Shown here one piece after another: positions 1 through 64,000 of a DNA stretch of 64,000 nt (positions are counted from its first letter, which is position 1; the number at the start of each line of letters is the position of its first letter). This DNA comes from Henricia sp. BOLD:AAB3569 (Eukaryota > Echinodermata > Asteroidea > Spinulosida > Echinasteridae). The DNA lies in assembly GCA_037783545.1 (NCBI GenBank), contig JBBELK010000010.1, forward strand, positions 62,001 to 126,000, given 5' to 3'. Position numbers and translations under genes: made by a program. The notes under the pieces are model-generated. The model was not told the origin of the DNA, searched no databases, and saw only the letters and a program-made list of their open reading frames with translations.

Positions 1-125
1 TGACGTTTCGGTCGTTCTTTCGGAATGACGTTTCGGTCGTTCTTTCGGAATGACGTTTCGATCGATCTTTCGGAATGACGTTTCGGTCGTTCTTTCGAAA
101 CGTCGTTTCGATCGTTCTTTTGTAA
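1..125. repeat. 25-bp tandem repeat
   Basis: Five head-to-tail copies of a 25-bp unit (tgacgtttcggtcgttcttt then cggaa) begin at 1, 26, 51, 76 and 101. The last copy is diverged and decays into A/T-rich sequence. The array runs off the left edge, so its true length is unknown. Confidence 0.95.
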
Positions 126-2308
126 CAACTTTTTGATTGTTTTTTTAAACACTATAATTTGCCCCTTGAAGCACTTGTTGTTACCTAAAGTCATGTCAGT
201 AGGTGCATATTTGATATGGGAAAATATAGAAGACTTTCACAGGGAACACATATCTTTCAGCCTACGGTGTAGTATCATTAAACTATCATGTTTTGCATAC
301 GAGATCTCGAAGCCAAGATCGGCTACCCCTAATTTTTTTTTCCTGTGGTCGTCAGACACACGGTTTGCAATCATTGGCTTATGGGGCTTATTACGCATGC
401 GCGACTTTTTCGTAGTCTTTGTACGTGCACTGTAACGAAGGATTACCCCTCGCAGTGGTGTAAAAAAAAATGCGCTCCCCGCGCGGGGGTGCCTGTCCGT
501 GTAGATTAAGACCCAATGCCATGGCCAAAACATTGAACAATGTTGGACAACAGTGGGAAAAAATCTAAAAATCATGAAAATTTCTCTCTCTTAGTTTTTA
601 TACCATGGTTTTTACAACTAAACTAAAATTTTACATGGTTTTATAACAATGGAAATCCAGGCTGGGGGCCTAAAATCAGACATGTCATAATTTTATTTCT
701 CATTTTTATCATCAAACTTGTTCTAACATACATTGTTTATTTTTCATTTACAGAATAAAGACGTTTATAAGTGGTCGGATATGGAATTCAACCTAAAAAT
801 TCAAATTATTTCTGCAAATATTAAACTAATGAATCAGACAATATTGACGAACATTTCCATTTTGTTTTTAGTTAACCAAACTGTGCAAATTTCCTTCAAG
901 GGCTTCTGTCCTATCTACAAAGTAGTTTGCTGTTGTTCCCTGGAATTCGTAAAAACAGCTTCATATCCACAGAATTAATGGGCCTTCTCAAAGCATTCTC
1001 CTTAAAGCACTAAAAATGGTGAAATTTTAAACATTTAGTAAACTAATGAACATCAAATGTTCCATTAAACGTTATTCCAGTATATTTTCGGAGGCTTATG
1101 CAAGCAAGTTGCTCTAATTAATTTTCTGCAATTCTGCTTGCTGTAAAAACAAAAACATGCACGAAGAATCAGAAAAAAAAGTATTGTTTTAAATAGGCCG
1201 TAAAAGGTCGATCCTTGGGTCACAACAATTTGCCTTATTTTTTGTTGGCCTAAATGAAAATCAAATGGGTCATATTTGACTTTAGAAAATGTACAATTAC
1301 TTTTGTAATGTACAATTACTTCAAACATTGTGTACAAAGCATGTGATAGTGAGTGAAATTAGTAGTTTTTAAGAAAGTGGGTGGTTCTTCACTCAGATTA
1401 ATTCACCCCTAAATTTTGGTTTTTTTCTATCATATCTGAACTAACTGATGCTTGCAAGTCATTTTAGTGAAAAATAGTAGTGGATAACTTCTCTGAAATC
1501 GTTTAGCACTTTTTTTTTTTACCGAAGCCAATAATATGACAAGCATGCCATAGTATAGAGGAGAAGAAAACAATCCCAGTCGTTTTCTTCCTCCATGCGT
1601 AAGCGATGAAATAAAATCGTGACCAAGCAGAAAATGCCCCAAGAAAATCTATAAATGCCAGTCTTTGATAGCCTTTGAACTTTTCGATTCCCAACTTGGA
1701 ACGAAAATGCTTCGTCTTCACTGGCCGCCCAATCATCACACCCGACCGTAGACGGCCCGTTCACGGGTCTAACCCCACTGTACGAGCAACGCAGGCCGGC
1801 AAGCGGCAAGGCCCGGACGTACGGTACAGGCGAGCCACTGAGTGCAACGCGCAAGATAGCTTTGTCCGTGGACAACGTGTTTGCCTCATCATATCATGTT
1901 TGCCCGCTGACTGCTGATCGATCGATCGATCAGCGACTGGAAAAGCAGCGACATTTGTATGCACTGTCCTGTCCAGTGTGTACTCTGGGTACCAGACAGA
2001 CCAGAGCTGTTGTGAATTATGGAAATTAGATGACGTCACGCATTTCAACGTGTCACACAAAGGTATGCCAGGAATTCGCTCGGTATTTTGCGAGCGATTT
2101 ATACGGAATATGAAAGACTGTCTTTTCGACTGTATTTCAGGTGCGCCCTCTGGCGGCCAATGGTGAATAGTCTATGTACATCGTGTATTGCGCGCAAAAA
2201 GGCAGTCTTTCCGAAAGACTAACCTAATCGTTGAAAATTCGTGGCAAAAATCGCAAACCCTTAATTGCTCGATGCCAAAAAACATTGAAAGGCCTTCCAC
2301 TATAAAAG
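126..2308. other. no gene recognised
   Basis: A/T-rich sequence with only short ORFs that show no family signature, no splice-bounded exon chain and no obvious terminal repeats. A GATC-type run (atcgatcgatcgatcag) lies at about 1918-1934. Confidence 0.6.
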
Positions 2309-2460
2309 TTAAAGGCACAGCTAAGGCTCGTCAGCAATGCGCGTGCGCCAAATTCATGCAACGAAATACGCGGCTCGATCCATATGCATTTTCTATCGAG
2401 CTGCGTATTTCGTGGCACGAATTTGGCGCGCGCGCATTGCCGACGATTCTGTGCCTTTAA
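2309..2460. mobile_element. foldback MITE, TTAAAGGCACAG family, copy 1
   Basis: The element starts TTAAAGGCACAG and ends CTGTGCCTTTAA. Nearly its whole length folds back: the arms contain the words cgtcagcaatgcgcg and cgcgcattgccgacg, plus cgaaatacgcggctcg pairing with cgagctgcgtatttcg. Flanking TTAA could be the target duplication, as in T2-type MITEs with TTAAAGG ends. Four more copies lie in this window. Confidence 0.85.
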
Positions 2461-3372
2461 TGCACTTTTACCATTTATATTAAATGTATTATAGCTCCAT
2501 GGTTACATGTTAAATTCTGGCATTAACATTTTCAGGTTGTATTTTAATGAATTCATTGAAGTCTAAAGAATACAATGCACACAAATATAAATGACTCATA
2601 AACAATTAAAAACAAAACACAATACATGTACATGAAAATCCACTAAATTTATCTTGGAGTAGAATGTCACAATGCATAGTATGCTTTTATTGCCGTTCTC
2701 ACGGTGTTCGAGTTGAACCATATGCAGTACATACAGATTTAAAACTATCGCCTCATACCGCAATGCATTGGGGGTTTGCAGTCAGGCAAGGGTCAAGACC
2801 CCACCGCTAAAGTGGGCTGAACCAGGAATGCAGCTATCGTGTCGTGTTGCAGCTCTCGTGTCTCATTGGCTACTGTCTTTTACACGCAAAACCATGGCAG
2901 CCCATGGTTTTGTGTGCAAACTTAAAATGACGAAAAGCATCGTGACCGTCCCAGTAATGTAGGCTGGGCGGTATGCGTACGTACGGTACACACACATGTC
3001 ATGCTATGCTGCTAGTGCATGCTAGCGCTATGTCGAACGTCCACCACGTCGTCGCGGGCGACTTCCAAAAGTACATTTACATTGCGGGATTTTTAGCAGC
3101 GTTCAGGCGAACGATTAATCGCTCAAAAGTTTCCAAAGTGATCCCATCCTCGTCGCCAGAAATTGTTGTGTCCTAGGGTGGCTTGTTAGCCAAATAATGG
3201 GCACTCAGACACATTGTAAATGTTCATAACTTGGGCCTTGGATGGCCAACATGTTGTCAACTCGAAATCAGAATTACAAGAGAGTTCCCAGTACTTTTCC
3301 AGATATCTGGGGACGTGCACGCATGCGCACTACTAACAATTACATTAGTCTTTAGTCAAGTCAATACTCTAG
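2461..3372. other. no gene recognised
   Basis: No convincing coding or RNA feature. The stretch just left of 3373 may be 5' leader or LTR remnant of the gag fragment that follows, but no second LTR copy was found to prove it. Confidence 0.5.
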
Positions 3373-3417
3373 TCTCTGCTCAAGTCAATACATAACAAGT
3401 CCCGTCCATTATCTAAG

Positions 3418-4125
3418 GTGGAAAAGATAGATTTCATCTTTCAACATCTTAGTGGTCCGGCCCGAGATGAAGTTAAATATAGGGGCAAAGATGCAGTTGA
3501 AAGCATTTTTGAGGTTCTTCGAGATGCATTCGGAGATCAGGGAACCTCGGTTCAATTACAACGTTCTCTTTTTGAGCGTAAGCAAAGAGAAGGTGAAAGT
3601 CTAAGGTCTTATTCTCATGCTATTTTAGATCTGTTTGAACGTGCTCGAAGAAAGAGTCCATACCTTGTTGATTGTAAAGAACAACTTCTTAACGTAGAAG
3701 GTGTTGCCGACGTTCTTCTCCATAAGCATCTGAAGGCATGCCTCCGTGAACATCCAGATATCGACTTTTTCTCCTTGAGAGCAGAGGCTTTGGAGTGGGC
3801 TGAAGAGTCTCTTCTGAGGAAGAGTAAGTATGAAGCTATTGTTGAGACTTCACAAGCAGTAGTAGGAGAATCAATGATTCTAGAGATTCTGCAGAAACAA
3901 CAGAAACAAATTGACGAGTTAACAAAGAATGTTAAAGATCTTCTTTCTGTTGCCGAGTATAAACCTCCAACTTACAGATTTCGAAACAAACCAGAGAAAT
4001 CACCTTGTTCCTTTTGTAAAAAATCTGGACACGTACAAGATAACTGCTATTTGTGGAAGTTAAAGAGAGCCGAAGACACTATCGAAGAGTTGAAGCGTTC
4101 AATGACTCCTAAAAAGGAAAACTAG
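3418..4125 (+). CDS. retrotransposon Gag-like protein, 5'-incomplete
   Basis: Open frame of 235 residues whose first codon here is GTG. The frame is open back to 3373 and the first in-frame ATG is only near residue 150, so the true amino end is missing or lies upstream. Residues 1-140 look like a helical capsid-type Gag domain (QLQRSLFERKQREGESLRSY). A zinc knuckle CSFCKKSGHVQDNC (CX2CX4HX4C) lies at about residues 199-212, followed by a basic tail. It should bind genomic RNA and assemble particles. It is followed in the -1 frame by an aspartic protease ORF, which is open right across the Gag stop. No reverse transcriptase follows, so only the 5' part of an LTR element is present. Confidence 0.8.
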   Translation: MEKIDFIFQHLSGPARDEVKYRGKDAVESIFEVLRDAFGDQGTSVQLQRSLFERKQREGESLRSYSHAILDLFERARRKSPYLVDCKEQLLNVEGVADVLLHKHLKACLREHPDIDFFSLRAEALEWAEESLLRKSKYEAIVETSQAVVGESMILEILQKQQKQIDELTKNVKDLLSVAEYKPPTYRFRNKPEKSPCSFCKKSGHVQDNCYLWKLKRAEDTIEELKRSMTPKKEN

Positions 4126-4214
4126 TACCTCTCGTTGAGTTCGGTCCCTTAAGCGAGAGGGAAACTTGGGGCCTTACTGTTGAGACAGCTTATGAAAATT
4201 CTTTAACGAATTTA

Positions 4215-5057
4215 GTGTCTGGGTGTCCTACTTTGACAGCAAGGTTAGCCGATATTGACGTTAATTGTTTAGTTGATACAGGTTCGATGATTTCAACTGT
4301 TACTGAAGAATTTTTCTTAAAGTACTTTCAACCTGCAGGAACTGAACTAAAGTCCGATAGTCTTTCTTCAAGGATAACGACATCTAATGGACTGGAAATA
4401 CCTTATATAGGATATCTTGAGTTGGATGTTGAAATATCCAGCTACAAGTTGCCAAAGATGGGTTTTATAGTTGTTAAGGACTCGCAAGATCAAGAAAATA
4501 AGAAGATGAAGCGACAGGTACCTGGTTTACTTGGTATGAATGTATTGCGTCCATTAATAGATTTACTTCCAGATGGAGTCCAATTAACCAGTTTTGCTTT
4601 GTCATCCTTGAAGAGTCTCTTAACCTTGCAAGCTAGTGCTGACGCCGAGGAGAGTACAGCGGTTGCTGCGGTCAGAACGGCGTCGACATCCGTTTTTGTT
4701 CCTCCAGAAAGCTTTGTTGTGGTGACAGCTTGTGCATCAACAACTGTTCCGTATGAACTTGCAGTTGTTGAGCCTATACGCAACAGCGACCATCTCCCAG
4801 TAGGATTTTTAATGGCTTCTACCTTGGTTGAGACTGGAAAAGAATTTCAGGTACGAGTTGATAATTTGACATCTTCAGGTGTTACTTTAAAACTTCATAC
4901 TCGTATTGGAATTCTGACAGGAGTGGATTCGGTTGTTGATAATTCTCGCCATGTCAATCTTTCTGTTTCAGTACATGAGATACATGTTAGTGAGACATTG
5001 ATTACTTCGAAGACATCACTTAAAGATTCTGATGTTTCAGTCAAGATTCAGACTTAG
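4215..5057 (+). CDS. retroviral-type aspartic protease fragment
   Basis: Frame of 280 residues in the -1 frame relative to the upstream Gag. It is open back through about 4120, so expression by -1 frameshifting at the Gag end is plausible, although no canonical slippery heptamer is obvious. The catalytic motif CLVDTGS appears near residue 19, and the second-lobe hydrophobic-hydrophobic-Gly motif is GLLGMNVL near residue 104. This is the retropepsin pattern of Ty3/Gypsy-type Pol. The Pol reading is cut at about 5045-5057, where sequence that is clearly NACHT begins, so the reverse transcriptase, RNase H and integrase are absent. Alternative: a domesticated Gag-Pro gene. Confidence 0.75.
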   Translation: MSGCPTLTARLADIDVNCLVDTGSMISTVTEEFFLKYFQPAGTELKSDSLSSRITTSNGLEIPYIGYLELDVEISSYKLPKMGFIVVKDSQDQENKKMKRQVPGLLGMNVLRPLIDLLPDGVQLTSFALSSLKSLLTLQASADAEESTAVAAVRTASTSVFVPPESFVVVTACASTTVPYELAVVEPIRNSDHLPVGFLMASTLVETGKEFQVRVDNLTSSGVTLKLHTRIGILTGVDSVVDNSRHVNLSVSVHEIHVSETLITSKTSLKDSDVSVKIQT

Positions 5058-5997
5058 TGGACGCAATATTTGATCAGCTCCTAGCTAACGACACGCGCGC
5101 AGACAAATCTCCCGTGGAAAATTTCATTAAATACAACCCAGATAAGGTACTTGTACTCATGGATGGTTTTGATGAATTCATGACAACTGATATAAATCCA
5201 AAGGGAAAACTTAGTACTGTCTTGCATGCAACTTCTTAACGGGAAATTTGGCCGAGAGTGTTTTGTGATTGTAACAACCCGTCCTTCTCATAGGACTAGA
5301 TTGACATGTTCAACATTGATTGTGAAACCTTTCGCGCTAGTTAACGTCACAGGATTTGCACCAAAAAAACGTACAGCGATATGTACAAAGATATTACAAA
5401 AACGAAGGGAGCAAGGGACGTGGGCTTTCGGATAGGATCAAGTCGTCGAGTCTTCTTCATGAATTGGCAACGAGTCCCATGCTTCTACTGTTGATGTGCC
5501 TGTTGTGGAATGGATCAAGTGCGCTGCCTGAAACAATGTCACGTCTGTACTCAAAGGGAATCGAATACATATTCGGAAGAAAAGGCCTTGGCATGTTAGA
5601 AGTAGCAGACATTATTATTAAGTTAGGTAAGGTTGCTCTTAGTGGCCTCATTTCCCCAGAGCAGAGACTTTCATTCAAAGAAACGGAGTTTGACGAAGAC
5701 GATCTTGATATTGCTATAAAAGCTGGTATCGTCACTCGCCAAAAGGTTCGGAAGGGTTTGGATGTTCACAATAGCATTCAGTTTATTCATAAGACATTTC
5801 AAGAATACTGCGCTGCTAAATATTGCCAAAATCTATTTCAAAATGACCCTCACCAATTCCGAGTGACTTTTGCAAACTGCGATTTAAAAAGTCTGGAGTA
5901 CCTACTCCGTTTCTGTTGCGGCGACAACTTCGATTGCACAGATGCAGTTTTAAAGTTGTTGGTGGAGAAAAAAATGGGGTCTGGCGTGCTTCTATGA
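5047..5997 (+). pseudogene. NLR: NACHT ATPase portion, frameshifted
   Basis: Remnant of a NACHT-type STAND ATPase, the core of intracellular NOD-like receptors. The Walker B region VLVLMDGFDEF is at about 5146-5178. The sensor-like VIVTTRPS follows in another frame at about 5262-5285. The winged-helix part (HELATSPMLLLLMCLLW) and the end of NACHT (FIHKTFQEYCAAKY) run in a third frame to 5997. The P-loop and everything amino-terminal are missing, replaced by the gag-protease fragment. At least two frameshifts break the frame at about 5235 and 5400. It abuts the LRR segment below, from which it is separated by a further stop. Family is secure; a functional product is unlikely. Confidence 0.85.
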
Positions 5998-6067
5998 GAG
6001 TCAAGCAGACGCACTGCCCTCGGAAGCGTTTTTAAACTTTGTTTTTGAACAGTATGTAGGACTGCAT

Positions 6068-6779
6068 ATGTTTAAAAGACAGGAGATGCAATCGTTTATG
6101 TACCTTTTGAAGATTGCGGTGGACCAGGACAATGACATAGTACGCAGGGTAGAAGAGTTCAGCTGCAACTGCATTGGCTTTGTAGTGACCTGGGTAGATT
6201 TGTACCAGCTAATTATGCGTGGTATGCCCAACCTCATCACACTGGATCTGTCTGGCAATGGGGATCTTGGTGGTAAGGGTGCACCCTGGTCTCAATTAAA
6301 GGAAATGAAACACCTTCAGAAGTTGACCCTGTCTTACTTCTCATTGACGGGTGACGATTTGAAAGCCATGGTCGTGGCATTGAGTAGTATGCCCAACTTC
6401 ACCGAATTGAATCTGTCTAAAAATAAGGATCTACATGTAGGTGGCAAGGGTGCACCCTGGTCTCAATTAAAGGAAATAAAACCCCTTCAGACGTTGAACC
6501 TGCGTGGCTGCTCATTGACGGGTGACGATTTGAAAGCCATGGCTGTGCCATTGAGTAGTATGCCCAACCTCATCCGATTGGATCTGTCCTTCAATGGGTG
6601 CACCCTGGTCTCAATTAAAGGAAATGAAACACCTTCAGAAGTTGACCCTGTCGTACTGCTCATTGACGGGTGACGATTTGAAAGCCATGGCGCCATTGAG
6701 TAGTATGCCCAACCTCACCGAATTGGATCTGTCCTTGAATGAGGGTATCATATCACAGATGAAATCTGGCCTCATTTAA
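6068..6779 (+). pseudogene. NLR: leucine-rich repeat portion
   Basis: Carboxy-terminal LRR domain of the same NLR. The ~165-170-nt repeat starts at about 6223, 6390, 6560 and 6705 with MPNLxxLDLSxN-like residues and continues as SQLKEMKHLQKL and SLTGDDLKAM. The long frame ends at 6673. An internal deletion in the third repeat shifts the frame near 6594, and a second frame carries the final repeat to 6779. LRRs of this form would sense ligand. High identity between adjacent repeats points to recent unequal exchange. No downstream exon was recognised. Confidence 0.8.
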
Positions 6780-7091
6780 AGAAAATGAGGCACCTTCATA
6801 TCAGATGTTGATACTGCCTGGTGGTCGCATATTGACAGGCAGAGATCTGAGAAACAGGGACATGCACTGCTAATGTACCTATTATTTGCTTCCCCACCCC
6901 TCCCCAGGGCTACCCCGGGGCAAAATTTATGCGGCAAAACCCCACCCAGGGTTGCAAAGCAAAACACGTTTGCTCCTATATGCATATACAATCTGATTTG
7001 TGTGTCAAAGTCCCCATCATCAAGCATGAAAAAAGAGACCAAGTCCCCTTAAGGGTTGGGGCAGTGGGGGGAAGAGGTACAGTTGATATGT
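6780..7091. other. no gene recognised
   Basis: Non-coding sequence with a C-rich run at about 6892-6920. No recognisable feature. Confidence 0.5.
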
Positions 7092-7321
7092 GGGTCTTTC
7101 TATAAATTTGGGGTCCAATGTTAGTGTCCCAACAATTTTGTAAATTCAGGACACATTCTTTAAATACTTTCCATCTCAAAGAGTGAGTACATAAAGTACA
7201 ATTCATACAAAATGGTTTTAAAAGCCATTTTATTGATTTTTGTACGAAAAATAATACATATCAGGTGTAACGGGTAACACCAAATGTCACACTTTTGGAC
7301 CCCTAATTTATAGAAAGACCC
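7092..7321. mobile_element. short inverted-repeat element (MITE-like)
   Basis: The ends are imperfect inverted repeats of about 30 bp: gggtctttctataaatttgg at the left pairs with taatttatagaaagaccc at the right. The ~170-bp centre has no coding capacity. Target duplication is not clear. Confidence 0.7.
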
Positions 7322-7368
7322 ATTTATCCATATAAAACTAAAAGCGTATATACCACTACTCGTGGTAA

Positions 7369-7521
7369 GGGGGGCGCAACTTTACTGGAAGTTCCGGTTT
7401 TGTGACCTAGAGCGCGGTGAAAACAAACGCCCGCTCGCACGTTGCTCAATGCGAGCAGCCGTTTGTTTTTACCGCGCTGGAGGTCACAGAACCAGAGCTT
7501 CCGGTAAAATTGCGTCCCCCC
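7369..7521. mobile_element. foldback element, 153 bp
   Basis: Almost completely self-complementary. ggggggcgcaactttact pairs with a right end reading taaaattgcgtcccccc, and gagcgcggtgaaaacaaacg pairs with cgtttgtttttaccgcgct. A short centre of ~20 bp remains. Such transcripts would form one long hairpin. Confidence 0.85.
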
Positions 7522-7878
7522 TATTCCAAACTGAAATTCTGCATTGCCATATAGCTAGCTTGATAATTGATACAACTGACAAATGACCAGTGGAAGTTTT
7601 ACAATGAATAGAAGTGTAGAGTTTCAATGACTACATATAGACTAAAAACTAGGATAGAAAACAAGTGAATTGTTGTGGTACGGCACTCAAAACAATTCAC
7701 ATGGTATCGCCATATTAAAGCTTTACGATCACCTACCAGTATGCGCCTAAACGTTGGGGTATGCTCCAACTGTGGTCTGGAACCATGTAACTGTTTGAGT
7801 TTTCAATGACACGTAGCCATCCACTGTGCGTCACCATGCTTAGTGCAAAATGTGATTTTTTAACATTTCGACAACATG
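7522..7878. other. no gene recognised
   Basis: No feature seen. Confidence 0.5.
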
Positions 7879-7985
7879 GCCTTTTTCCAAATCTCGACGT
7901 GGGCTCAGGCTCCGGCTGAATGTGGTTTACATGGAGCCGGAGCCTGAGCCTGAGCCTGAGCCCAAGTCGAGATTTGGAAAAAGGC
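7879..7985. repeat. inverted repeat (foldback)
   Basis: Arms of about 40 bp: gcctttttccaaatctcgac pairs with gtcgagatttggaaaaaggc. The inner gctcaggctccggct pairs with agccggagcctgagc. A short gagcct direct reiteration lies in the right arm. Confidence 0.8.
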
Positions 7986-8497
7986 TATGAGTCCCACCCA
8001 AGCACGCACGAGTTCCACCCTACCATAATAGTGCACAGGCAAATAAAATTCACTTAAACAAATATCGCTGCGGCCTGTAGGTATGGTTGTAAACCGACAA
8101 CAAATAATTTGAAAGCAGAAAATAGAAACAATTAATAGTCATTTTCAGACACTTGCATATCGATGACGTCGTATGTTTTTCAACCACATTTTTAATTTTG
8201 TTTTTCAACCACTGGCATACAAACAAATTATGATGCCTTTAATCATTATTTGGTCGCCGTACACAGAAAACAAGTTGTTTCGTGGAATGCAAAGCACATT
8301 AGAGATTGTATAATAATAGACGGGAGAAATCTCTCTAATCCGTCATTACCCCCTGGTCGTTATGCTCCCAGTATGTCCCTTAAACAGTTCAACTCACTGC
8401 AGTACACAGCTCTGAACAATTGATTTGATCCCAGGTCCGGCAAACACAAAGCGTTCTCTGCCCTCACAGGTCGGTCTGCCAACTTTCTTGGTTGAAG
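7986..8497. other. no gene recognised
   Basis: No feature seen beyond A/T-rich sequence. Confidence 0.5.
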
Positions 8498-8876
8498 AGA
8501 AGGAGTTTGCAACAAAGAGTCCTGCTTAGGGACACAAGCATTGCGTCATCTGTCGAATTCCCTGATATCTCGCATTGAGTGTACCGAAACTCTCGACACA
8601 AACACGAGCAATGTAACCTGCATGAGAGGAGTTTGCAACAAAGTGTCCTGCTCAGGGACACAAGCATTGCGTCATCTGTCAAATTTCCTGATATCTTGCA
8701 TTGAGTGTGCCGAAACTCTCGACACAAACACGAGCAATGAAACCTGAATGAGAGGAGTTTGCAACAAAGTGTCCTACTCAGGGACACAAGCATTGCGTCA
8801 TCTGTCGAATTCCCTGATATCTTGCATTGAGTGTGCCGAAACTCTCGACACAAACACGAGCAATGTAACTTGAATG
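8498..8876. repeat. three tandem copies of a ~127-bp repeat
   Basis: Copies begin near 8498, 8624 and 8751 with agaggagtttgcaacaaag and continue through cattgcgtcatctgtc and ctcgacacaaacacgagcaa. Copies differ at only a few bases. The unit length gives open frames on both strands, which I read as repeat artefacts rather than genes. Confidence 0.9.
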
Positions 8877-10008
8877 AAAACTCGGGAATGTCAATTTACT
8901 GCTTGACAGATTCAACATTGTATATATATATATATATATAAATGACATATGTACAGCTGGTTTTAAAAAAATTAAAGTATATTGGTATACATTGTATTCT
9001 CTGTAGTGAGTACATATTGAGAAGAAACTTTCAATAAAATATGGATAATTGTCTCGGAATGCGGAAGTTATCAACTCCTGCGATGTTCAAACTTTGAACT
9101 TCAGATTACATTTTGTTACTTGTGGGAAAATAACAAAATAAATTGACCTTGATTTCCGTCTTACACGGTCTAGTCCGGCTGTTCAAATTAGTTAATTAAC
9201 ACGTTTACAAGCTGATTAAGCTTAATGTCTGTATACATTTGCTTAAAACCAAGCTATATTTTCTGTAAATAGTGCATATTATAAAAAATAAATTAGTCAA
9301 AAATAACTAGAAAAAAAACGGTAAGCTGAAAATTAGTCAGTATGACTAGATTTTCTAATCAGGATGACTGGAATCATTGTAATGTCAAATAGATATCTAG
9401 TAGTTAAAACAACTACCAGACGGAGTCAGATTCATTGTTAGTAAGTAACTATATGCCTTTAGGGTTTATTAGCTGGGCGCAATGTGTTGACTGTTTTCTA
9501 ATTAAATTCGACTCGGGTGTTTTTACAATGCATATAATTAATGTCACAATGCAGCAATATTAACGTCATGTCCGCTCATTTCTTTTTCAATACAAATGTG
9601 CACAAATTTCCATGATTTTGGGGAAATCTTGATGCAGTAAAAAACAACTTGAACCGCGGAGGAGCCAAGACCGGTGGTCTCGCGAAACACGGTATTGCCG
9701 TTGTTTCTCTTTCAATTACTTGTTAACTGTTTCTGAAGGCTTACTTTGTTTTCTTTGTCTATTATGTTTTGTGTATATACATATATTACAAAACCTACCA
9801 CAGACTTGTTTTCAGGCTCTTCCGCCTGTCCTCTAATTATTAACTCGTTTCATTTTTATCATACAATATTTCTTTAAAAATCTCTGTCATTGAATCCACC
9901 AAACGTAATAAGAAAAGAAGAAATAAATGTTGGATGAGAAAAAGAGGGGAGAGGTCGGGCGACTCCGTCCGGCAAGCGAATCGGCACGAGGACCTGTTCG
10001 ACTAAAAC
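8877..10008. other. no gene recognised; (TA)n at 8921-8940
   Basis: A/T-rich intergenic DNA with a short (ta)n microsatellite near 8921-8940. No exon or element end was recognised. Confidence 0.5.
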
Positions 10009-10127
10009 TAAAGGCCAAATTCTTACCACGAAATACACAGCTCCGTGTATGTAGCAAAGGCACGGAGCTGCGTAATTCGTGACACGAAATTGGCGCGCGC
10101 GCATCGCTGATGAGCCTGTGCCTTTAA
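10009..10127. mobile_element. TTAAAGGCACAG MITE, copy 2 (5'-truncated)
   Basis: The right end carries gatgagcctgtgcctttaa, and the inner hairpin words cacagctccgtg and cacggagctgcgt are present. The left end lacks the outer TTAAAGGCACAGGCTCG arm, so this copy is truncated. Confidence 0.7.
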
Positions 10128-10670
10128 CGCACGCATGAAATCGGATTTTTATTACATGAAACTACATGTAGTAAAGGATTTCTATGTTTATGCTAATGAG
10201 AATGTTCACATTCATGAGCAAACATGGGTCAAAGGGCTACTGTTGATGTTTGAAATGCATTGTTCTTTGTTTTTCAACTGTGAATATTTACTAGCTATGA
10301 ACAGCGCCCTCGCTCGTCAAGAAAATCTTGAAGTAGAGAAAATGTCACTTGTTTCTGAAATAAAAACAAATTTGAGTTTGTCCCTTTGTCTGCAGCAGTT
10401 TCATCCTTTGATTTGTGTATAAAACCAGCTACCCGGTGTAAGCATCTCGAACGCCCTCACGTTGGAAAAACGCACCCTGGATATGTGTCACATGACTATG
10501 TGGCGTGATGCATAATAATTTTACAGCATCCGGCCAGAGCTAGCTAGCGCTAGCGGTGCACGGTGACGGCAGATATCGGTGCGGTGACGGCATGCAGAAT
10601 CAGAGCAGATGTTGTATTGGCCGGACGGACCGTTAGAAGTTAGAGGATCAGAGGTTGTGTTGGGGGATAG
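10128..10670. other. no gene recognised
   Basis: No feature seen. A short self-complementary word (agctagctagcgctagc) lies at about 10537-10553. Confidence 0.5.
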
Positions 10671-10810
10671 TTAAAGGCACAGGCTCGTCAGCAATGCGCG
10701 CCCGCCAAATTCGTGCTCGAAACACGCAGCTCCATGCCTTTGCTATGGAGCTGCGTATTGCGTGGCACACATTTGGCGGGCGCGCATTGCTGACGAGCCT
10801 GTACCTTTAA
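10671..10810. mobile_element. TTAAAGGCACAG MITE, copy 3
   Basis: 140-bp foldback running from ttaaaggcacaggctcgtca to tgacgagcctgtacctttaa. Inner arms include gcagctccatgcctttg and ctatggagctgcgt. Ends are intact. Confidence 0.9.
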
Positions 10811-10897
10811 AGGGAGTAATTATAGAATACAGCCGCCACCGTGAGCTACACCTTTTTGAAAGCAGCGGAGGCGAGGTGAGACGACATGACGGTTCAA

Positions 10898-11466
10898 GCA
10901 AAGCCACGCAAGTATTGTCGAGGATTTGCCATTGAAAAAATATTCCTCTGACATCACAGCTACTCGTACGTCCCGTTGGAAAATAACGCGAGATTAATTT
11001 GGTCTCGCGAGAATTTCTACCAGGTGATATTCGGGCGGGAGTTTCCTTTTTAAAAAACATCCGCCGAGATGACAGGTACGCACCTCTCGGTGCATAGTCT
11101 CTAGTCCACGCAAAGTCACGCGAGAATTGTCGAGGATTCCACCGCGCCTACCAGACACTCCATCCTCGCCTCAGATCTGTGGGGCGAGGTCATGCGGCGA
11201 GGTCGTGTTCACTAAACCATGCTGTTTGAACGTGTGTACGTCACGCATGCGTGTACGCACGCAAAGTCACGCGAGAATTGTCGAGGATTTGCCTTTGAAA
11301 AAATATTCCTCTGACATCACAGCTACTCGTACGTCCCGTTGGAAAGTAACGCGAGATTAATGGCGTCTCGCGAGAATTTCCACCGGGTGATTTTCGGGCG
11401 GGAGTTTCCTTTTTTTAAAACATCCTCCGAGATGACAGGTACCCACCTCGGTGCATAGTCTCTAGT
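10898..11466. repeat. ~208-bp duplicated unit, two full copies and a fragment
   Basis: Full copies lie at 10898-11105 and 11261-11466, each running from gcaaagycacgc through attcctctgacatcacagct to gtgcatagtctctagt. A fragment with cgcaaagtcacgcgagaatt lies at 11109-11140. The copies are collinear and similar, suggesting tandem duplication of non-coding DNA. The second copy ends exactly where the LINE tail begins. Confidence 0.8.
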
Positions 11467-12842
11467 AATAATAATAATAACAGCAAAGCACAATATCTGG
11501 AGGCCATTCAAAGGCGCCAGGTCAAGAAAGAAAGTCACTAATTGTTGTGAAAAGCCTGGTTAAAAAGAAATGTCTTTAAATGACGTTTAAAGACAGAAAG
11601 ATCACGTGTGGCTCTGAGCTCATCTGGCAAAGAATTCCAAAGACGGGGTGCATAACTAGAAAATGCCATATCCCCATAGGTTACCAGACGGGTTCTAGGG
11701 ACATAGAGCGTGTTACCTGTTGACCTGAGACTCGGTCTCATTGTGCGGACTTGTAGCAAGTCTTGAATGTAAGATGGTGCATATCCATGAAGGGCTTTAA
11801 ATGTCAACAATGCAACTTTAAATTGAATCCTGTACCTAATGGGTAGCCAATGAAGTTTGAACAGAATGGAAGTTATGTGATCTGAAATCCTTGAGCGTGT
11901 GAGTAATCGAGCGGCAGAATTCTGTACAGATTGGAGACATTTTAGTGTACTTTGTGGAAGACCCATGAGTAAACTATTACAGAAGTCAAGCCTAGATGAA
12001 ATGAAGGCATGTATGATCTGTTCAGCAGCAGACGACGTTATAAGCGTCCTGACAGCTGCAATGCGACGAAGATGCAGGTAGGAGGATTGACAGACAGAGG
12101 AAACATGTTGGTTGAAGTTCATGATGCTGTCAAAGATGACACCAAGATTCCGTGCTTCGGTGCAAGCTGTAACCCGGACATCACCTATATGAATATCAGA
12201 CAAGTTGATTTGGTTTTTCAGTTGTTTAGAACAAATTAAAAGTACCTGGGTTTTGTGCGCATTAAATTTAAGAAAGTTTGCAGCCATCCAGTGTTGAATG
12301 TCACGAATACAGATTTCTAACTTTTCCTGCGTGTTTGTGTCATCACCAGGGATACTAGGAGAAAATGTTGCGTATAATTGTGTGTTGTCTGCGTATAAGT
12401 GATGCTGAATTCTATGGAGCCGCGCAATCTGTCCTAAAGGAGATGTGTAAAGTGTGAACAAAAGAGGCCCAAGGACTGAGCCTTGTGGAACACCACAGAC
12501 GAGATTAGTATTGTCAGATTGAGTCCCTAAGACACGGACAGCTTGTAACCGATGTTGTAGGTATGACTTAAACCAAGCAAGTGCTGTGCCTTGGATCCCG
12601 AATCTATGTTGTAGTCTACTAATGAGGACATTGTTGTCTATGGTGTCGAAGGCCGCCGAGAGGTCGAGCAAGATTAAAACTAAAGCTTTCTTTTGGTCAA
12701 CAGCCAACATGATGTCATTATGGACTCTGACTAGCGCAGTTTCCACACTGTGGAATTTAGTGTAGGCAGATTGCATTTCCTCTCGTAATGAATGTTGGGC
12801 AAGGTGGGTATTTAGTCTTGCTGCGACAACCTTCTCGACCAC
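11467..12842 (-). pseudogene. CR1/L2-like non-LTR retrotransposon, 3' part (reverse transcriptase)
   Basis: Minus-strand open frame (stop at 11538, reading from about 12840) encodes a LINE reverse transcriptase. Seen in order: LILLDLSAAFDTID (palm motif A), GVPQGSVLGPLLF (motif B), HLYADNTQLY (motif C, with YADN where YADD is usual), then thumb and the C-terminal LKTFLFNQAF typical of CR1/L2-type clades. The endonuclease and ORF1 are missing, so this is a 5' truncation, the usual LINE insertion form. The 3' end is a short (TTA)n-like tail at about 11467-11480. The frame is open, so insertion is fairly recent, but one catalytic Asp is replaced. Confidence 0.85.
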
Positions 12843-13638
12843 CCCAGGGGTTGGGATTTTGTTACTCGACAAGGACCACCACCCCCCCCCCCCCCCCCCA
12901 CCCCCACCGTACCTCTTAGGTGGGGCAGCCGGGGAGAGGGGGTGGGAGGTACAAGCTTGATACCAGCCGTGCATTACTACACGTGTACCTGTTTTGCTCT
13001 GCGGGATAACTTCTCTCCACTGTGATTGGCAGAATTTATCTTGCACCATGCAGACCTGAAGAAATTAAATAAAAAATATTTTTACAAAATTAAAATGACT
13101 TCAAATTGTCATTATTCCTGTTATTTCAACTTTTACCTTTGATGTAAACAAACCCACATGTTTAAATACAGTTGGAGGAAAGAACAAAACAAACGAACAA
13201 ACAAAATGGACGATGCCATTATAGGTTGCACCCCAGTAAATAGGGCTCCCATAGGAACCAATGCTAAATACCCAATTTTCAAAAATCATTTAAAAATACT
13301 CACAACTCTCTCAGTGTCTGAAGACAACAACCAAAATACTCATTGAAATCTCATCTTTTCAATTCTGTTCAATTTTAGGGGGGTAATCCGTCACTTTCAT
13401 TCCCTAATTTCCACATAAAACAAAACTACCCCTGCAACAGTGAAAATTGCTAAACAGACCAGCTTCCATTTTGGAACAAAGGCACATACGCTACTGGACA
13501 AAATAGGGCCACTTTTAGGAGCTACAGTGTCTAAAATGTTTGTAATTGGAAGAAAAAATACCCCACATCGCGGCGATAGTCATATTCTACACAAGACCAC
13601 ACTCGTTCAGCTCGCAATTCTCTCTAATATAAAATAAT
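12842..13638. repeat. direct duplication, copy A (~797 bp)
   Basis: Nearly identical to 14317-15112. It starts at ccccagggg, passes a C-homopolymer of about 20 at ~12883, then ctcttaggtggggcagccgg, and ends at the aaaataat after ctcgcaattctctctaatat. Only scattered substitutions and a homopolymer length difference distinguish the copies. Small ORFs inside are conserved simply because the DNA is. Confidence 0.9.
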
Positions 13639-14316
13639 TTGAGGGCATACAAAAAATTCATGAGCTCGGCGCACAGATCTCTGCCTATTTACTGCGGTGC
13701 AGCCTTTAATGACCCGAGTTGCTGAAATTTGGCCAACAAGTACTCTTGTGTGACAGAAAGAACATTACTGATCACATTTCTGCAAAAAAATTTGAAAAAC
13801 AATTCTTGGAGGCCAAATGCCAAGCTCACCCAGATAGGGCCCCGCCCATGTTTCGTACACTATTGAATGATAAATGCACATATATGCACTCTCCCTGAGC
13901 TTTTTCCCCCTCAATCTTCAAATTCCACCTAAATGTTGGAATGTCAAAGGTCTCGGGATCTTGTTCGTGTTCAGCTGTACTAAATATGGTGCAGGATGGG
14001 GGTGGGGGAGGGTGTGTGGGGGGGGGGGGGGGGGGGGGGGCACTATAGAAAGAGAAAAGTATTGCTAACTAAAACTATTCCAAATCAAGTCAAGTACATT
14101 GTACATACATACTGATGCACCTACCATGTTGTTCCAACCCCCCCACCCCCCCACCCCCCAACCCCACCCCCCAACCCCACCGGTCTTTGGGTGGGGCTTC
14201 AATCACTATTTTCATGCCCCAGGGTGGGGATTTTGATGCATATAGAAATCAATATTGTATGGCGAAACATGCATGTTTTGCCACATGGGTTGGAATATTT
14301 TGTCACCTAAATTTTG
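13639..14316. other. unique spacer with G- and C-homopolymers
   Basis: Spacer between the two 0.8-kb copies. It holds a G-run of about 24 at 14017-14040 and C-rich runs at about 14138-14182. No gene was recognised. Confidence 0.6.
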
Positions 14317-15112
14317 CCCCAGGGGTGGGGATTTTGTTACTCGACAAGGACCACCCCCCCCCCCCTCCCCCCCTCCCCCCACCGTACCTCTTAGGTGGGG
14401 CAGCCGGGGAGAGGGGGTGGGAGGTACAAGCTTGATACCAGCCGTGCATTACTACACGTGTACCTGTTTTGCTCTGCGGGCTAACTTCTCTCCACTGTGA
14501 TTGGCAGAATTTATCTTGCACCATGCAGACCTGAAGAAATTAAATAAAACATATTTTTACAAAATTAAAATGACTTCAAATTGTCATTATTCCTGTTATT
14601 TCAACTTTTACCTTTGATGTTAACAAACCCACATGTTTAAATACAGTTGGAGGAAAGAACAAAACAAACGAACAAACAAAATGGACGATGCCATTATAGG
14701 TTGCACCCCAGTAAATAGGGCTCCCTTAGGAACCAATGCTAAATACCCAATTTTCAAAAATCATTTAAAAATACTCACAACTCTCTCAGTGTCTGGAGAC
14801 AACAACCAAAATACTCATTGAAATCTCATCTTTTCAATTCTGTTCAATTTTAGGGGGGTAATCCGTCACTTTCATTCCCTAATTTCCACATGAAACAAAA
14901 CTACCCCTGCAACAGTGAAAATTGCTAAACAGACCAGCTTCCATTTTGGAACAAAGGCACATACGCTACTGGACAAAATAGGGCCACTTTTAGGAGCTAC
15001 AGTGTCTAAAATGTTTGTAATTGGAAGAAAAAATACCCCACATCGCGGCGATAGTCATATTCTACACAAACCACACTCGTTCAGCTCGCAATTCTCTCTA
15101 ATATAAAATAAT
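14317..15112. repeat. direct duplication, copy B (~796 bp)
   Basis: Second copy of the unit at 12842-13638, in the same orientation. The homopolymer here is interrupted (C-runs broken by T), and the copies separate cleanly at the aaaataat boundary. The LINE in front of copy A is absent here, so the LINE boundary coincides with one duplication edge. Confidence 0.9.
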
Positions 15113-15753
15113 GCGGCCTCAGAAGCGCGGGAGTTTCAGTTTCGTAATCAGAAAAATATAACGGATGTTATGATATAAAAATCTCATGACCCATAAGGTA
15201 ATAAGAAGCCATGTGACCCCCTTGACGCCAAAGACGGGTTTTTGTGTGGTTTCAGCCTCTGAAGCATGGACCATAGTACCTTGGCGGGTTCTCGTTTGCC
15301 CATGCCCACTCGCCATATTAGACATGTTGAATGGGTAGGTATGGGTGTGTGTCCCTTGTAGTGTTTTTGAAGACTTTCCTTTCTCCAGACATGTAGGACA
15401 GCCATAGAAACCATTGAACTGGGTGGAAGTTTTGCGCAATACAACACATCAGAATTGCACGCAAAAGGAGATTCTTTCCATTGATATACAGTTCAGTGCC
15501 TACATGTACAAAATAAAAAATGGATGCAATTAAGCAAAATACCTTTACAGCGTTTTATCACAAGAACACATTCCTGGGCAAGCTCAAGTTGGCAGTGTGG
15601 CTTCATCTCCGACTGTAAAATGGCAGCTTCCACGGTGAGTTAAAAAAACGTTTAGAATTTATTTTAAAAACCAAGTGGCGATGATAAAAAAGTTTTGTAT
15701 AAAGAAGTAGCTCTTACTGCAAACTAACTCACTTGACTGAATATATGTGTCCT
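15113..15753. other. no gene recognised
   Basis: No feature seen. Confidence 0.5.
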
Positions 15754-15894
15754 TTAAAGGCAGAGGCTCGTCAGCAATGCGCGAGCGCCAAATTCGTGCC
15801 ACGAAATACACAGCTCCATGCCTTTGTTATGGAGCTGCGTATTTCGTGGCACAAATTTGGCGCTCGTGCATTGCTGACGAGCCTGTACCTTTAA
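15754..15894. mobile_element. TTAAAGGCACAG MITE, copy 4
   Basis: 141-bp foldback from ttaaaggcagaggctcgtca to tgacgagcctgtacctttaa, with inner arms around atggagctgcgtatttcgtg. Intact ends. Confidence 0.9.
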
Positions 15895-16370
15895 GCGTTA
15901 GTAGAAAAGTTGTGCAAGCATTAGAGCTACATGTATTTCAAGTCCACGAGGTACGAGGTGCATGCTTGGAAACGGGCATTGTTAAGTCACTAGTGTTTAG
16001 CAAATTTCATCTCTGAAGCTAGCAAATGTATAAGGTTACGGTCTAGCAAGTGTTTAAGGCCAGAGCAAAATCTTAAGGACAAGATTATTGAATTTCTCAC
16101 CTTTTTGGAACAAATCCAGAAGCTGTGCTGTGATTACTCTCAGTAAAACCGACATTTCTGGTTTACTCTTCCCAAACCACAATGCACTGAACAAGCGGAA
16201 CTTCCGTGTAAATCTATGTGCAAAATGTAAAGACATCAGATAAATGAATTTTGTTCTATATAATTTATAGTAAACCTTTAATTGTCACTGGAAACAAAAT
16301 AAAAGAAATAAGTTTCAGTTGTTCTGAAGAGATAACCTAAGCCCAAAGAGGGTTACAAATAGTGCAACAA
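15895..16370. other. no gene recognised
   Basis: No feature seen. Confidence 0.5.
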
Positions 16371-16499
16371 CATGCCTTTCTATAAACCCAGTGTACAAAT
16401 TTCCAACATAACGTGCATAACCGGGACGATTTTTTTTAGGCCGTCCTGGTTACAAGCGTTACATTGGAAATGTATACACAGGGTTTTTAAAAAGGCATA
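16371..16499. repeat. inverted repeat (foldback), 129 bp
   Basis: atgcctttctataaaccc pairs with gggtttttaaaaaggcat, and tgtacaaatttccaa pairs with ttggaaatgtataca, leaving a centre of about 45 bp. No coding capacity. Confidence 0.75.
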
Positions 16500-16652
16500 T
16501 TGTCACACTATTTTACAACAAATAAAAGACCCATTTATGAACAAGTATAGACATTTTATGCTGTGTATCAACCTTTATCTATTATTACAAGTATATTGAC
16601 TCTATGCACGTAAATGTACAAAGATAAACAGACTACATGTAAAAACACTAAC

Positions 16653-18185
16653 CTTAATGTTGGTGGTAATTCATTAATGATGAAATACACTGGCCAGACT
16701 GCATACGTTGACGACCGAAAGAGAGAAACCCCATCCATGTTCATCTGGAGTGAAATGTGCACCTCTCTCTTCCTTGCTTCTTGTTCAGTCCCTTTGAAGA
16801 ACGCACCATCAAACTGCTCTTTGTACAAATCACCATCCAGAACATCAGTCAGAACATCGTCATTGTCAGGAAATGACTCTTTGTACTTGTTGATTTCATC
16901 TACACAATCTGACAGAATAAATAGTACCCTATTCATAAATACCTTAGACAGTTTACGTTACGCATCCCTATTGGCTGAAAGCACATCATCACGTGGGCAG
17001 TTTTAAAGGGACGACAAAGGCCCAGTCAGTCTTAAACACTTTTGAGCCTAGCTCACGGCCGCGCCCACGTCTTAAATACAATTGCTTTGTATTGAAAATG
17101 AAATTGTCGTAGAAAAAAATAAATTATTTTGCTGAAAATCACACAAAATATAATTTAAAGGCACAGGCTCGTCAGCAATGCGCTCACGCTAAATTTGTGC
17201 TACGAAATACACACCTCCATGCCTTTGCTAAGGAGCTGCGTATTTCGTTGCACGAATTTTGCGCGCGCGCATTGTTGACGAGCCTGTCCCCTTAAAGCCT
17301 AATTTCCATGAAATTCAATACGAATGTATATTTATATCCTAATAAAAAATATAAAAAGGAAAAAGATTGTGCATAATTTGTACTAGCTTTTATTACCTAA
17401 TCATTACTTTAAAAATACCAAAAAAGATATTTTAAAAACTTCGAAAGAACCATACCTGGAATAATGTTCTTCAATTGTTCATCTATGGGAATTGTGATGA
17501 AGTAGTCATCTTCAGATATTGGTTTACCACAATGTTCACAGATGATTCTGCGTTCAGCAATCCCATTGTAATGCTTGCAGAATGTACAGTAGAAGTGTTT
17601 CTGTACTTTAGTTTTCAGTCCCATGAAGAACTTGTCAAACTTACGTATGGTGAATGCTTGACATACAGATGCAGGCAACAACAAGCTGATTAATGTCAAC
17701 AGTTCACTAGTTGCTTTTCTGGTTAAGCTATGGCGGAGAACAAATGTCATAATTAATAGCATAGCACTTCCCAGTGTCAACAAAGATGTGTCATAGAGTG
17801 GCTGTTTCTCTGTTGAGTTCCACTTCATCATCTGAACTTGTGTCCAATTCTGACTCAGCACTGTTACTAGTACTGACATTGTCATCATCATCATCATCAT
17901 CATACAAGTCGGCTGCTTCAGTCACAGGGTCAATGTACTTATTCAGATCTGGAATTTCTTGTTCTGCATGCTCCTCATCTGTGTCTGATACTGACATAGC
18001 TGACTCTTCATCTTCAAGTCCAAGGTGATGAGCTGACCCCTCATCTTCAGACGGTTTCTTTCAGACTTCCACCGATAAAATGTAGATTTTGGTAGTTTTG
18101 ATGGTTCAACAATCTCAGAGTCACCATCTGTAACCATGTAATGTCTGTAAGGTCCTCTTCTCTTGGTCATCTCTTCATTTGCCAT
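16653..18185 (-). pseudogene. decayed transposase-type gene with an intron (possibly EnSpm/CACTA-like)
   Basis: Minus-strand pieces form one gene. An amino part from ATG 18185 (MANEEMTKRRGPYRHY) is followed by an acidic linker with an aspartate run. A conserved block at about 17815-17456 includes LTLGSAMLLIMTFVLRHSLT and a zinc-binding pattern FYCTFCKHYNG ... CEHCGKPI. A second exon at 16908-16653 carries MDGVSLFRSSTYAVWPVYFI. The intron has donor CCAG|GTATGG at 17456/17455 and an AG acceptor before 16908. The phases match, and a second donor AAG|GTTAGT follows at 16653. Two frame breaks lie near 18050 and 17815. I recognise this arrangement from animal transposon-derived proteins and lean towards EnSpm/CACTA, but the catalytic exons are not visible. 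Confidence 0.5.
17155..17295. mobile_element. TTAAAGGCACAG MITE, copy 5, inside an intron
   Basis: 141-bp foldback from ttaaaggcacaggctcgtca to cgagcctgtccccttaa. It lies within the intron of the decayed transposase-type gene (16909-17455), so it inserted without disturbing the splice sites. Confidence 0.85.
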
Positions 18186-18292
18186 TGTAATGTAGGCCTC
18201 CCACGTACAGCAGCCTGATGAAATGAACAATGTTATTAATAATACAATGTACTATAGGCCTACATGTAGGCCTAGTTACTAACTTCATGAGA

Positions 18293-18386
18293 AAGGGGAG
18301 GGGAGAGGAGGGGGAGGGGAGGGGGAGGGGAGGGGGGAGGGGGAGGGGAGGGGAGGGGGGGGGAGGGGAGGGGGGGGGGAGGGGAA
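18293..18386. repeat. G/A-rich microsatellite
   Basis: Purine-only tract of gggga/ggggga units about 94 bp long. It has strong G-quadruplex potential on the + strand. Confidence 0.9.
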
Positions 18387-18457
18387 ACAATTGATTGATG
18401 CACCTATCAATTTTCAATTGAGTTCAATTGAAGAAGTCAACTCGAGATGTTGGACAA

Positions 18458-18571
18458 ACGTGTTTAGAGATGACATTCGATATTCCGCCCTCTTGTGGTC
18501 ATCTTATTGTACTGCAGTGACGTCATACAATGAGATGACCACAAGAGGGCGGAATACCCTAAACACGTGGG
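18458..18571. repeat. inverted repeat (foldback), ~114 bp
   Basis: tattccgccctcttgtggtc pairs with gaccacaagagggcggaata. Outer flanks acgtgttta and taaacacgt also pair. The centre contains a CRE-like tgacgtca. No coding capacity. Confidence 0.85.
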
Positions 18572-18904
18572 AAATGTCGCTCTTCTCCCGAGTTTGCTCG
18601 AAAATGTGAAGAAAAATCACGTTGGACTAGTTTTTTCCTGTTTAGAAGAATCATCGGGGAAAACGGACCATGGTACTAAATTCTGGAGATTCCAGGGACT
18701 TATGGTAAGTTTTTCAATGTTTAATTTGGATTGTAAAATGAAAATTCAGTTTGGAGTACGGCGGCCATTTTGGTCGTGCAGGAAAATTCAACATGGCGAA
18801 TGGGGGTAAATTGTCAAATGGCTAAAAGTGTAACATAGAAAATGATAACGTCCCAATAAAAATGTCAGAAAAACACTTTTAGCCTTCTAAAACTAAGCTA
18901 GGCC

Positions 18905-19230
18905 TATCCCCCATATATGCCATAGGCCTAGCTGATTTAGTTTTTTACCAATATTGGCGGCGCCTGATGATGTTTATAAAGCGCGGACAGAAACTTGTTG
19001 GGCTAGCGCAATAATCCGCTGCCCAATCGTAATACCAAAGTTCTTGAGACACTCACCCTGCGTGTATCTACGGAATTCCGATACTTATTTCTCCATGAGC
19101 ATCTTTTTTGATGGATACCGGCGCATTATAAATTTTCATTATTATTAAATTCTCTGGAGAATTTAATGTCCGCTCTTAAACTTCAGGCGCCCCCATATTG
19201 GTAAAAAACGAAATCAGCTATGGGGGATAT
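18905..19230. repeat. inverted repeat, outer member of a nested foldback cluster
   Basis: Left arm at 18908-18965 (ctgatttagttttttaccaa, tattgg, ggcgcc) pairs with right arm at 19185-19229 (ggcgcc, ttggtaaaaaacgaaatcag). It shares its right arm edge with the larger foldback below. Confidence 0.75.
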
Positions 19231-20575
19231 AGGTATCCCTCATATAGTTGTAGGGGTAGCCCCGTGAACAGGGCGTCGTATCCTATACCTCCGCCCTGTT
19301 GCCTGACTAAGTTCAAATCTGTGGCAAACTCACGCAAATGAAATTTGTCACTTGGCTCTGATATTTGCTCAATAGCTGCACTCACCCTAGCTAAGATAAT
19401 CTCAGCTCTTTTTTTATCATTTTTCATTGGGATGTGGTCTTTTAGCAGTAGAGCTGAGAGAAGTTAAGAACATGAACCCGCCATCGCAAAACAAATGTGT
19501 CATTTTCTCACCGTGACACACTAATTCCCCCTAAAACTCACCCAAACCTTGCCAGGCATAACCACTACGCAGGTCCTTGAGGGAAATACTAGTAACCAGC
19601 CACGATGATTATTTTGCCAACAATTCCAGCGAAACAAACCGGTATGCTCACAGCCTAGCCGTTGCCATTGGTTACCAGACGTGATCTAAAAATAACTTAT
19701 TTTAGATCACGTCTGGTAACCAATGCGCATTTGGTATTCCTTTGTACACAGACTAGACTAGGCTGTGAGCATACCGGTTTGTTTCGCTGGAATTGTTGGC
19801 AAAATAATCATCGTGGCTGGTTATTTCCCTGAAGGACCTGCGTAGTGTACGTTTAATATGCCTGACAAGGTTTGGGTGAGTTTTAGGGGGAACTAGTGTG
19901 TCACGGTGAGAAAATGACACATTTGTTTTAATTGCGATGGCGGGTTCATGTTCTTAACTTCTCTCAGCTCTACTGCTAAAAGACCACATCCCAATGAAAA
20001 ATGATAAAAAAAGAGCTGAGATTATCTTAGCTACACCCACCCAAGCGTGTAAATATTTCGAAGAGTACGCATCGATCCGATGTCTAGTGCGATAAAATAC
20101 AGTTTGCCCAAAAATCAAATATGCGCATGCGCGAGAGTGGAGAGGTCAACACAATCTAGACTGGTTTGCTGTCCTCATATTTACTTCCCTTCATCTTATA
20201 CAACGAAGGGAAGTAAATATTAGGATGTGGAACATACCTGTCTAGATTGTGTTGACCTCTCCGCTCTTGTGCATGCGCATATTTGATTTTTGGGCAAACG
20301 GTATCATGTATTTTTATCGCACGGAGGGTCTCAAGTTTGCCCCACGATTTCACCAAAACTAGACATCGGATCGATGCGTACTCTTCGGAATATTTACACG
20401 CTTGGGTGAGTGCAGCTATTATCAGAGCAAATATCAGAGCCAATTAAAGGGACAAATTTTATTTGCGTGAGTTTGCCACAGATTTGGGCTTATAGTCAGG
20501 CAACAGGGCGGAGGATACGACACCCTGTTCACGGGGCTATTCTAGGGGTAGCCTAGGACTATAGCTGATTATTTT
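19185..20575. repeat. large composite foldback with a second foldback inserted in one arm
   Basis: The centre is at about 19695 (ttggttaccagacgtgatct against agatcacgtctggtaaccaa). Arms of about 350 bp continue outward, pairing ccggtatgctcacagcct, ccacgatgattattttgcca and atcatttttcattgggatgt with their complements. Left-arm sequence 19190-19386 resumes pairing with 20404-20575, because a second foldback at about 20041-20403 (gggaagtaaata centre, tcgatgcgtactctt arms) interrupts the right arm. It looks like one foldback transposon nested in another. Confidence 0.8.
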
Positions 20576-21366
20576 TAGGCCCAAAGCCTACGTGAACATG
20601 GTGTACAGAGCTTCGTATACTGGGACAAACTCAAGCAAATAAAATTTGTCCCATGGCTCTGATATTTGCTCACTTAGGCCTATAGCCCGTTAGGAGGGGG
20701 GTGGGGGGAGCTCATGGAATACTATACGAGTATACAGAACTTGAAATTTCCCGCACTTTTTGCTGGTTTTTGCCGAACGATGCGTTCCAAAAACTGCCCA
20801 AAAAAACCCCAACCAAACAGACTTCCAACCTAGCCGAAAATGCACTTCCTGCCTTCTAGAATTCCCAAAAATCATTCTACCCCCGGTAGTTCCTTCCTCG
20901 GGTACTTACGATCACTGCTTGAGACGGCCGTGAATGCGTGTGAGCCCTTATTATGCTGGTGGAATAGCTTTGACGTCCACGAAACTCTCTCGCCAGATCT
21001 CCGAGTTCGCCAGCTTTCCCAAGTATACTTTACGTTTTAGATCCGGCATCCAATTCTGCAAATATTGTTCCCATATAGCTTAGACCTTCGTCGCAAAGAC
21101 ACATTAGGCCGTTCATCTAGCCAACAAAAAGTAGCCAACAAAAGTAGCTGACGAGTGTTTTTTTATAGTTTTAAATAACACCTTTGTTTTCATGGAATTT
21201 GGCCAAAAATAATGTACACAAGAGTGAACCAATTTTTGTCATGCTTTGAAGGGGTAAAAAAATAAAGGTGATGTACACAACATTCAGATTGCATGATCCA
21301 AGCATATTTGCATGCAATTAAGGATACAGTGTGTATAGTAGCTAATAATTTCCATCTGTTTCACAG
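20576..21366. other. no gene recognised; diverged copy of the foldback arm
   Basis: At about 20626-20680 a further direct copy of the arm word (caaataaaatttgtcccatggctctgatatttgctca, broken into two words) appears, so part of the foldback was duplicated outwards. The rest shows no feature. Confidence 0.5.
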
Positions 21367-22203
21367 TTTGGGTTACAGTGAGGTTTGTTGAAGACGATGT
21401 CAGACACATCAACCGAATAACAGATTTGGACAGCGAGTCGCCTGACAATATCAGCATTGGAGACAGGGTGATGGCCCTGTATTCAGACCAGAAGTTATAC
21501 CCCGCTGAAGTAATTGAAGTTTCAGGTACACGTGTACATATAACTTCATGATGCAGTTGCATACCTACCAGTCTAAAATTGATTTATAATAGCTAGCCCA
21601 GCACTTTTATTTTGATTACCATGATAACTACATGTATATATGGAAATATTATCTAAGAAACCTATCAATTATTCAAAGTATTTTTTGGTACAAAAAAACA
21701 AGGCTTGACCTCTAACTGTGTCAAGGAAATAAGTTAAAGGAAGAGAAAACACTTGTTGGAAATTTTCAAGACATTTGATAAAAAAATATAGCCTCCCAGT
21801 TTCCTTGTGCCAATTGTTTACAGGAATCCAAAGAATTTGTTTATGGCAATTTTTAAAAATTCCTCAAAATGTGTGCTGACTCAAATAAACACTTTCACTG
21901 TGCCACTTTATTTTAAAAATTTGCAATGCTGGCAATATTTCAGGAAAATAAACAACCTTCTGCGAGTGATCTCTCTTTTCCTTCAACAAAGTCCAATTAC
22001 ATGTAAGTAACAACAACATAGTTATAGTACCGTATCTGGTAATTACTGTACAGCTTTTGTTTGTGGCATCAGTTCAGTAAATATTTGAATAAAAATGAAA
22101 TTGACTAATAGTTTTTTATAATTTTCAACTTGTCTACTTTTAAATTTTTCAGGTGATAAAGACAAATGCGTGGTGGCAAAAATGGGGAAGAAAGGAAACA
22201 AAG
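21367..22203 (+). CDS. two coding exons of an unidentified gene (21367-21525, 22153-22203)
   Basis: Exon 21367-21525 is preceded by a pyrimidine-rich tract and AG and followed by CAG|GTACAC. It is open in one frame as WVTVRFVEDDVRHIN ... ISIGDRVMALYSDQKLYPAEV. Exon 22153-22203 is bounded by tttttcag and AAAG|GTACAT. The first exon ends in phase 1, and the second reads on in frame as DKDKCVVAKMGKKGNK. GDRVMALYSDQ-YPAEV resembles the beta strands of small Tudor/SH3-like chromatin-reader domains; that is a pattern impression, not a proven family. No other exon was found nearby, so this is either a stray gene fragment or part of a gene with long introns. Confidence 0.5.
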
Positions 22204-22743
22204 GTACATTTGACAAGGGGAATAAATGTGTGTACAAATTGGGAAACTATAGTAAAAGTAGAAGGATGTACATGTACATACGGTATGTATGTTCAGCGCG
22301 ATATTTGCGTCTTAATCTTGCCTACCATATAATCGAGGGATTGCACTGCTGAATGTGTGGATTTTCTAACTCCTTGTTTTCACGACCCCCATATGCGCTA
22401 TGTACATGATAAAAGTGCTGAAAAGGTGAATAACGACACATGTTTGATAGATTTTGCTACAAAAAAATCAGCAAGTACATGTAAGACAAATCTAGGCTAA
22501 GACGAAATACATCACAAAAATAACTATGCACGCGCAGGCATGATGCGGCATACAGCAGGCAACAAACCGATTTTACTGGCCGCTTTTGCTGGTGCTTCTT
22601 GAACAATCGATGTTGCCTAGATTCTTTTTTATTATCCACACTTATACAGGGTAAATATTTCACAATGATGACGTAATTTATAACAATCCAAAAAGTTGAA
22701 GCACATGTAGTCTCTACACCTCTCCCCTTAGGAAACCACGCCC
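22204..22743. other. no gene recognised
   Basis: Intronic or intergenic A/T-rich DNA with no feature seen. Confidence 0.5.
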
Positions 22744-23282
22744 CTCAGGATACAGGTGATTACATGCATAAAGAAACTTTAGAGTACATGTGAAAACTTG
22801 CATAAAAAAGCCCAAGGATACAGGTGAAAACCTGCATCAAAACGCCCAAGGATACAGGTGAAAACCTGCATCAAAATGCCCAAGGATACAGGTGAAAACC
22901 TGCATCAAAACGCCCAAGGATACAGGTGAAAACCTGCATCAAAACGCCCAAGGATACAGGTGAAAACCTGCATCAAAAAGCCCAAGGATAGAGGTGAAAA
23001 CCTGCATCAAAACGCCCAATGATACAGGTGAAAACCTGCATCAAAACGCCCAAGGATACAGGTGAAAACCTGCATCAAAACGCCCAAGGATACAGGTGAA
23101 AACCTGCATCAAAACGCCCAAGGATACAGGTGAAAACCTGCATCAAAACGCCTAAGGATACAGGTGAAAACCTGCATCAAAAAGCCCAGGAATACAGGTG
23201 AAAACCTGCATCAAAAAGACTAACAATACAGATGAAAACCTGCATAAAAATACCCAAAAAGACAGGTGTACACCTTTACAGG
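22744..23282. repeat. 34-bp minisatellite, left part
   Basis: About 15 copies of a 34-bp unit containing gatacaggtgaaaacctgca and tcaaaacgcccaag, very regular in the middle and decayed at both edges. Each unit contains CAGGT-GAAA-ACCTG, a 5-bp stem with a GAAA loop. The same unit resumes at 32398, on the far side of inserted elements. Confidence 0.95.
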
Positions 23283-23627
23283 TTAAAGGTACACACCTGC
23301 CTACTGTTTACATGATTTAGTGATGTAGCAGCATTGACAATACTTTTTTGATGGTCGTTGCAAAAAACATTTCATCAAAATATCCCGTAATTTACTAAAG
23401 AAGTGCAAAAATAACAAAAACGGTCAAAAGACGGGTTATACGCTTTACCAGCCGTTGCAACTACGCGAGAGCCTCACGACTTTGTCACAAACGATTCGCT
23501 CTTCTCCTGCTCAGGATATCTCCAATTTTCTGCTCACGATTTCACTGGACAGCCCGGACGACCGAATAGGAATTTCCGTTTTCTTGTTGAGGAGTTGGCA
23601 TCATGTTTTTTTCTTCACGAACGTACG

Positions 23628-24793
23628 TGTGTGACGGAATTAGCCGTCAGTCAAAAGGCCTCGGTGGCAAACCCAAATTATGTTATGATTATGGAGAGGG
23701 CGGAGTGCGCCCTCGCGTGAGCGCTGTGCGAACTACACGGTCTGAACACTTGCGATCCTGATGTCGAGGAGCGAGCATCCGGCGCCAGTCTAATCGCGTG
23801 GTTCAATTGAGAGAGTTATTCTCTTGAACTAGACAACCTCTGCCCGGGGCAGGAGGTTGTGAGCGGTGTGCCCATAGCAGAGCTGAAGCAGACCCGTTTG
23901 TAGTCAACCGGGGAAGTACTGTGCTACGTGGACAGGCACGAGTTACCGAGTGTCGTCGGAGTTCATTGCCTGGGTAAGGGAAACATACTGAAGCAAACTG
24001 TGTTATTGTGTACTTTTATATTAAAGTGCAGGGGATCGTGTGGAGTCAGGGTTGAGCGTATCTCGTGTACGATAGTGGTTAATTAGGCGGTTAGATTGCC
24101 AGACGTGCGATACTGTTGCCTATCGGTAACGCTGTATCGAGGTTTAAGTCTGTGTGGTCTGTGGCCTGCGACCCGTGAGGGTTACCGAGATCTCCCAGGA
24201 CCTTAACAATCTTAATGACAGTAGAGGTTAGTGGGAAATCAACTAGCCTGGGGTTCCGTATAGTAAATACGAAATTATCTAGAGTTACATTTGGAGGCTT
24301 ACCCTGTGTTAATAACTGAGGTTGAATAACCCTTGGTGTTGTGTAGCACAAGAGGTTTACTCCTTTGCATAAAATAGGTGAAGTAAACCTCATACCTGTT
24401 ATTTATAAACCTCGCTCGCATATATCATTGTTGTTGTTGACTACTATATTCTGAGGTTGATTAGAGGTTGTAGTAAACCTCATCATCCTGGTTATTGTGC
24501 CGCATACTGAGAGGTTTAGTATTAAACCAGTTGAGTTCTGTATAACCTGGCGTCTTGTGCCCTTAATTGAATAACTGTACCAGGCAGAATAGTTTGATCC
24601 TTGCTCGTTGGTATATTTCCAACAAACGGACAGGCCTAGGACTTAATCAGTTCTTCGTTCGTGACAATTTCCCCCTCTGGTGTGTATTCCGCTCATGCGC
24701 ATTGGAGGATAATAAATAGAATTGTGGGAATATCTGTCTTCCACACAAAACCGTAAGGGCGTTTGTGTGTACCGGGACGGACGAACCGCCACA
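23628..24793 (+). repeat. 5' LTR of Gypsy element (~1166 bp)
   Basis: Begins tgtgtgacggaattagcc and ends in CA directly before the primer-binding site. Its first 380 bp are repeated almost identically at 31634-32013. It contains acaacctctgcc paired with ggcaggaggttgt as an internal inverted repeat, and eight of the GAGGTTTA/GAGGTTGA words in its second half. Confidence 0.85.
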
Positions 24794-24794
24794 A

Positions 24795-24812
24795 TGGTGT
24801 CAGAAGTGGGGA
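24795..24812 (+). promoter_or_regulatory. primer-binding site (tRNA-Leu type)
   Basis: tggtgtcagaagtgggga lies one base after the LTR. It matches the form expected for the complement of a tRNA-Leu 3' end, as in many Ty3/Gypsy elements. Confidence 0.75.
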
Positions 24813-24981
24813 TGAGTAAGGATTACATTGTTTTGTTCTGCCTGTAATTACACATTCAGTAGAATTGTGGGTACACTTCAGGTAGTCGCTAGATATTCCT
24901 GAGTGTTCCTTTTGAGGAGCAAGAGGAGAATAATTGCTGAGGTTTACTGAATAGCCCTCAGTTGAGGTGCTGTTGGTCGCC

Positions 24982-26601
24982 ATGAGTGGGCGACGAGAGA
25001 GAAAAATCACCACACCAGGTGAGGTTGACGGAGAGTCGCTACGAGATGAATTGAATAGTTCGAAGATGGAAAATCAGTTCCTGCAGTTGGAGAAAGACCA
25101 GCTGTCCAAGAGGATTGCTGAGCTGGAGGGTGCTGTGAAAAAGTCACAGCAGAGGGTTACTGAGGTTGACCCCGACATTGAGTTCAGGCTACCCGATGAA
25201 ACATCTGGTTATGTTTCGTATGGGGCATGGCCTTCGGTAAATGTTGGCGAGTCACCGGAGCTAGTTCCTGTGGCCAGAGGAACGGAATCAAAGTATTGGG
25301 AGAGTTCCTCTCCAAAGTCCCCTGGACCTATGGGGGCGGCTATGCTTTCCACACCAGTAGTTTCTTCTCATGGTGTGAAGAGGCCCACTGAGAGGGTGCC
25401 TGATATGTTGAGGTTTACCGTGCCAGATCCTGCGGAAAGCTTGGGACTGTACGAGGGAGGTTTACCCAACAAAAACCCATTTGAGGTTGTGCCATCACTG
25501 GATGAAGCTAGGCGAGTACACAGTGAGGTAATACGTTTTGCAACTAAACCTCCCGTAGTGGACCGTAAGGAGTCACCTGTTGAGGTTGATTCGAAGTCAG
25601 TAGGCCCGTGGCCACTGAAGAGGGAACCGAGGTTTACCAGTAATGAGGGTTGCGGTAACCCTCAGGGTGGAATGCCTCGCCGTCCGAACATTGTGCCAGA
25701 TCGGTACAGTGGCAAGATCATGTGGAATGAATATTTCCAGCATTTTGAGTCTTGCAGAGCAGTCAATGGATGGACTGATGAGCAGGCTGCCAAATACCTG
25801 GCCGCTAGCCTGCAAGGCAGTGCGTTGAGGTTGTTGGGGGATCATACCCCTGAAGGTCACAAGCACCCGTATCATGAGCTTGTGAAGCTGTTAGCAAGGA
25901 GGTTTGGGCCTGCCAGACAGGCAGAGAACTACCTTGTTGAGCTGAGACATCGCCGTCAAGGGTTGAACGAAAACCTACAAGAGTTGGGACAAGCGATTCG
26001 AGAGTTGGCAGTGAAGGCCTATCCCGAGATACAGGAAGAGGCCAGAGATAGACTAGCCAAGAATCATTTCCTGGACGCTGTAGAAAGTCAGACAGTGCGG
26101 GAGGGAATCTACCGAGCACGTCCGACCGGTCTTGATGAAGCTATCAGGGCTGCGTTGGAAACAGAAAGTTTTGACAAGGTCGAGCAACAGAGGAAGTTCG
26201 ATCGCAGGCCTGCCAAATTGGCACGGGCGGTTGATCGTGGAATTGGAAATGAGCAGAGAATCCGAGAGTTAGAGGAGAAGGCTGATATTCAGTCGGAGAA
26301 GCTGAATACGATAGTCGAGATGTTGGCGAACCTGACCAAACAATGCCAGGGGGAGGAGGCTCGAAGCCGGAACCCTCCGAAAAGTTCGCCAAAGCTTGGA
26401 AACGATGAGAGAAGTGAGCTAAAATGCTACAACTGTGGCAAAGCGGGTCACTTTGCGAGGGATTGTACGCAACCTCGGAGAAGGCGTAGCCATGAGAAGC
26501 AGGGAAACGCCAACCAGCCGACCGGAGGGCCCGCGGACAGGCTGGGGAGTCAACAGGGTCCAATAAAAGACGAAGGTCTGAGAGAGAAGACCGAACAGTG
26601 A
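24982..26601 (+). CDS. gag: Gypsy Gag polyprotein
   Basis: 539 residues from ATG 24982 (MSGRRERKITT). Residues ~20-50 form a heptad-like coiled coil, followed by a long linker. The central capsid-like part (WNEYFQHFESCRAVNGWTDEQ ... FLDAVESQTVREG) is typical of Ty3/Gypsy Gag. A zinc knuckle CYNCGKAGHFARDC is at about residues 481-494, followed by a basic tail that would bind RNA. The stop at 26601 overlaps the Pol frame, which lies in -1 and is open upstream of 26598, so -1 frameshifting is likely. Its 5' half contains seven of the GAGGTTKA words in different codon frames. Confidence 0.95.
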   Translation: MSGRRERKITTPGEVDGESLRDELNSSKMENQFLQLEKDQLSKRIAELEGAVKKSQQRVTEVDPDIEFRLPDETSGYVSYGAWPSVNVGESPELVPVARGTESKYWESSSPKSPGPMGAAMLSTPVVSSHGVKRPTERVPDMLRFTVPDPAESLGLYEGGLPNKNPFEVVPSLDEARRVHSEVIRFATKPPVVDRKESPVEVDSKSVGPWPLKREPRFTSNEGCGNPQGGMPRRPNIVPDRYSGKIMWNEYFQHFESCRAVNGWTDEQAAKYLAASLQGSALRLLGDHTPEGHKHPYHELVKLLARRFGPARQAENYLVELRHRRQGLNENLQELGQAIRELAVKAYPEIQEEARDRLAKNHFLDAVESQTVREGIYRARPTGLDEAIRAALETESFDKVEQQRKFDRRPAKLARAVDRGIGNEQRIRELEEKADIQSEKLNTIVEMLANLTKQCQGEEARSRNPPKSSPKLGNDERSELKCYNCGKAGHFARDCTQPRRRRSHEKQGNANQPTGGPADRLGSQQGPIKDEGLREKTEQ

Positions 26602-29600
26602 CGGTCAAGACTCCGATGTCTAAACCCCGATGTGGTTTGTATGTTGATGGCTTCGTAAGAGGAACGAAGTGTTTGTTTTTAGTTGACACAGGGTCTTCCG
26701 ACACGTTGATAAATAGTTCTGTTTATCACGATATCGCCAAAGAGCGAAGACCCGTTTTAGAAACGGCGGGCGTAGATGTGCGACAAGTCGACGGCACTCC
26801 TTTGGCGGTGCTGGGAGCGGCTTGGGTGGAAGTGCAGGTCGGAAAGACGACTTCTCCAATCAGAGCAATGTTTGCTGATATGGATTGCCCTGGGATATTA
26901 GGCATGGATTTCATATTGCCTACGTATGGAAATTTAGATTTCCGGGCTCTAGAGTTGAGGCTGAATGGCGAGAGGATAAAGTGCACGAGCAGTGCCGGTC
27001 AGTCATTCGTTGGCCGAGTAGTGGTGGCCAAAACCGTAAGGGTTCCACCAGGCCATGAGGCCGTGGTACTAGGTACTGTTGACAAATGGTGCTCATTGGA
27101 AGATGGGCCGGCCATTATTGAACCTGTTGAGGGTGGAGGAGAGCTCGCCCAGAGGGGGCTAGTGCTAGCCAGAACACTGGTGCAGGCACGAGAGGAAAAC
27201 GTTCCGGTGCGAATCTTTAACCCTAGCCGAGAAAACCGAGTTGTCCGAGAAGGAACAACTGTTGGCACTATATCACCCGCTGAGGTTGATGAGGTTCAGC
27301 CAGAGGTTGACAGTACCAGGGTTGAGATAACCCTCCCAAACCATTTGCACGAATTGTTTGAACAGAGCAAGGCAAATGCGGAGACAAAGTACCATGGAGA
27401 AATCCTGAAGTGTCTTCTTGACTTCCATGATGTTTTCTCCAAAGGTGACCAAAACATTGGTCACACAGATGTGGTGAACCACCATATCGATACAGGGGAT
27501 GCAAGGCCTATAAAACAGAGGCCTCGGCGTCATCCCCTGTGCAATCAGATGGAAATCATGAGGCAAGTGAAAGACCTTGAGAAGAGAGGGGTCATCATCC
27601 CAACGGACATTCCATGGGCGGAAAATGTCGTGTTGGTCAAAAAGAAAGACGGGACCAAGAGGTTCTGCGTCGATTACAGAGCATTAAATGCAGTGACTGT
27701 CAAGGACGCATACCCCGTGCCGAGGATTGATGAGACACTCGATGCGCTGGCAGGTGCCACGTGGTTTTCAACGCTTGATTTAGCATCGGGATACTGGCAG
27801 GTAGCCTTGGATGAGGATGCTAGCCGGAAGTCCGCTTTCGTAGTGAGGAACGGCTTGTACAGATGGAGCTGCATGCCATTCGGGCTCTGCAATGCCCCTG
27901 CAACCTTTGAGAGGCTTATGGAAAAGGTTCTCTCAGGCCTGCAGTGGGACATCTTGCTGATATACCTGGACGATGTAATCGTCTTTGGTAAGAGTGTTCC
28001 AGAGGAGATAGAGCGTCTTCGGACAGTCTTCTCAAAACTGCGGGAGGCTGGGCTGAAGTTGAAACCGAGCAAGTGTTGTGTATTCCAAAGGACTGTCACC
28101 TATCTAGGACACATCGTGTCAGAAGATGGAGTCGCAGTTGACCCTGAGAAAGTACGAGCTGTGGCTGAGTGGCCAGTGTCCGTGAATGTTAAGGAAGTGA
28201 GAAGCTTCCTGGGTCTGGCTTCCTATTATATGAAGTTCATTCGTGAATTTGCGGAGGTGGCAGGTCCACTGCACGCATTGACGGGGAAAGCCAAAGTGTT
28301 TGATTGGAGTGACTTATGTCAAGAGTCATTCGACGAACTGAAGCAGAGGCTTCAGAGAGCACCGATATTGGCATATCTATTGCCAAGTGTGGACTACATC
28401 CTGGATGTAGACGCCAGTGGAGATGCATTAGGGGCTGTATTATCCCAAGTGCAAACTGGTGCGGAGAGAGTTCTTGCCTACGCAAGCAGAAAGCTAAGCA
28501 AGGCAGAAAGGAACTACTGCGTAACACGGAGAGAGCTCCTAGCAGTAGTGAGCTACTTGAAATACTTCAGGCAGTACTTGTATGGCCAGAGGACCACCGT
28601 ACGAACTGACCATGCTTCCCTTAAGTGGTTGATGCGATTCAAGAATCCTGAAGGACAGCTGGCCAGGTGGCTTGAAGTAATTTCCGAGTACAATTTAACA
28701 ATCCAGCATAGACCTGGGAAACAGCACACCAATGCTGATGGCCTATCCAGAAGGCCGTGTAGACAATGTGGTCGAGAAGGGACTACGGAGGAGATCGAGG
28801 AGTCGAAAGAGTCTGAGAGCCCGACTCCAGTGACAGAGCCTGTCGTAAGAGGCGTGACTGCCCAGCCGAGTATATCGTGGGGAGTTATGCGAAAAGCACA
28901 ACTTGCAGATAAGACCATGTGTTGGGTCTTGGAGGCGAAGGAAAAAGGGGACAGTCGTCCGGCCTGGGACACTGTTTCCCATACCTCTACCACCGGTAAG
29001 ACATACTGGTCACTTTGGGATCAGTTGGAAGTCCAAAATGGAATGTTGGTGAGACGATGGGAGTCTGCCGATGGCAAGTCCGTCAGATGGCGGATGATTT
29101 TGCCTGTAGAATTTCAGAATGAAATTCTAACTGAGCTTCATGGTGGTCAGCTCAGCGGCCACTTTGGCGTGAGCAAGACAGTTGCCAAGGTGAAGTTCAG
29201 GTATTTTTGGCCTGGAATCGCAGCGGATGTAAGGTCACTCATTCGCAAGTGTGCCAGCTGCGCACGGAGGAAGTCCCCCTTGCAGCAATGCCATGTAGGT
29301 GAGCCGATGGAGAGAGTGGCTCTGGATTTGCTTGGGCCACTGCCGGTCACCAACAGTGGTCATAAGTGGATCATGGTCGTGGGAGACTACTACTCCAAGT
29401 GGATGGAGGCTTACCCACTTCCGGATGCAACTGCCGTAACAGTTGCGAGGAAGTTCGTCAACGAATTTGTATGCAGGTTTGGCGTGCCGAAAGAGGTGCA
29501 TTCAGACCAAGGTGCCAACTTTGAATCTGCAGTGTTCACAGAAATGGGCAGGCTGTTGGGCATCCAAAAGACAAGAACCACAGCATACAACCCCAAGTCA

Positions 29601-30404
29601 GATGGCATGGTGGAGAGATTCAACCAGACTCTAATCCATGTCGTCGCCATGCTGATTGATGAAAAACGTAGGCAGAGGGACTGGGATGAATATCTCCCCT
29701 ACGCTACGTTTGCGTACAGATGTACGCCACAAGACTCTACAGGAGAGTCGCCCAACCTAATGATGTTAGGTAGGGAGGTCAGGTTGCCAGTGGATCTGAT
29801 AACTGAGAGTCCAGACATACCCAGCGGTGTCCAAACTGATTTTGCAGTCGAGCTGCGTCGACAGATGCAACAGGCTCATGATAGAGCCAGGGAATGCCTG
29901 CAGAGCAGTTCTCGAAGGCAGAAGCAGCAGTACGACAGAAAAGCTGCAGAAAGTGGGTTACGAGAAGGGCAATTTGCCTGGTTGTACAGCCCAGCAACAA
30001 AGAAGGGATTGAGCCCTAAACTCCGGCTACGTTGGGAGGGGCCATATCTAATCATGGACAAGCTGTCAGATGTAACATTTAGAGTCCAGCTGAAAAGGGG
30101 CAGCAAGCCTCGTGTGGTTCATTCAGACCGGCTTAAGCCCTACCAAGGGGAAGCTATTGAGCCGTGGAACCAACAGCCTAAGCTTGACTCAACGACCAAC
30201 CAGGAAGTCGAAAAGTTGCCTAACGAGGCAGAATGCGACAAATTAGTTGAGACGAGGCCAGAAGAAGAGCCGAGTCCTGATGAGTGGACCGAAGAGCCAC
30301 CCCAGAGTGAAGTCACGCCGAAAAGGGTGGATGAATCTGGTGAAACACCGAGACGGTACCCTAAGAGGCGGCACCGGTTGCCGGCCAGGTACCGAGAGTG
30401 CTAA
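26598..30404 (+). CDS. pol: Gypsy Pol polyprotein (PR-RT-RNase H-IN)
   Basis: 1268 residues with no internal stop. Aspartic protease LFLVDTGSSDTLIN is near residue 30, with GILGMDFI near residue 98. The reverse transcriptase has FCVDYRALN near 355 and YLDDVIVF near 455. RNase H carries DVDASGDALG near 600. The integrase zinc finger (H-H-C-C, from HGGQLSGHFG to CASCARR) spans ~846-888. The DDE core has ALDLLGP near 908, HSDQGANF near 967 and GMVERFNQTL near 1005. A GPY/F-type module (RWEGPYLIMD) is near 1145. All catalytic residues are present. No chromodomain was recognised in the tail. It is read in -1 relative to Gag, beginning with GTG in this frame, so translation presumably comes through Gag. 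Confidence 0.97.
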   Translation: MTVKTPMSKPRCGLYVDGFVRGTKCLFLVDTGSSDTLINSSVYHDIAKERRPVLETAGVDVRQVDGTPLAVLGAAWVEVQVGKTTSPIRAMFADMDCPGILGMDFILPTYGNLDFRALELRLNGERIKCTSSAGQSFVGRVVVAKTVRVPPGHEAVVLGTVDKWCSLEDGPAIIEPVEGGGELAQRGLVLARTLVQAREENVPVRIFNPSRENRVVREGTTVGTISPAEVDEVQPEVDSTRVEITLPNHLHELFEQSKANAETKYHGEILKCLLDFHDVFSKGDQNIGHTDVVNHHIDTGDARPIKQRPRRHPLCNQMEIMRQVKDLEKRGVIIPTDIPWAENVVLVKKKDGTKRFCVDYRALNAVTVKDAYPVPRIDETLDALAGATWFSTLDLASGYWQVALDEDASRKSAFVVRNGLYRWSCMPFGLCNAPATFERLMEKVLSGLQWDILLIYLDDVIVFGKSVPEEIERLRTVFSKLREAGLKLKPSKCCVFQRTVTYLGHIVSEDGVAVDPEKVRAVAEWPVSVNVKEVRSFLGLASYYMKFIREFAEVAGPLHALTGKAKVFDWSDLCQESFDELKQRLQRAPILAYLLPSVDYILDVDASGDALGAVLSQVQTGAERVLAYASRKLSKAERNYCVTRRELLAVVSYLKYFRQYLYGQRTTVRTDHASLKWLMRFKNPEGQLARWLEVISEYNLTIQHRPGKQHTNADGLSRRPCRQCGREGTTEEIEESKESESPTPVTEPVVRGVTAQPSISWGVMRKAQLADKTMCWVLEAKEKGDSRPAWDTVSHTSTTGKTYWSLWDQLEVQNGMLVRRWESADGKSVRWRMILPVEFQNEILTELHGGQLSGHFGVSKTVAKVKFRYFWPGIAADVRSLIRKCASCARRKSPLQQCHVGEPMERVALDLLGPLPVTNSGHKWIMVVGDYYSKWMEAYPLPDATAVTVARKFVNEFVCRFGVPKEVHSDQGANFESAVFTEMGRLLGIQKTRTTAYNPKSDGMVERFNQTLIHVVAMLIDEKRRQRDWDEYLPYATFAYRCTPQDSTGESPNLMMLGREVRLPVDLITESPDIPSGVQTDFAVELRRQMQQAHDRARECLQSSSRRQKQQYDRKAAESGLREGQFAWLYSPATKKGLSPKLRLRWEGPYLIMDKLSDVTFRVQLKRGSKPRVVHSDRLKPYQGEAIEPWNQQPKLDSTTNQEVEKLPNEAECDKLVETRPEEEPSPDEWTEEPPQSEVTPKRVDESGETPRRYPKRRHRLPARYREC

Positions 30405-30492
30405 TGCACAGGTTAAAATGCATGTAAAGGCTGTTATTGATATTGTTTTCTTTTGTTTTTCCTGATGTGGGAAGCAGCCAAACAACATCAGT

Positions 30493-31260
30493 ATGCCGCC
30501 AAAGGCAAGTCCAGCGAAGACCGGGAAGATTTTCTGCAACGTTTGTGGCCAAGGTTTCGAGCAGAAGCAAGGCCTGTGGCGTCATAAGAAACAACTCCAT
30601 GGCCCGGAAGCTGTTTATTTTTGCGGAAGATGTCACTACCACTTCAACAGACGCGACAACCTTCGTCGCCACTACAAGCAGAGCCATCTGGCGTTCCTGC
30701 CAGAAGTGGGCCGAATTGAGAGAAAGGCCTCCAGTCGTGGGGCAAGGCCCGATGCTGGCATAGGAAGGAGGTCGATGACCCGTCGAGTGAGTAGTCGAGA
30801 GGCACCAGCCCCTCCAACCGCAGCAGTGGTGACGCCTAGGATGGAGTCAAATGAAGATGGTCCCCCACCGCCAGAAAACCCAAGCCAGAATGTGGCGATG
30901 ATTAGCCTGTCCCCGACGCCCATCTCACCCCTGGTAGCCACACCGAAGTCACCCGTTAGGTCCCCAATCGTGCTGGGTGGGAAACCACGTGGCTTCCTAC
31001 AGATGATGAGGCAGACCGCATCCTCTTCGGAGAGCTCCCCAGCATCGGTGCCACCCTTGGAGCCGGTGGAGATTACCCAACCGAAGGAGGTGAAGACCGG
31101 AGAGAAGAGGAATCTGCGAGTCGTCATCCACGACCGAGTTGTCCGCAAGGTCTATGCCCAGGGAATCTGCGTCGAGCGGGAAGACAACGTCAAGGTTACG
31201 TCAGAGTTCCGTGAGGTCAACTGGCCACTCATTGGACTGCCAGACATTAATGGACAGTAG
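30493..31260 (+). CDS. third ORF of the Gypsy element: C2H2 zinc-finger protein
   Basis: 255 residues from ATG 30493 (MPPKASPAKTGK), starting 89 bp after the Pol stop. Two adjacent fingers fit CX2CX12HX4H: CNVCGQGF ... HKKQLH (about residues 16-36) and CGRCHYHF ... HYKQSH (about 44-64). A long Pro/Ser-rich, probably disordered stretch follows (about 100-200), then a short more ordered tail (RVVIHDRVVRKVYAQG). No signal peptide or membrane segment is present, so this is not an envelope protein despite its position. The element keeps this frame fully open alongside intact gag and pol, which argues it is part of the transposon. Likely role: nucleic-acid binding, perhaps regulation of the element. 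Alternative: a host zinc-finger exon recently captured. Confidence 0.85.
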   Translation: MPPKASPAKTGKIFCNVCGQGFEQKQGLWRHKKQLHGPEAVYFCGRCHYHFNRRDNLRRHYKQSHLAFLPEVGRIERKASSRGARPDAGIGRRSMTRRVSSREAPAPPTAAVVTPRMESNEDGPPPPENPSQNVAMISLSPTPISPLVATPKSPVRSPIVLGGKPRGFLQMMRQTASSSESSPASVPPLEPVEITQPKEVKTGEKRNLRVVIHDRVVRKVYAQGICVEREDNVKVTSEFREVNWPLIGLPDINGQ

Positions 31261-31633
31261 AGCTCGTTAGAGTGGGAAACATCGCGTTAAAATCAGTGTA
31301 TATATTATAATTGAGTTCATCTTGGATATTTATCGTCACGAAAGAGAGAAAAACAAGTTTTGTATTAACCCGATATGAAAGTGTACTTTTTGCCAAATTT
31401 TTGTTATTGTTGCGAAGCACTGGTTTTGAGGTTTAAAACACATAAAAGGAAACATTAGTAAACCTGAAGTAATTGCAGAGGTTTACCCGAGGTTTTTAAA
31501 CAAAAAGAGGGGCAATGAAGCCTCAGAGGTTTATGATTAGTATGTTCAATCATTATATTAAGAAAGTATTTTTTGTGTTATTGTTATATTGATTAAGCTT
31601 ATAAACGGGGACGTTTCCAGCTTAGCTTGGGCC
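31261..31633 (+). other. 3' non-coding region of Gypsy element
   Basis: Non-coding. It holds three exact GAGGTTTA words at 31428, 31478 and 31526 within 106 bp, plus near-matches. A purine-rich aaaaagagggg lies at about 31502-31512. No long polypurine tract directly abuts the LTR. Confidence 0.7.
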
Positions 31634-32013
31634 TGTGTGACGGAATTAGCCGTCAGTCAAAAGGCCTGGGTGGCAAACCCAAATTATGTTATGATTATGG
31701 AGAGGGCGGAGTGCGCCCTCGCGTGAGCGCTGTACGAACTACACGGTCTGAACACTTGCGATCCTGATGTCGAGGAGCGAGCATCCGGCGTCAGTCTAAT
31801 CGCGTGGTTCAATTGAGAGGGTTATTCTCTTGAACTAGACAACCTCTGCCCGGGGCAGGAGGTTGTGAGCGGTGTGCCCATAGCAGAGCTGAAGCAGACC
31901 CGTTTGTAGTCAACCGGGGAAGTACTGTGCTACGTGGACAGGCACGAGTTACCGAGTGTCGTCGGAGTTCATTGCCTGGGTAAGGGAAACATACTGAAGC
32001 AAACTGTGTTATT
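31634..32013 (+). repeat. 3' LTR, truncated
   Basis: Matches 23628 onward through aaactgtgttatt with only a few differences, then stops. About 786 bp expected from the 5' LTR are missing, and the sequence passes directly into the host DNA element (tccggactctcgaaac). Confidence 0.9.
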
Positions 32014-32397
32014 TCCGGACTCTCGAAACAAACAATTATGTTCGAATTTTCATACTTATGTTTAACTTTGTTTCATACCTGTATAAATAGTCTCTCTTTT
32101 GTCAATTACTTATAAATATTGGGGGGAAATCAGAGTTGAATTTGGTGCAGTTCTGCAGTAACAAACTTTTATACGGCTGGAAATACAACTAACTCACAAG
32201 ACCATGTGACTTTTCGGAACCAGAATTTGGTTCCGAAAAGTCACGTGACCTTGGATTTTTCAAAAGTGCTAAAAAACGGCCAAATTTGACGGCGTCTTTT
32301 CAGGATATATCTAATTTACTCTCGAATGCGTTTCAGAATAATGTATGGGTCTATTTTGAGCCCAAAATAGCCCAACAAAGAAGGTGTGTTCCTTTAA

Positions 32398-32556
32398 ACC
32401 TGTATCAAAAAGCCTTAATATACAGGTGAAACCCTGCAGCAAAAAAGCCCAAAGATACATGTACAAACCTGCATCAAAAAGCCTTAAAATAACGCTGAAA
32501 ACGTGACCAAAAAGCCTAAAGATACACGTACAAACCTGCATCAAACAAGACAGTTG
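32398..32556. repeat. 34-bp minisatellite, right part
   Basis: Four to five diverged units (acctgtatcaaaaagcc, tacaggtgaaaccctgca, acctgcatcaaaaagcc) in phase with the array that ends at 23282. This shows that everything between was inserted into one array. Confidence 0.85.
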
Positions 32557-32730
32557 TGCACCTACAGCAATAAAAATACAGAGGTTAAAACAATATAACT
32601 ACACATAGCTGTAACAAATATATTTTGCAAAGCTAAAAAATAAAAAGCATAAACATAAAAAACAAGTTTATTATTTCAAAACATTCATCTCTCTTTCACA
32701 CATTAAAACCACAACTTCAATATCAATAAA

Positions 32731-32927
32731 ATGCCTCGACGAAATGCAAGATCTCAAGCGAAATGTAGTTCAATTTGTGAACAAACGGCTAGAAATGCAA
32801 CAAACATCTCATCTGACCATCTAGTGTTACCACACTTCAATCAAATAATATGTGAAAACTTCCACCAAGGAGATCCATCCCAGTTTCATGTTGAATCAGT
32901 GGGCCGTCAGTGTTCCAATGCTCTTAC
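32731..32927 (+). pseudogene. truncated ORF of unknown family
   Basis: Opens MPRRNARSQAKCSSIC and reaches FHQGDPSQFHVESVGRQCSNAL before the frame is cut at CAGGGGCGGATCCAGGG. GDP...GRQCxNAL recalls the start of cysteine-protease-like domains often seen in transposon-associated ORFs, but with only 65 residues I cannot name the family. It directly follows the minisatellite and an A/T-rich stretch. Confidence 0.3.
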
Positions 32928-33260
32928 CAGGGGCGGATCCAGGGGGAGCGTGGAAAACTAGAAAAATATTTTATAATAAGAAAATATTTCTTGATATTTT
33001 CTTGGATTTTTCTTAAAATATTCGTTTCAAGATTTTTTTTAGAAACTAAGAAAATGTTTCTAGGGCATAAGATTTTTTTTCTTGATATATACTGGCTGCA
33101 TGGAAAACTAAACAAATATTTTCTTATAAGAAAATATTTCTTGATTTTTTCTTAGATTTTTCTTAAATTATTCGTTTCAAGATTTTTTTTACGACACCTA
33201 GGGCATAAGAAAATATTTCTTTATAATTACTGGCTGCATGGGAAACTAGAAAATAAATTA
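32928..33260. repeat. possible transposon end followed by ~147-bp A/T-rich tandem repeat
   Basis: caggggcggatccaggg at 32928 looks like a hAT-type terminal repeat; no matching right end was found. It is followed by two and a bit copies of an A/T-rich unit (ggaaaactaraaaaatattt ... ttcgtttcaagatttttttt ... actggctgcat), beginning near 32952, 33100 and 33239. Confidence 0.6.
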
Positions 33261-34423
33261 GAAATTTTCTAAAAACAGGATTTGTTTCTTAAATTATTTT
33301 GTCAGATACTTTAAAGCAATTTTTGTGCTTGAATTTCTTTTTCAATGACACCTATAATATATTTTATCAGCTAAACGATAAAATGGTTTACACACAGCAC
33401 GGACTACAGCTTTGCGGCCTGATTTGATCAATGACGTGAGAAAGAAGACGACGGTGAAAACATGTAAAATGTATAGATATTTGTCTCAAATGTGTATAAA
33501 CAAATACTCAATTTATGCATAATTTTTAGAGAATTGCGAAATCAATCTGTCGTTTCTTTGATTTATGTACCTGAAAATTCCCGCTTAAACCGAGTCTGGT
33601 GCCACGCTAGTCCAATCTAAAATATTAAGTTTTCCGGCCGGGGAGCCAGACTAAATTAACCGCCAACGTGACACAGGTCACATCGAATGCCAACTATCAA
33701 CGTACGCACGTATCACATCCTGATCCCGTGTGTTTGCACTTTTCTACGATCGTCCAGACTTTAAAATTCGAGCAAGAGAATTTGTAAAAAGTGAGTGTTA
33801 TATCTTCAAGTGGGTTTTTATTGCCATTTTTATTGTTTATTGCCAACCAGTCATTGTGTTCAGTCAGTTTTTCATGTCTGCACATGTACGTACACAGTTA
33901 CTGACATATGCACCGCCGATCGACGTGGTCGAGTTTAGATTGGTTCCCGATCCCTATAGATTGGTTCGCTTATTGCGAAAATATAGGGATCGGTAAAGGG
34001 CAGCCATGGGGGGGCAGAATTCTGCCCGTCACGTGGTTATTATTATTTTTATTTTTTTAGTAAGTGCGCAGTTTTTGCAGTGACATTTGTAACTTGGTCG
34101 TGCGTGTCGAACATATCCAATTATGTAAATAAAGTACATTGCCTAAAGCAAAGGGCTTGGCCAATTTTTAAATATAAAAAACACAATGCGCACGCGCAAA
34201 GACGACCAATTACAGATCAAGATGAAGCGCACTTTACCTGTCCTTATATTCTCCTGTGTGGAATATGTGGATAGGAACCAGTCTAAGTCGAGTTTTGTAT
34301 GGCGAACTATGGCTAGGCCTATGCCTTATTTGTGCATGTATCGATACATGATTATGATGTAGCCTACCTAGCCCTACCGGCCGTGTAGGCCTACATGCAT
34401 GACATGTATGTACATGGTGTACA
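33261..34423. other. no gene recognised
   Basis: No exon or element end recognised. A short inverted word (cgatccctata against tatagggatcg) lies at about 33948-33992. Confidence 0.5.
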
Positions 34424-35306
34424 TTAAAGGAACACACCTCCGATCCTGTGTTGGGCTATTTTGGGCTCGAAATAGACCCATACATTATTCTGAAGCGCAT
34501 TCGAGAGTAAATTAGATATATCCTGAAAAGACGCCGTCGAATTTAGCCGTTTTTGAGCACTTTTGAAAAATCCAAGGTCACGTGACTTTTCGGAACCAAT
34601 TTCTGGTTCTGAAAAGTCACGTGGTCTTGTGAGTTAGTTGTATTTCCAGCCGTATAAAAGTTTGTTACTGCAGAACTGCACCAAATTCAACTCTGATTTC
34701 CCCCCAATATTTATAAGTAATTGACAAAAGAGAGACTATTTATACAGGTATGAAACAAAGTTAAACATAAGTATGAAAATTCGAACATAATTGTTTGTTT
34801 CGAGAGTCCGGAGAACGGAAGCGAGCGCGTGCTACGGCAGGCTACCGTGGAGTGTAGAAATTTGCCCCGCGCAGTATACGGCAAATTGCCTGAGTGCACA
34901 CACAAACACGGGCGTGTTGCTACCGGTGCACATACACGGGCGTGTTGCTACGGTGCACGTACTACGTACGTTCGTGAAGAAAAAACATGATGCCAACGCC
35001 TCAAAATAAAACGGAAATTCCTATTCGGTCGTCCGGGCTGTCCAGTGAAATCGTGAGCAGAAAATTGGAGATATCCTGAGCAGGAGAAGAGCGAATCGTT
35101 TGTGACAAAGTCGTGAGGCTCTCGCGTAGTTGCAACGGCTGGTAAAGCGTATAACCCGTCTTTTGACCGTTTTTGTTAATTTTGCTCTGCTTTAGTAAAT
35201 TACGGGATATTTTGATGATATTTTTTCGCAACGACCATCAAAAAGGTATTGTCAATGCTGCTACATCACTAAATCATGTAAACAGTAGGCAGGTGTGTAC
35301 CTTTAA
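34424..35306. mobile_element. TTAA-flanked DNA element (MITE-like), copy B, intact
   Basis: 883 bp with ends TTAAAGGAACACACCT and AGGTGTGTACCTTTAA. It is non-coding and in reverse orientation to copy A. At 34577-34622 it holds the palindrome cacgtgacttttcggaacca / tggttctgaaaagtcacgtg, also present in copy A at about 32205-32250. The rest includes gtcacgaagagc-type unique sequence that was lost from copy A at the Gypsy junction. Confidence 0.85.
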
Positions 35307-35403
35307 TGTATAATGTACGTGTGCTTGATGTAGTAGTGTGAGGTTACTGAGGTTTTTGCTAGGTCTGAATGATGTACATTGATGATTGACCTTTAATATC
35401 GTG

Positions 35404-36015
35404 TTCTCAATGCATTATGGGATTGGATGACAAATTTGCCCAGCCAAATGTGTATAAACCTATGAAGCGGACGCCAACTCGTTAACTTTTTTACTCATTT
35501 TCACGAAAACCAAAAAGAGTTCAAGAATCAACCTCCCACCACTTTATAGTTTGACACATACATGTATCAAACATTCTGACAAACATGTCCCGAAACAGAA
35601 ATGTTGCAAATGCGAGAGATCATCGGGGATTCCCTTCGTAGCGGTAGAGCTATGCAACACGCGCCGTATCGAAACGGCGCTGGTTGGATTGAGTGTGCTG
35701 CACTGCAAGTCCGTGTACACGGACTCCCCTGGTAAAACTGTTCAGTTTGACAACACATTCCTGCCATTTCTGAAATAGCGCATCTTGAAAAACTTCCTCA
35801 AAACATTGTGCAAATCAAACCTTTTAAATACCGGTAGATACTAAAAATAAAGCATAATTTCTGACGATATGCATTTTTTAATAACGATTTAAAAAAAATT
35901 ATATTGGCGGGGGAGTTTGTGTACACGGACTAGCAGTGCAGCTAGCCTTTAGTCAAGGCGTCCGTGGCGAGGTTTGTTTTGTGCACTGTTTTGCTAGCGC
36001 TTGAGGAAAGACTAA
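35404..36015. repeat. long terminal inverted repeat, left arm
   Basis: Collinear with the reverse complement of 38733-39145. Shared words are tcaatgcattatgggattgg, acaaacatgtcccgaaacag, gcgctggttggattgagtgtg, ctttagtcaaggc and cttgaggaaagacta. A ~200-bp stretch near 35740-35930 is unique to this arm. Together the arms enclose 2.7 kb containing a satellite. Confidence 0.8.
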
Positions 36016-36392
36016 CATTCATACTGCAGACTGTTCGCCCCGTACGCCTTTACCATCTCGTTTTGTGACCTCTGTGCTGAATAATTCAACAGCAACGGAG
36101 GTGATGAATTATTCATAAATTGTAACCAACCAGCGGCGGCGGCGAGCTTCTGGAATCGTCCATATAAATATAGGTAGCATTCGCGAAAAAAGCGAAAGTT
36201 ATTATTTGTACCAGCTAGAAAACAAAATACAAGAAACATTATTAGTCAAAGTTCTATAGAGTAACTCCACATAAATTTATTGATTAACCATTTTTCAAGT
36301 TATAAACTCGCTAACAATGCTTTTCGTGTGGCAAAAAAAAACACGTTACGAGTACCTACCTCCATGGTACGTACATGTACGCGAAACGGGAC

Positions 36393-36455
36393 AACTCGTC
36401 CCCGAGTCAACTCGGGGACGAGTCAACTCGTCCCCGAGTCAACTTGCCCCCTTCA
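36393..36455. repeat. self-complementary tandem gactcgtccccgagt block
   Basis: aactcgtccccgagtcaact, then cggggacgagtcaactcgtc, then cccgagtcaac. Each half is the reverse complement of its neighbour, so the block can form alternative hairpins. Confidence 0.85.
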
Positions 36456-36779
36456 ATTAACACCTAGGTCGAAGTCGTCCCCAGGTCAAGTCGTCCTTGC
36501 ACCTCGTGTACAAAAGCTACAGCCAATATGACAATTTAAACAAAATCTGAGTTTTCTCCTAGGTTTTTCTCAAGTTGCAAGGATAATCGGTTTGGGCCTG
36601 TCGACTACATATCCTGTATTTCAATTTAGAAGCAAAAATTTCAAGATGTATATAAGCACAAAATCACTGCAATTTTGCTGAGATTATTAGTAAACACACT
36701 AACACAGCTTTTTGAAGGTTGACACGGAGTATCATGAGTGGTAATGGCTTGTTGCAGATGTTGTTCCCGATTTTTCACC

Positions 36780-38020
36780 GAGAAGAATCGTAACTAAATT
36801 ATAACAAATTGTAATGAATCGCATAATCATGATCGCAGACATTCGTATGTTTCGGAACAAGTCGCAGATGTCGTAGATTCATAATGTCATCGTAAGGAAT
36901 CGTAATGAATCGCAGACATTCGTATACTGAAAATGCATATCATAACAATACAATAAGCACGTAAGCGTTACAATTTTGTAAGATTTGTAACAAAGTGACT
37001 ATCGATCTGAACAACCCGCAGATGTCGTCACAGTAGATTTGTACTGTGTCATCGTAAGAAATAGTAAGGTGTCGTAATGAATCGCACAATGTGTGATTGT
37101 GATCATGATCGCAGACATTTGTATGTGTCTGAACAAGTCGCAGAGATTTCTACTGTTATCGTAAGAAATCGCACAATGCGTGATCATGATCACAGACAGT
37201 CGTATGTGTCTGAACAAGTCGCAGATGTCGTAGATTTGTACTATCATCGTAATAAATCTTAAAGAAACGCAGACATAGGTATACTGAAAATGCATATCGT
37301 AACAATACAATAAGCACTATAAGCGTTACAATTTTCTAAGATTTGTAACAACCCGCAGATATGTCGTCACAGTAGATTTGTACCGTGTCATCGTAAGAAA
37401 TATAGTAAGGTATCGTAATGAATCGCACAATGTGTGATTATGATCGAAGACATGTGTCTGAACAAGTCGCAGATGTCGTAGATTTGTACTGTTATCGTAA
37501 GGAATCGTAACAAATCGTAAGGAATCGCACAATGCATGCTAATGCATCACAGATATTCATGTCTGAACAATTGACAGATGTCGTAGAAAGTACCGTCATC
37601 GTAAGAAATCGTAACGAATCGCAGACAATGGTATACTGAAAATGCATATCGTAACAATTCAATAAGCACTAGGCGTTACAATTTTCTAAGATTTGTAACA
37701 ACGGCCCGCAGATGTCGTCACAGTAGATTTGTACTGTGTCATCGTAAGAAATAGTAAGGTATCGTAATGAAACGCACAAAGTGTGATCATGATCGCAGAC
37801 ATCGTATATTAATATAGTGTTATCGTAAGGAATCGTAGGGAATCACACAATGCATGATCATGATCACAGACATTCGTGTGTGTCTGAACAAGTCGCAGAT
37901 GTCGTAGATTTGTACTGTCATCGTGAGGGAATCGTAAAGAATCGCAGACATTCGATCGTATGTATTTATAAAACAAATCCAAATAGCAACAATAAACGCT
38001 TAGCATTACGATTTTCTAAG
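36780..38020. repeat. satellite of ~355-bp units built from short ATCGTAA-like words
   Basis: Three higher-order copies, marked by actgaaaatgcatatcrtaa at 36926, 37283 and 37634 and by the following gcgttacaattttctaagat. Within each unit the word atcgtaa(g/t)gaatcg and gaacaagtcgcagatgtcgt recur several times. No protein-coding signature; the ORFs in it are products of the repeat. Confidence 0.9.
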
Positions 38021-38197
38021 CTTTATTGAAGTGCAATCATGTCTAGTTGTAGAGTTTCGTAAGTTTATTCAGAGTATATAAATATCACTAATAATAAAGT
38101 CTTCTAAATATGACATGATAAATGCCCCAGAAATTTTAAATTTGGTGACAAGGAAGCAATTTTAGCAGTAAGAAAATTTCTTTAGCAGTCAAGATCA

Positions 38198-38227
38198 TGG
38201 AGGAAGGAAGACTTCCTTCCTCCATGG
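38198..38227. repeat. perfect short hairpin
   Basis: catggaggaaggaag and cttccttcctccatg are exact complements with a one-base centre. Confidence 0.9.
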
Positions 38228-38732
38228 TAAGATTTTGTTGGCGAATGTGTTTTATGGATTTTTTTCCCTTTGACATAGCCTTTGCCTGTGTATAAATTCA
38301 CCACGTCCAAAACAACAGTCGTTTACCGTGCGACATGGCTGGCTAGGCGCGCCCTAGCGGCAGACGGCCGGCGGCATGTACCGGTACAGTGCGGCCGGCC
38401 GGTTCGGGAGTAGGCCTCGGTGAAATTAATATTACCCTGTTCACGAATAAATCGCGATCATCTAGAGCATTTTCTTGGCCTGAATATGTTGCGACCCGAA
38501 ATATTTAGCTTTTTTTTCTTCGGAGATTGTCGATGTCGTACAACTGGCATGCCTAATTTTCTATGCGTATGACGTCATGCAGTTTACCAGTTCACCTTCT
38601 CATTGGTCCATGGGGAATCCCGACCTCATGCATTATGCACGTAACCCCTCTACCAAAACGGTAGACAGAAGTAAAGAAAAACATAAGCTCTAGAAAACGA
38701 GATGGTAAAGGCTGTCTGGGCGGACAGTCCGT

Positions 38733-39145
38733 GCGTGCTAGTCTTTCCTCAAGCGTTGGAAAACTGACTGCGCGCAAATATACTCGCCAAGGCAGCCTTG
38801 ACTAAAGGCTACAGTGCAGCACACTCAATCCAACCAGCGCCGTGTCGATACGGCGCGTGTTGCATAACGCATACCGAGCTGCGAGCGCGGTACTCGGACT
38901 CCCCCGCTACAATTAAGGGATCCCCGATGATTTCTCGCATTTGCAACATATCTGTTTCGGGACATGTTTGTCAGAATGTTTGATATGTGTCAAAGATAAA
39001 GTGGTGGGAGGTTGATTCTTGAACTCTTTTTGGTTTTCGTGAAAATGAGTAAAAAAGTTGCCGAGTTGGCGTCCGCCTCATAGGTTTATGCACATTTGGC
39101 CGGGCAATTTTGTCATCCAATCCCATAATGCATTGAGAATGTCGA
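38733..39145. repeat. long terminal inverted repeat, right arm
   Basis: Reverse-complement partner of 35404-36015. Divergence is mild, with a few small insertions such as gagctgcgagcgcggtactc at ~38877. No target duplication could be assigned. Confidence 0.8.
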
Positions 39146-39393
39146 TAAGGTTTATTGTTCAGCATGTACATTATAAAATGAAAATGCTGTAGTGCAGTGT
39201 ATGGGGCGCCGTTCGTCAACTAATTATTTAGGCGAATTATAGCATGTTTTTCCATGGTTTATCCTTCAAGGACAAAGTTTTTGGGAGGCAAAAAGAAACA
39301 GCCCTGAGAACAATCAATTAAAGTGTTATGTCAATCCGGTTTGAGCAGCTTTAATTCACCGCAATAACAAGCAAATATGATTCCTTTGACAGC

Positions 39394-39585
39394 TATTAGT
39401 TTCCGGCCGCAGCGGACCCGCGAAACTTTGCAACAATTAAGCAAAATAATTAAGCATGCAACATTATTTATCAGCTATTAGTTTCCGGGCGCAGCGGGCA
39501 CGCGAAACTTTGCAACAATATTCTGATTAGTTTCCGGGCGCAGCGGGCACGCGAAACTCTGCAACAATTAAGCAAAACCAACAAT
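39394..39585. repeat. three direct repeats beside the Ngaro element
   Basis: The word attagtttccgggcgcagcg, continuing ggcacgcgaaactttgcaac, starts near 39400, 39478 and 39527, followed by aattaagcaaaa. Located 3' of the Ngaro ORFs on its coding strand, they are candidates for the split direct repeats characteristic of Ngaro. No matching copy was seen on the other side. Confidence 0.55.
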
Positions 39586-39846
39586 ACAATCAATAGATCA
39601 TAAACAAAGTCGTGTATAATTTCCATTATTTACGCAATCGTAAACAACAACAGCAAAATATACTAAGTGATAAAACTACACACGGAATCAGGCGTCAATT
39701 AAATCAAGATAAAAAGCGAAGGTCAGAATTCCCTTAAGAGATGCACCAAAAATGAGGTTAATTTGGGGGTCTAGAATGCAATTCCCGCCAAAAGGACGAA
39801 TGACATCATTCGGCCGCCGCCAAATAAACCGCATGTGTTTAGTGTA

Positions 39847-40436
39847 CTAGTACAAACAAGTTGAGCAGTCAAGAAATTCCATAATGCCCGTACAAAAATT
39901 TGCTAACATAATTTCGACGGCAGAATCCTGCAACTGGATTCCGTCAGCATAAAACAGGTGTGGGGAATCCCAGACAATTTCAGGGTGCCAAATAACGGCC
40001 CCAGGAGCCACACGAAAAAGGTAAATAATGGACGTAGCGATGAAACGAACGGCGTAGCCGTTCAATGGCGCCTTGTTTGCGTGCGCCGTGGTAAGTCACC
40101 CGGGGAGGGATTTCCGAAAATAATATTTTACACTGAGGCAACACAGTGCGAATGGCGACTATAACCCGTCGCACCAAAATCTGCATATCAAACTTAGTAA
40201 GTCGTCCAATGTCATTGGAGCCAACGACAAGAATGATGGCGACGGGAAACGTGGGTTCTGTTATAGCAATTTCGATGAGGAAATCCTCGAATGATGTCAA
40301 AAAGAGCCCCGGGCGACTCATCCATCGAACGGCAGCCATCGACGCTAGCGTTGTCCCCCAAGGCGAACGACTGGCCACCCCTGACGCATGCTCGACCATC
40401 GAGTCGCCAACGACCCAAATGGCCGGTGTCCCTGGG
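39847..40436 (-). pseudogene. Ngaro SGNH hydrolase-like domain
   Basis: On the minus strand WVVGDSMVEHA (the GDS nucleophile block) begins near 40427. ILVVGSNDIGR (the GxND block) follows near 40230. After a frameshift near 40010-40065 the last block reads LFYADGIQLQD. The catalytic DxxH of SGNH hydrolases would be DGxHL; here the histidine position is Gln. Ngaro elements are known to carry such a hydrolase-like domain after the recombinase. Because of the frameshift and the replaced residue, this copy is not expected to be active. Confidence 0.7.
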
Positions 40437-40549
40437 GCTCAAAAAGAAAGAGAGAAAAAAGAAAAACAAAACAAAACAAAACATACAAAGGAGCATGACA
40501 CTCCGACCATTAAGAAGGGGTGGGCGGATTGCGCCAAAAACCTGTAAGT

Positions 40550-41492
40550 CTACACAAACAAAATTCCAGCAGGAATTATGACGTAACGCCTGAACACATC
40601 CGATTGCCAACGGCCCATGACTTTGATATCGTCATCGCAAATACCGGACATTGCTGCAGACGTAGCCGCACCAATGCGGAATGAATGAGATGTAAATCTG
40701 TCATCGTGCAGACCAACAAAGTGCAATGCACGACGAAGAACGGCCGAGAACTGCGAACGCGTAACAGGCGCCCCATCAAAATGTGCCAAAAATGTGTGTG
40801 TTCTGCCGAGCTGCACCGCATGTATTCAACGGCCGCGCGCACAGGACATAAAGACAAATCGCCGTGAACAGCCGCCGGTATAACAATCATACAACCCCGG
40901 CCCAACTGATCAGTTTTCGAAAAACGAATCAAAATTTGAACAGAATGCGGCCGTGATGTGGAGACAAAGTAAAGTGTTACATCCGAACGTTAAAGAGCAG
41001 CGGGTGCAGTCTTGGACGGGGCTGTAAGTTCGCCAACACGAAGAAAACCAAAAAATGCGAAAAGAAATGCAACTCGAAAAAGCAGTGCTTCAAATTCGCT
41101 TGCACAGACCGAGGGCAAGGCCCTAATAATACACGAATTAATACACTAAATGTAATGGGCAGACGCTGGTCCCTTCGACCATTACGTCGCCGTGAACCTT
41201 CCAACAACCGTTTGACAATGAAATGTTTCGTTACATCCTCAAATCCCAACAAAAGCAAATTAGACGAGACACCAGAAACATACGAAGCAATTGTCCCTGG
41301 GGCATATCCCTGAACGGAAAGAAAAGCAATAAATTGAACTACTTGTTCCAAAGAGGGACGTGCCATAGGATCAAATCCATGGCGGGCAGTAAACCAACGG
41401 AACATCTGCCAAGCACGTTGGTACAAAGTGTGGGTGCGTGGAGCGAGCGAATCGCGGAGTAGGCGAGCCGTCTCTAATCGAAGCCGCTCCAA
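40550..41492 (-). pseudogene. Ngaro/DIRS tyrosine recombinase, frameshifted
   Basis: The SAM-like core-binding domain (APRTHTLYQRAWQMFRWF ... GYAPGTIASYVSGV) is in the first frame to about 41080. The first catalytic Arg (FFGFLRVGEL) lies in a second frame near 41040. Further on are FSKTDQLGRG, then the HxxR motif HSFRIGAAT near 40690 and the region around the nucleophile tyrosine, GRWQSDVFRRYV, near 40600. All expected catalytic blocks of a tyrosine recombinase are recognisable but spread over three frames. It would integrate the element cDNA without a DDE integrase. It lies directly downstream of RT-RNase H. Confidence 0.85.
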
Positions 41493-43236
41493 AGGTTGTC
41501 GGGTAACGGGGTCATATGTGGGTCTGCATCGGGCGCGAGTTGACGAAAACGAGTAATCTGAAAGCGAGAAAGGGCATCGGCAATTTCATTATGGCGACCC
41601 GGGACATGGCGGGCTTTGAAATGGATATTCAGCGTCAAGCACTGAAGCACCAATTCACGGACTAAATGCATGATAAACGCGCACTTCGACGTCTGGCAAT
41701 TAATGATGGTCACCACCGATTGATTGTCACACCAGAAAATCACCCGCTTGTTACGAATCTCGTGTCCCCAAAGTCGCAACGAGAGGACAATCGGGAACAA
41801 TTCCTTAAACGCAATTGACAGGGGACGGGATCGAATGTGGTCCGGCCACCTGCCCTGCGCCCATTTTACCGAAAAGAATGCCCCGAAACCAATCTCCCCC
41901 GATGCGTCCGTGAACAAATGCAATTGATCGCTGCAACACCACGCGGCCTCCGGGAACATAACCGTGCCGTTGAAATGAGACAGGAAGTTCAGCCAGGCAA
42001 CCAAATCGGATCGCGCGCCGGATGATAATCGAATTCTGTGGTGGGGCTTGGTCACACCGCGCGTCAAATCGTGCAAACGACGGAGAAAAGCTCTACCCGG
42101 ACGAATAGCCTTGCAAACAAAATTCAGACTGCCGAGTAAGGACTGTAATTCGCACAAAGACATCTTTTTCCTCTGCAGTGAATTTTCAATCCTTACTCGC
42201 AGTGCGCCAATCTTAACCATTGGGACGCGAACTTCCTGTGCCACAGTATCGATAACAAGGCCTAAGAAAGAGAGGCGTGTCGCGGGACCTTCGGTTTTCT
42301 CTTCTGCAATGGGGACACCAAAACGGTCACAAACTACCGAGCACACTCCGAGGTGCCCCCGGCTCCAACAAAGAGAAAATCGTCTAAGTAATGCAAGATA
42401 TGAGAGGAAGATGCGACGCGGCGGACACAGTACTCGAGGAACGTGCTGAAGCGCTCAAATGAAACACACGAAATGGAACAACCCATTGGCATACACTTAT
42501 CGAAATAAAACAAACCGTTGACCGAAAAGCCCAACAAATCGAAATCTTGGGGATGAACAGGGAGCAACCGGAAAGCGGACTTAATATCAGATTTAGCTAA
42601 TAAAGCACCCCGCCCTAGAGATGAAACCATAGAAACAGCATCATCGAACCGAACATAGTGGACAGTGGTGTTGGACGGATCGATGCCGTCGTTTACAGAA
42701 TCACCGAAAGGGGAGGACAAATTGTGGATTAATCTAAACTCGCCCGGTTTTTGTTTTGGCACTAGGCCAATGGGGGAACAACGAAAATTGGGAAACGGAT
42801 GCGAAGAAAATGGGCCTGCAATCCTACCAAGTTCACGCTCACTGTCAATCTTAGACATTAAAATGCCCGGGCGCTGTCGAGCAGACAGTGAATTGCGCGA
42901 CGCAACGGAAACGCGCGGACCTTCAAAACCTAAGCGAAAAACCTCATTAAAGCCTACAATTAGCAACGCGGCATCTGAAGAGTTCGAAAAAGCGTAAGAC
43001 CGAAGGAAAGGGAGCATGCTACTAATTTTTACTTGGGTTGCCGCCAGTTGCCGGAGGGCGGTTTGACAAATTACTTGGGCATCTGACTGCTGCGTGACCT
43101 GCGGTCGCACAGACGGCGCAGACGTGTGCGAAACGACACTGGGCGCGGAAACACCGGCCCCGATTAAAGTCGTTACACGAGAACCTGGCACCGGTGATCG
43201 GTTGCCTGGCCGCGAAACCGGCTGAAACGCGGTCAC
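41474..43236 (-). pseudogene. Ngaro/DIRS reverse transcriptase-RNase H, one frameshift
   Basis: The first part (43236 to 42334) holds RT motifs: SPIGLVPKQKPGEFRLIHNL, LLAKSDIKSAFRLLPV, CMPMGCSISC and HYLDDFLFVG. A frameshift at about 42340 moves into the second part (42346 to 41474), with FLGLVID, the RNase H residues HLFTDASGEIGFGAFF, FKELFPIV and CDNQSVV, and a C-terminal HVPGRHNEIADALSRFQ. The catalytic YLDD and the RNase H acidic residues are kept. The polymerase overlaps the upstream Gag-like ORF and the downstream recombinase, as usual for DIRS-order elements. Confidence 0.9.
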
Positions 43237-43255
43237 GGGACTGGGTTGCCCTTAC
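43022..43255 (-). pseudogene. Ngaro Gag C-terminal zinc-finger remnant
   Basis: Minus-strand frame with CNDFNRGRCFRAQCRFAH (CCCH finger) and CAVCATAGHAAVRC (CCHC knuckle). Its amino side is replaced by the CCATGG-rich tandem repeat, so the rest of Gag and the 5' end of the element are missing. Confidence 0.7.
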
Positions 43256-43530
43256 AGAAATGTCCCATGGAATTCCCATGGGAAAATATCCCATGGGACA
43301 CCATGGTGAATTGGCCACCATGTAGCATGGGATTTTTCCCATGGGGTATTTCCCATGGGGTATTTCCCATGGTTTTTTTTCCCATGGGGTTTTTCCCATG
43401 GGTTTTTTTCCCATGGGGTTTTTCCCCATGGGTTTTTCCCCCCATGGGTTTTTTTTCCCCATTGGGTTTTTTTCCATGGGTTTTTTCCCCATGGGCTTTT
43501 TCCCCATGGGCTTTTTCCCCATGGGTTTAA
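43256..43530. repeat. CCCATGGG-rich simple tandem repeat
   Basis: About 20 occurrences of the palindrome ccatgg separated by T- or A-runs (cccatggggtttttt-like units of 12-17 bp). All six frames are partly open because of the repeat; the encoded MGKKP-like peptides are artefacts. It abuts the Ngaro Gag remnant. Confidence 0.9.
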
Positions 43531-45049
43531 TTCTTGTTCAACAGAAACCTGTCAGGAAGATAATTTCAATAACAGGAAAACTTAAGTTCAAAATGTACAA
43601 TTTATTTAAATGATTTTCAATAATAATACGAAAAGTACTGCAATATCAAAACATGCTAAATACAAGTTCTCTTTTTGTGATTGGTTTGGGTCTAAATTCG
43701 TACACAATAGGAAAAAAATATGCAACTGTGTTTGATGTCCTTAGAAATTTGCAGAATGAAACTTGTTTGTGGATTCCTTTAATATAGACAACACACAACA
43801 TAGTGTACATGTATCTAAAGGAGAATGTTTGCAAATCCGCAGCAATTTCAGCCTTATGTACCGTAGATGCATCCATGCTTGCATGGTTTTTGTGTTAAGC
43901 GAATGGTAACAAAGACAAAAATGTGTGCACAGACATTTTTAAAAACCACCTTCACTTCAGTTGTTAATTTATCACAACAAATACCTCTTGCGATTTTTGC
44001 CACGAATTTCCTACGAATTGGTACGATTATCGGAGACTGCCTATAGACTCGACACAATCGTACCCAATCGTAACCAATCGTAGCTAATTCGTGACAATCG
44101 CACAAAAATAAACTCATGTGGTGTTTGTTACCTTTGCTATTAACACCGAGTACTAATCTTTAATAATATGCTAAGTCCGCTGTGTGCGGAAAACCCCAAA
44201 CAGGTCTTTTATTATGTGTGCACGTTGCTTTTGTTGTTTAAATGGTCAAGAGAAAAGACAGATATATATTGTCAGAAAAAGATCCCCTACATTTTACTTT
44301 TTGTGAACCATGTTCAAGAAATCAAATGATGAGACACCTATCTGATATAAAACAGGTTAAGTCTAAAGGCTTTCTTGTACAGTTGTAAGCAGTCAGATAA
44401 TCACAATATATCAAAAGTACAGCGAGCAGTTGCATAAATCACTGCAAGTGCTTTCTCACAAAAGTTAGACTGAAATATGTTGTCTTTAAACAGTCAGTTT
44501 CTTGAAAGTTTCTTGGTTGAAAGTTTCGTGACTTAACCGTGAATATAAGCGTAGGAGTAATCTTTTCTCGGCGAGCAAAAACCTGCTGCATACATGCAAC
44601 GGTGAAGCCAAAAGGCTCGCGACTGGGACAAATTGTAGCCCCAAAACACATGTCACCAGAGCGTAGTTGTCAAAAGTTATCCAACACAAGAAACTGTTGA
44701 TACTTGCGGGCAGGATCGGTGATGATTGCCCGTGTGCAGTGGTGGTTCAAAACACTTGCAAAACTCTCAAAACGTCGGTGCAAAAAGATGGCAAAAATCA
44801 CTTTTTCGATGTTGCTGTAGGCCTACACGTACAAAGTCCATTTCCTATTGAATGCACTGCATGCAAGACTTGTGCCTACAGTGGCCTCGGCGAAAAACAA
44901 CAACGACGTACCCGTACCCGGCGCCGAAATGTTGTGCAGGATTTGTACAGTACATGTAGTATGTAATTGGGGGCTCCTAGGCCAAAACACAAAAACGCTG
45001 ACCCAGAGTTTTCTTCAAATATTATTTTAAAAACCGGAATGTGATCGAT
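43531..45049. other. no gene recognised
   Basis: A/T-rich DNA. At about 44010-44105 words such as tcgtacccaatcgtaacc echo the ATCGTAA satellite at 36.8-38.0 kb. No exon was recognised. Confidence 0.5.
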
Positions 45050-45136
45050 GCATCAAAACTGACGTAAAAACGGGGGTTAACTCGGCTAATAAGCGCTTAG
45101 CCGAGTTAACCCCCGTTTTTACGTCAGTTTTGATGC
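45050..45136. repeat. perfect palindrome 1 (40-bp arms, 7-nt loop)
   Basis: Arm gcatcaaaactgacgtaaaa then acgggggttaactcggctaa, loop taagcgc, exact complement to 45136. It shares tgacgt, A-run, aactcggctaa and agcgct with palindrome 2 at 55758. It lies at the left edge of the virus-like block just before a + strand ORF. Confidence 0.95.
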
Positions 45137-45194
45137 CTAAAAAATGAGATATTTTTTTAAAAATAACTATAAGATTATCTTTTACATATTAAAA

Positions 45195-45392
45195 ATGATT
45201 TATGAACCAAAAACAAAGTGCTGCGTCAGGTGTCATCAAACTCAAGACATAGATCAATTTAAAATTAAGAAAAACGGTTTGAGAGTTAAAAATTGCTACG
45301 ACTGTCTAAAAATAATGGCGGCGCAGAGGGCCAAGTATAGCAGTCAGTCTTTCAAAATTGGCGCGCTGGGAATTACGCGTAAATTTTCATAA
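45195..45392 (+). CDS. small zinc-ribbon-like protein of virus-like block
   Basis: 65 residues from ATG 45195 (MIYEPKTKCCVRC); an upstream in-frame ATG at 45144 would add 17 hydrophobic residues. CCVRCHQT ... CYDC gives a CX2C-X20ish-CX2C zinc-binding pattern, and the remainder is basic. Such small zinc-binding proteins are common in midsize DNA viruses, but I cannot assign a role. It converges on the gene ending at 45424. Confidence 0.55.
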   Translation: MIYEPKTKCCVRCHQTQDIDQFKIKKNGLRVKNCYDCLKIMAAQRAKYSSQSFKIGALGITRKFS

Positions 45393-45422
45393 GCTGGCGG
45401 ACTTTCGCCGGTCTTTTTTACG
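45378..45422. terminator. hairpin between convergent genes
   Basis: gctggcgg-acttt-cgccggtc forms about 7 pairs with wobble in the 31-bp gap between convergent ORFs, followed by a T-run on the + strand. Hairpins mark transcript 3' ends in some giant viruses and virophages; use here is inference. Confidence 0.4.
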
Positions 45423-45423
45423 T

Positions 45424-46128
45424 CTATTGTGAATTTGAATTCAAAAGTTTTCCTATAAGATCCTTTTTTTCTTTAGCTAATCTTTCCGCGACTCGCTTTT
45501 CGACCTCGGTCTCGTCTACGCTTTTATTTTCTTTGGATCTATACTTTTTCTTTAGCGAGTCTGACATTTCATGAAATTTGGTCAGCTCGTTATTAATCAG
45601 AGCAAATTCTTCGTGACTAATTTTACCGTCGTTTATGGCGTGGCTGATTAAATCTTCTATAGTGTTTAGTTTAGACATTGCGAGCACTCTTATTTCGTCG
45701 TGCTTTTTAGACTTTGACTTTACTTTACGACTAAAGTACTTTAGCCCGAGAGCGCACGCCACGGTGCCCAGCGCAATACCCTCAAATATAAATCCTAAAG
45801 GCGCCGAAATGACACCGGCGATCGCTGCTATACCAACCGCCCCGCTAACGGCGGAAGTGGCTTCGGCAAATGTTTCGCCCCACGTCAATACCGCGTTCAC
45901 CTTTTTATACTTGTTATAAAGCCCCGCCCGTTTATCTCTCTCTCTAACAATCTCTTTCTTTACTCCGTCGATTTTTGATAGTCTGTAGGCGGTATTGTCT
46001 ACAATTACCTCGTCGCCAATCCGTAGAGTCTGTAATACCGCGTGTTCTACCGGCAGATTTGGATAAATGTTTAGCTCTCTGGGTTCAGGCGACCTCGCTT
46101 CCATGTTTAATTTAACTAACTTTAACAT
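45424..46128 (-). CDS. membrane protein of virus-like block, 234 residues
   Basis: Begins at ATG 46128, overlapping the previous stop (TAATG), or at ATG 46104. There are two hydrophobic segments (AVSGAVGIAAIAGVISAPLG and IFEGIALGTVACALGL) in the middle. The C-terminal half is highly charged and probably coiled-coil, with an EF-hand-like DLISHAINDGKISHEEF. Unknown family; a virion membrane or lysis-type role is only a guess. Confidence 0.6.
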   Translation of the reverse strand: MLKLVKLNMEARSPEPRELNIYPNLPVEHAVLQTLRIGDEVIVDNTAYRLSKIDGVKKEIVRERDKRAGLYNKYKKVNAVLTWGETFAEATSAVSGAVGIAAIAGVISAPLGFIFEGIALGTVACALGLKYFSRKVKSKSKKHDEIRVLAMSKLNTIEDLISHAINDGKISHEEFALINNELTKFHEMSDSLKKKYRSKENKSVDETEVEKRVAERLAKEKKDLIGKLLNSNSQ

Positions 46129-46817
46129 TAAATAATTTCATTATTTAAAACTAGTTTTAAGTGTTCGTCTACAATCAGGCATTCGTTACAATCTTTTACC
46201 TGAAATTTAAACTCGTTAATTATACCGTTATTTAAATTAACGCCGGGTTTTGCCGTATATTCCTTATCTGCCACTTGGTTATAATAATTGCGATCGACGT
46301 TGCTCAGAGGTAAGCTACCCAAAATCGTGCTCGGATTTCCGTTGTAAAAGTTTTCGTTCATAGAAATTTGTTCGCAATAGATCATTATTGCCCCTACGGT
46401 ATCTCTTATCGGGTAACTGATGTGCAGACCGTGAGCTCTCCAGCCTCTAGACAGGCCTAATATCTCTCCAATTTTATTTAATCTAATGGCGCGTTTTGGA
46501 CTTACGGAAGTGTATAATTTATGGGCGCTCGGATACCACGAAAACTGTAAACCTTCTATTTCTAGGTAATTAATTTCTCTAATTATTTCACTAACGTCGT
46601 ATATGCCGGGGTCCATGTGGTGATTCATAACGTTAGTTCTCTTCGAATTGCTTCCTACGTCGGCCCATTGAACGTTAGTTCTCTCTCTGATATTAAAAAA
46701 TCTCAGGGGCATGCTAGCGTTCAACAACTTGATCTTTTTGATACCGTCAGAGTTGTCTATGGGACTATGCAACTGAAACGTTACGTCTGATTTTTTTATT
46801 ACAAAGGTGTGATTCAT
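46128..46817 (-). CDS. paralogue family member 3, structural-protein-like
   Basis: 229 residues from ATG 46817 (MNHTFVIKK). This start is chosen because it aligns with the two neighbours and follows the shared upstream motif; a longer frame to 46874 is ignored. It shares TFQLHSPIDNS, IKLLNASMPLRFFNI, the glycine-tyrosine turn PGIYDVSEI, and a C-terminal NNGIINEFKFQVKDC with the two genes upstream. The strand-rich pattern suggests a jelly-roll or fibre-like virion protein, by analogy only. Confidence 0.65.
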   Translation of the reverse strand: MNHTFVIKKSDVTFQLHSPIDNSDGIKKIKLLNASMPLRFFNIRERTNVQWADVGSNSKRTNVMNHHMDPGIYDVSEIIREINYLEIEGLQFSWYPSAHKLYTSVSPKRAIRLNKIGEILGLSRGWRAHGLHISYPIRDTVGAIMIYCEQISMNENFYNGNPSTILGSLPLSNVDRNYYNQVADKEYTAKPGVNLNNGIINEFKFQVKDCNECLIVDEHLKLVLNNEII

Positions 46818-46855
46818 TTTATTACTAGTAATTACTATTTTAATTATCCAACTTT

Positions 46856-47584
46856 TTATTGTACATCGACGCATAAGACCAAGTCTATTTTATCGGTCGA
46901 CATCTTGCAACCTCTGCAATCTTTTATCTCAAACTCAATCTCGTTAATTACTCCATTTATCAAAGGAATTCCATCATTTTCTGTGTAATTATTGGCGACG
47001 GCTTGACCGTAATCGTGCGTGTGTAAAAAAGTTGCCGGTACCACTCTCAACAGAGTGCTATTTTCGCCGTTAAAAAAGTTGTTTTGCGTATTAATTTGTT
47101 TACAATAAACATTTACGGCTCCGGGGCTTTCGCCGATTGATGGTTTTACGATTATGGACCTTGTACTGTCGGTCGAAAATAAAACGGTTTCATCCGTTAA
47201 TCCAACTATTTTAGCAATTTTAGTGAAATATATAAAACGCAAACGCTCTATTCGTATTTTTAGATAACTGTCATCTAATATATCAAACTTTAACCACCCA
47301 AAATTGTAAGAGTTAAAAAAATCAACAAAACTGTGAATGGTATAATATCTAGGAGGCATTAAAATTGGCCTTATACTAGTGGAAATATGTTTTTGTCCAT
47401 CGCTACCGGGGGCCCAAGTCCCCCAATCGATCGTCGTGTATTTTTTAATATTGAAAAATATCCTAACGCGCACGCTGGCACTCAATAGCTTAATGATTTT
47501 ACATCTAATGGCGCAACTATTATCGATCGGCGAGCTTAGTTGGAAAGTTTGATTTCTACTCCTGATGAGAAAAGTGTGTTTCAT
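46856..47584 (-). CDS. paralogue family member 2, structural-protein-like
   Basis: 242 residues from ATG 47584 (MKHTFLIRSRNQTF). Same architecture as its neighbours: TFQLSSPIDNS, KIIKLLSASVRVRIFFNIK, PPRYYTIHSFVDFFN, and a C-terminal LINGVINEIEFEIKDC followed by a short beta-like tail. Divergence among the three is high, so duplication is old. It is preceded by aattaaaaacgta and ttaataaaATG. Confidence 0.7.
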   Translation of the reverse strand: MKHTFLIRSRNQTFQLSSPIDNSCAIRCKIIKLLSASVRVRIFFNIKKYTTIDWGTWAPGSDGQKHISTSIRPILMPPRYYTIHSFVDFFNSYNFGWLKFDILDDSYLKIRIERLRFIYFTKIAKIVGLTDETVLFSTDSTRSIIVKPSIGESPGAVNVYCKQINTQNNFFNGENSTLLRVVPATFLHTHDYGQAVANNYTENDGIPLINGVINEIEFEIKDCRGCKMSTDKIDLVLCVDVQ

Positions 47585-47605
47585 TTTATTAACGTGTATA
47601 CGTTT

Positions 47606-48340
47606 TTAATTGCTAATATCAACGCATAATATCAATTTTAAATCATCGATCATGAGTTCTTCACCGTTATAGTCTCTTAATTCAAAAGTCAACTCGTCGA
47701 TTACGCCGTTTTTCAAAGGAATCCCGATATTGTCCGTAAAGCTTTTTGCGATTTCTCTAGTATAATCTTGTTTGAACGATACGGGAGTTTGTACGAACCC
47801 CAACAAATTGCTAGGGAGTCCGTTATTAAAGTTTTTTTTAGTATTAATCTGATTACAATAAATGTTAATGAAAGTAGGGTTTTTCCCAATTAGTGGCGTT
47901 ATAGTCTTGATCCATTTACTGTTGATGGGGATATGAAAACTTGGCAACCGGCCAAGTTGGGATGGAAACAATCTAGGCCTAAGTAAATGAGTAAGTTGCT
48001 CAAAATCCATAACGTACCAGGCTTCCACTTCTATTTTTAAATCGCCATTTTTTAAAATACTGAAACTTATCCATTCTAGATTGTGAGAGTTAAACACATC
48101 AATTAAACTTTGTAATGAATAGTAGCCAGGCTTAAATATTATCTCGCTCCAAACTCGGCTTTGGCTTGCGCCGAACGCCCAGCGAGCAATTAGTTGTTCT
48201 TCAATATGATAAAACATTGTATACGACATGCTAACGTCCAAAAGCCTAATTTGTTTACCTGAGCAACCAAAACTATTGTCAATCGGCGGGTTTAAGTGGA
48301 AGGTGTGATTTTTAGTCTCGACAAGAAAGGTGTGTTTCAT
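47606..48340 (-). CDS. paralogue family member 1, structural-protein-like
   Basis: 244 residues from ATG 48340 (MKHTFLVETKNHTF). It contains NPPIDNS, IRLLDVSMSYTMFYHI, KPGYYSLQSLIDVFN and LKNGVIDELTFELRDY. The G-Y-hydrophobic turn after the second strand recalls proteins encoded near capsid genes in Polinton-like elements. The divergent promoter region 48341-48470 separates it from the + strand gene at 48471. Confidence 0.7.
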   Translation of the reverse strand: MKHTFLVETKNHTFHLNPPIDNSFGCSGKQIRLLDVSMSYTMFYHIEEQLIARWAFGASQSRVWSEIIFKPGYYSLQSLIDVFNSHNLEWISFSILKNGDLKIEVEAWYVMDFEQLTHLLRPRLFPSQLGRLPSFHIPINSKWIKTITPLIGKNPTFINIYCNQINTKKNFNNGLPSNLLGFVQTPVSFKQDYTREIAKSFTDNIGIPLKNGVIDELTFELRDYNGEELMIDDLKLILCVDISN

Positions 48341-48470
48341 TTTATTAATAACTGATACTATTTTTAATTACTAATATCGTCACATAATATCAATTTTATA
48401 CCAACAAAAAAGTGTTTTTATGATTTATAATAGTATCTAATTATATATTAAAATATGGTCGACAGGTACG
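48341..48470. promoter_or_regulatory. divergent A/T-rich promoter region
   Basis: 130 bp, about 80% A/T, between head-to-head genes. Minus-strand side: tagtaattaaaaatagtatc ... ttaataaaATG; similar words precede ATG at 47584 and 46817. Plus-strand side: ataatagtatctaattatat. Function inferred from position and repetition. Confidence 0.5.
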
Positions 48471-49633
48471 ATGGATATTATACGCGACCGTGGATTCAGG
48501 ATAAAAAAGACGAATACATCAAAAAGTTTGGCCGCAAGATCAATATACGATACAGTTCAAAAATCTACTCCGAAACCGCCACCAAAGATTGATTTTGAAA
48601 TTGATAACCTTAAAATAGTCGTAAACTCTAAGTCGTCGTTTACGTTTAAGTTTACTGATTTAACGCGAGATTATAAAATTGGCGGCTTGGATATGGTAAC
48701 TGCTAAAGTTGCCGATGAAGCTGTAAAAAGGTGGACGGGCGACCCGATGTTATTTTATCAAAATCAGTTTAATTTTGCCACGTGGTGCGCTACTACAGGA
48801 TGCGGAGTGGGTGCAGATTTATTGAATTCCGACAACGTTTACGTTGCGGCTATATTTAGGTTTCATTTATACTTTACAATCAGAAAGATACTGTATAAAA
48901 TGGTAGTTGCCATACCCGGGGAAAACAATTTCGATAAGCTAAATAATTCGATAGACAAAAGAGCTTTTTTCGACGAGTGTAATTTATTTGGAGTCGATCA
49001 AGCTCATTCTTTTGAGGAAAATAGAGAAGCGGATACAAAGGGGCTGGGGGCCGCCTATTTTAATGGTAAACCTCTCATCGGTTTTGATTATAATCCAGAA
49101 ATATTAGAAATACGCAATCGGAAGGGCGATCACGAAGATTTTTCAGACACTACTCTGATGGGCTTTGGGGAAAAAGATCTACCACCGGCCTCGGGTCAAC
49201 ACTATGCGTTTGTGATGAGTAATATTGCGCAAGATGATAAAGTTGCGGATGCGTGGCAAGATTTTAGGCCTACAAATAGCGTATTTACGAACGTGGGGGT
49301 TACAAAAATAAATGCTTCGATAAGAGCTTACGTATACGCTCTGTTAGGCGCCCAAGCCCAAACAAAAACTAGCGCATTATCGAATAGTACCGGGTTAGAC
49401 GCGCAGAAACAATTTAATAACATAGTCGAAGACTTAATAAGCGCGCCGGAAAATCTAGAAACCAGCATAAATCAGTATCAAGACTCTCTACAATACGCTA
49501 GAACGCCTTTAAACTTTGTATTAAAGCCTAGGTTGTATCTCATTCCTTCTGACATGGAGTTGAGAGTGGGAGTGCACGAGGGTTACAATAATAACATAAA
49601 GATTGCCGCCGGAAATGTACAGACTGGGGTTAA
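48471..49633 (+). pseudogene. conserved structural-type gene, interrupted by Harbinger
   Basis: 387 codons from ATG 48471 to the insertion point. The body includes FTFKFTDLTRDYKIGGLD, AVKRWTGDPMLFY and FATWCATTGCGVG, and is rich in predicted strands. I recall similar proteins encoded next to capsid-like genes in invertebrate genomes, but no function is established from the sequence. The frame runs into the Harbinger left end at 49634; the open frame continuing to 50066 is transposon sequence. The missing carboxy end lies at 55359-55482 in a compatible frame after the duplicated TAA. A leading ATG at 48455 is in another frame, so the amino end may also be altered. Confidence 0.7.
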
Positions 49634-49654
49634 TGCCTCGGTCACATTTCCACC
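49634..49654 (+). repeat. Harbinger left terminal inverted repeat
   Basis: tgcctcggtcacatttccacc follows TAA at 49631-49633. Together with the right end it gives the TWA-type duplication typical of the superfamily. Confidence 0.9.
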
Positions 49655-49966
49655 AGCGTGCCACCGATGTCCAGACATCGGTGGTTTGCACCGGCGTCCC
49701 GATGTCTGTGAAATTTTCCCACAGATCTTTTACATATCGGCGAGAGGAGAGGTGTCCGGAAGGTCCCCCAGCAGTCACCGGCCGATGGCCGGTGGGCTGC
49801 TGCTCGATTTTCAAAAAAATGGTAGCGCCATATCGTGCGCCTTCCCAACGGTCATCGGGCGGGAACCACCCGGGGATCGCCGAGTCCCCGTACGGCACCC
49901 GGCCGGCGTCATTGCAGTCATCCGGGCATCGGCCGGCACCTGGATGGACGCCGGGTGCGTTCCCTT

Positions 49967-49976
49967 CGCGTATAAA
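49967..49976 (+). promoter_or_regulatory. TATA-like box of the MADF gene
   Basis: gcgtataaaagg lies about 120 bp upstream of the ATG at 50094 within G/C-rich DNA, making it conspicuous as a core promoter. Confidence 0.5.
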
Positions 49977-50093
49977 AGGACGCCCGCCAGCGCCCGGCCG
50001 GTACCAGTTGCGACTTTTGTTCTACGAGGCCACACCACGACCTTTTTACCAATCTTTAAAAAATAGGGGCGCATTTTTTTGAAGGCTTTCACC

Positions 50094-52641
50094 ATGCCTC
50101 CCAAGGCAATTGCTGCTCCTGCAGATGGAAAGAAGAGAGGGCCTAAGAAGGGAAGCAAGAGGAAGCTGGCCAAGGAGATCCCCACCAGAACCTCTCCCAG
50201 GAAGGGCCCCCAGTCTGAGGAGGAGGAGGAGGAGGTCCACACGGCGGAGGATTCTTCCCAGGCTGCCCCCCTCCCCCCGGCTGCCCCCAGGTATGTGTAT
50301 TTGTTTTCATGGAAATTTAGCCTTGAATTTGTTACAGGAGAGGGAGTTTTACACATTTGTAGTGAAGAAATTTTCCATGAATTGCCCCTCTGGACATCTG
50401 TTTGTGTGGGTCAATTGTGTGCTTAAGACATATTTGTGAATTTTCACGGAAATATTTGTTGGGTTATAAGATGTTTTGCTTTGGTGTAAGAAAAACGTTT
50501 GGATTGTCACACTGCAATTTTTATTTCCTTGTGGGAGGTATAAAATGTTGTCCTTCGCTAAAAAAAATATTTGTTGCCTTGCACATTTAAAAATGTTCCT
50601 GTTTGACTGGGAAGCTGCTGTCCTTGGATGGTGAAATTATTTGTTGAATTTAATACTTACATCATGTGACATGTTTTTTTTGTTCCCCCGGGTCTTCCAA
50701 AGTTGCCCCTGCTGCCGCCCTTGCTGGCCCCAGCTCTTCTCAGCCAGGGGTGGAGCTGTGTGACCCCTTGGAGCGGTTCCAGGAGGACGATGAGCATGAC
50801 CGGAGATCTGTGGTCTCACAGGTGTCACAGGATGGGCTGGGCGTGGACATGGGGGTGGAGAGAAATATCGCTTCCTTCTACGAAGACCACACCATGTTCT
50901 ACGACCTGGCCCACCCAGACTACAAGAACAGAGTAAAGAGGGACGCCATCCTGAAGGAGTTCGCAGATACCATTGGTTGGACTCGTAAGTGCAAATATCT
51001 TTCATTGTTCATTGAGTAGGGTTCCCAGAAATGCTTAGATTATATTTAACTTTATGCACTTGTTGAATCTGTACACATATTGTTTTGTGAACATTTGATA
51101 GCTGGAATAAACTTTTCATCACAGGCATATTTGTAAAGTGAACTTTCAATGTTGGCTGCACATATTGTGATCATGAATATTGCATTCTAATAATTTCTCA
51201 ATGTTCTCTTCCCATTTTCCGTGTGCCGCTGAACGCGTCCACAAGCGCTTTACGTCCAACAGGACTGACCACATCAAGCTGTGGAACCTGCATAAGAAAG
51301 CGAAGTCAGGTTCGGGCAGCAAGCGCCTCGCCCCCCTCCAGCAATTCAAGTTGCAGGCCTACACCTTTCTGCAGGCCTACTACAAGCCACTACTTCACAA
51401 ACCATGGGGAGGGTAAGCATCAGCATCAAAATATCTCTCCACTCTTATTTTATGCCACTTCTTATCCTCTTACCTTTTATTTATTTAACTCATATGTCCA
51501 TGCAACGCTTTCAGCTCACCGCGGCACCGGCAGAGTCAGAGGGGGAGGGGAAGGAGGACTCCGACCCCGGTCAGTCTGTGTCGGGGGTGTCCGACACAGA
51601 GGAGGTGGAGGCGGGGGCCCAGGCTGCTTGCACCACGCCGGAGGGGGGCTCCACCACCTCGCAGACCCGGAAGGCCAAGAGGAGGCAGCGCGGAGTGGTG
51701 GAGGTGCTGGAGGACATGTTGCGGTCGGCGGACCACGAGAGGAGGGAGGCAAGCAAAAAGGTAACATGCCTATTCACTAACTGCTGTTGTCTTTGTTTGG
51801 TCTATAGTTTGTGGTATTTATGAAGTAAATTTTTTTTTAACTGTTGCATTTTTCCACACTTGTTGTTTTATTAAAAATAATGGACTTGAACTTTGTGTGT
51901 TTTTCAGATGGATGAGGCCATGTCCGCCAGCAGCCAGGCATTGGGAGAGCGGGGAGCATGGAGTCAGTGGCTCAACTCCATGCACCCCCGCATCCCAGAC
52001 TCGGAATGGCTCAACTACACACGAGAATCACACGCCCTTGTGACCCGGTATGTGGAGGGCAGCAGCAGCCCTTTCAGCAGCAGCCCTTTCAGCAGCAGCA
52101 GCCCTTTCAGCAGCAGCCCTTTCAGCAGCAGCCACTTCAGCAGCAGCCACTTCAGCAGCAGCCCTTTCGGCAGCAGCCACTTCAGCAGCAGCCCTTTCGG
52201 CAGCAGCCACTTCAGCAGCAGCACACAGCCTTTCAAGTGCCCGCGCCACTTCCCCAAGTCCAAAGGACGCACCTCAACAACCGTTCACAGGTACATGAAA
52301 AATTTGACACCTTAAATAGGCACCTATGATCCATTTCAAACTTCTTTGGGCCAGTGAAAAACACCGTGTACTTAATGTTTTTGCTTTGTTGTTTGTTGTG
52401 TCCAGCTCCAGTACCCCTCCAGGCCCCTGTCAGCCCCCGCCCCCGGCCAAGGATGGGACCAGCAGGCCCCCTTTGCCACGGGTGGCCCTTCCCCCTCCAA
52501 CCTGATCGGGCAGGCCTTCCACCAGGCCATGCGACCGTCTCTGAAGGAGGCCAACCTCACCCTCAACACCGACGCTACAACGAACGTGTACATTGTCCAG
52601 GAAGATCAGCCGGCGGCAGCCGATGACAGCAGCAGCACTTA
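50094..52641 (+). CDS. Harbinger MADF/Myb-like DNA-binding protein, multi-exon
   Basis: ATG 50094 opens a basic, A-T-hook-like exon (MPPKAIAAPADGKKRGPKKG), ending in CCCCAG|GTATGT. Exon 2 runs about 50734-50984 (acceptor ccccag, donor CTC|GTAAGT), exon 3 about 51226-51412, exon 4 about 51516-51762, exon 5 from about 51908, and the last exon about 52406-52641 (stop TAG). Exons 2-3 encode the MADF/SANT-type domain (FYDLAHPDYKNRVKRD ... VHKRFTSNRTDHIKLWN). The C-terminal half has CAG repeats at 52058-52224. This partner protein binds the transposon ends and imports the transposase in known Harbinger systems. No AG stands at the expected start of exon 3 (tgtg instead), and the Q-rich frame is shifted from the preceding exon, so this copy may be damaged. 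Confidence 0.7.
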
Positions 52642-53344
52642 GAGTCCATTTTGTCATTGTTTTTGTATTTTGTATTTTGTTGTAAAGAAATTGCACACAT
52701 AGAGTGAATTTGAATAATGTGTTGTGTTTTATGTTATTTTTAGCGAGGTGTTAAGAGAATGCCAAACAGGTTTAAAAAGAAAGATTGTGCCAAACAGATG
52801 TAAAAGCACAAAGTGTGCCCAAAGCATATATATGAGTACTTGACCCCAAAAAGGTAGAAGAAAACTCTGACAAAAAGGTGGCCTTCAAACACATCAGGTG
52901 TTACAAGAGGTTATTAGGTTTTGGTACTCAAATTTTAAATTAGACTTCAAGCCCCTGGCTGTGAACACACTCCAACTTGCTTTTTTACAAGTGTGATCAG
53001 ATCAAACTGATGTTAACACCTGACATGTTTGTTAACATTAAGTGTCAGAAAGTCTCAATGACTTTCTGACAAAGAAGCTCAGACTTTAAGGGTTTGTTCA
53101 ATAATTTGTCTTAAACTGTGAACAACAGCAACATAATTTTTAAGTTTCACTTGTGTTGTGCACATGTCACACCTTTATTTACATAACAAAATATTACATT
53201 GCAATAAATGCTGGTCAATAAATTAACACATATCCATACCCTGTGCAGTGCAGTTACATTTCATATTTTATCAAGGTCAATTCAGCTACCGGTCTATAGC
53301 GGCATCCTGCCAGGGCACACTCCCTGCTGGGCTGTTAAAGTATT
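52642..53344. other. intergenic region inside Harbinger
   Basis: A/T-rich 3' untranslated DNA between the convergent genes. Short inverted words (aagtctcaatgactt and similar) occur near 53050; no gene. Confidence 0.6.
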
Positions 53345-54753
53345 TCATGAGGTAGGCCCTCTGCCTCCGTCCAGAGGCAGTCTGACGGGGCCACGTCCGG
53401 CTGCCTCTACCTCGCGTAGGACTGCTGCATCACGCCAGGCCCCCGGCCGGAGGTTGTGTTGTTGGTCCTCGGCGTCAAGGTCTGCGTTCTGCAGGTTCGG
53501 GTAGCGCAGCCGCATGATGTTGTGCAGGCAGAGGCACGCCTTCACAATGTGGACGGCCGTCCCAGGGATAGTGAGGAGGGTGCCCAGGATACACCGGAAG
53601 CGGTTGGCGAGGATGCCAAAAGCGTTTTCCACCACCCTCCGTCCCCGGGACAGCCGGTAGTTGAAGATTCTCTCTTGTCTGGAGAGGTAGCGGTGGGAGA
53701 AGGGCTTCATCATGTAGGGACGTAGGGGAAACGCATCGTCTCCGATGAGGAAGTAGGGTGTGTCCTGGTCATCGTTGGGCAGAGGGCTTGGGTCGGGGAG
53801 GTTGATGGTGCCCTCTCTCAGGCCAGGCTCGAGCTCCGATCTGTTGTAGACTCCACAGTCTGAGACAGAGCCATTGGCCCCGACGTCCACCCACATGAAC
53901 TTGTAGTCCGCGTCCACCAAGGCCAGCAGGACTATGGAGAAGAACCCCTTGTAATTGTAATATAGGGTGCCACTGTCCTTGGGCTTTCTGATGGCCACAT
54001 GCTTGCCATCAAGTGCACCACAGGCATGGAGAAGGTTCCATCGGTTGCTGAACCTGTCTGCCACGACTTGCCACTCTGCCTGGGTTGTGGGAGGGTCAAA
54101 TAATTCTGCCTGGTACTCCTCAACAATGGCAGCGCACACTTCAGGGATGAACAGTGAAATGGTGTTATGGGCGACCCGAAAGCTGAACGTCAGAGAGCGG
54201 CACGACATGCCCGTGGCCAGGTAGCGGAGGGTGATGGCAAGCTTCAGGCCGGGGGCCAGGGGTGTTCTTCCTCTGAAACATATAAAAGAAATAATGTTGT
54301 TATACATGTAAGGTTGTTGACAAGTGACAATCTCCAACAAGTGGTTGATGCAATTGGTAACAATTTCTAGTGTTGAACATAGAGGCAATTATTGAGTACA
54401 AGAATAGATACGTACTCTCTGCTCTTGCTGATCCGGGACCCGACACGCTGCACCAGCTCATGAAACATGTCCGGTTCCATCCTGAGGAATCCCTTGAAAT
54501 CACCGTGGTGCTCCCTCTCCAGCTCCACCATGAGGTTCTCGAAATGGCCGTATGCAGTGCGCCGCAACAGCCAGGGCCGCACCCACCATCTCCGGCGGCG
54601 CCGCTCCAGTCTTGACACCCTCTCATCCTCTCTCACCAGGGCAGCCAGTACAATGTTGTGGCGTTGCCGGGCTATAGCATACTGATGGCGGAGGTACGCC
54701 AACCTCAATCTGTAGGGGGGTAGGAGTCCCTGCCTGGGAGGTAAAGCTGCCAT
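53345..54753 (-). CDS. Harbinger DDE transposase, two exons
   Basis: Exon 1 (54753-54416, MAALPPRQGLLPPY) encodes the helix-rich amino part with LRMEPDMFHELV, and ends AGAGA|GTACGT. Exon 2 (54272-53345) follows an AG after a pyrimidine tract and joins in phase. It carries the DDE_Tnp_4-type catalytic core: CGALDGKH (first D), VDVGANGSVSD (second D), then LIGDDAFPLRPYMMKPF and RRVVENAFGIL (E), with RFRCI and CLCLHNIMR closing the domain. All catalytic residues are present and the frame is intact. It would cut and paste the element at TWA targets together with the MADF protein on the other strand. Confidence 0.9.
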
Positions 54754-55334
54754 CCTGAAGACTTCTTCTTTGAAGCTTGTTGGAAACTTGTTGGAAACTT
54801 GCCAGAAGACAATAGGAATGCCTCATTCTGTGCTCATATCTTTTATCTTGTATACATAATACACTGTCGACACACTGTCACTTCACCGGCGTGCGGCTGG
54901 GCGCCGCCCGGCCGCCTTCCGGAAGCCCGTACGTGCCCCACCGGGCACCGTGCGATGTCATGATTATGACCGGCGCCCGGCGGGGGACACACTGGACATT
55001 ATCCGATGACCGACCAGTCACTCACCGATCACCCTCCGGCCACCGAAGAAGGGCGCCGGCGGCAAAATTCCTTCCAATTAGGACGGCGGCCGATAGACCC
55101 CCGGAGGGTCCCCACGGGTCCCCCACCGGTGTGTCACGGATGCCTCCCCGATGGGGGTCCACCCGGGAAGACATCGGGAGAAAATAACTCCGCGCTATTT
55201 TCTCCCGATCTCTTTCCGGGGTGTCCCCGGCATCCAAAAAATCACCGGTCGCCCTCCGGCACCTCGTGGGTCGCCGCTCATTCTTCCCGATTTTTAGCCC
55301 GGTAGCGCATCGTAACCTCATCGGAAGCCTAATC
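54754..55334. other. G/C-rich subterminal region of Harbinger
   Basis: Contains the transposase upstream region (a minus-strand gataaaagatatgag at about 54835-54849 could serve as TATA-like element) and G/C-rich subterminal sequence with ccggcg/cccggg words. ORFs here are compositional. Confidence 0.5.
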
Positions 55335-55355
55335 GGTGGAAATGTGACCCAGGCT
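55335..55355 (-). repeat. Harbinger right terminal inverted repeat
   Basis: ggtggaaatgtgacccaggct precedes TAA at 55356-55358. The complement matches the left end apart from the outermost base and one internal base. Confidence 0.9.
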
Positions 55356-55358
55356 TAA

Positions 55359-55482
55359 CCAAAATTTAAACAAACGGCCGAGCGTCGATGAAGATGAGGG
55401 CGCGTTTAAACCTCAACCGTTAGGCATCAGTAGCGAGTATCTGTCTTCTCAAATAAATAGCATGGACCCAGGTGAATTTTAG
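55359..55482 (+). pseudogene. displaced carboxy-terminal part of the interrupted gene
   Basis: About 41 codons, open from the Harbinger right target duplication to TAG 55480-55482. It continues the frame of 48471-49633 when one TAA duplicate is discounted. The same frame remains open beyond the TAG into the small membrane-protein ORF. Confidence 0.7.
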
Positions 55483-55758
55483 AGTATACCTATACCACGA
55501 CCAAAACCAAAACCAAAAATTGCCGCGTACTACGAAGCTAAATCGGAGGCGCTAAAATCCGAACTGGTACCGAGAGTTAATACTATAGAACGCGTAATTA
55601 GCCCTAAAATTGATAAAGACGAAACACCATTTGTTGATAAAGTTAAACTAGACGACGTGTTGGCATCCGGCGACCACGAAGAAGAAAAGACCTCTTTAAT
55701 AGTTGGATATTTAGCTATTGCTGGAATGGGTTATTTGATTTATAAAGTAGTCTACTAA
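55462..55758 (+). pseudogene. small single-pass membrane protein with a premature TAG
   Basis: ATG 55462 to TAA 55756-55758 would be 98 codons with TAG at codon 7. After it come a proline-lysine stretch (PRPKPKPKIAAYYEAK), a charged middle and a C-terminal membrane segment (LIVGYLAIAGMGYLIY). The ORF could be separate or the tail of the preceding gene. The stop codon overlaps the first base of palindrome 2. Confidence 0.5.
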
Positions 55759-55837
55759 AACGTAAAATGACGTGAAAATGGGGCAACTCGGCTAAGCGCT
55801 TAGCCGAGTTGCCCCATTTTCACGTCATTTTACGTTT
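55758..55837. repeat. perfect palindrome 2 (2 x 40 bp, no loop) between convergent genes
   Basis: aaacgtaaaatgacgtgaaa then atggggcaactcggctaagc is followed immediately by its exact complement. It sits between the + gene ending at 55758 and the - gene ending at 55850, and shares its core with palindrome 1. Candidates: bidirectional transcription end, replication origin or resolved telomere. Confidence 0.95.
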
Positions 55838-55849
55838 AACGTTACATTT

Positions 55850-56236
55850 TTAAATTCTTTTTTGCACGTAAACAAATATCAACAGTGCAACGCCACTAAT
55901 CATAGCCCATACGTTTTGAGCCAATAGTCCCGTAAACTTGCTCAGTAGATTAAATAACCAACTGGCTATGCCTCCTAATATCGCCGGCAATGCGGCTAAC
56001 GCTTTAACCCCTAGCTTCTTAAACAAATTTGCCAAGTTTTCTAGTTGGCGTTTTATCCACTCTGCAAAGTTTTTTGGTTTAGTAGGTTGTGATGGGGTGA
56101 CCGGCTCAACTGGCTCGACCGGATTTACCGGCTCGACGGTAGACCCCGCGACTGCGGTTGCTGCACCTCTTACGCCAGCTACTACGCTAGCTATTAACGC
56201 GCTTACCGCTAAAGAAACGGCGGCTAGAATGCTCAC
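55850..56236 (-). CDS. small membrane protein of virus-like block (128 aa)
   Basis: Starts MSILAAVSLAVSALIASVVA, which looks like a signal or membrane anchor. An E-P-V repeat region (PVNPVEPVEPVTPSQ) follows, then an amphipathic helix and a C-terminal hydrophobic segment (NVWAMISGVALLIFVYV). Two membrane segments with a proline-rich hinge; function unknown. Confidence 0.6.
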   Translation of the reverse strand: MSILAAVSLAVSALIASVVAGVRGAATAVAGSTVEPVNPVEPVEPVTPSQPTKPKNFAEWIKRQLENLANLFKKLGVKALAALPAILGGIASWLFNLLSKFTGLLAQNVWAMISGVALLIFVYVQKRI

Positions 56237-56280
56237 GACCGTGACGCCCTGTTCTCTAAATAGAGTTTTAATTTTATCTC

Positions 56281-57210
56281 CTAGAGTCTTATATCATCAG
56301 TCAGCATTCGATTAACCGTTTCTTTTATTCTGCTCATTTGATTTCTTAACGACTCTGTATTTACACTCGACGCTTCTATCCTACCTGCTCTTTCAATGTA
56401 CAAATCTTGTAAAACACCTTTTAATCTGGCAACTTCTTCTTCATTTCCGGCTTCTACGGCTTCTGTTAATTCTGCATTTATTGCCGCTATGTCGTCGTCT
56501 ACTTGCTCTAATTGTAATAAATTTGATTCTAAATTACCGCGAAAAGTCTGCATCTTTTTGTCAAGTGCCTCTAGTTCTCTCTGAGAGTATTTTAACCTCT
56601 CTGTTTGAACGCCAGTGTCAGCCTGATCGACTGATGCCTGAATGCCTTCTGTAGTCGTCACTTTGTCACCCCGTTCATCACTAAAAGAAGTTTCTTCAAT
56701 GCCATCTGAGCCAGCCATCGCAATCATGTCATCAAATGAGTTATTTACCTTGTCAAATTTACTTGACTCACTGAGTAAAAATAAATCTTCTTTCAGCGTT
56801 CTTTTAAATGCTTCAGACCTAGCTATTAGTTCTTGAGGAGTAGCGCCGTTAACATCGGTTTCTACAATACTCGTTGCTCCGATTACGAATTTAATTTCAT
56901 CCTCGGGGATGCCCAGAGCTCTAGCAAATCCTTCAAAGTCTTCACCCTTATACGCGTCAAATATTGTTTTAACGGTAAGAGGTTCTCCGCCTCGTTTCGT
57001 AATGCGATACCTATTTCCCCCCCACTTAGCATCTATACTTTTGTCTTCATTAACTTCAAAAGATTTGACGATAGATGGGTCGGGAGCATATTTAGTTGTT
57101 TCTATATACTCGTCTATCACCTCACCTCTAAGAGATTCATCTTCAGTTTCTCTTAACGTTACGTCTACCGAGTCTGCAGTTGTATTTAGATCAGACTTTC
57201 CAGATTCCAT
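56281..57210 (-). CDS. coiled-coil protein of virus-like block (309 aa)
   Basis: From ATG 57210 (MESGKSDLNTTADS). Strongly acidic. The amino half contains IVKSFEVNEDKSIDAKWGG. The carboxy half (about residues 195-305) is a long predicted coiled coil (RELEALDKKMQTFRGNLE, DDIAAINAELTEAVEAG). No catalytic motif. A scaffold or internal virion role is possible but unproven. Its 3' end lies 44 bp from the next gene. Confidence 0.65.
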   Translation of the reverse strand: MESGKSDLNTTADSVDVTLRETEDESLRGEVIDEYIETTKYAPDPSIVKSFEVNEDKSIDAKWGGNRYRITKRGGEPLTVKTIFDAYKGEDFEGFARALGIPEDEIKFVIGATSIVETDVNGATPQELIARSEAFKRTLKEDLFLLSESSKFDKVNNSFDDMIAMAGSDGIEETSFSDERGDKVTTTEGIQASVDQADTGVQTERLKYSQRELEALDKKMQTFRGNLESNLLQLEQVDDDIAAINAELTEAVEAGNEEEVARLKGVLQDLYIERAGRIEASSVNTESLRNQMSRIKETVNRMLTDDIRL

Positions 57211-57378
57211 GGGCTGTTGGGCCCTTTTGGGGGGGCCTACTTCGAGACCTAGTCCATCTCGAATAAACTCGGTCTTATATTTAACTAGAAGAGTACTTTT
57301 AGAATATGGATTTTTATTATTTTTCGTTAACTGGATGTCTCTATTTTTCCACGTTACCTACAGTTTACCACCTTTTAA

Positions 57379-57651
57379 CTAAAATTTATTATAGTCGATT
57401 ATACGCGGTTTGTCTTCACCTGCAATTTTATCGTAAAATGCATCTACGTGTTTTTTGTTTATTTCTATAGCAGCACGACTGAGCGTCTGCTCGGAGGTTT
57501 CGGGCGGTGGTCTCAGTCTGTTCATCCGCTCGTCTAGATCATCAAGATTGTCATCGTCATCAAATTCTTGTTCATATTCTTTATCTTGTGCCTCGGCTGA
57601 TTTCGGGTCTAAGACGTCCATGGGGTCAAATACACCTTCTTCCTCAGCCAT
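57379..57651 (-). CDS. small acidic protein of virus-like block (90 aa)
   Basis: MAEEEGVFDPMDVLDPKSAE, then an acidic DDDDNLDDLDERM run. No domain recognised. The compact position, ATG after an A/T-rich leader and a frame open for its whole length argue it is real. Confidence 0.5.
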   Translation of the reverse strand: MAEEEGVFDPMDVLDPKSAEAQDKEYEQEFDDDDNLDDLDERMNRLRPPPETSEQTLSRAAIEINKKHVDAFYDKIAGEDKPRIIDYNKF

Positions 57652-57703
57652 TCTTATTTGTTAATACAGCTTAAATTTATTAATAACATTTTAAAATCAT
57701 TTT

Positions 57704-57937
57704 TTAAACCGAATTCATTACGTTTGGGGGTAATATGCCCTTGGTAGTCAACCAACTCTTTGTAAAGTTGGCAAAAGTCACGAGTGCAGTTGTCTTAAAG
57801 ACGTCCATCAAGTCTGCCTTATCTATGTCTACGGATTTCATACCAAACAACTTTTTGCCCAACATTGCGTAGCCGATCGTAATCCCAGACAATACCGCCG
57901 AGTGATAAACTGTGTTTGTTATCTTTTTTTCATCCAT
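57704..57937 (-). CDS. small membrane protein of virus-like block (77 aa)
   Basis: MDEKKITNTVYHSAVLSGIT with hydrophobic segments about residues 14-32 and 48-60. It is preceded by A/T-rich ctaattataaataaaaATG like other genes of the block. Unknown function. Confidence 0.5.
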   Translation of the reverse strand: MDEKKITNTVYHSAVLSGITIGYAMLGKKLFGMKSVDIDKADLMDVFKTTALVTFANFTKSWLTTKGILPPNVMNSV

Positions 57938-57977
57938 TTTTATTTATAATTAGATGCTATAATATTTAAATCATTTT

Positions 57978-58385
57978 TTAATCTTCCATGCCCCGTAATT
58001 CCGAGCTGTTAGATTCAACGGGGGCATCTCTGACGACTTTTGGTTTAACTTTCTCGTTAGAGTAGTTCGCAACATTTTTACTGGCGACTAATTTAAATAT
58101 ATATATCGACGCCCCAACTCCTATTACAGCCGCCAATGCGTACCACTCGTAGTTGTTGCCGCCGCTTTCTTCAGATGTACTATCGGAGACCTTTAGTTCA
58201 TTAGCCGCCTCTCTCAACTTGACATTTTGCGCTTTAATAAGTTTGTTGTGCGCGGCGAGCTTCTTGCCGAGTTCTACTCGTTTAGGATCTTTTTGTTTGG
58301 TGGCGGTGACCTTTTTTACTTTAGGTTCTGGTTTGACTTCTTCTACGTGACTCGTTTCTTCAACTCGAGTATCTATAGCATCCAT
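57978..58385 (-). CDS. single-pass membrane protein of virus-like block (135 aa)
   Basis: Charged amino half (EEVKPEPKVKKVTATKQK), a coiled-coil-like stretch, then a membrane helix YEWYALAAVIGVGASIYIF around residues 82-100 and a short tail. The leader has aattaaattataatatag before the ATG. Unknown function. Confidence 0.6.
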   Translation of the reverse strand: MDAIDTRVEETSHVEEVKPEPKVKKVTATKQKDPKRVELGKKLAAHNKLIKAQNVKLREAANELKVSDSTSEESGGNNYEWYALAAVIGVGASIYIFKLVASKNVANYSNEKVKPKVVRDAPVESNSSELRGMED

Positions 58386-58461
58386 TTTACTACAACTATA
58401 TTATAATTTAATTAAAAATCAATTTTCTTCGTCTTTTTCCGATTGCAATTCATTTACAGTT

Positions 58462-59079
58462 TCAACTACTAACAGCATCATCTTCTGCTTCTACAACTTC
58501 AACGTGACTAGCCGTAATTAAAAACGCGGTCAACGGGCCGACCAAGTGTCCGTAATTGAAGTAAACCCCGCTAAGCAATCTACTCACGCTCGAGTTTACC
58601 GCCGGATTCGTCTCTAATTCAACGTGCAGTTTTGTCTCGTCGTCCAAGTTTAATCTTAATTTTCCTATACCGAATTTGGGCAGCGCAAATTTTACAATCT
58701 TGGTAAATGCCGTGATTATCGGCAGCCCGAGTCCTTTTATCATCTCCGCTCCAATCTTTGTTTCGTATAATTGTTCGAGTTTAGTCAGCGTCTCGTCGTT
58801 CATAGACTCGACTTCCTTTTGCGAGTAGTCTTTACCGAGGTACGATTTATATTTTCCCGCGGCGACTACTTCCAACATTTTGTTCTTCAAATCCGGCTTA
58901 CCATCTCTCATTACGCTCCCTAATTCCATTTTACTTTTAAATATAGACGCTATTTTATTATATAGCTTTTTTACATAAGTTAATTTGCCGTTTAACTTAA
59001 ACAACTGATAAGTAATTGCAGATAGCAACGTCAATACGCCTATCTGGTAAACAGAGTTTATTGCGTTACAACTGTCCAT
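58462..59079 (-). CDS. membrane protein of virus-like block (205 aa)
   Basis: MDSCNAINSVYQIGVLTLLS gives an amino membrane segment. The middle is helical and charged (SQKEVESMNDETLTKLEQLY), followed by an amphipathic, strand-rich end (IGKLRLNLDDETKLHVELE). No family recognised. It is adjacent to the packaging ATPase remnant. Confidence 0.6.
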   Translation of the reverse strand: MDSCNAINSVYQIGVLTLLSAITYQLFKLNGKLTYVKKLYNKIASIFKSKMELGSVMRDGKPDLKNKMLEVVAAGKYKSYLGKDYSQKEVESMNDETLTKLEQLYETKIGAEMIKGLGLPIITAFTKIVKFALPKFGIGKLRLNLDDETKLHVELETNPAVNSSVSRLLSGVYFNYGHLVGPLTAFLITASHVEVVEAEDDAVSS

Positions 59080-59126
59080 GATCTATAATACCGAACGCAG
59101 TTATTTACAACGAAAAACGTAATTAT

Positions 59127-59561
59127 TTATAGTACGCCATAAGTTACCGGCGGGTCGGTCTTCAATATCAATTTCGTAAACTTTATATTCTTCAACTCGT
59201 ACTCTATATCTTGTAATTTTTCTCTGGTTACGCCTCTATTTTCCTTCATACACTGATTAAAAGATCCCTCGTCCTTGCAATAAAACATGGCTATCCACTC
59301 TGTCTGCTCTATAAAATCCTTTAGCACGCTATTGTATTTTTGCTATTGTATGTCCAAGTCGTTTAACACCACGCACTCGTCGCTAGTTATCCACTCGTAA
59401 TTGTAGTAAGTCTTGTTTTTATACACGGTCGGACACAGAATTACTACGTATTGAAAGTTGTCTTTATACGCGCCCGACAGTAAATCTAAAATAAACTTTG
59501 TCTTGCCATATTTCGTTCTTCCGCATATCAACGCAAGGTGGGGTTCAGTCGGTAGTTTCAT
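59127..59561 (-). pseudogene. FtsK/A32-like packaging ATPase, internally deleted
   Basis: The amino part (59561-59343) has the Walker A motif LICGRTKYGKTKFILDLL close to the start, followed by a strand-helix pattern. The frame then stops. The carboxy part (59327-59127, with FYCKDEGSFNQCM and KLILKTDPP) lies in a different frame. The Walker B region that should stand between them is absent. The junction is a 10-bp direct repeat (gctattgtat at 59328 and 59342), a plausible slippage or repair scar. In this virus class the enzyme packages DNA into capsids; this copy cannot be functional. Confidence 0.75.
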
Positions 59562-59562
59562 T

Positions 59563-60606
59563 TTAATATTGAAGACTATTAAATCTACCCTCTCTAATTA
59601 CTAATTGAGAGTCCATAACCAAATAAATAAAACACTTTAATTGGCCGGTAGTCTCGTCGGCCGACGTAAGCTCAATCTGGATACCTCCGCCGTGAGAGCC
59701 AATGTGTCTGCCGCTTCCGTGAGCCGAGTTGTCGTCGGAAGTCCTGAAATCGAGCCAAAGGGCATATTTGTCGGTCAGGTACTTGGCCATCGTGATAGGA
59801 ATCATTTCTGCGTATTTCGACACGTCCGACGGCACATGCGTCCCGGGGTCGTCTACAAAGTACTTGCAAATCTCGCCAAAGTGTTGATCGCGTCTCAACT
59901 CTGGAACGTACAACGCTTCCGGCATTCCCTCGACTTGAACTTTTACTTTAGTCAAGTCCGGATTATAACTGTTTTGCGGGTTCTTGTCGGTCAAGTCCTT
60001 AAAAATTAGAAACACCCCCTTTAAGCTCTTGACGTTGGTGTTAATGTTGAGAGTCCACGCGTTGTCCGTTTTATTTAGAATCTTTTCGTATTGGCGGTGG
60101 ACTCTGTCGAAATAAAAAGAAATTCCGCTCTTGTACCTGCTTTTAATTTGACTAGCTAGTCTAGAATCGTTTATTACTTCATACTGCAATTTCAAGTGAG
60201 TAATCTTGTAAGTCGCGGCGTCGTCGGTAGACTTTACCACCCTAGCGTGATCGTTCCACTTTATGCTAAACGACAGTTTACCCTCTAATCCACTCGGATA
60301 AAACGGGTGATGGTCGGTTAAAATTCCAATGTTCAACGGAATGGCGTAAAACTTGCCGTAAGCGTTTGCCACCGCCACGTCGCCCTTGTTTGTTTTTACC
60401 GCGTCGTCGGCTTCCGTCCTGAGTTTAGTTACGATTTCTTTTTCGTCGTCGTTGGTCAATTTGGGGAAATCTAGATTAAAAGTACTGCCGGCGCTCGCGG
60501 TCTCGGCAGATACCTCGGAGCAAATTAACCTTCTCTGGCCTTTAATAGAATTTGGGTTTTTGATTTCTCTGTAAGGATCAATTTTCTCTCCGAAGTGTCT
60601 ATTCAT
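59563..60606 (-). CDS. candidate major capsid protein (double jelly-roll-like), 347 aa
   Basis: From ATG 60606 (MNRHFGEKIDPYRE). This start follows the A/T-rich leader; a frame to 60657 has no better start. The sequence is rich in alternating strand segments with YPSGLEGKLSFSIKWND, KSLKGVFLIFKDL and KYALWLDFRTSDDN, and a C-terminal LKCFIYLVMDSQLVI. It has no enzymatic motif. Length suits a small double jelly-roll capsid protein, and the gene sits next to the packaging ATPase, the usual pairing. I recall homologous proteins being widespread in invertebrate genomes. The capsid assignment is inference from context and should be tested by structure prediction. Confidence 0.6.
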   Translation of the reverse strand: MNRHFGEKIDPYREIKNPNSIKGQRRLICSEVSAETASAGSTFNLDFPKLTNDDEKEIVTKLRTEADDAVKTNKGDVAVANAYGKFYAIPLNIGILTDHHPFYPSGLEGKLSFSIKWNDHARVVKSTDDAATYKITHLKLQYEVINDSRLASQIKSRYKSGISFYFDRVHRQYEKILNKTDNAWTLNINTNVKSLKGVFLIFKDLTDKNPQNSYNPDLTKVKVQVEGMPEALYVPELRRDQHFGEICKYFVDDPGTHVPSDVSKYAEMIPITMAKYLTDKYALWLDFRTSDDNSAHGSGRHIGSHGGGIQIELTSADETTGQLKCFIYLVMDSQLVIREGRFNSLQY

Positions 60607-60657
60607 CTTTATTTTACTATATAATAATGATAATTTAAAGAACGCTGAATGACGCAA

Positions 60658-60857
60658 TAGGGCGACATTTCGGGAAGACTCTCACCGGAGACCACCGAAA
60701 TTTCGGCAAGAATCACTCAAAATGACACCTTATTTTTTTACCCAAAGCTTCCACTGATGGTCACAGACCTAAGAGAGACAGTTCCAGACCTAATAAAAAT
60801 GGTTCTCGATTTTTAAAAAATGGTTTTTGACTAGTTTGGACCTTTTCGTAAGCGGAT
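60658..60857. other. right flank of virus-like block
   Basis: No gene. It contains the short palindrome ccgaaatttcgg at about 60697-60708. No inverted copy of the left edge was seen. Confidence 0.4.
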
Positions 60858-61390
60858 TTTGTACAGGAGCCGAAGCTAAGCCAGGATACTCTGTCGAATG
60901 AATTTTGCGACCCCAGTACCCGAGAACTCCGCTCATATGCTGAACAAAGCGCCTTTTACATTTAAGTTGGATGAAACATAAAACAGCCGTCTGTCAATAG
61001 CGAAAGCCGTGCAAAACAAATGGGCGCGTTGCAGACGGCTGTTGTATGTATTGCAGGTAAATGACCTTTGACCTCTTCTTAAGGGGGTTTGGTACAGGAG
61101 TTGACACTTAAGAAAGGCCATTCATTACTCGGGGTACCCCATAAAGTATTTTAGCGTTGGTTTGGTTGATGTACTCGCTAATTACCACTAATTAAGAGCT
61201 TTCTTAAGCATACTAAGTACAGGAGTTGCAACTTAAGAAATGCCGATCACTAATTAGGGTTCATCAGAGGATAGTTTGGTGAAGGTTTGATCGATGTACT
61301 CGAAAATGTTAATAAAAGTGATTTTGGGGTAAAAAGGGGGCCTCCCCCCTCCCTTAGGTACAGGAGGTGCAACTTAAGAAATGCCATTCG
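60858..61390. repeat. degenerate interspersed repeats (tacaggag...aacttaagaaatgcc)
   Basis: Four copies of a ~30-bp word, clearest as tacaggagttgcaacttaag at 61211 and ggtacaggaggtgcaactta at 61358, with diverged ones near 60864 and 61093. They share nearby text such as ggtttgatcgatgtactcg. Unknown origin. Confidence 0.6.
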
Positions 61391-61880
61391 GAGGTCACAC
61401 TTGCCCCACCTATTGATTCCACGCCTCAGACCTTTTGTACTCGCGATGATGAACAAATCGGTCTGGGCTCCCAGACTATAACGTTTACGCGTAAAAACGC
61501 CTATCAAAATGAACAGTCTCTTGTTGTAGTTGTACTAGTACTACTAGGCAGAATGTAATACATTCGTATTATTTTTTCCGGTTGCAAACACAGCTCTCTG
61601 TTTTGCACACACATTGGTTACATTTGTTTGTATTACATTTAGATTACTTGCCAAAAAAGTTTAAGTTTTGAGGTGTTTACATTGAGGTGGAGGGGTGGGG
61701 GGGGGGGGGGGGGGGGCGCTTTTTCATAATTATGATTTGTATATTTCCAAATAAATGCTAACCTTAATATACGCCTTTTCCCCGCTCCATTACTTTACTT
61801 TTTCAATGCTTATGCCAGACCCCTATCTGACGTTTGTCGTTTTTTATTTTCCTCAACCCTAAATATGAATAAATAAATAA
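61391..61880. other. no gene recognised; G-homopolymer at ~61697
   Basis: Contains a G-run of about 20 at 61697-61717 and a short (aaat)n at 61868-61883, directly before the LINE. The (aaat)n is probably target or junction sequence. Confidence 0.5.
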
Positions 61881-61883
61881 ATA

Positions 61884-62678
61884 ATTGGCGACTCCATGAT
61901 CAAACACATTAAAGGACATAAAATGAGTCAAACCAAGTCAATTTCAGTTATCTCTCACCCAGGGGCTAAGATAGAGGATCTATCGAAAATGGTACAGCTC
62001 GGAACTCTTAACCCGGAAACGCACGAGGTCATTGTTCATGTCGGTACGAATAATGTGAATGATGACGCGACTACGATAACTAGCAAGCTCGAGTCCCTCT
62101 GCGAAGATCTACAGACTAAATGTGCCATCTCCAAAATCTCGATCTCTTCACTAATTCATCGCAGAAACGAGAACCAACAACAGTTTCAGAAAATTTCGAC
62201 CGCCAACAATCTAATCGAAGAAATGTGCAGCACACGTGACTGGCTCTTCATTAATAATGACAACATCAATCATCGACTACTCGCCCAAGACGGCGTTCAT
62301 CTCAGTCATGTAGGCATCGTCAAATTTGCACGCAACTTTATTAGGCACCTGCGAGGTTTCCCACCAGTAACTAGTTCCTCCTTCACCATTGAGAGCCCAG
62401 GTGTCCAGTTCAACGATAAACACACCTTACCTCGGCACAATCATGGCCTGAGGAAGGACAATGGTTCGCATCCCCCGCCTTCCTATGCGCAAGTCGCGGC
62501 CAAGCACCAAATTAGTGAACAGCGGGATTTTCAGCAGCAAAAGTGGAAAGGTCGGAAGAGAAACACACCCTTGCCTCCGGTACAAGACATGCTAATCAAG
62601 CAGAGCTCTCGCCGTGTACCTCATCCACTTCCGAGCCAGGAAACCGAATGGCGGAGACATCTGAGGAACATCAACTAG
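61884..62678 (+). CDS. CR1-like LINE ORF1, SGNH/esterase domain (5'-truncated)
   Basis: The frame starts immediately after TAA 61878 as IIGDSMIKHIKG; the first ATG is 61896. The blocks of an SGNH hydrolase are visible: GDS at the start, HVGTNNVND near residue 50 and DGVHLSHVG near residue 135. It ends with a basic, nucleic-acid-binding-like tail. CR1-type LINEs are known to carry an esterase domain in ORF1. The amino-terminal part (zinc or coiled-coil region) is missing, so the element is 5'-truncated at the (aaat)n. Confidence 0.75.
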   Translation: MGDSMIKHIKGHKMSQTKSISVISHPGAKIEDLSKMVQLGTLNPETHEVIVHVGTNNVNDDATTITSKLESLCEDLQTKCAISKISISSLIHRRNENQQQFQKISTANNLIEEMCSTRDWLFINNDNINHRLLAQDGVHLSHVGIVKFARNFIRHLRGFPPVTSSSFTIESPGVQFNDKHTLPRHNHGLRKDNGSHPPPSYAQVAAKHQISEQRDFQQQKWKGRKRNTPLPPVQDMLIKQSSRRVPHPLPSQETEWRRHLRNIN

Positions 62679-62778
62679 TGAACAAGACTACACCGGACAG
62701 TCTGGACACAAACATCCCCTTGGCTGATAAACCGATACCAAATAACGGTTTCCTGTTCAACAAAATAAATAGTGCAAA

Positions 62779-64000
62779 GGGTTTAAAGGTTGCACATTTA
62801 AATGTGCAAAGTCTTAGACCTAAAATTGACCATATTCGTATTTTTTTTAGTAACGCATGACGTTCAAGTACTTACCTTAAGTGAAACTTGGCTCCATGAC
62901 GGGATAATGTATAGTGAACTTGCCATTGACAATTACTCTCTGATCCGTAAAGATCGAGTAGGCGATAATCACGGTGGTGTTGCTTGTTATGTGAGAAATA
63001 ATATTAATCACCGTGTCATAAATGCAAATAACAACAATTTGGAGTCTTGCTGCCTGGAACTAATGTTTAAAAAGAGTAAGCCTGTTGTCGTTATTGTTGC
63101 ATATTTTCCTAACAAAAAACCAGAGCATCTTATTCAACTGAAACAGCAACTTTGTCAATTGGACAGTAGCTGTCGAGAGTTCATCATTCTGGGTGATTTT
63201 AATCTTAATATCTTAGACAATGCTTGGACGACAGCGTGATTTTTGGCGGGCTAGAGCTCAAAATTCGGATGACCCGAGAGATTGGCTTGTTGCAAAGCAG
63301 CTACGCAACCAGGTAAACAACCTTATTAAGAATCTTAAACGTAAATACTACGAAAATGCGATTGCTGCTAATCAGGGAAACTCAAAACAGATGTGGTCAT
63401 TGGCTAAAGAGGCAAGCTCTATTAAGACATCCACCACCCTACCCGCGAATGCGAATGTTAACAAACAAAAAATGGCTAATGATTTTAATCATTATTTTGT
63501 CAATATTGGGAACGACTTGGCATCATCGTTTAAAGACGACACAATAACTGCAGATATGTTTTTTAATGACGAAAGTGCATGTTGCTTTAAATTTTTCCCT
63601 ATTTCGGCCCACTACATCGAAAAACAAATTACGAAAATGAAGGATTGTGTGGCCAAAGGAATTGACGGTATAACATCGAAACTCCTAAAAGTCACTCATT
63701 AGCGCATCTCATAAACATGTCTTTAACAACAGGTTATGTGCCTAAGGCATGGAAAACAGCCAAAGTCACTCCTATTTGTTAAGGTGGTGATAGAGAAAAG
63801 TATTGTAATTATCGACCCATTTCAGTTCTCCCACTAGTTTCTAAACTTCTAGAACGAACCGTAAATGACCAATTATACTCTCATCTTTCCAAGAATGATT
63901 TCTTTGCCACTAAGCAATCGGGTTTTAGGCCCCATCATTCAACCCAGACTGCAGTCATTGATGTCACTGATCACATTATAAGTAATAGGGATACAGGAAG
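62779..64000 (+). pseudogene. CR1-like LINE ORF2: endonuclease and start of reverse transcriptase
   Basis: The endonuclease begins as KVAHLNVQSLRPKID at about 62790, shifts frame near 62860, and continues with LTLSETWLHDG and FIILGDFNLNIL. It then breaks at about 63230, where the end of the endonuclease is deleted and the linker begins (RQRDFWRARAQN). The reverse transcriptase starts (GIDGITSKLLK) and, after frameshifts, continues as YRPISVLPLVSKLLER and KQSGFRPHHSTQTA, to the window edge. A broken copy with at least three lesions; the 3' end lies outside. Confidence 0.8.

Follow-up and report, generated by a model that had tools for sequence, protein, structure and literature searches.

The 64-kb stretch of DNA analysed here (the window) contains a Ty3/Gypsy element at 23628–32013, defined by its LTR repeat and domains and lying, like its coding and signal features described below, on the plus strand. 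Its 3' LTR is incomplete: only the first 380 bp (31634–32013) are present, a foldback element starts at 32014, and the two copies of the LTR repeat (23628–24007 and 31634–32013) are 99% identical. The 5' LTR has TG...CA ends and spans 1166 bp (23628–24793), with its start taken from the LTR repeat and its end from genome copies, of which L007, L008, L010 and L011/L012 match up to 24793 and L006 up to 24796. Directly after the LTR end comes a tRNA primer-binding site, TGGTGTCAGAAGTGGGG (24795–24811), which we take to be tRNA-Leu-like. Inspection by eye also revealed a TATA-like box (24014–24025, unscored) and an AATAAA that could be the poly(A) signal of R (24711–24716). Open reading frames and domain matches place gag, with a CCHC zinc knuckle, at 24982–26601 and pol at 26496–30404, where protease, RT, RNase H and integrase of Gypsy type follow one another in that order. 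A slippery heptamer in the gag frame (G_GGA_AAC, 26502–26508) may allow a -1 shift into pol, and a pyrimidine-rich stretch ending in AG (30450–30477, by eye and unscored) could serve as a splice acceptor, 15 bp ahead of the ORF3 ATG. No purine run immediately adjoins 31634 upstream. A run near 31504 was considered as the LTR start and rejected because both LTRs in the window start alike at 23628 and 31634, because similarity between the flanking foldback arms ends at 23628, and because the run is deleted in copy L015. Rfam gave no match within the element.

ORF3 (30493–31260) encodes a 255-aa two-finger C2H2 protein, as a sequence-only reading of this DNA had claimed: PF00096 matches it in two stretches, and C2H2 families account for all of its Pfam matches. 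Finger 1 (30535–30600) carries the helix QKQGLWR and finger 2 (30622–30687) the helix RRDNLRR. Both fingers are intact and their base-contact residues are conserved in the family, with Arg at helix position 6 in 14 of 14 sequences for finger 1 and 14 of 15 for finger 2. A fold search with the ORF3 model (mean pLDDT 68.5) returned no match at E ≤ 0.001. The weak structure matches, all short of that threshold, include Tramtrack (2drp) and ADR1 (2adr), which resemble ORF3 in placing two fingers on a short site but differ from it in being host transcription factors.

The element contains 21 exact GAGGTTKA words, 17 on the plus strand and four on the minus strand. All 20 words listed in the sequence-only reading are where it placed them; a minus-strand word at 25545 had been overlooked. 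The excess claimed there is borne out by 300 dinucleotide shuffles, which gave a mean of 0.88 words and a maximum of five. Eight words lie in the LTR (24139–24518; five plus, three minus), one in the leader (24939–24946), seven in the 5' part of gag (25021–25636; one minus), two in pol (27282–27310) and three just before the 3' LTR (31428–31533). Measured against the shuffles, this amounts to 9 observed and 0.11 expected in R, U5 and leader, 7 and 0.20 in gag, 3 and 0.03 ahead of the 3' LTR, and 2 and 0.31 in pol, with none in ORF3 (0.05 expected) or in the first 380 bp of the LTR (0.02 expected). The trio before the 3' LTR and the emptiness of most of pol agree with the earlier description. 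Its placement of words in LTR, leader and gag also holds, with the amendments that 16 rather than 15 fall within 24139–25636 and that the first eight are inside the LTR, because genome copies show the LTR to be 1166 bp long. Three of four other copies have four words in the region before the 3' LTR, compared with three here. The rest of the window holds six more words, one to the left of the element (1.70 expected) and five to the right (1.94 expected). In unbiased scans, GAGGTTTA ranked first among octamers, with 14 copies vs 0.14 when the array regions were scanned and 14 vs 0.54 for the whole element; a 2066-bp window holds up to 11 copies of it with differing flanks, compared with at most five for any other word outside the element. 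The word array is genuine, dense and element-specific, as in VANC-like self-recognition.

An origin of the array as a side effect of coding, of composition or of local duplication is an idea with almost no standing left, already contradicted for this element by the controls: the gag words use three codon frames and none of 3000 synonymous-codon permutations reached their count of seven (mean 0.99, maximum four), in line with the earlier claim that coding does not explain them, flank identity averaged over the 21 words is 0.257 against 0.254 at random positions, and the sole array reported by Tandem Repeats Finder, at 28478–28510, lies away from the words. In relatives, word-site flanks are somewhat alike (0.43 in C653 and 0.34 in C1231 vs about 0.25) and the GTGTGG sites of C1056 consist in part of repeats, which means that duplication contributes to the arrays of these relatives. 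Gag relatives, 33 of 43 with 120 or more residues of N-terminal sequence, were compared for a possible protein-level footprint of the words; the dipeptides enriched among them sit at homologous positions. In young copies, conservation of the words does not significantly exceed that of the sequence around them (10/1024 vs 274/19340 sites, p = 0.28).

We compared the word with the published zinc-finger recognition code. Finger 2 (R, D, N and R at -1, 2, 3 and 6) is a standard GAG finger, specifying GAG followed by G or T, and finger 1 (Q, Q, G and R) is predicted to read G-N-A/T. The core of the word is GAG-GTT, and in this comparison, which had been proposed earlier, both predicted triplets fit. 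Among random octamers, 2.3% contain GAGG in a suitable register and 1.2% contain GAGGN[AT]. Within the six-base core, significant variation is confined to position 5, the base under Gly3 (10 vs 1.68, P 1e-5); each of the other five positions gives P of at least 0.14.

The words could alternatively act in RNA, serving packaging or export or a role of ORF3 as an RNA-binding protein. Their sense orientation (17/21, binomial p = 0.007), the strong folding of the first 940 nt of the transcript (z = -7.6, 20 shuffles) and a stem formed by one 10-bp inverted word pair (24352/24384) would all suit this. However, the fit to the DNA recognition code, the unremarkable folding of the densest 191 nt (z = -1.9) and the presence of four antisense words, the only ones that could pair in this way with the 17, make a function in RNA decidedly improbable.

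Related elements of the same genome allow fingers and words to be compared across families. In the same-family copies examined, ORF3 and the words are retained together; copies with ORF3 but lacking the words had been named as evidence against a connection. Divergent ORF3 elements whose finger 2 is RDN-R mostly carry GAGG[T/A]TTA, and those with a readable 5' region (C1231, C239, C412, C1021 and C653) have 21–24 GAGGTT, compared with about 1.5 expected. In C832 and C195, finger 2 is RTDTLAR (RDT-R) and the word is GCGGATTA, found 7 times vs 0.08 in C832 and, within the 3' flank of C195 from the same family, 5 times vs 0.04; finger 1 of this type has Asn3, and base 5 of the word is A. Other divergent ORF3 elements have the words GTAAGTTAC, TTAAGG or GTGTGG. 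For C195 (cut short), C329, C356 and C363 (no gag found), C615 and C291 (no primer site found) and C618 (5' region absent), 5' regions were unusable or doubtful and 3' flanks were used in their place. Families sharing a word are also related by descent.

Hexamers derived by a fixed rule suited their own families better than permuted hexamers did (30/5040 with seven classes, two misfits included, and 2/120 with five classes); a four-base version of the rule was weaker (248/5040 and 4/120). This signal rests mainly on the GAGG and GCGGA[AT] classes, because the patterns derived for C130 and C809 reach no more than 1.00x and 1.27x in the families they belong to, which is uninformative, and that of C1056 scores higher in GAGG families (5.3–5.7x) than in C1056 itself (2.3x). 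A coarse count of GAGG only gave no significant difference between distinct finger pairs, with P < 1e-3 reached by 4 of 11 RDN-R pairs and by none of 8 others (Fisher p = 0.10); by locus the figures are 10/21 vs 0/11. Lys6 of finger 1 is paired with A in C130 and with G in C809/C504, and C666a/C475/C363 and C616 show no clear finger–word fit. Base 6 was expected to track residue -1 of finger 1 and does not, remaining T while that residue is Q, K, R, N or T. Motif and element protein change together between families, and the covariation of word and finger helix that had been suggested is clear for GAG versus GCG and partial elsewhere.

A host factor, C2H2 or other, might bind the array for activation or insulation in the manner of Su(Hw), leaving ORF3 with another role. 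Host-bound arrays are known in Drosophila gypsy, the words are strict within one family, and base 6 and the TTAC tail are independent of the fingers. Against this, the recognition code pairs the word core with the element's own finger 2, and elements with another finger 2 have another word (GAG/GCG), which one host factor alone would not lead one to expect. We regard this explanation as unlikely.

The interpretation we prefer, with a probability of roughly 0.68, is that ORF3 is a sequence-specific DNA-binder of its own element's dispersed array near both ends. The array, the ORF3 family and the finger–word correspondence are its basis, and from them we infer that ORF3 binds duplex DNA. The triplet fit, together with fingers and words differing in concert, also supports the earlier idea of a possibly self-encoded binder. 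Finger 2 would read the 5' triplet GAG, its Asp2 favouring G or T next, finger 1 would contact G, a lax base and T, and a TTA(C) tail would lengthen the site. The predicted ORF3 target is GAGGTTTAC, with base 5 lax and bases 1–4 and 6 strict, and fingers of the C832 type are predicted to prefer GCGGATTAC over GAGGTTTAC. A two-finger site is short, so specificity for the element would come from the large number of sites, to which ORF3 molecules associating with one another by their C-terminal hairpins may add. Finger and word would have shifted together in related families, and the pairing of a changed protein with a changed word points to an element that recognises its own copies and controls them. 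Our guess is that bound ORF3 raises transcription or prevents silencing of those copies.

ORF3 could also be imagined to bind the array as a repressor or insulator, limiting copy number or shielding the element from its neighbours. Words towards both ends of the element would suit an insulator, and the present data are equally compatible with either sign of regulation. VANC and Tas, the element-encoded self-recognition proteins, nevertheless promote expression in the excerpted accounts of them, and we consider a repressive or insulating ORF3 somewhat unlikely.

Several known systems share parts of this arrangement. The Drosophila gypsy array is bound by Su(Hw), a 12-finger protein encoded by the host. 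That element resembles the present one in being of Gypsy class and in having sites for a C2H2 protein arrayed along its 5' transcribed region, but its binder comes from the host and not from the element, so Su(Hw) serves as an analogy only. Foamy-virus Tas is not known to be a C2H2 finger protein. Like ORF3, Tas is encoded by the retroelement itself and, as inferred for ORF3, acts on its own element, binding the LTR and an internal promoter; it belongs, however, to a retrovirus rather than a Gypsy element, and the excerpted account describes no dense dispersed word array (PMC4929722). VANC, the anti-silencing protein of Arabidopsis VANDAL elements, is closer: according to excerpts of the report, it is an element-encoded DNA-binder whose short motif is dense in copies of its own family and mostly in one orientation, and related VANDAL families use different motifs, all of which resembles the present array and the binder proposed for it (PMC5735166). 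In the same excerpts, VANDALs are plant DNA transposons, VANC is not described as C2H2, and its motifs are mainly non-coding and spread by tandem repeats, in contrast to the Gypsy element with its seven words in gag and random flanks (PMC5735166). By its Pfam matches ORF3 shows no VANC-family homology and would be VANC-like by function, not VANC by homology. LTR elements of bdelloid rotifers likewise have a family-specific extra ORF after pol, but the excerpts deal with DEDDy, GDSL and env-like ORFs, and the terms 'zinc finger', 'C2H2' and 'DNA-binding' are absent from the main text (PMC5408684).

Full-text searches of open-licence PMC papers listed no description of such a Gypsy regulator–site pair. 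If ORF3 binds the array, the element would be an LTR retrotransposon with a private regulator–site pair, and element-encoded self-recognition, as in plant VANC and foamy-virus Tas, would extend to animal Gypsy elements. A wider proposal, to which we give slightly less than even odds, is an animal Gypsy radiation in which each family has a private finger protein and a private array, co-changing base by base and activating or un-silencing its own copies only. With the same reserve, this radiation might be an animal retrotransposon counterpart of plant VANC and might document in nature how recognition by zinc fingers evolves. Binding of the array by ORF3 would in itself make the related families of this genome parallel natural experiments on finger–site coevolution, and it would become testable how a young retrotransposon escapes silencing without also switching on others. 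The viral_contigs set yielded no relatives of ORF3 or of the RT, and genome_contigs none of ORF3. The same genome gave 139 ORF3 matches, and ORF3 relatives are present in Patiria miniata and Asterias amurensis.

The Ty3/Gypsy element at 23628..32013 (plus strand), so classified by domain content, combines a dispersed array of the octamer GAGGTTKA with ORF3 (30493..31260, plus strand; 255 aa), a member of a family of two-finger C2H2 proteins, and the ORF3 fingers correspond to the word. The 5' LTR extends from 23628 to 24793, approximately three times the 380 bp that is repeated within the window (C10:62001-126000 of a 740.7-Mb genome), because the 3' LTR breaks off at 32013, where a foldback element starts. 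A primer site follows the 5' LTR (24795), the gag/pol overlap contains an in-frame G_GGA_AAC heptamer (26502), and a pyrimidine-rich stretch, identified by eye, ends with an AG at 30477, 15 bp 5' of the ORF3 ATG. Two foldback-type elements have long inverted arms (23276-23628/34964-35313 and 32014-32380/34446-34812) that are 95–98% complementary; the Gypsy element is nested in the outer of the two, and the inner begins where the Gypsy 3' LTR is truncated. A tandem array of 34-bp units (22647-23343) lies immediately left of the outer arm, with related units again at 32373-32546.

The sequence-only reading counted 20 GAGGTTKA words in this element. The words are real, but the total is 21 (17 plus, 4 minus), compared with 0.88 expected from dinucleotide shuffles: the LTR and the leader-plus-gag stretch contribute eight each, pol two and the region before the 3' LTR three. 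Coding does not account for the gag words, as that reading had argued, since none of 3000 synonymous-codon permutations reached seven. Unbiased scans rank GAGGTTTA first among enriched octamers in both the array regions (14 versus 0.14 expected) and the whole element (14 versus 0.54), and GAGGTT first among enriched hexamers (23 versus 1.13 and 32 versus 4.4, respectively); the array regions were picked after the array had been noticed, a choice from which the whole-element scans are free. The window outside the element holds one and five words on its two sides, about the chance level. The remnant of another retroelement at 3373-5057, with open frames of which one has an aspartyl protease domain, holds a single word (3960) and shows no similarity to the window element's proteins by tblastn. 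Sequence flanking the words is random, indicating that they were not spread by duplication in this family. All eight LTR words lie downstream of a TATA-like box read by eye at 24014. Upstream of the box in each LTR (23835-23858 and 31841-31864), two GAGGTT cores without the KA tail face one another as an inverted repeat, ACAACCTCTGCCCGGGGCAGGAGGTTGT. Less probably, the words or ORF3 act at the RNA level; in favor of this, 17 of the 21 words point the same way (p=0.007) and the transcript start (24042-24981) folds far more stably than its shuffles (z=-7.6, 20 shuffles).

In engineered arrays, the 3'-most triplet is read by the first finger and RSDNLAR is the standard GAG finger, according to PMC3607563 (Table 1 for the former). 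PMC5260074 lists RNR as a GAG reader and QAR as reading GTA, and a passage of PMC3919609 implies that Asp or Glu at position 2 goes with G as the 3' neighbor. Finger 2 of ORF3 (RRDNLRR) carries R, D, N and R at positions -1, 2, 3 and 6, the residues of the standard GAG finger, and finger 1 (QKQGLWR) carries Q, Q, G and R, for which G, an unspecified base and A are predicted. T was taken as the second choice beside A. The predicted target, GAGGN[A/T], agrees with the core GAGGTT, as expected were the binder self-encoded; a random octamer contains GAGG in a suitable register with a chance of 2.3% and GAGGN[AT] with a chance of 1.2%. Among single-base variants of GAGGTT, only those at position 5, the base beneath Gly3 of finger 1, are enriched (10 versus 1.68, P 1e-5; P>=0.14 elsewhere), and octamer position 8 also shows a slight variant excess (3 versus 0.52, P 0.016).

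We compared 11 same-family loci, two of which (L011 and L012) overlap and are one copy. Five copies span the full set of 16 words in the 5' part; 16/16 are kept in three, whereas three sites are changed in one and two in another. Copies differ at 10/1024 word sites versus 274/19340 other sites (p=0.28). Of four other copies, three carry four words in the block preceding the 3' LTR, and ORF3 is present in all four (90-100% identity), with one stop in the C93 copy and a match in two overlapping pieces in the C403 copy. After ORF3, the latter (L015) has a 37-bp deletion falling exactly between two GAGGTTT repeats, indicating that direct-repeat recombination can remove words.

An ORF3 search of the same genome gave 139 matches (720 candidates, 149 scored). 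The analysis covered 21 elements with pieces of both the 5' region and ORF3 (gag in 18, an intact two-finger unit in 19), the 3' flanks of loci L019-L048, and L014, a relative without ORF3. Elements are named by contig, and finger 2 by its residues -1, 2, 3 and 6. In the RDN-R elements C1231/C239/C412 (one family), C1021 and C653, GAGGTT occurs 21-24 times versus ~1.5, and the extended word is GTGAGG[T/A]TTA. GAGGTT or GTGAGG is among the leading hexamers in the 3' flanks of L021, L023, L025, L026, L033, L036, L037, L038 and L043, and likewise of L032 (RNN-R); it leads weakly in L045/L046 and does not lead in the 3' flanks of L034, L042, L044, L047 and L048. C666b has 17 GAGGTT versus 1.29, yet lacks an intact two-finger unit, and the top LTR/leader/gag hexamers of L014 are TGAGGT (7 versus 0.53) and GAGGTT (8 versus 0.77). 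A tandem array of 84-bp units lies upstream of the L014 element (L014:485-1576).

Other fingers accompany other words. C832 (QRQNLWR/RTDTLAR) has GCGGATTA 7 times versus 0.08, and GCGGATTAC 6 times; the C832 word recurs in the 3' flank of C195, of the same family (5 versus 0.04). C130 (HRQSLYK/AAETLQR) has five sites of GTAAGTTAC, which is GTAACTTAC on the opposite strand, so that its orientation could be either. TAAGGA occurs 9 times versus 0.84 in C809 (RDN-T) and TTAAGG 12 times versus 0.93 in C504 (RDN-V), the latter count including four palindromes counted twice and several near-repeats. C1056 (TQKSCSR/RRDCIRR) has GTGTGG 15 times versus 0.94, many of the 15 being repeats, and five sites are GTGTGGTT, with GTGGTT inside. 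The only word of C666a/C475/C363, GGCTTAC, is weak and lacks a fixed 5' triplet. In the 5' regions of the gag-related elements C509 (L075) and C616 (L064), AGGAGACA sites and GCGGAACGG plus TCGCGGTT, respectively, are enriched; no two-finger unit was found for C509, and the C616 words are unexplained by its fingers.

The proposed covariation of word and finger helices is supported for the GAGG and G[CT]GGA[AT] classes and less clearly for other classes; base 6 does not follow the finger, and C616 and C666a/C475/C363 lack a clear match. In a position-by-position comparison that was partly post hoc, base 1 is G with Arg6 and A with Thr/Val6; base 2 is A with Asn3 and, with Thr3, C (C832) or T (C130); base 3 is G with Arg-1 and A with Ala-1 (C130); and base 5 is A with Asn3 in C832 and both T and A in C653. 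Base 6 is T whether finger-1 residue -1 is Q, K, R, N or T, and finger-1 Lys6 accompanies A in C130 versus G in C809/C504. When fixed-rule hexamers were scored in their own versus permuted families, 30/5040 permutations were as good for seven classes, misfits included, and 2/120 for five classes picked for having a clear word; the four-base version gave 248/5040 and 4/120. The signal is carried by GAGG (5.5x in its own families) and G[CT]GGA[AT] (4.2x in its own family and 3.3x in C616). The patterns of C130 and C809 are uninformative, and that of C1056 scores higher in GAGG families than in C1056. GAGG alone reaches P<1e-3 in 4/11 distinct RDN-R finger pairs versus 0/8 others (p=0.10), or 10/21 versus 0/11 by locus, with L022, L040 and L074 (without an intact two-finger unit) and L028 (overlapping L023) omitted and with several RDN-R rows consisting of ORF fragments, a 930-aa five-finger frame or 3' flanks of just 0.3-1.5 kb. 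Elements sharing a word also have common descent.

The ORF3 model predicts two fingers at high confidence, a middle of low confidence, in which the stretch SLSPTPISPL is conserved, and a long two-stranded hairpin at the C-terminus, which could perhaps serve self-association or co-factor binding. In homologues retrieved by protein search, Arg occupies helix position 6 in 14/14 first and 14/15 second fingers (three and two partial homologues omitted), and finger-1 position -1 is highly variable. Among the ORF3 relatives are proteins from two sea stars, Patiria miniata and Asterias amurensis, and the latter also has a gag relative, so that the host is probably an echinoderm.

We infer that ORF3 would bind double-stranded DNA at the words, gaining avidity from the many sites. 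Bound ORF3 might then activate or un-silence copies of its own element, a guess by analogy with the Arabidopsis VANDAL protein VANC and the foamy-virus transactivator Tas, to which PMC5735166 and PMC4929722 assign this role. Alternatively, ORF3 may repress its own element, ORF3 and the array may form an insulator, or a host protein may be the array binder. Element-encoded self-recognition proteins are already known from other element classes; a full-text search of the open-licence PMC literature found no description of Gypsy elements that pair a C2H2 form of such self-recognition with an array of words. Elsewhere in the window, at 43263-43416, the near-palindrome CCATGGGA/TCCCATGG is clustered, often with a spacing of 14-15 bp.
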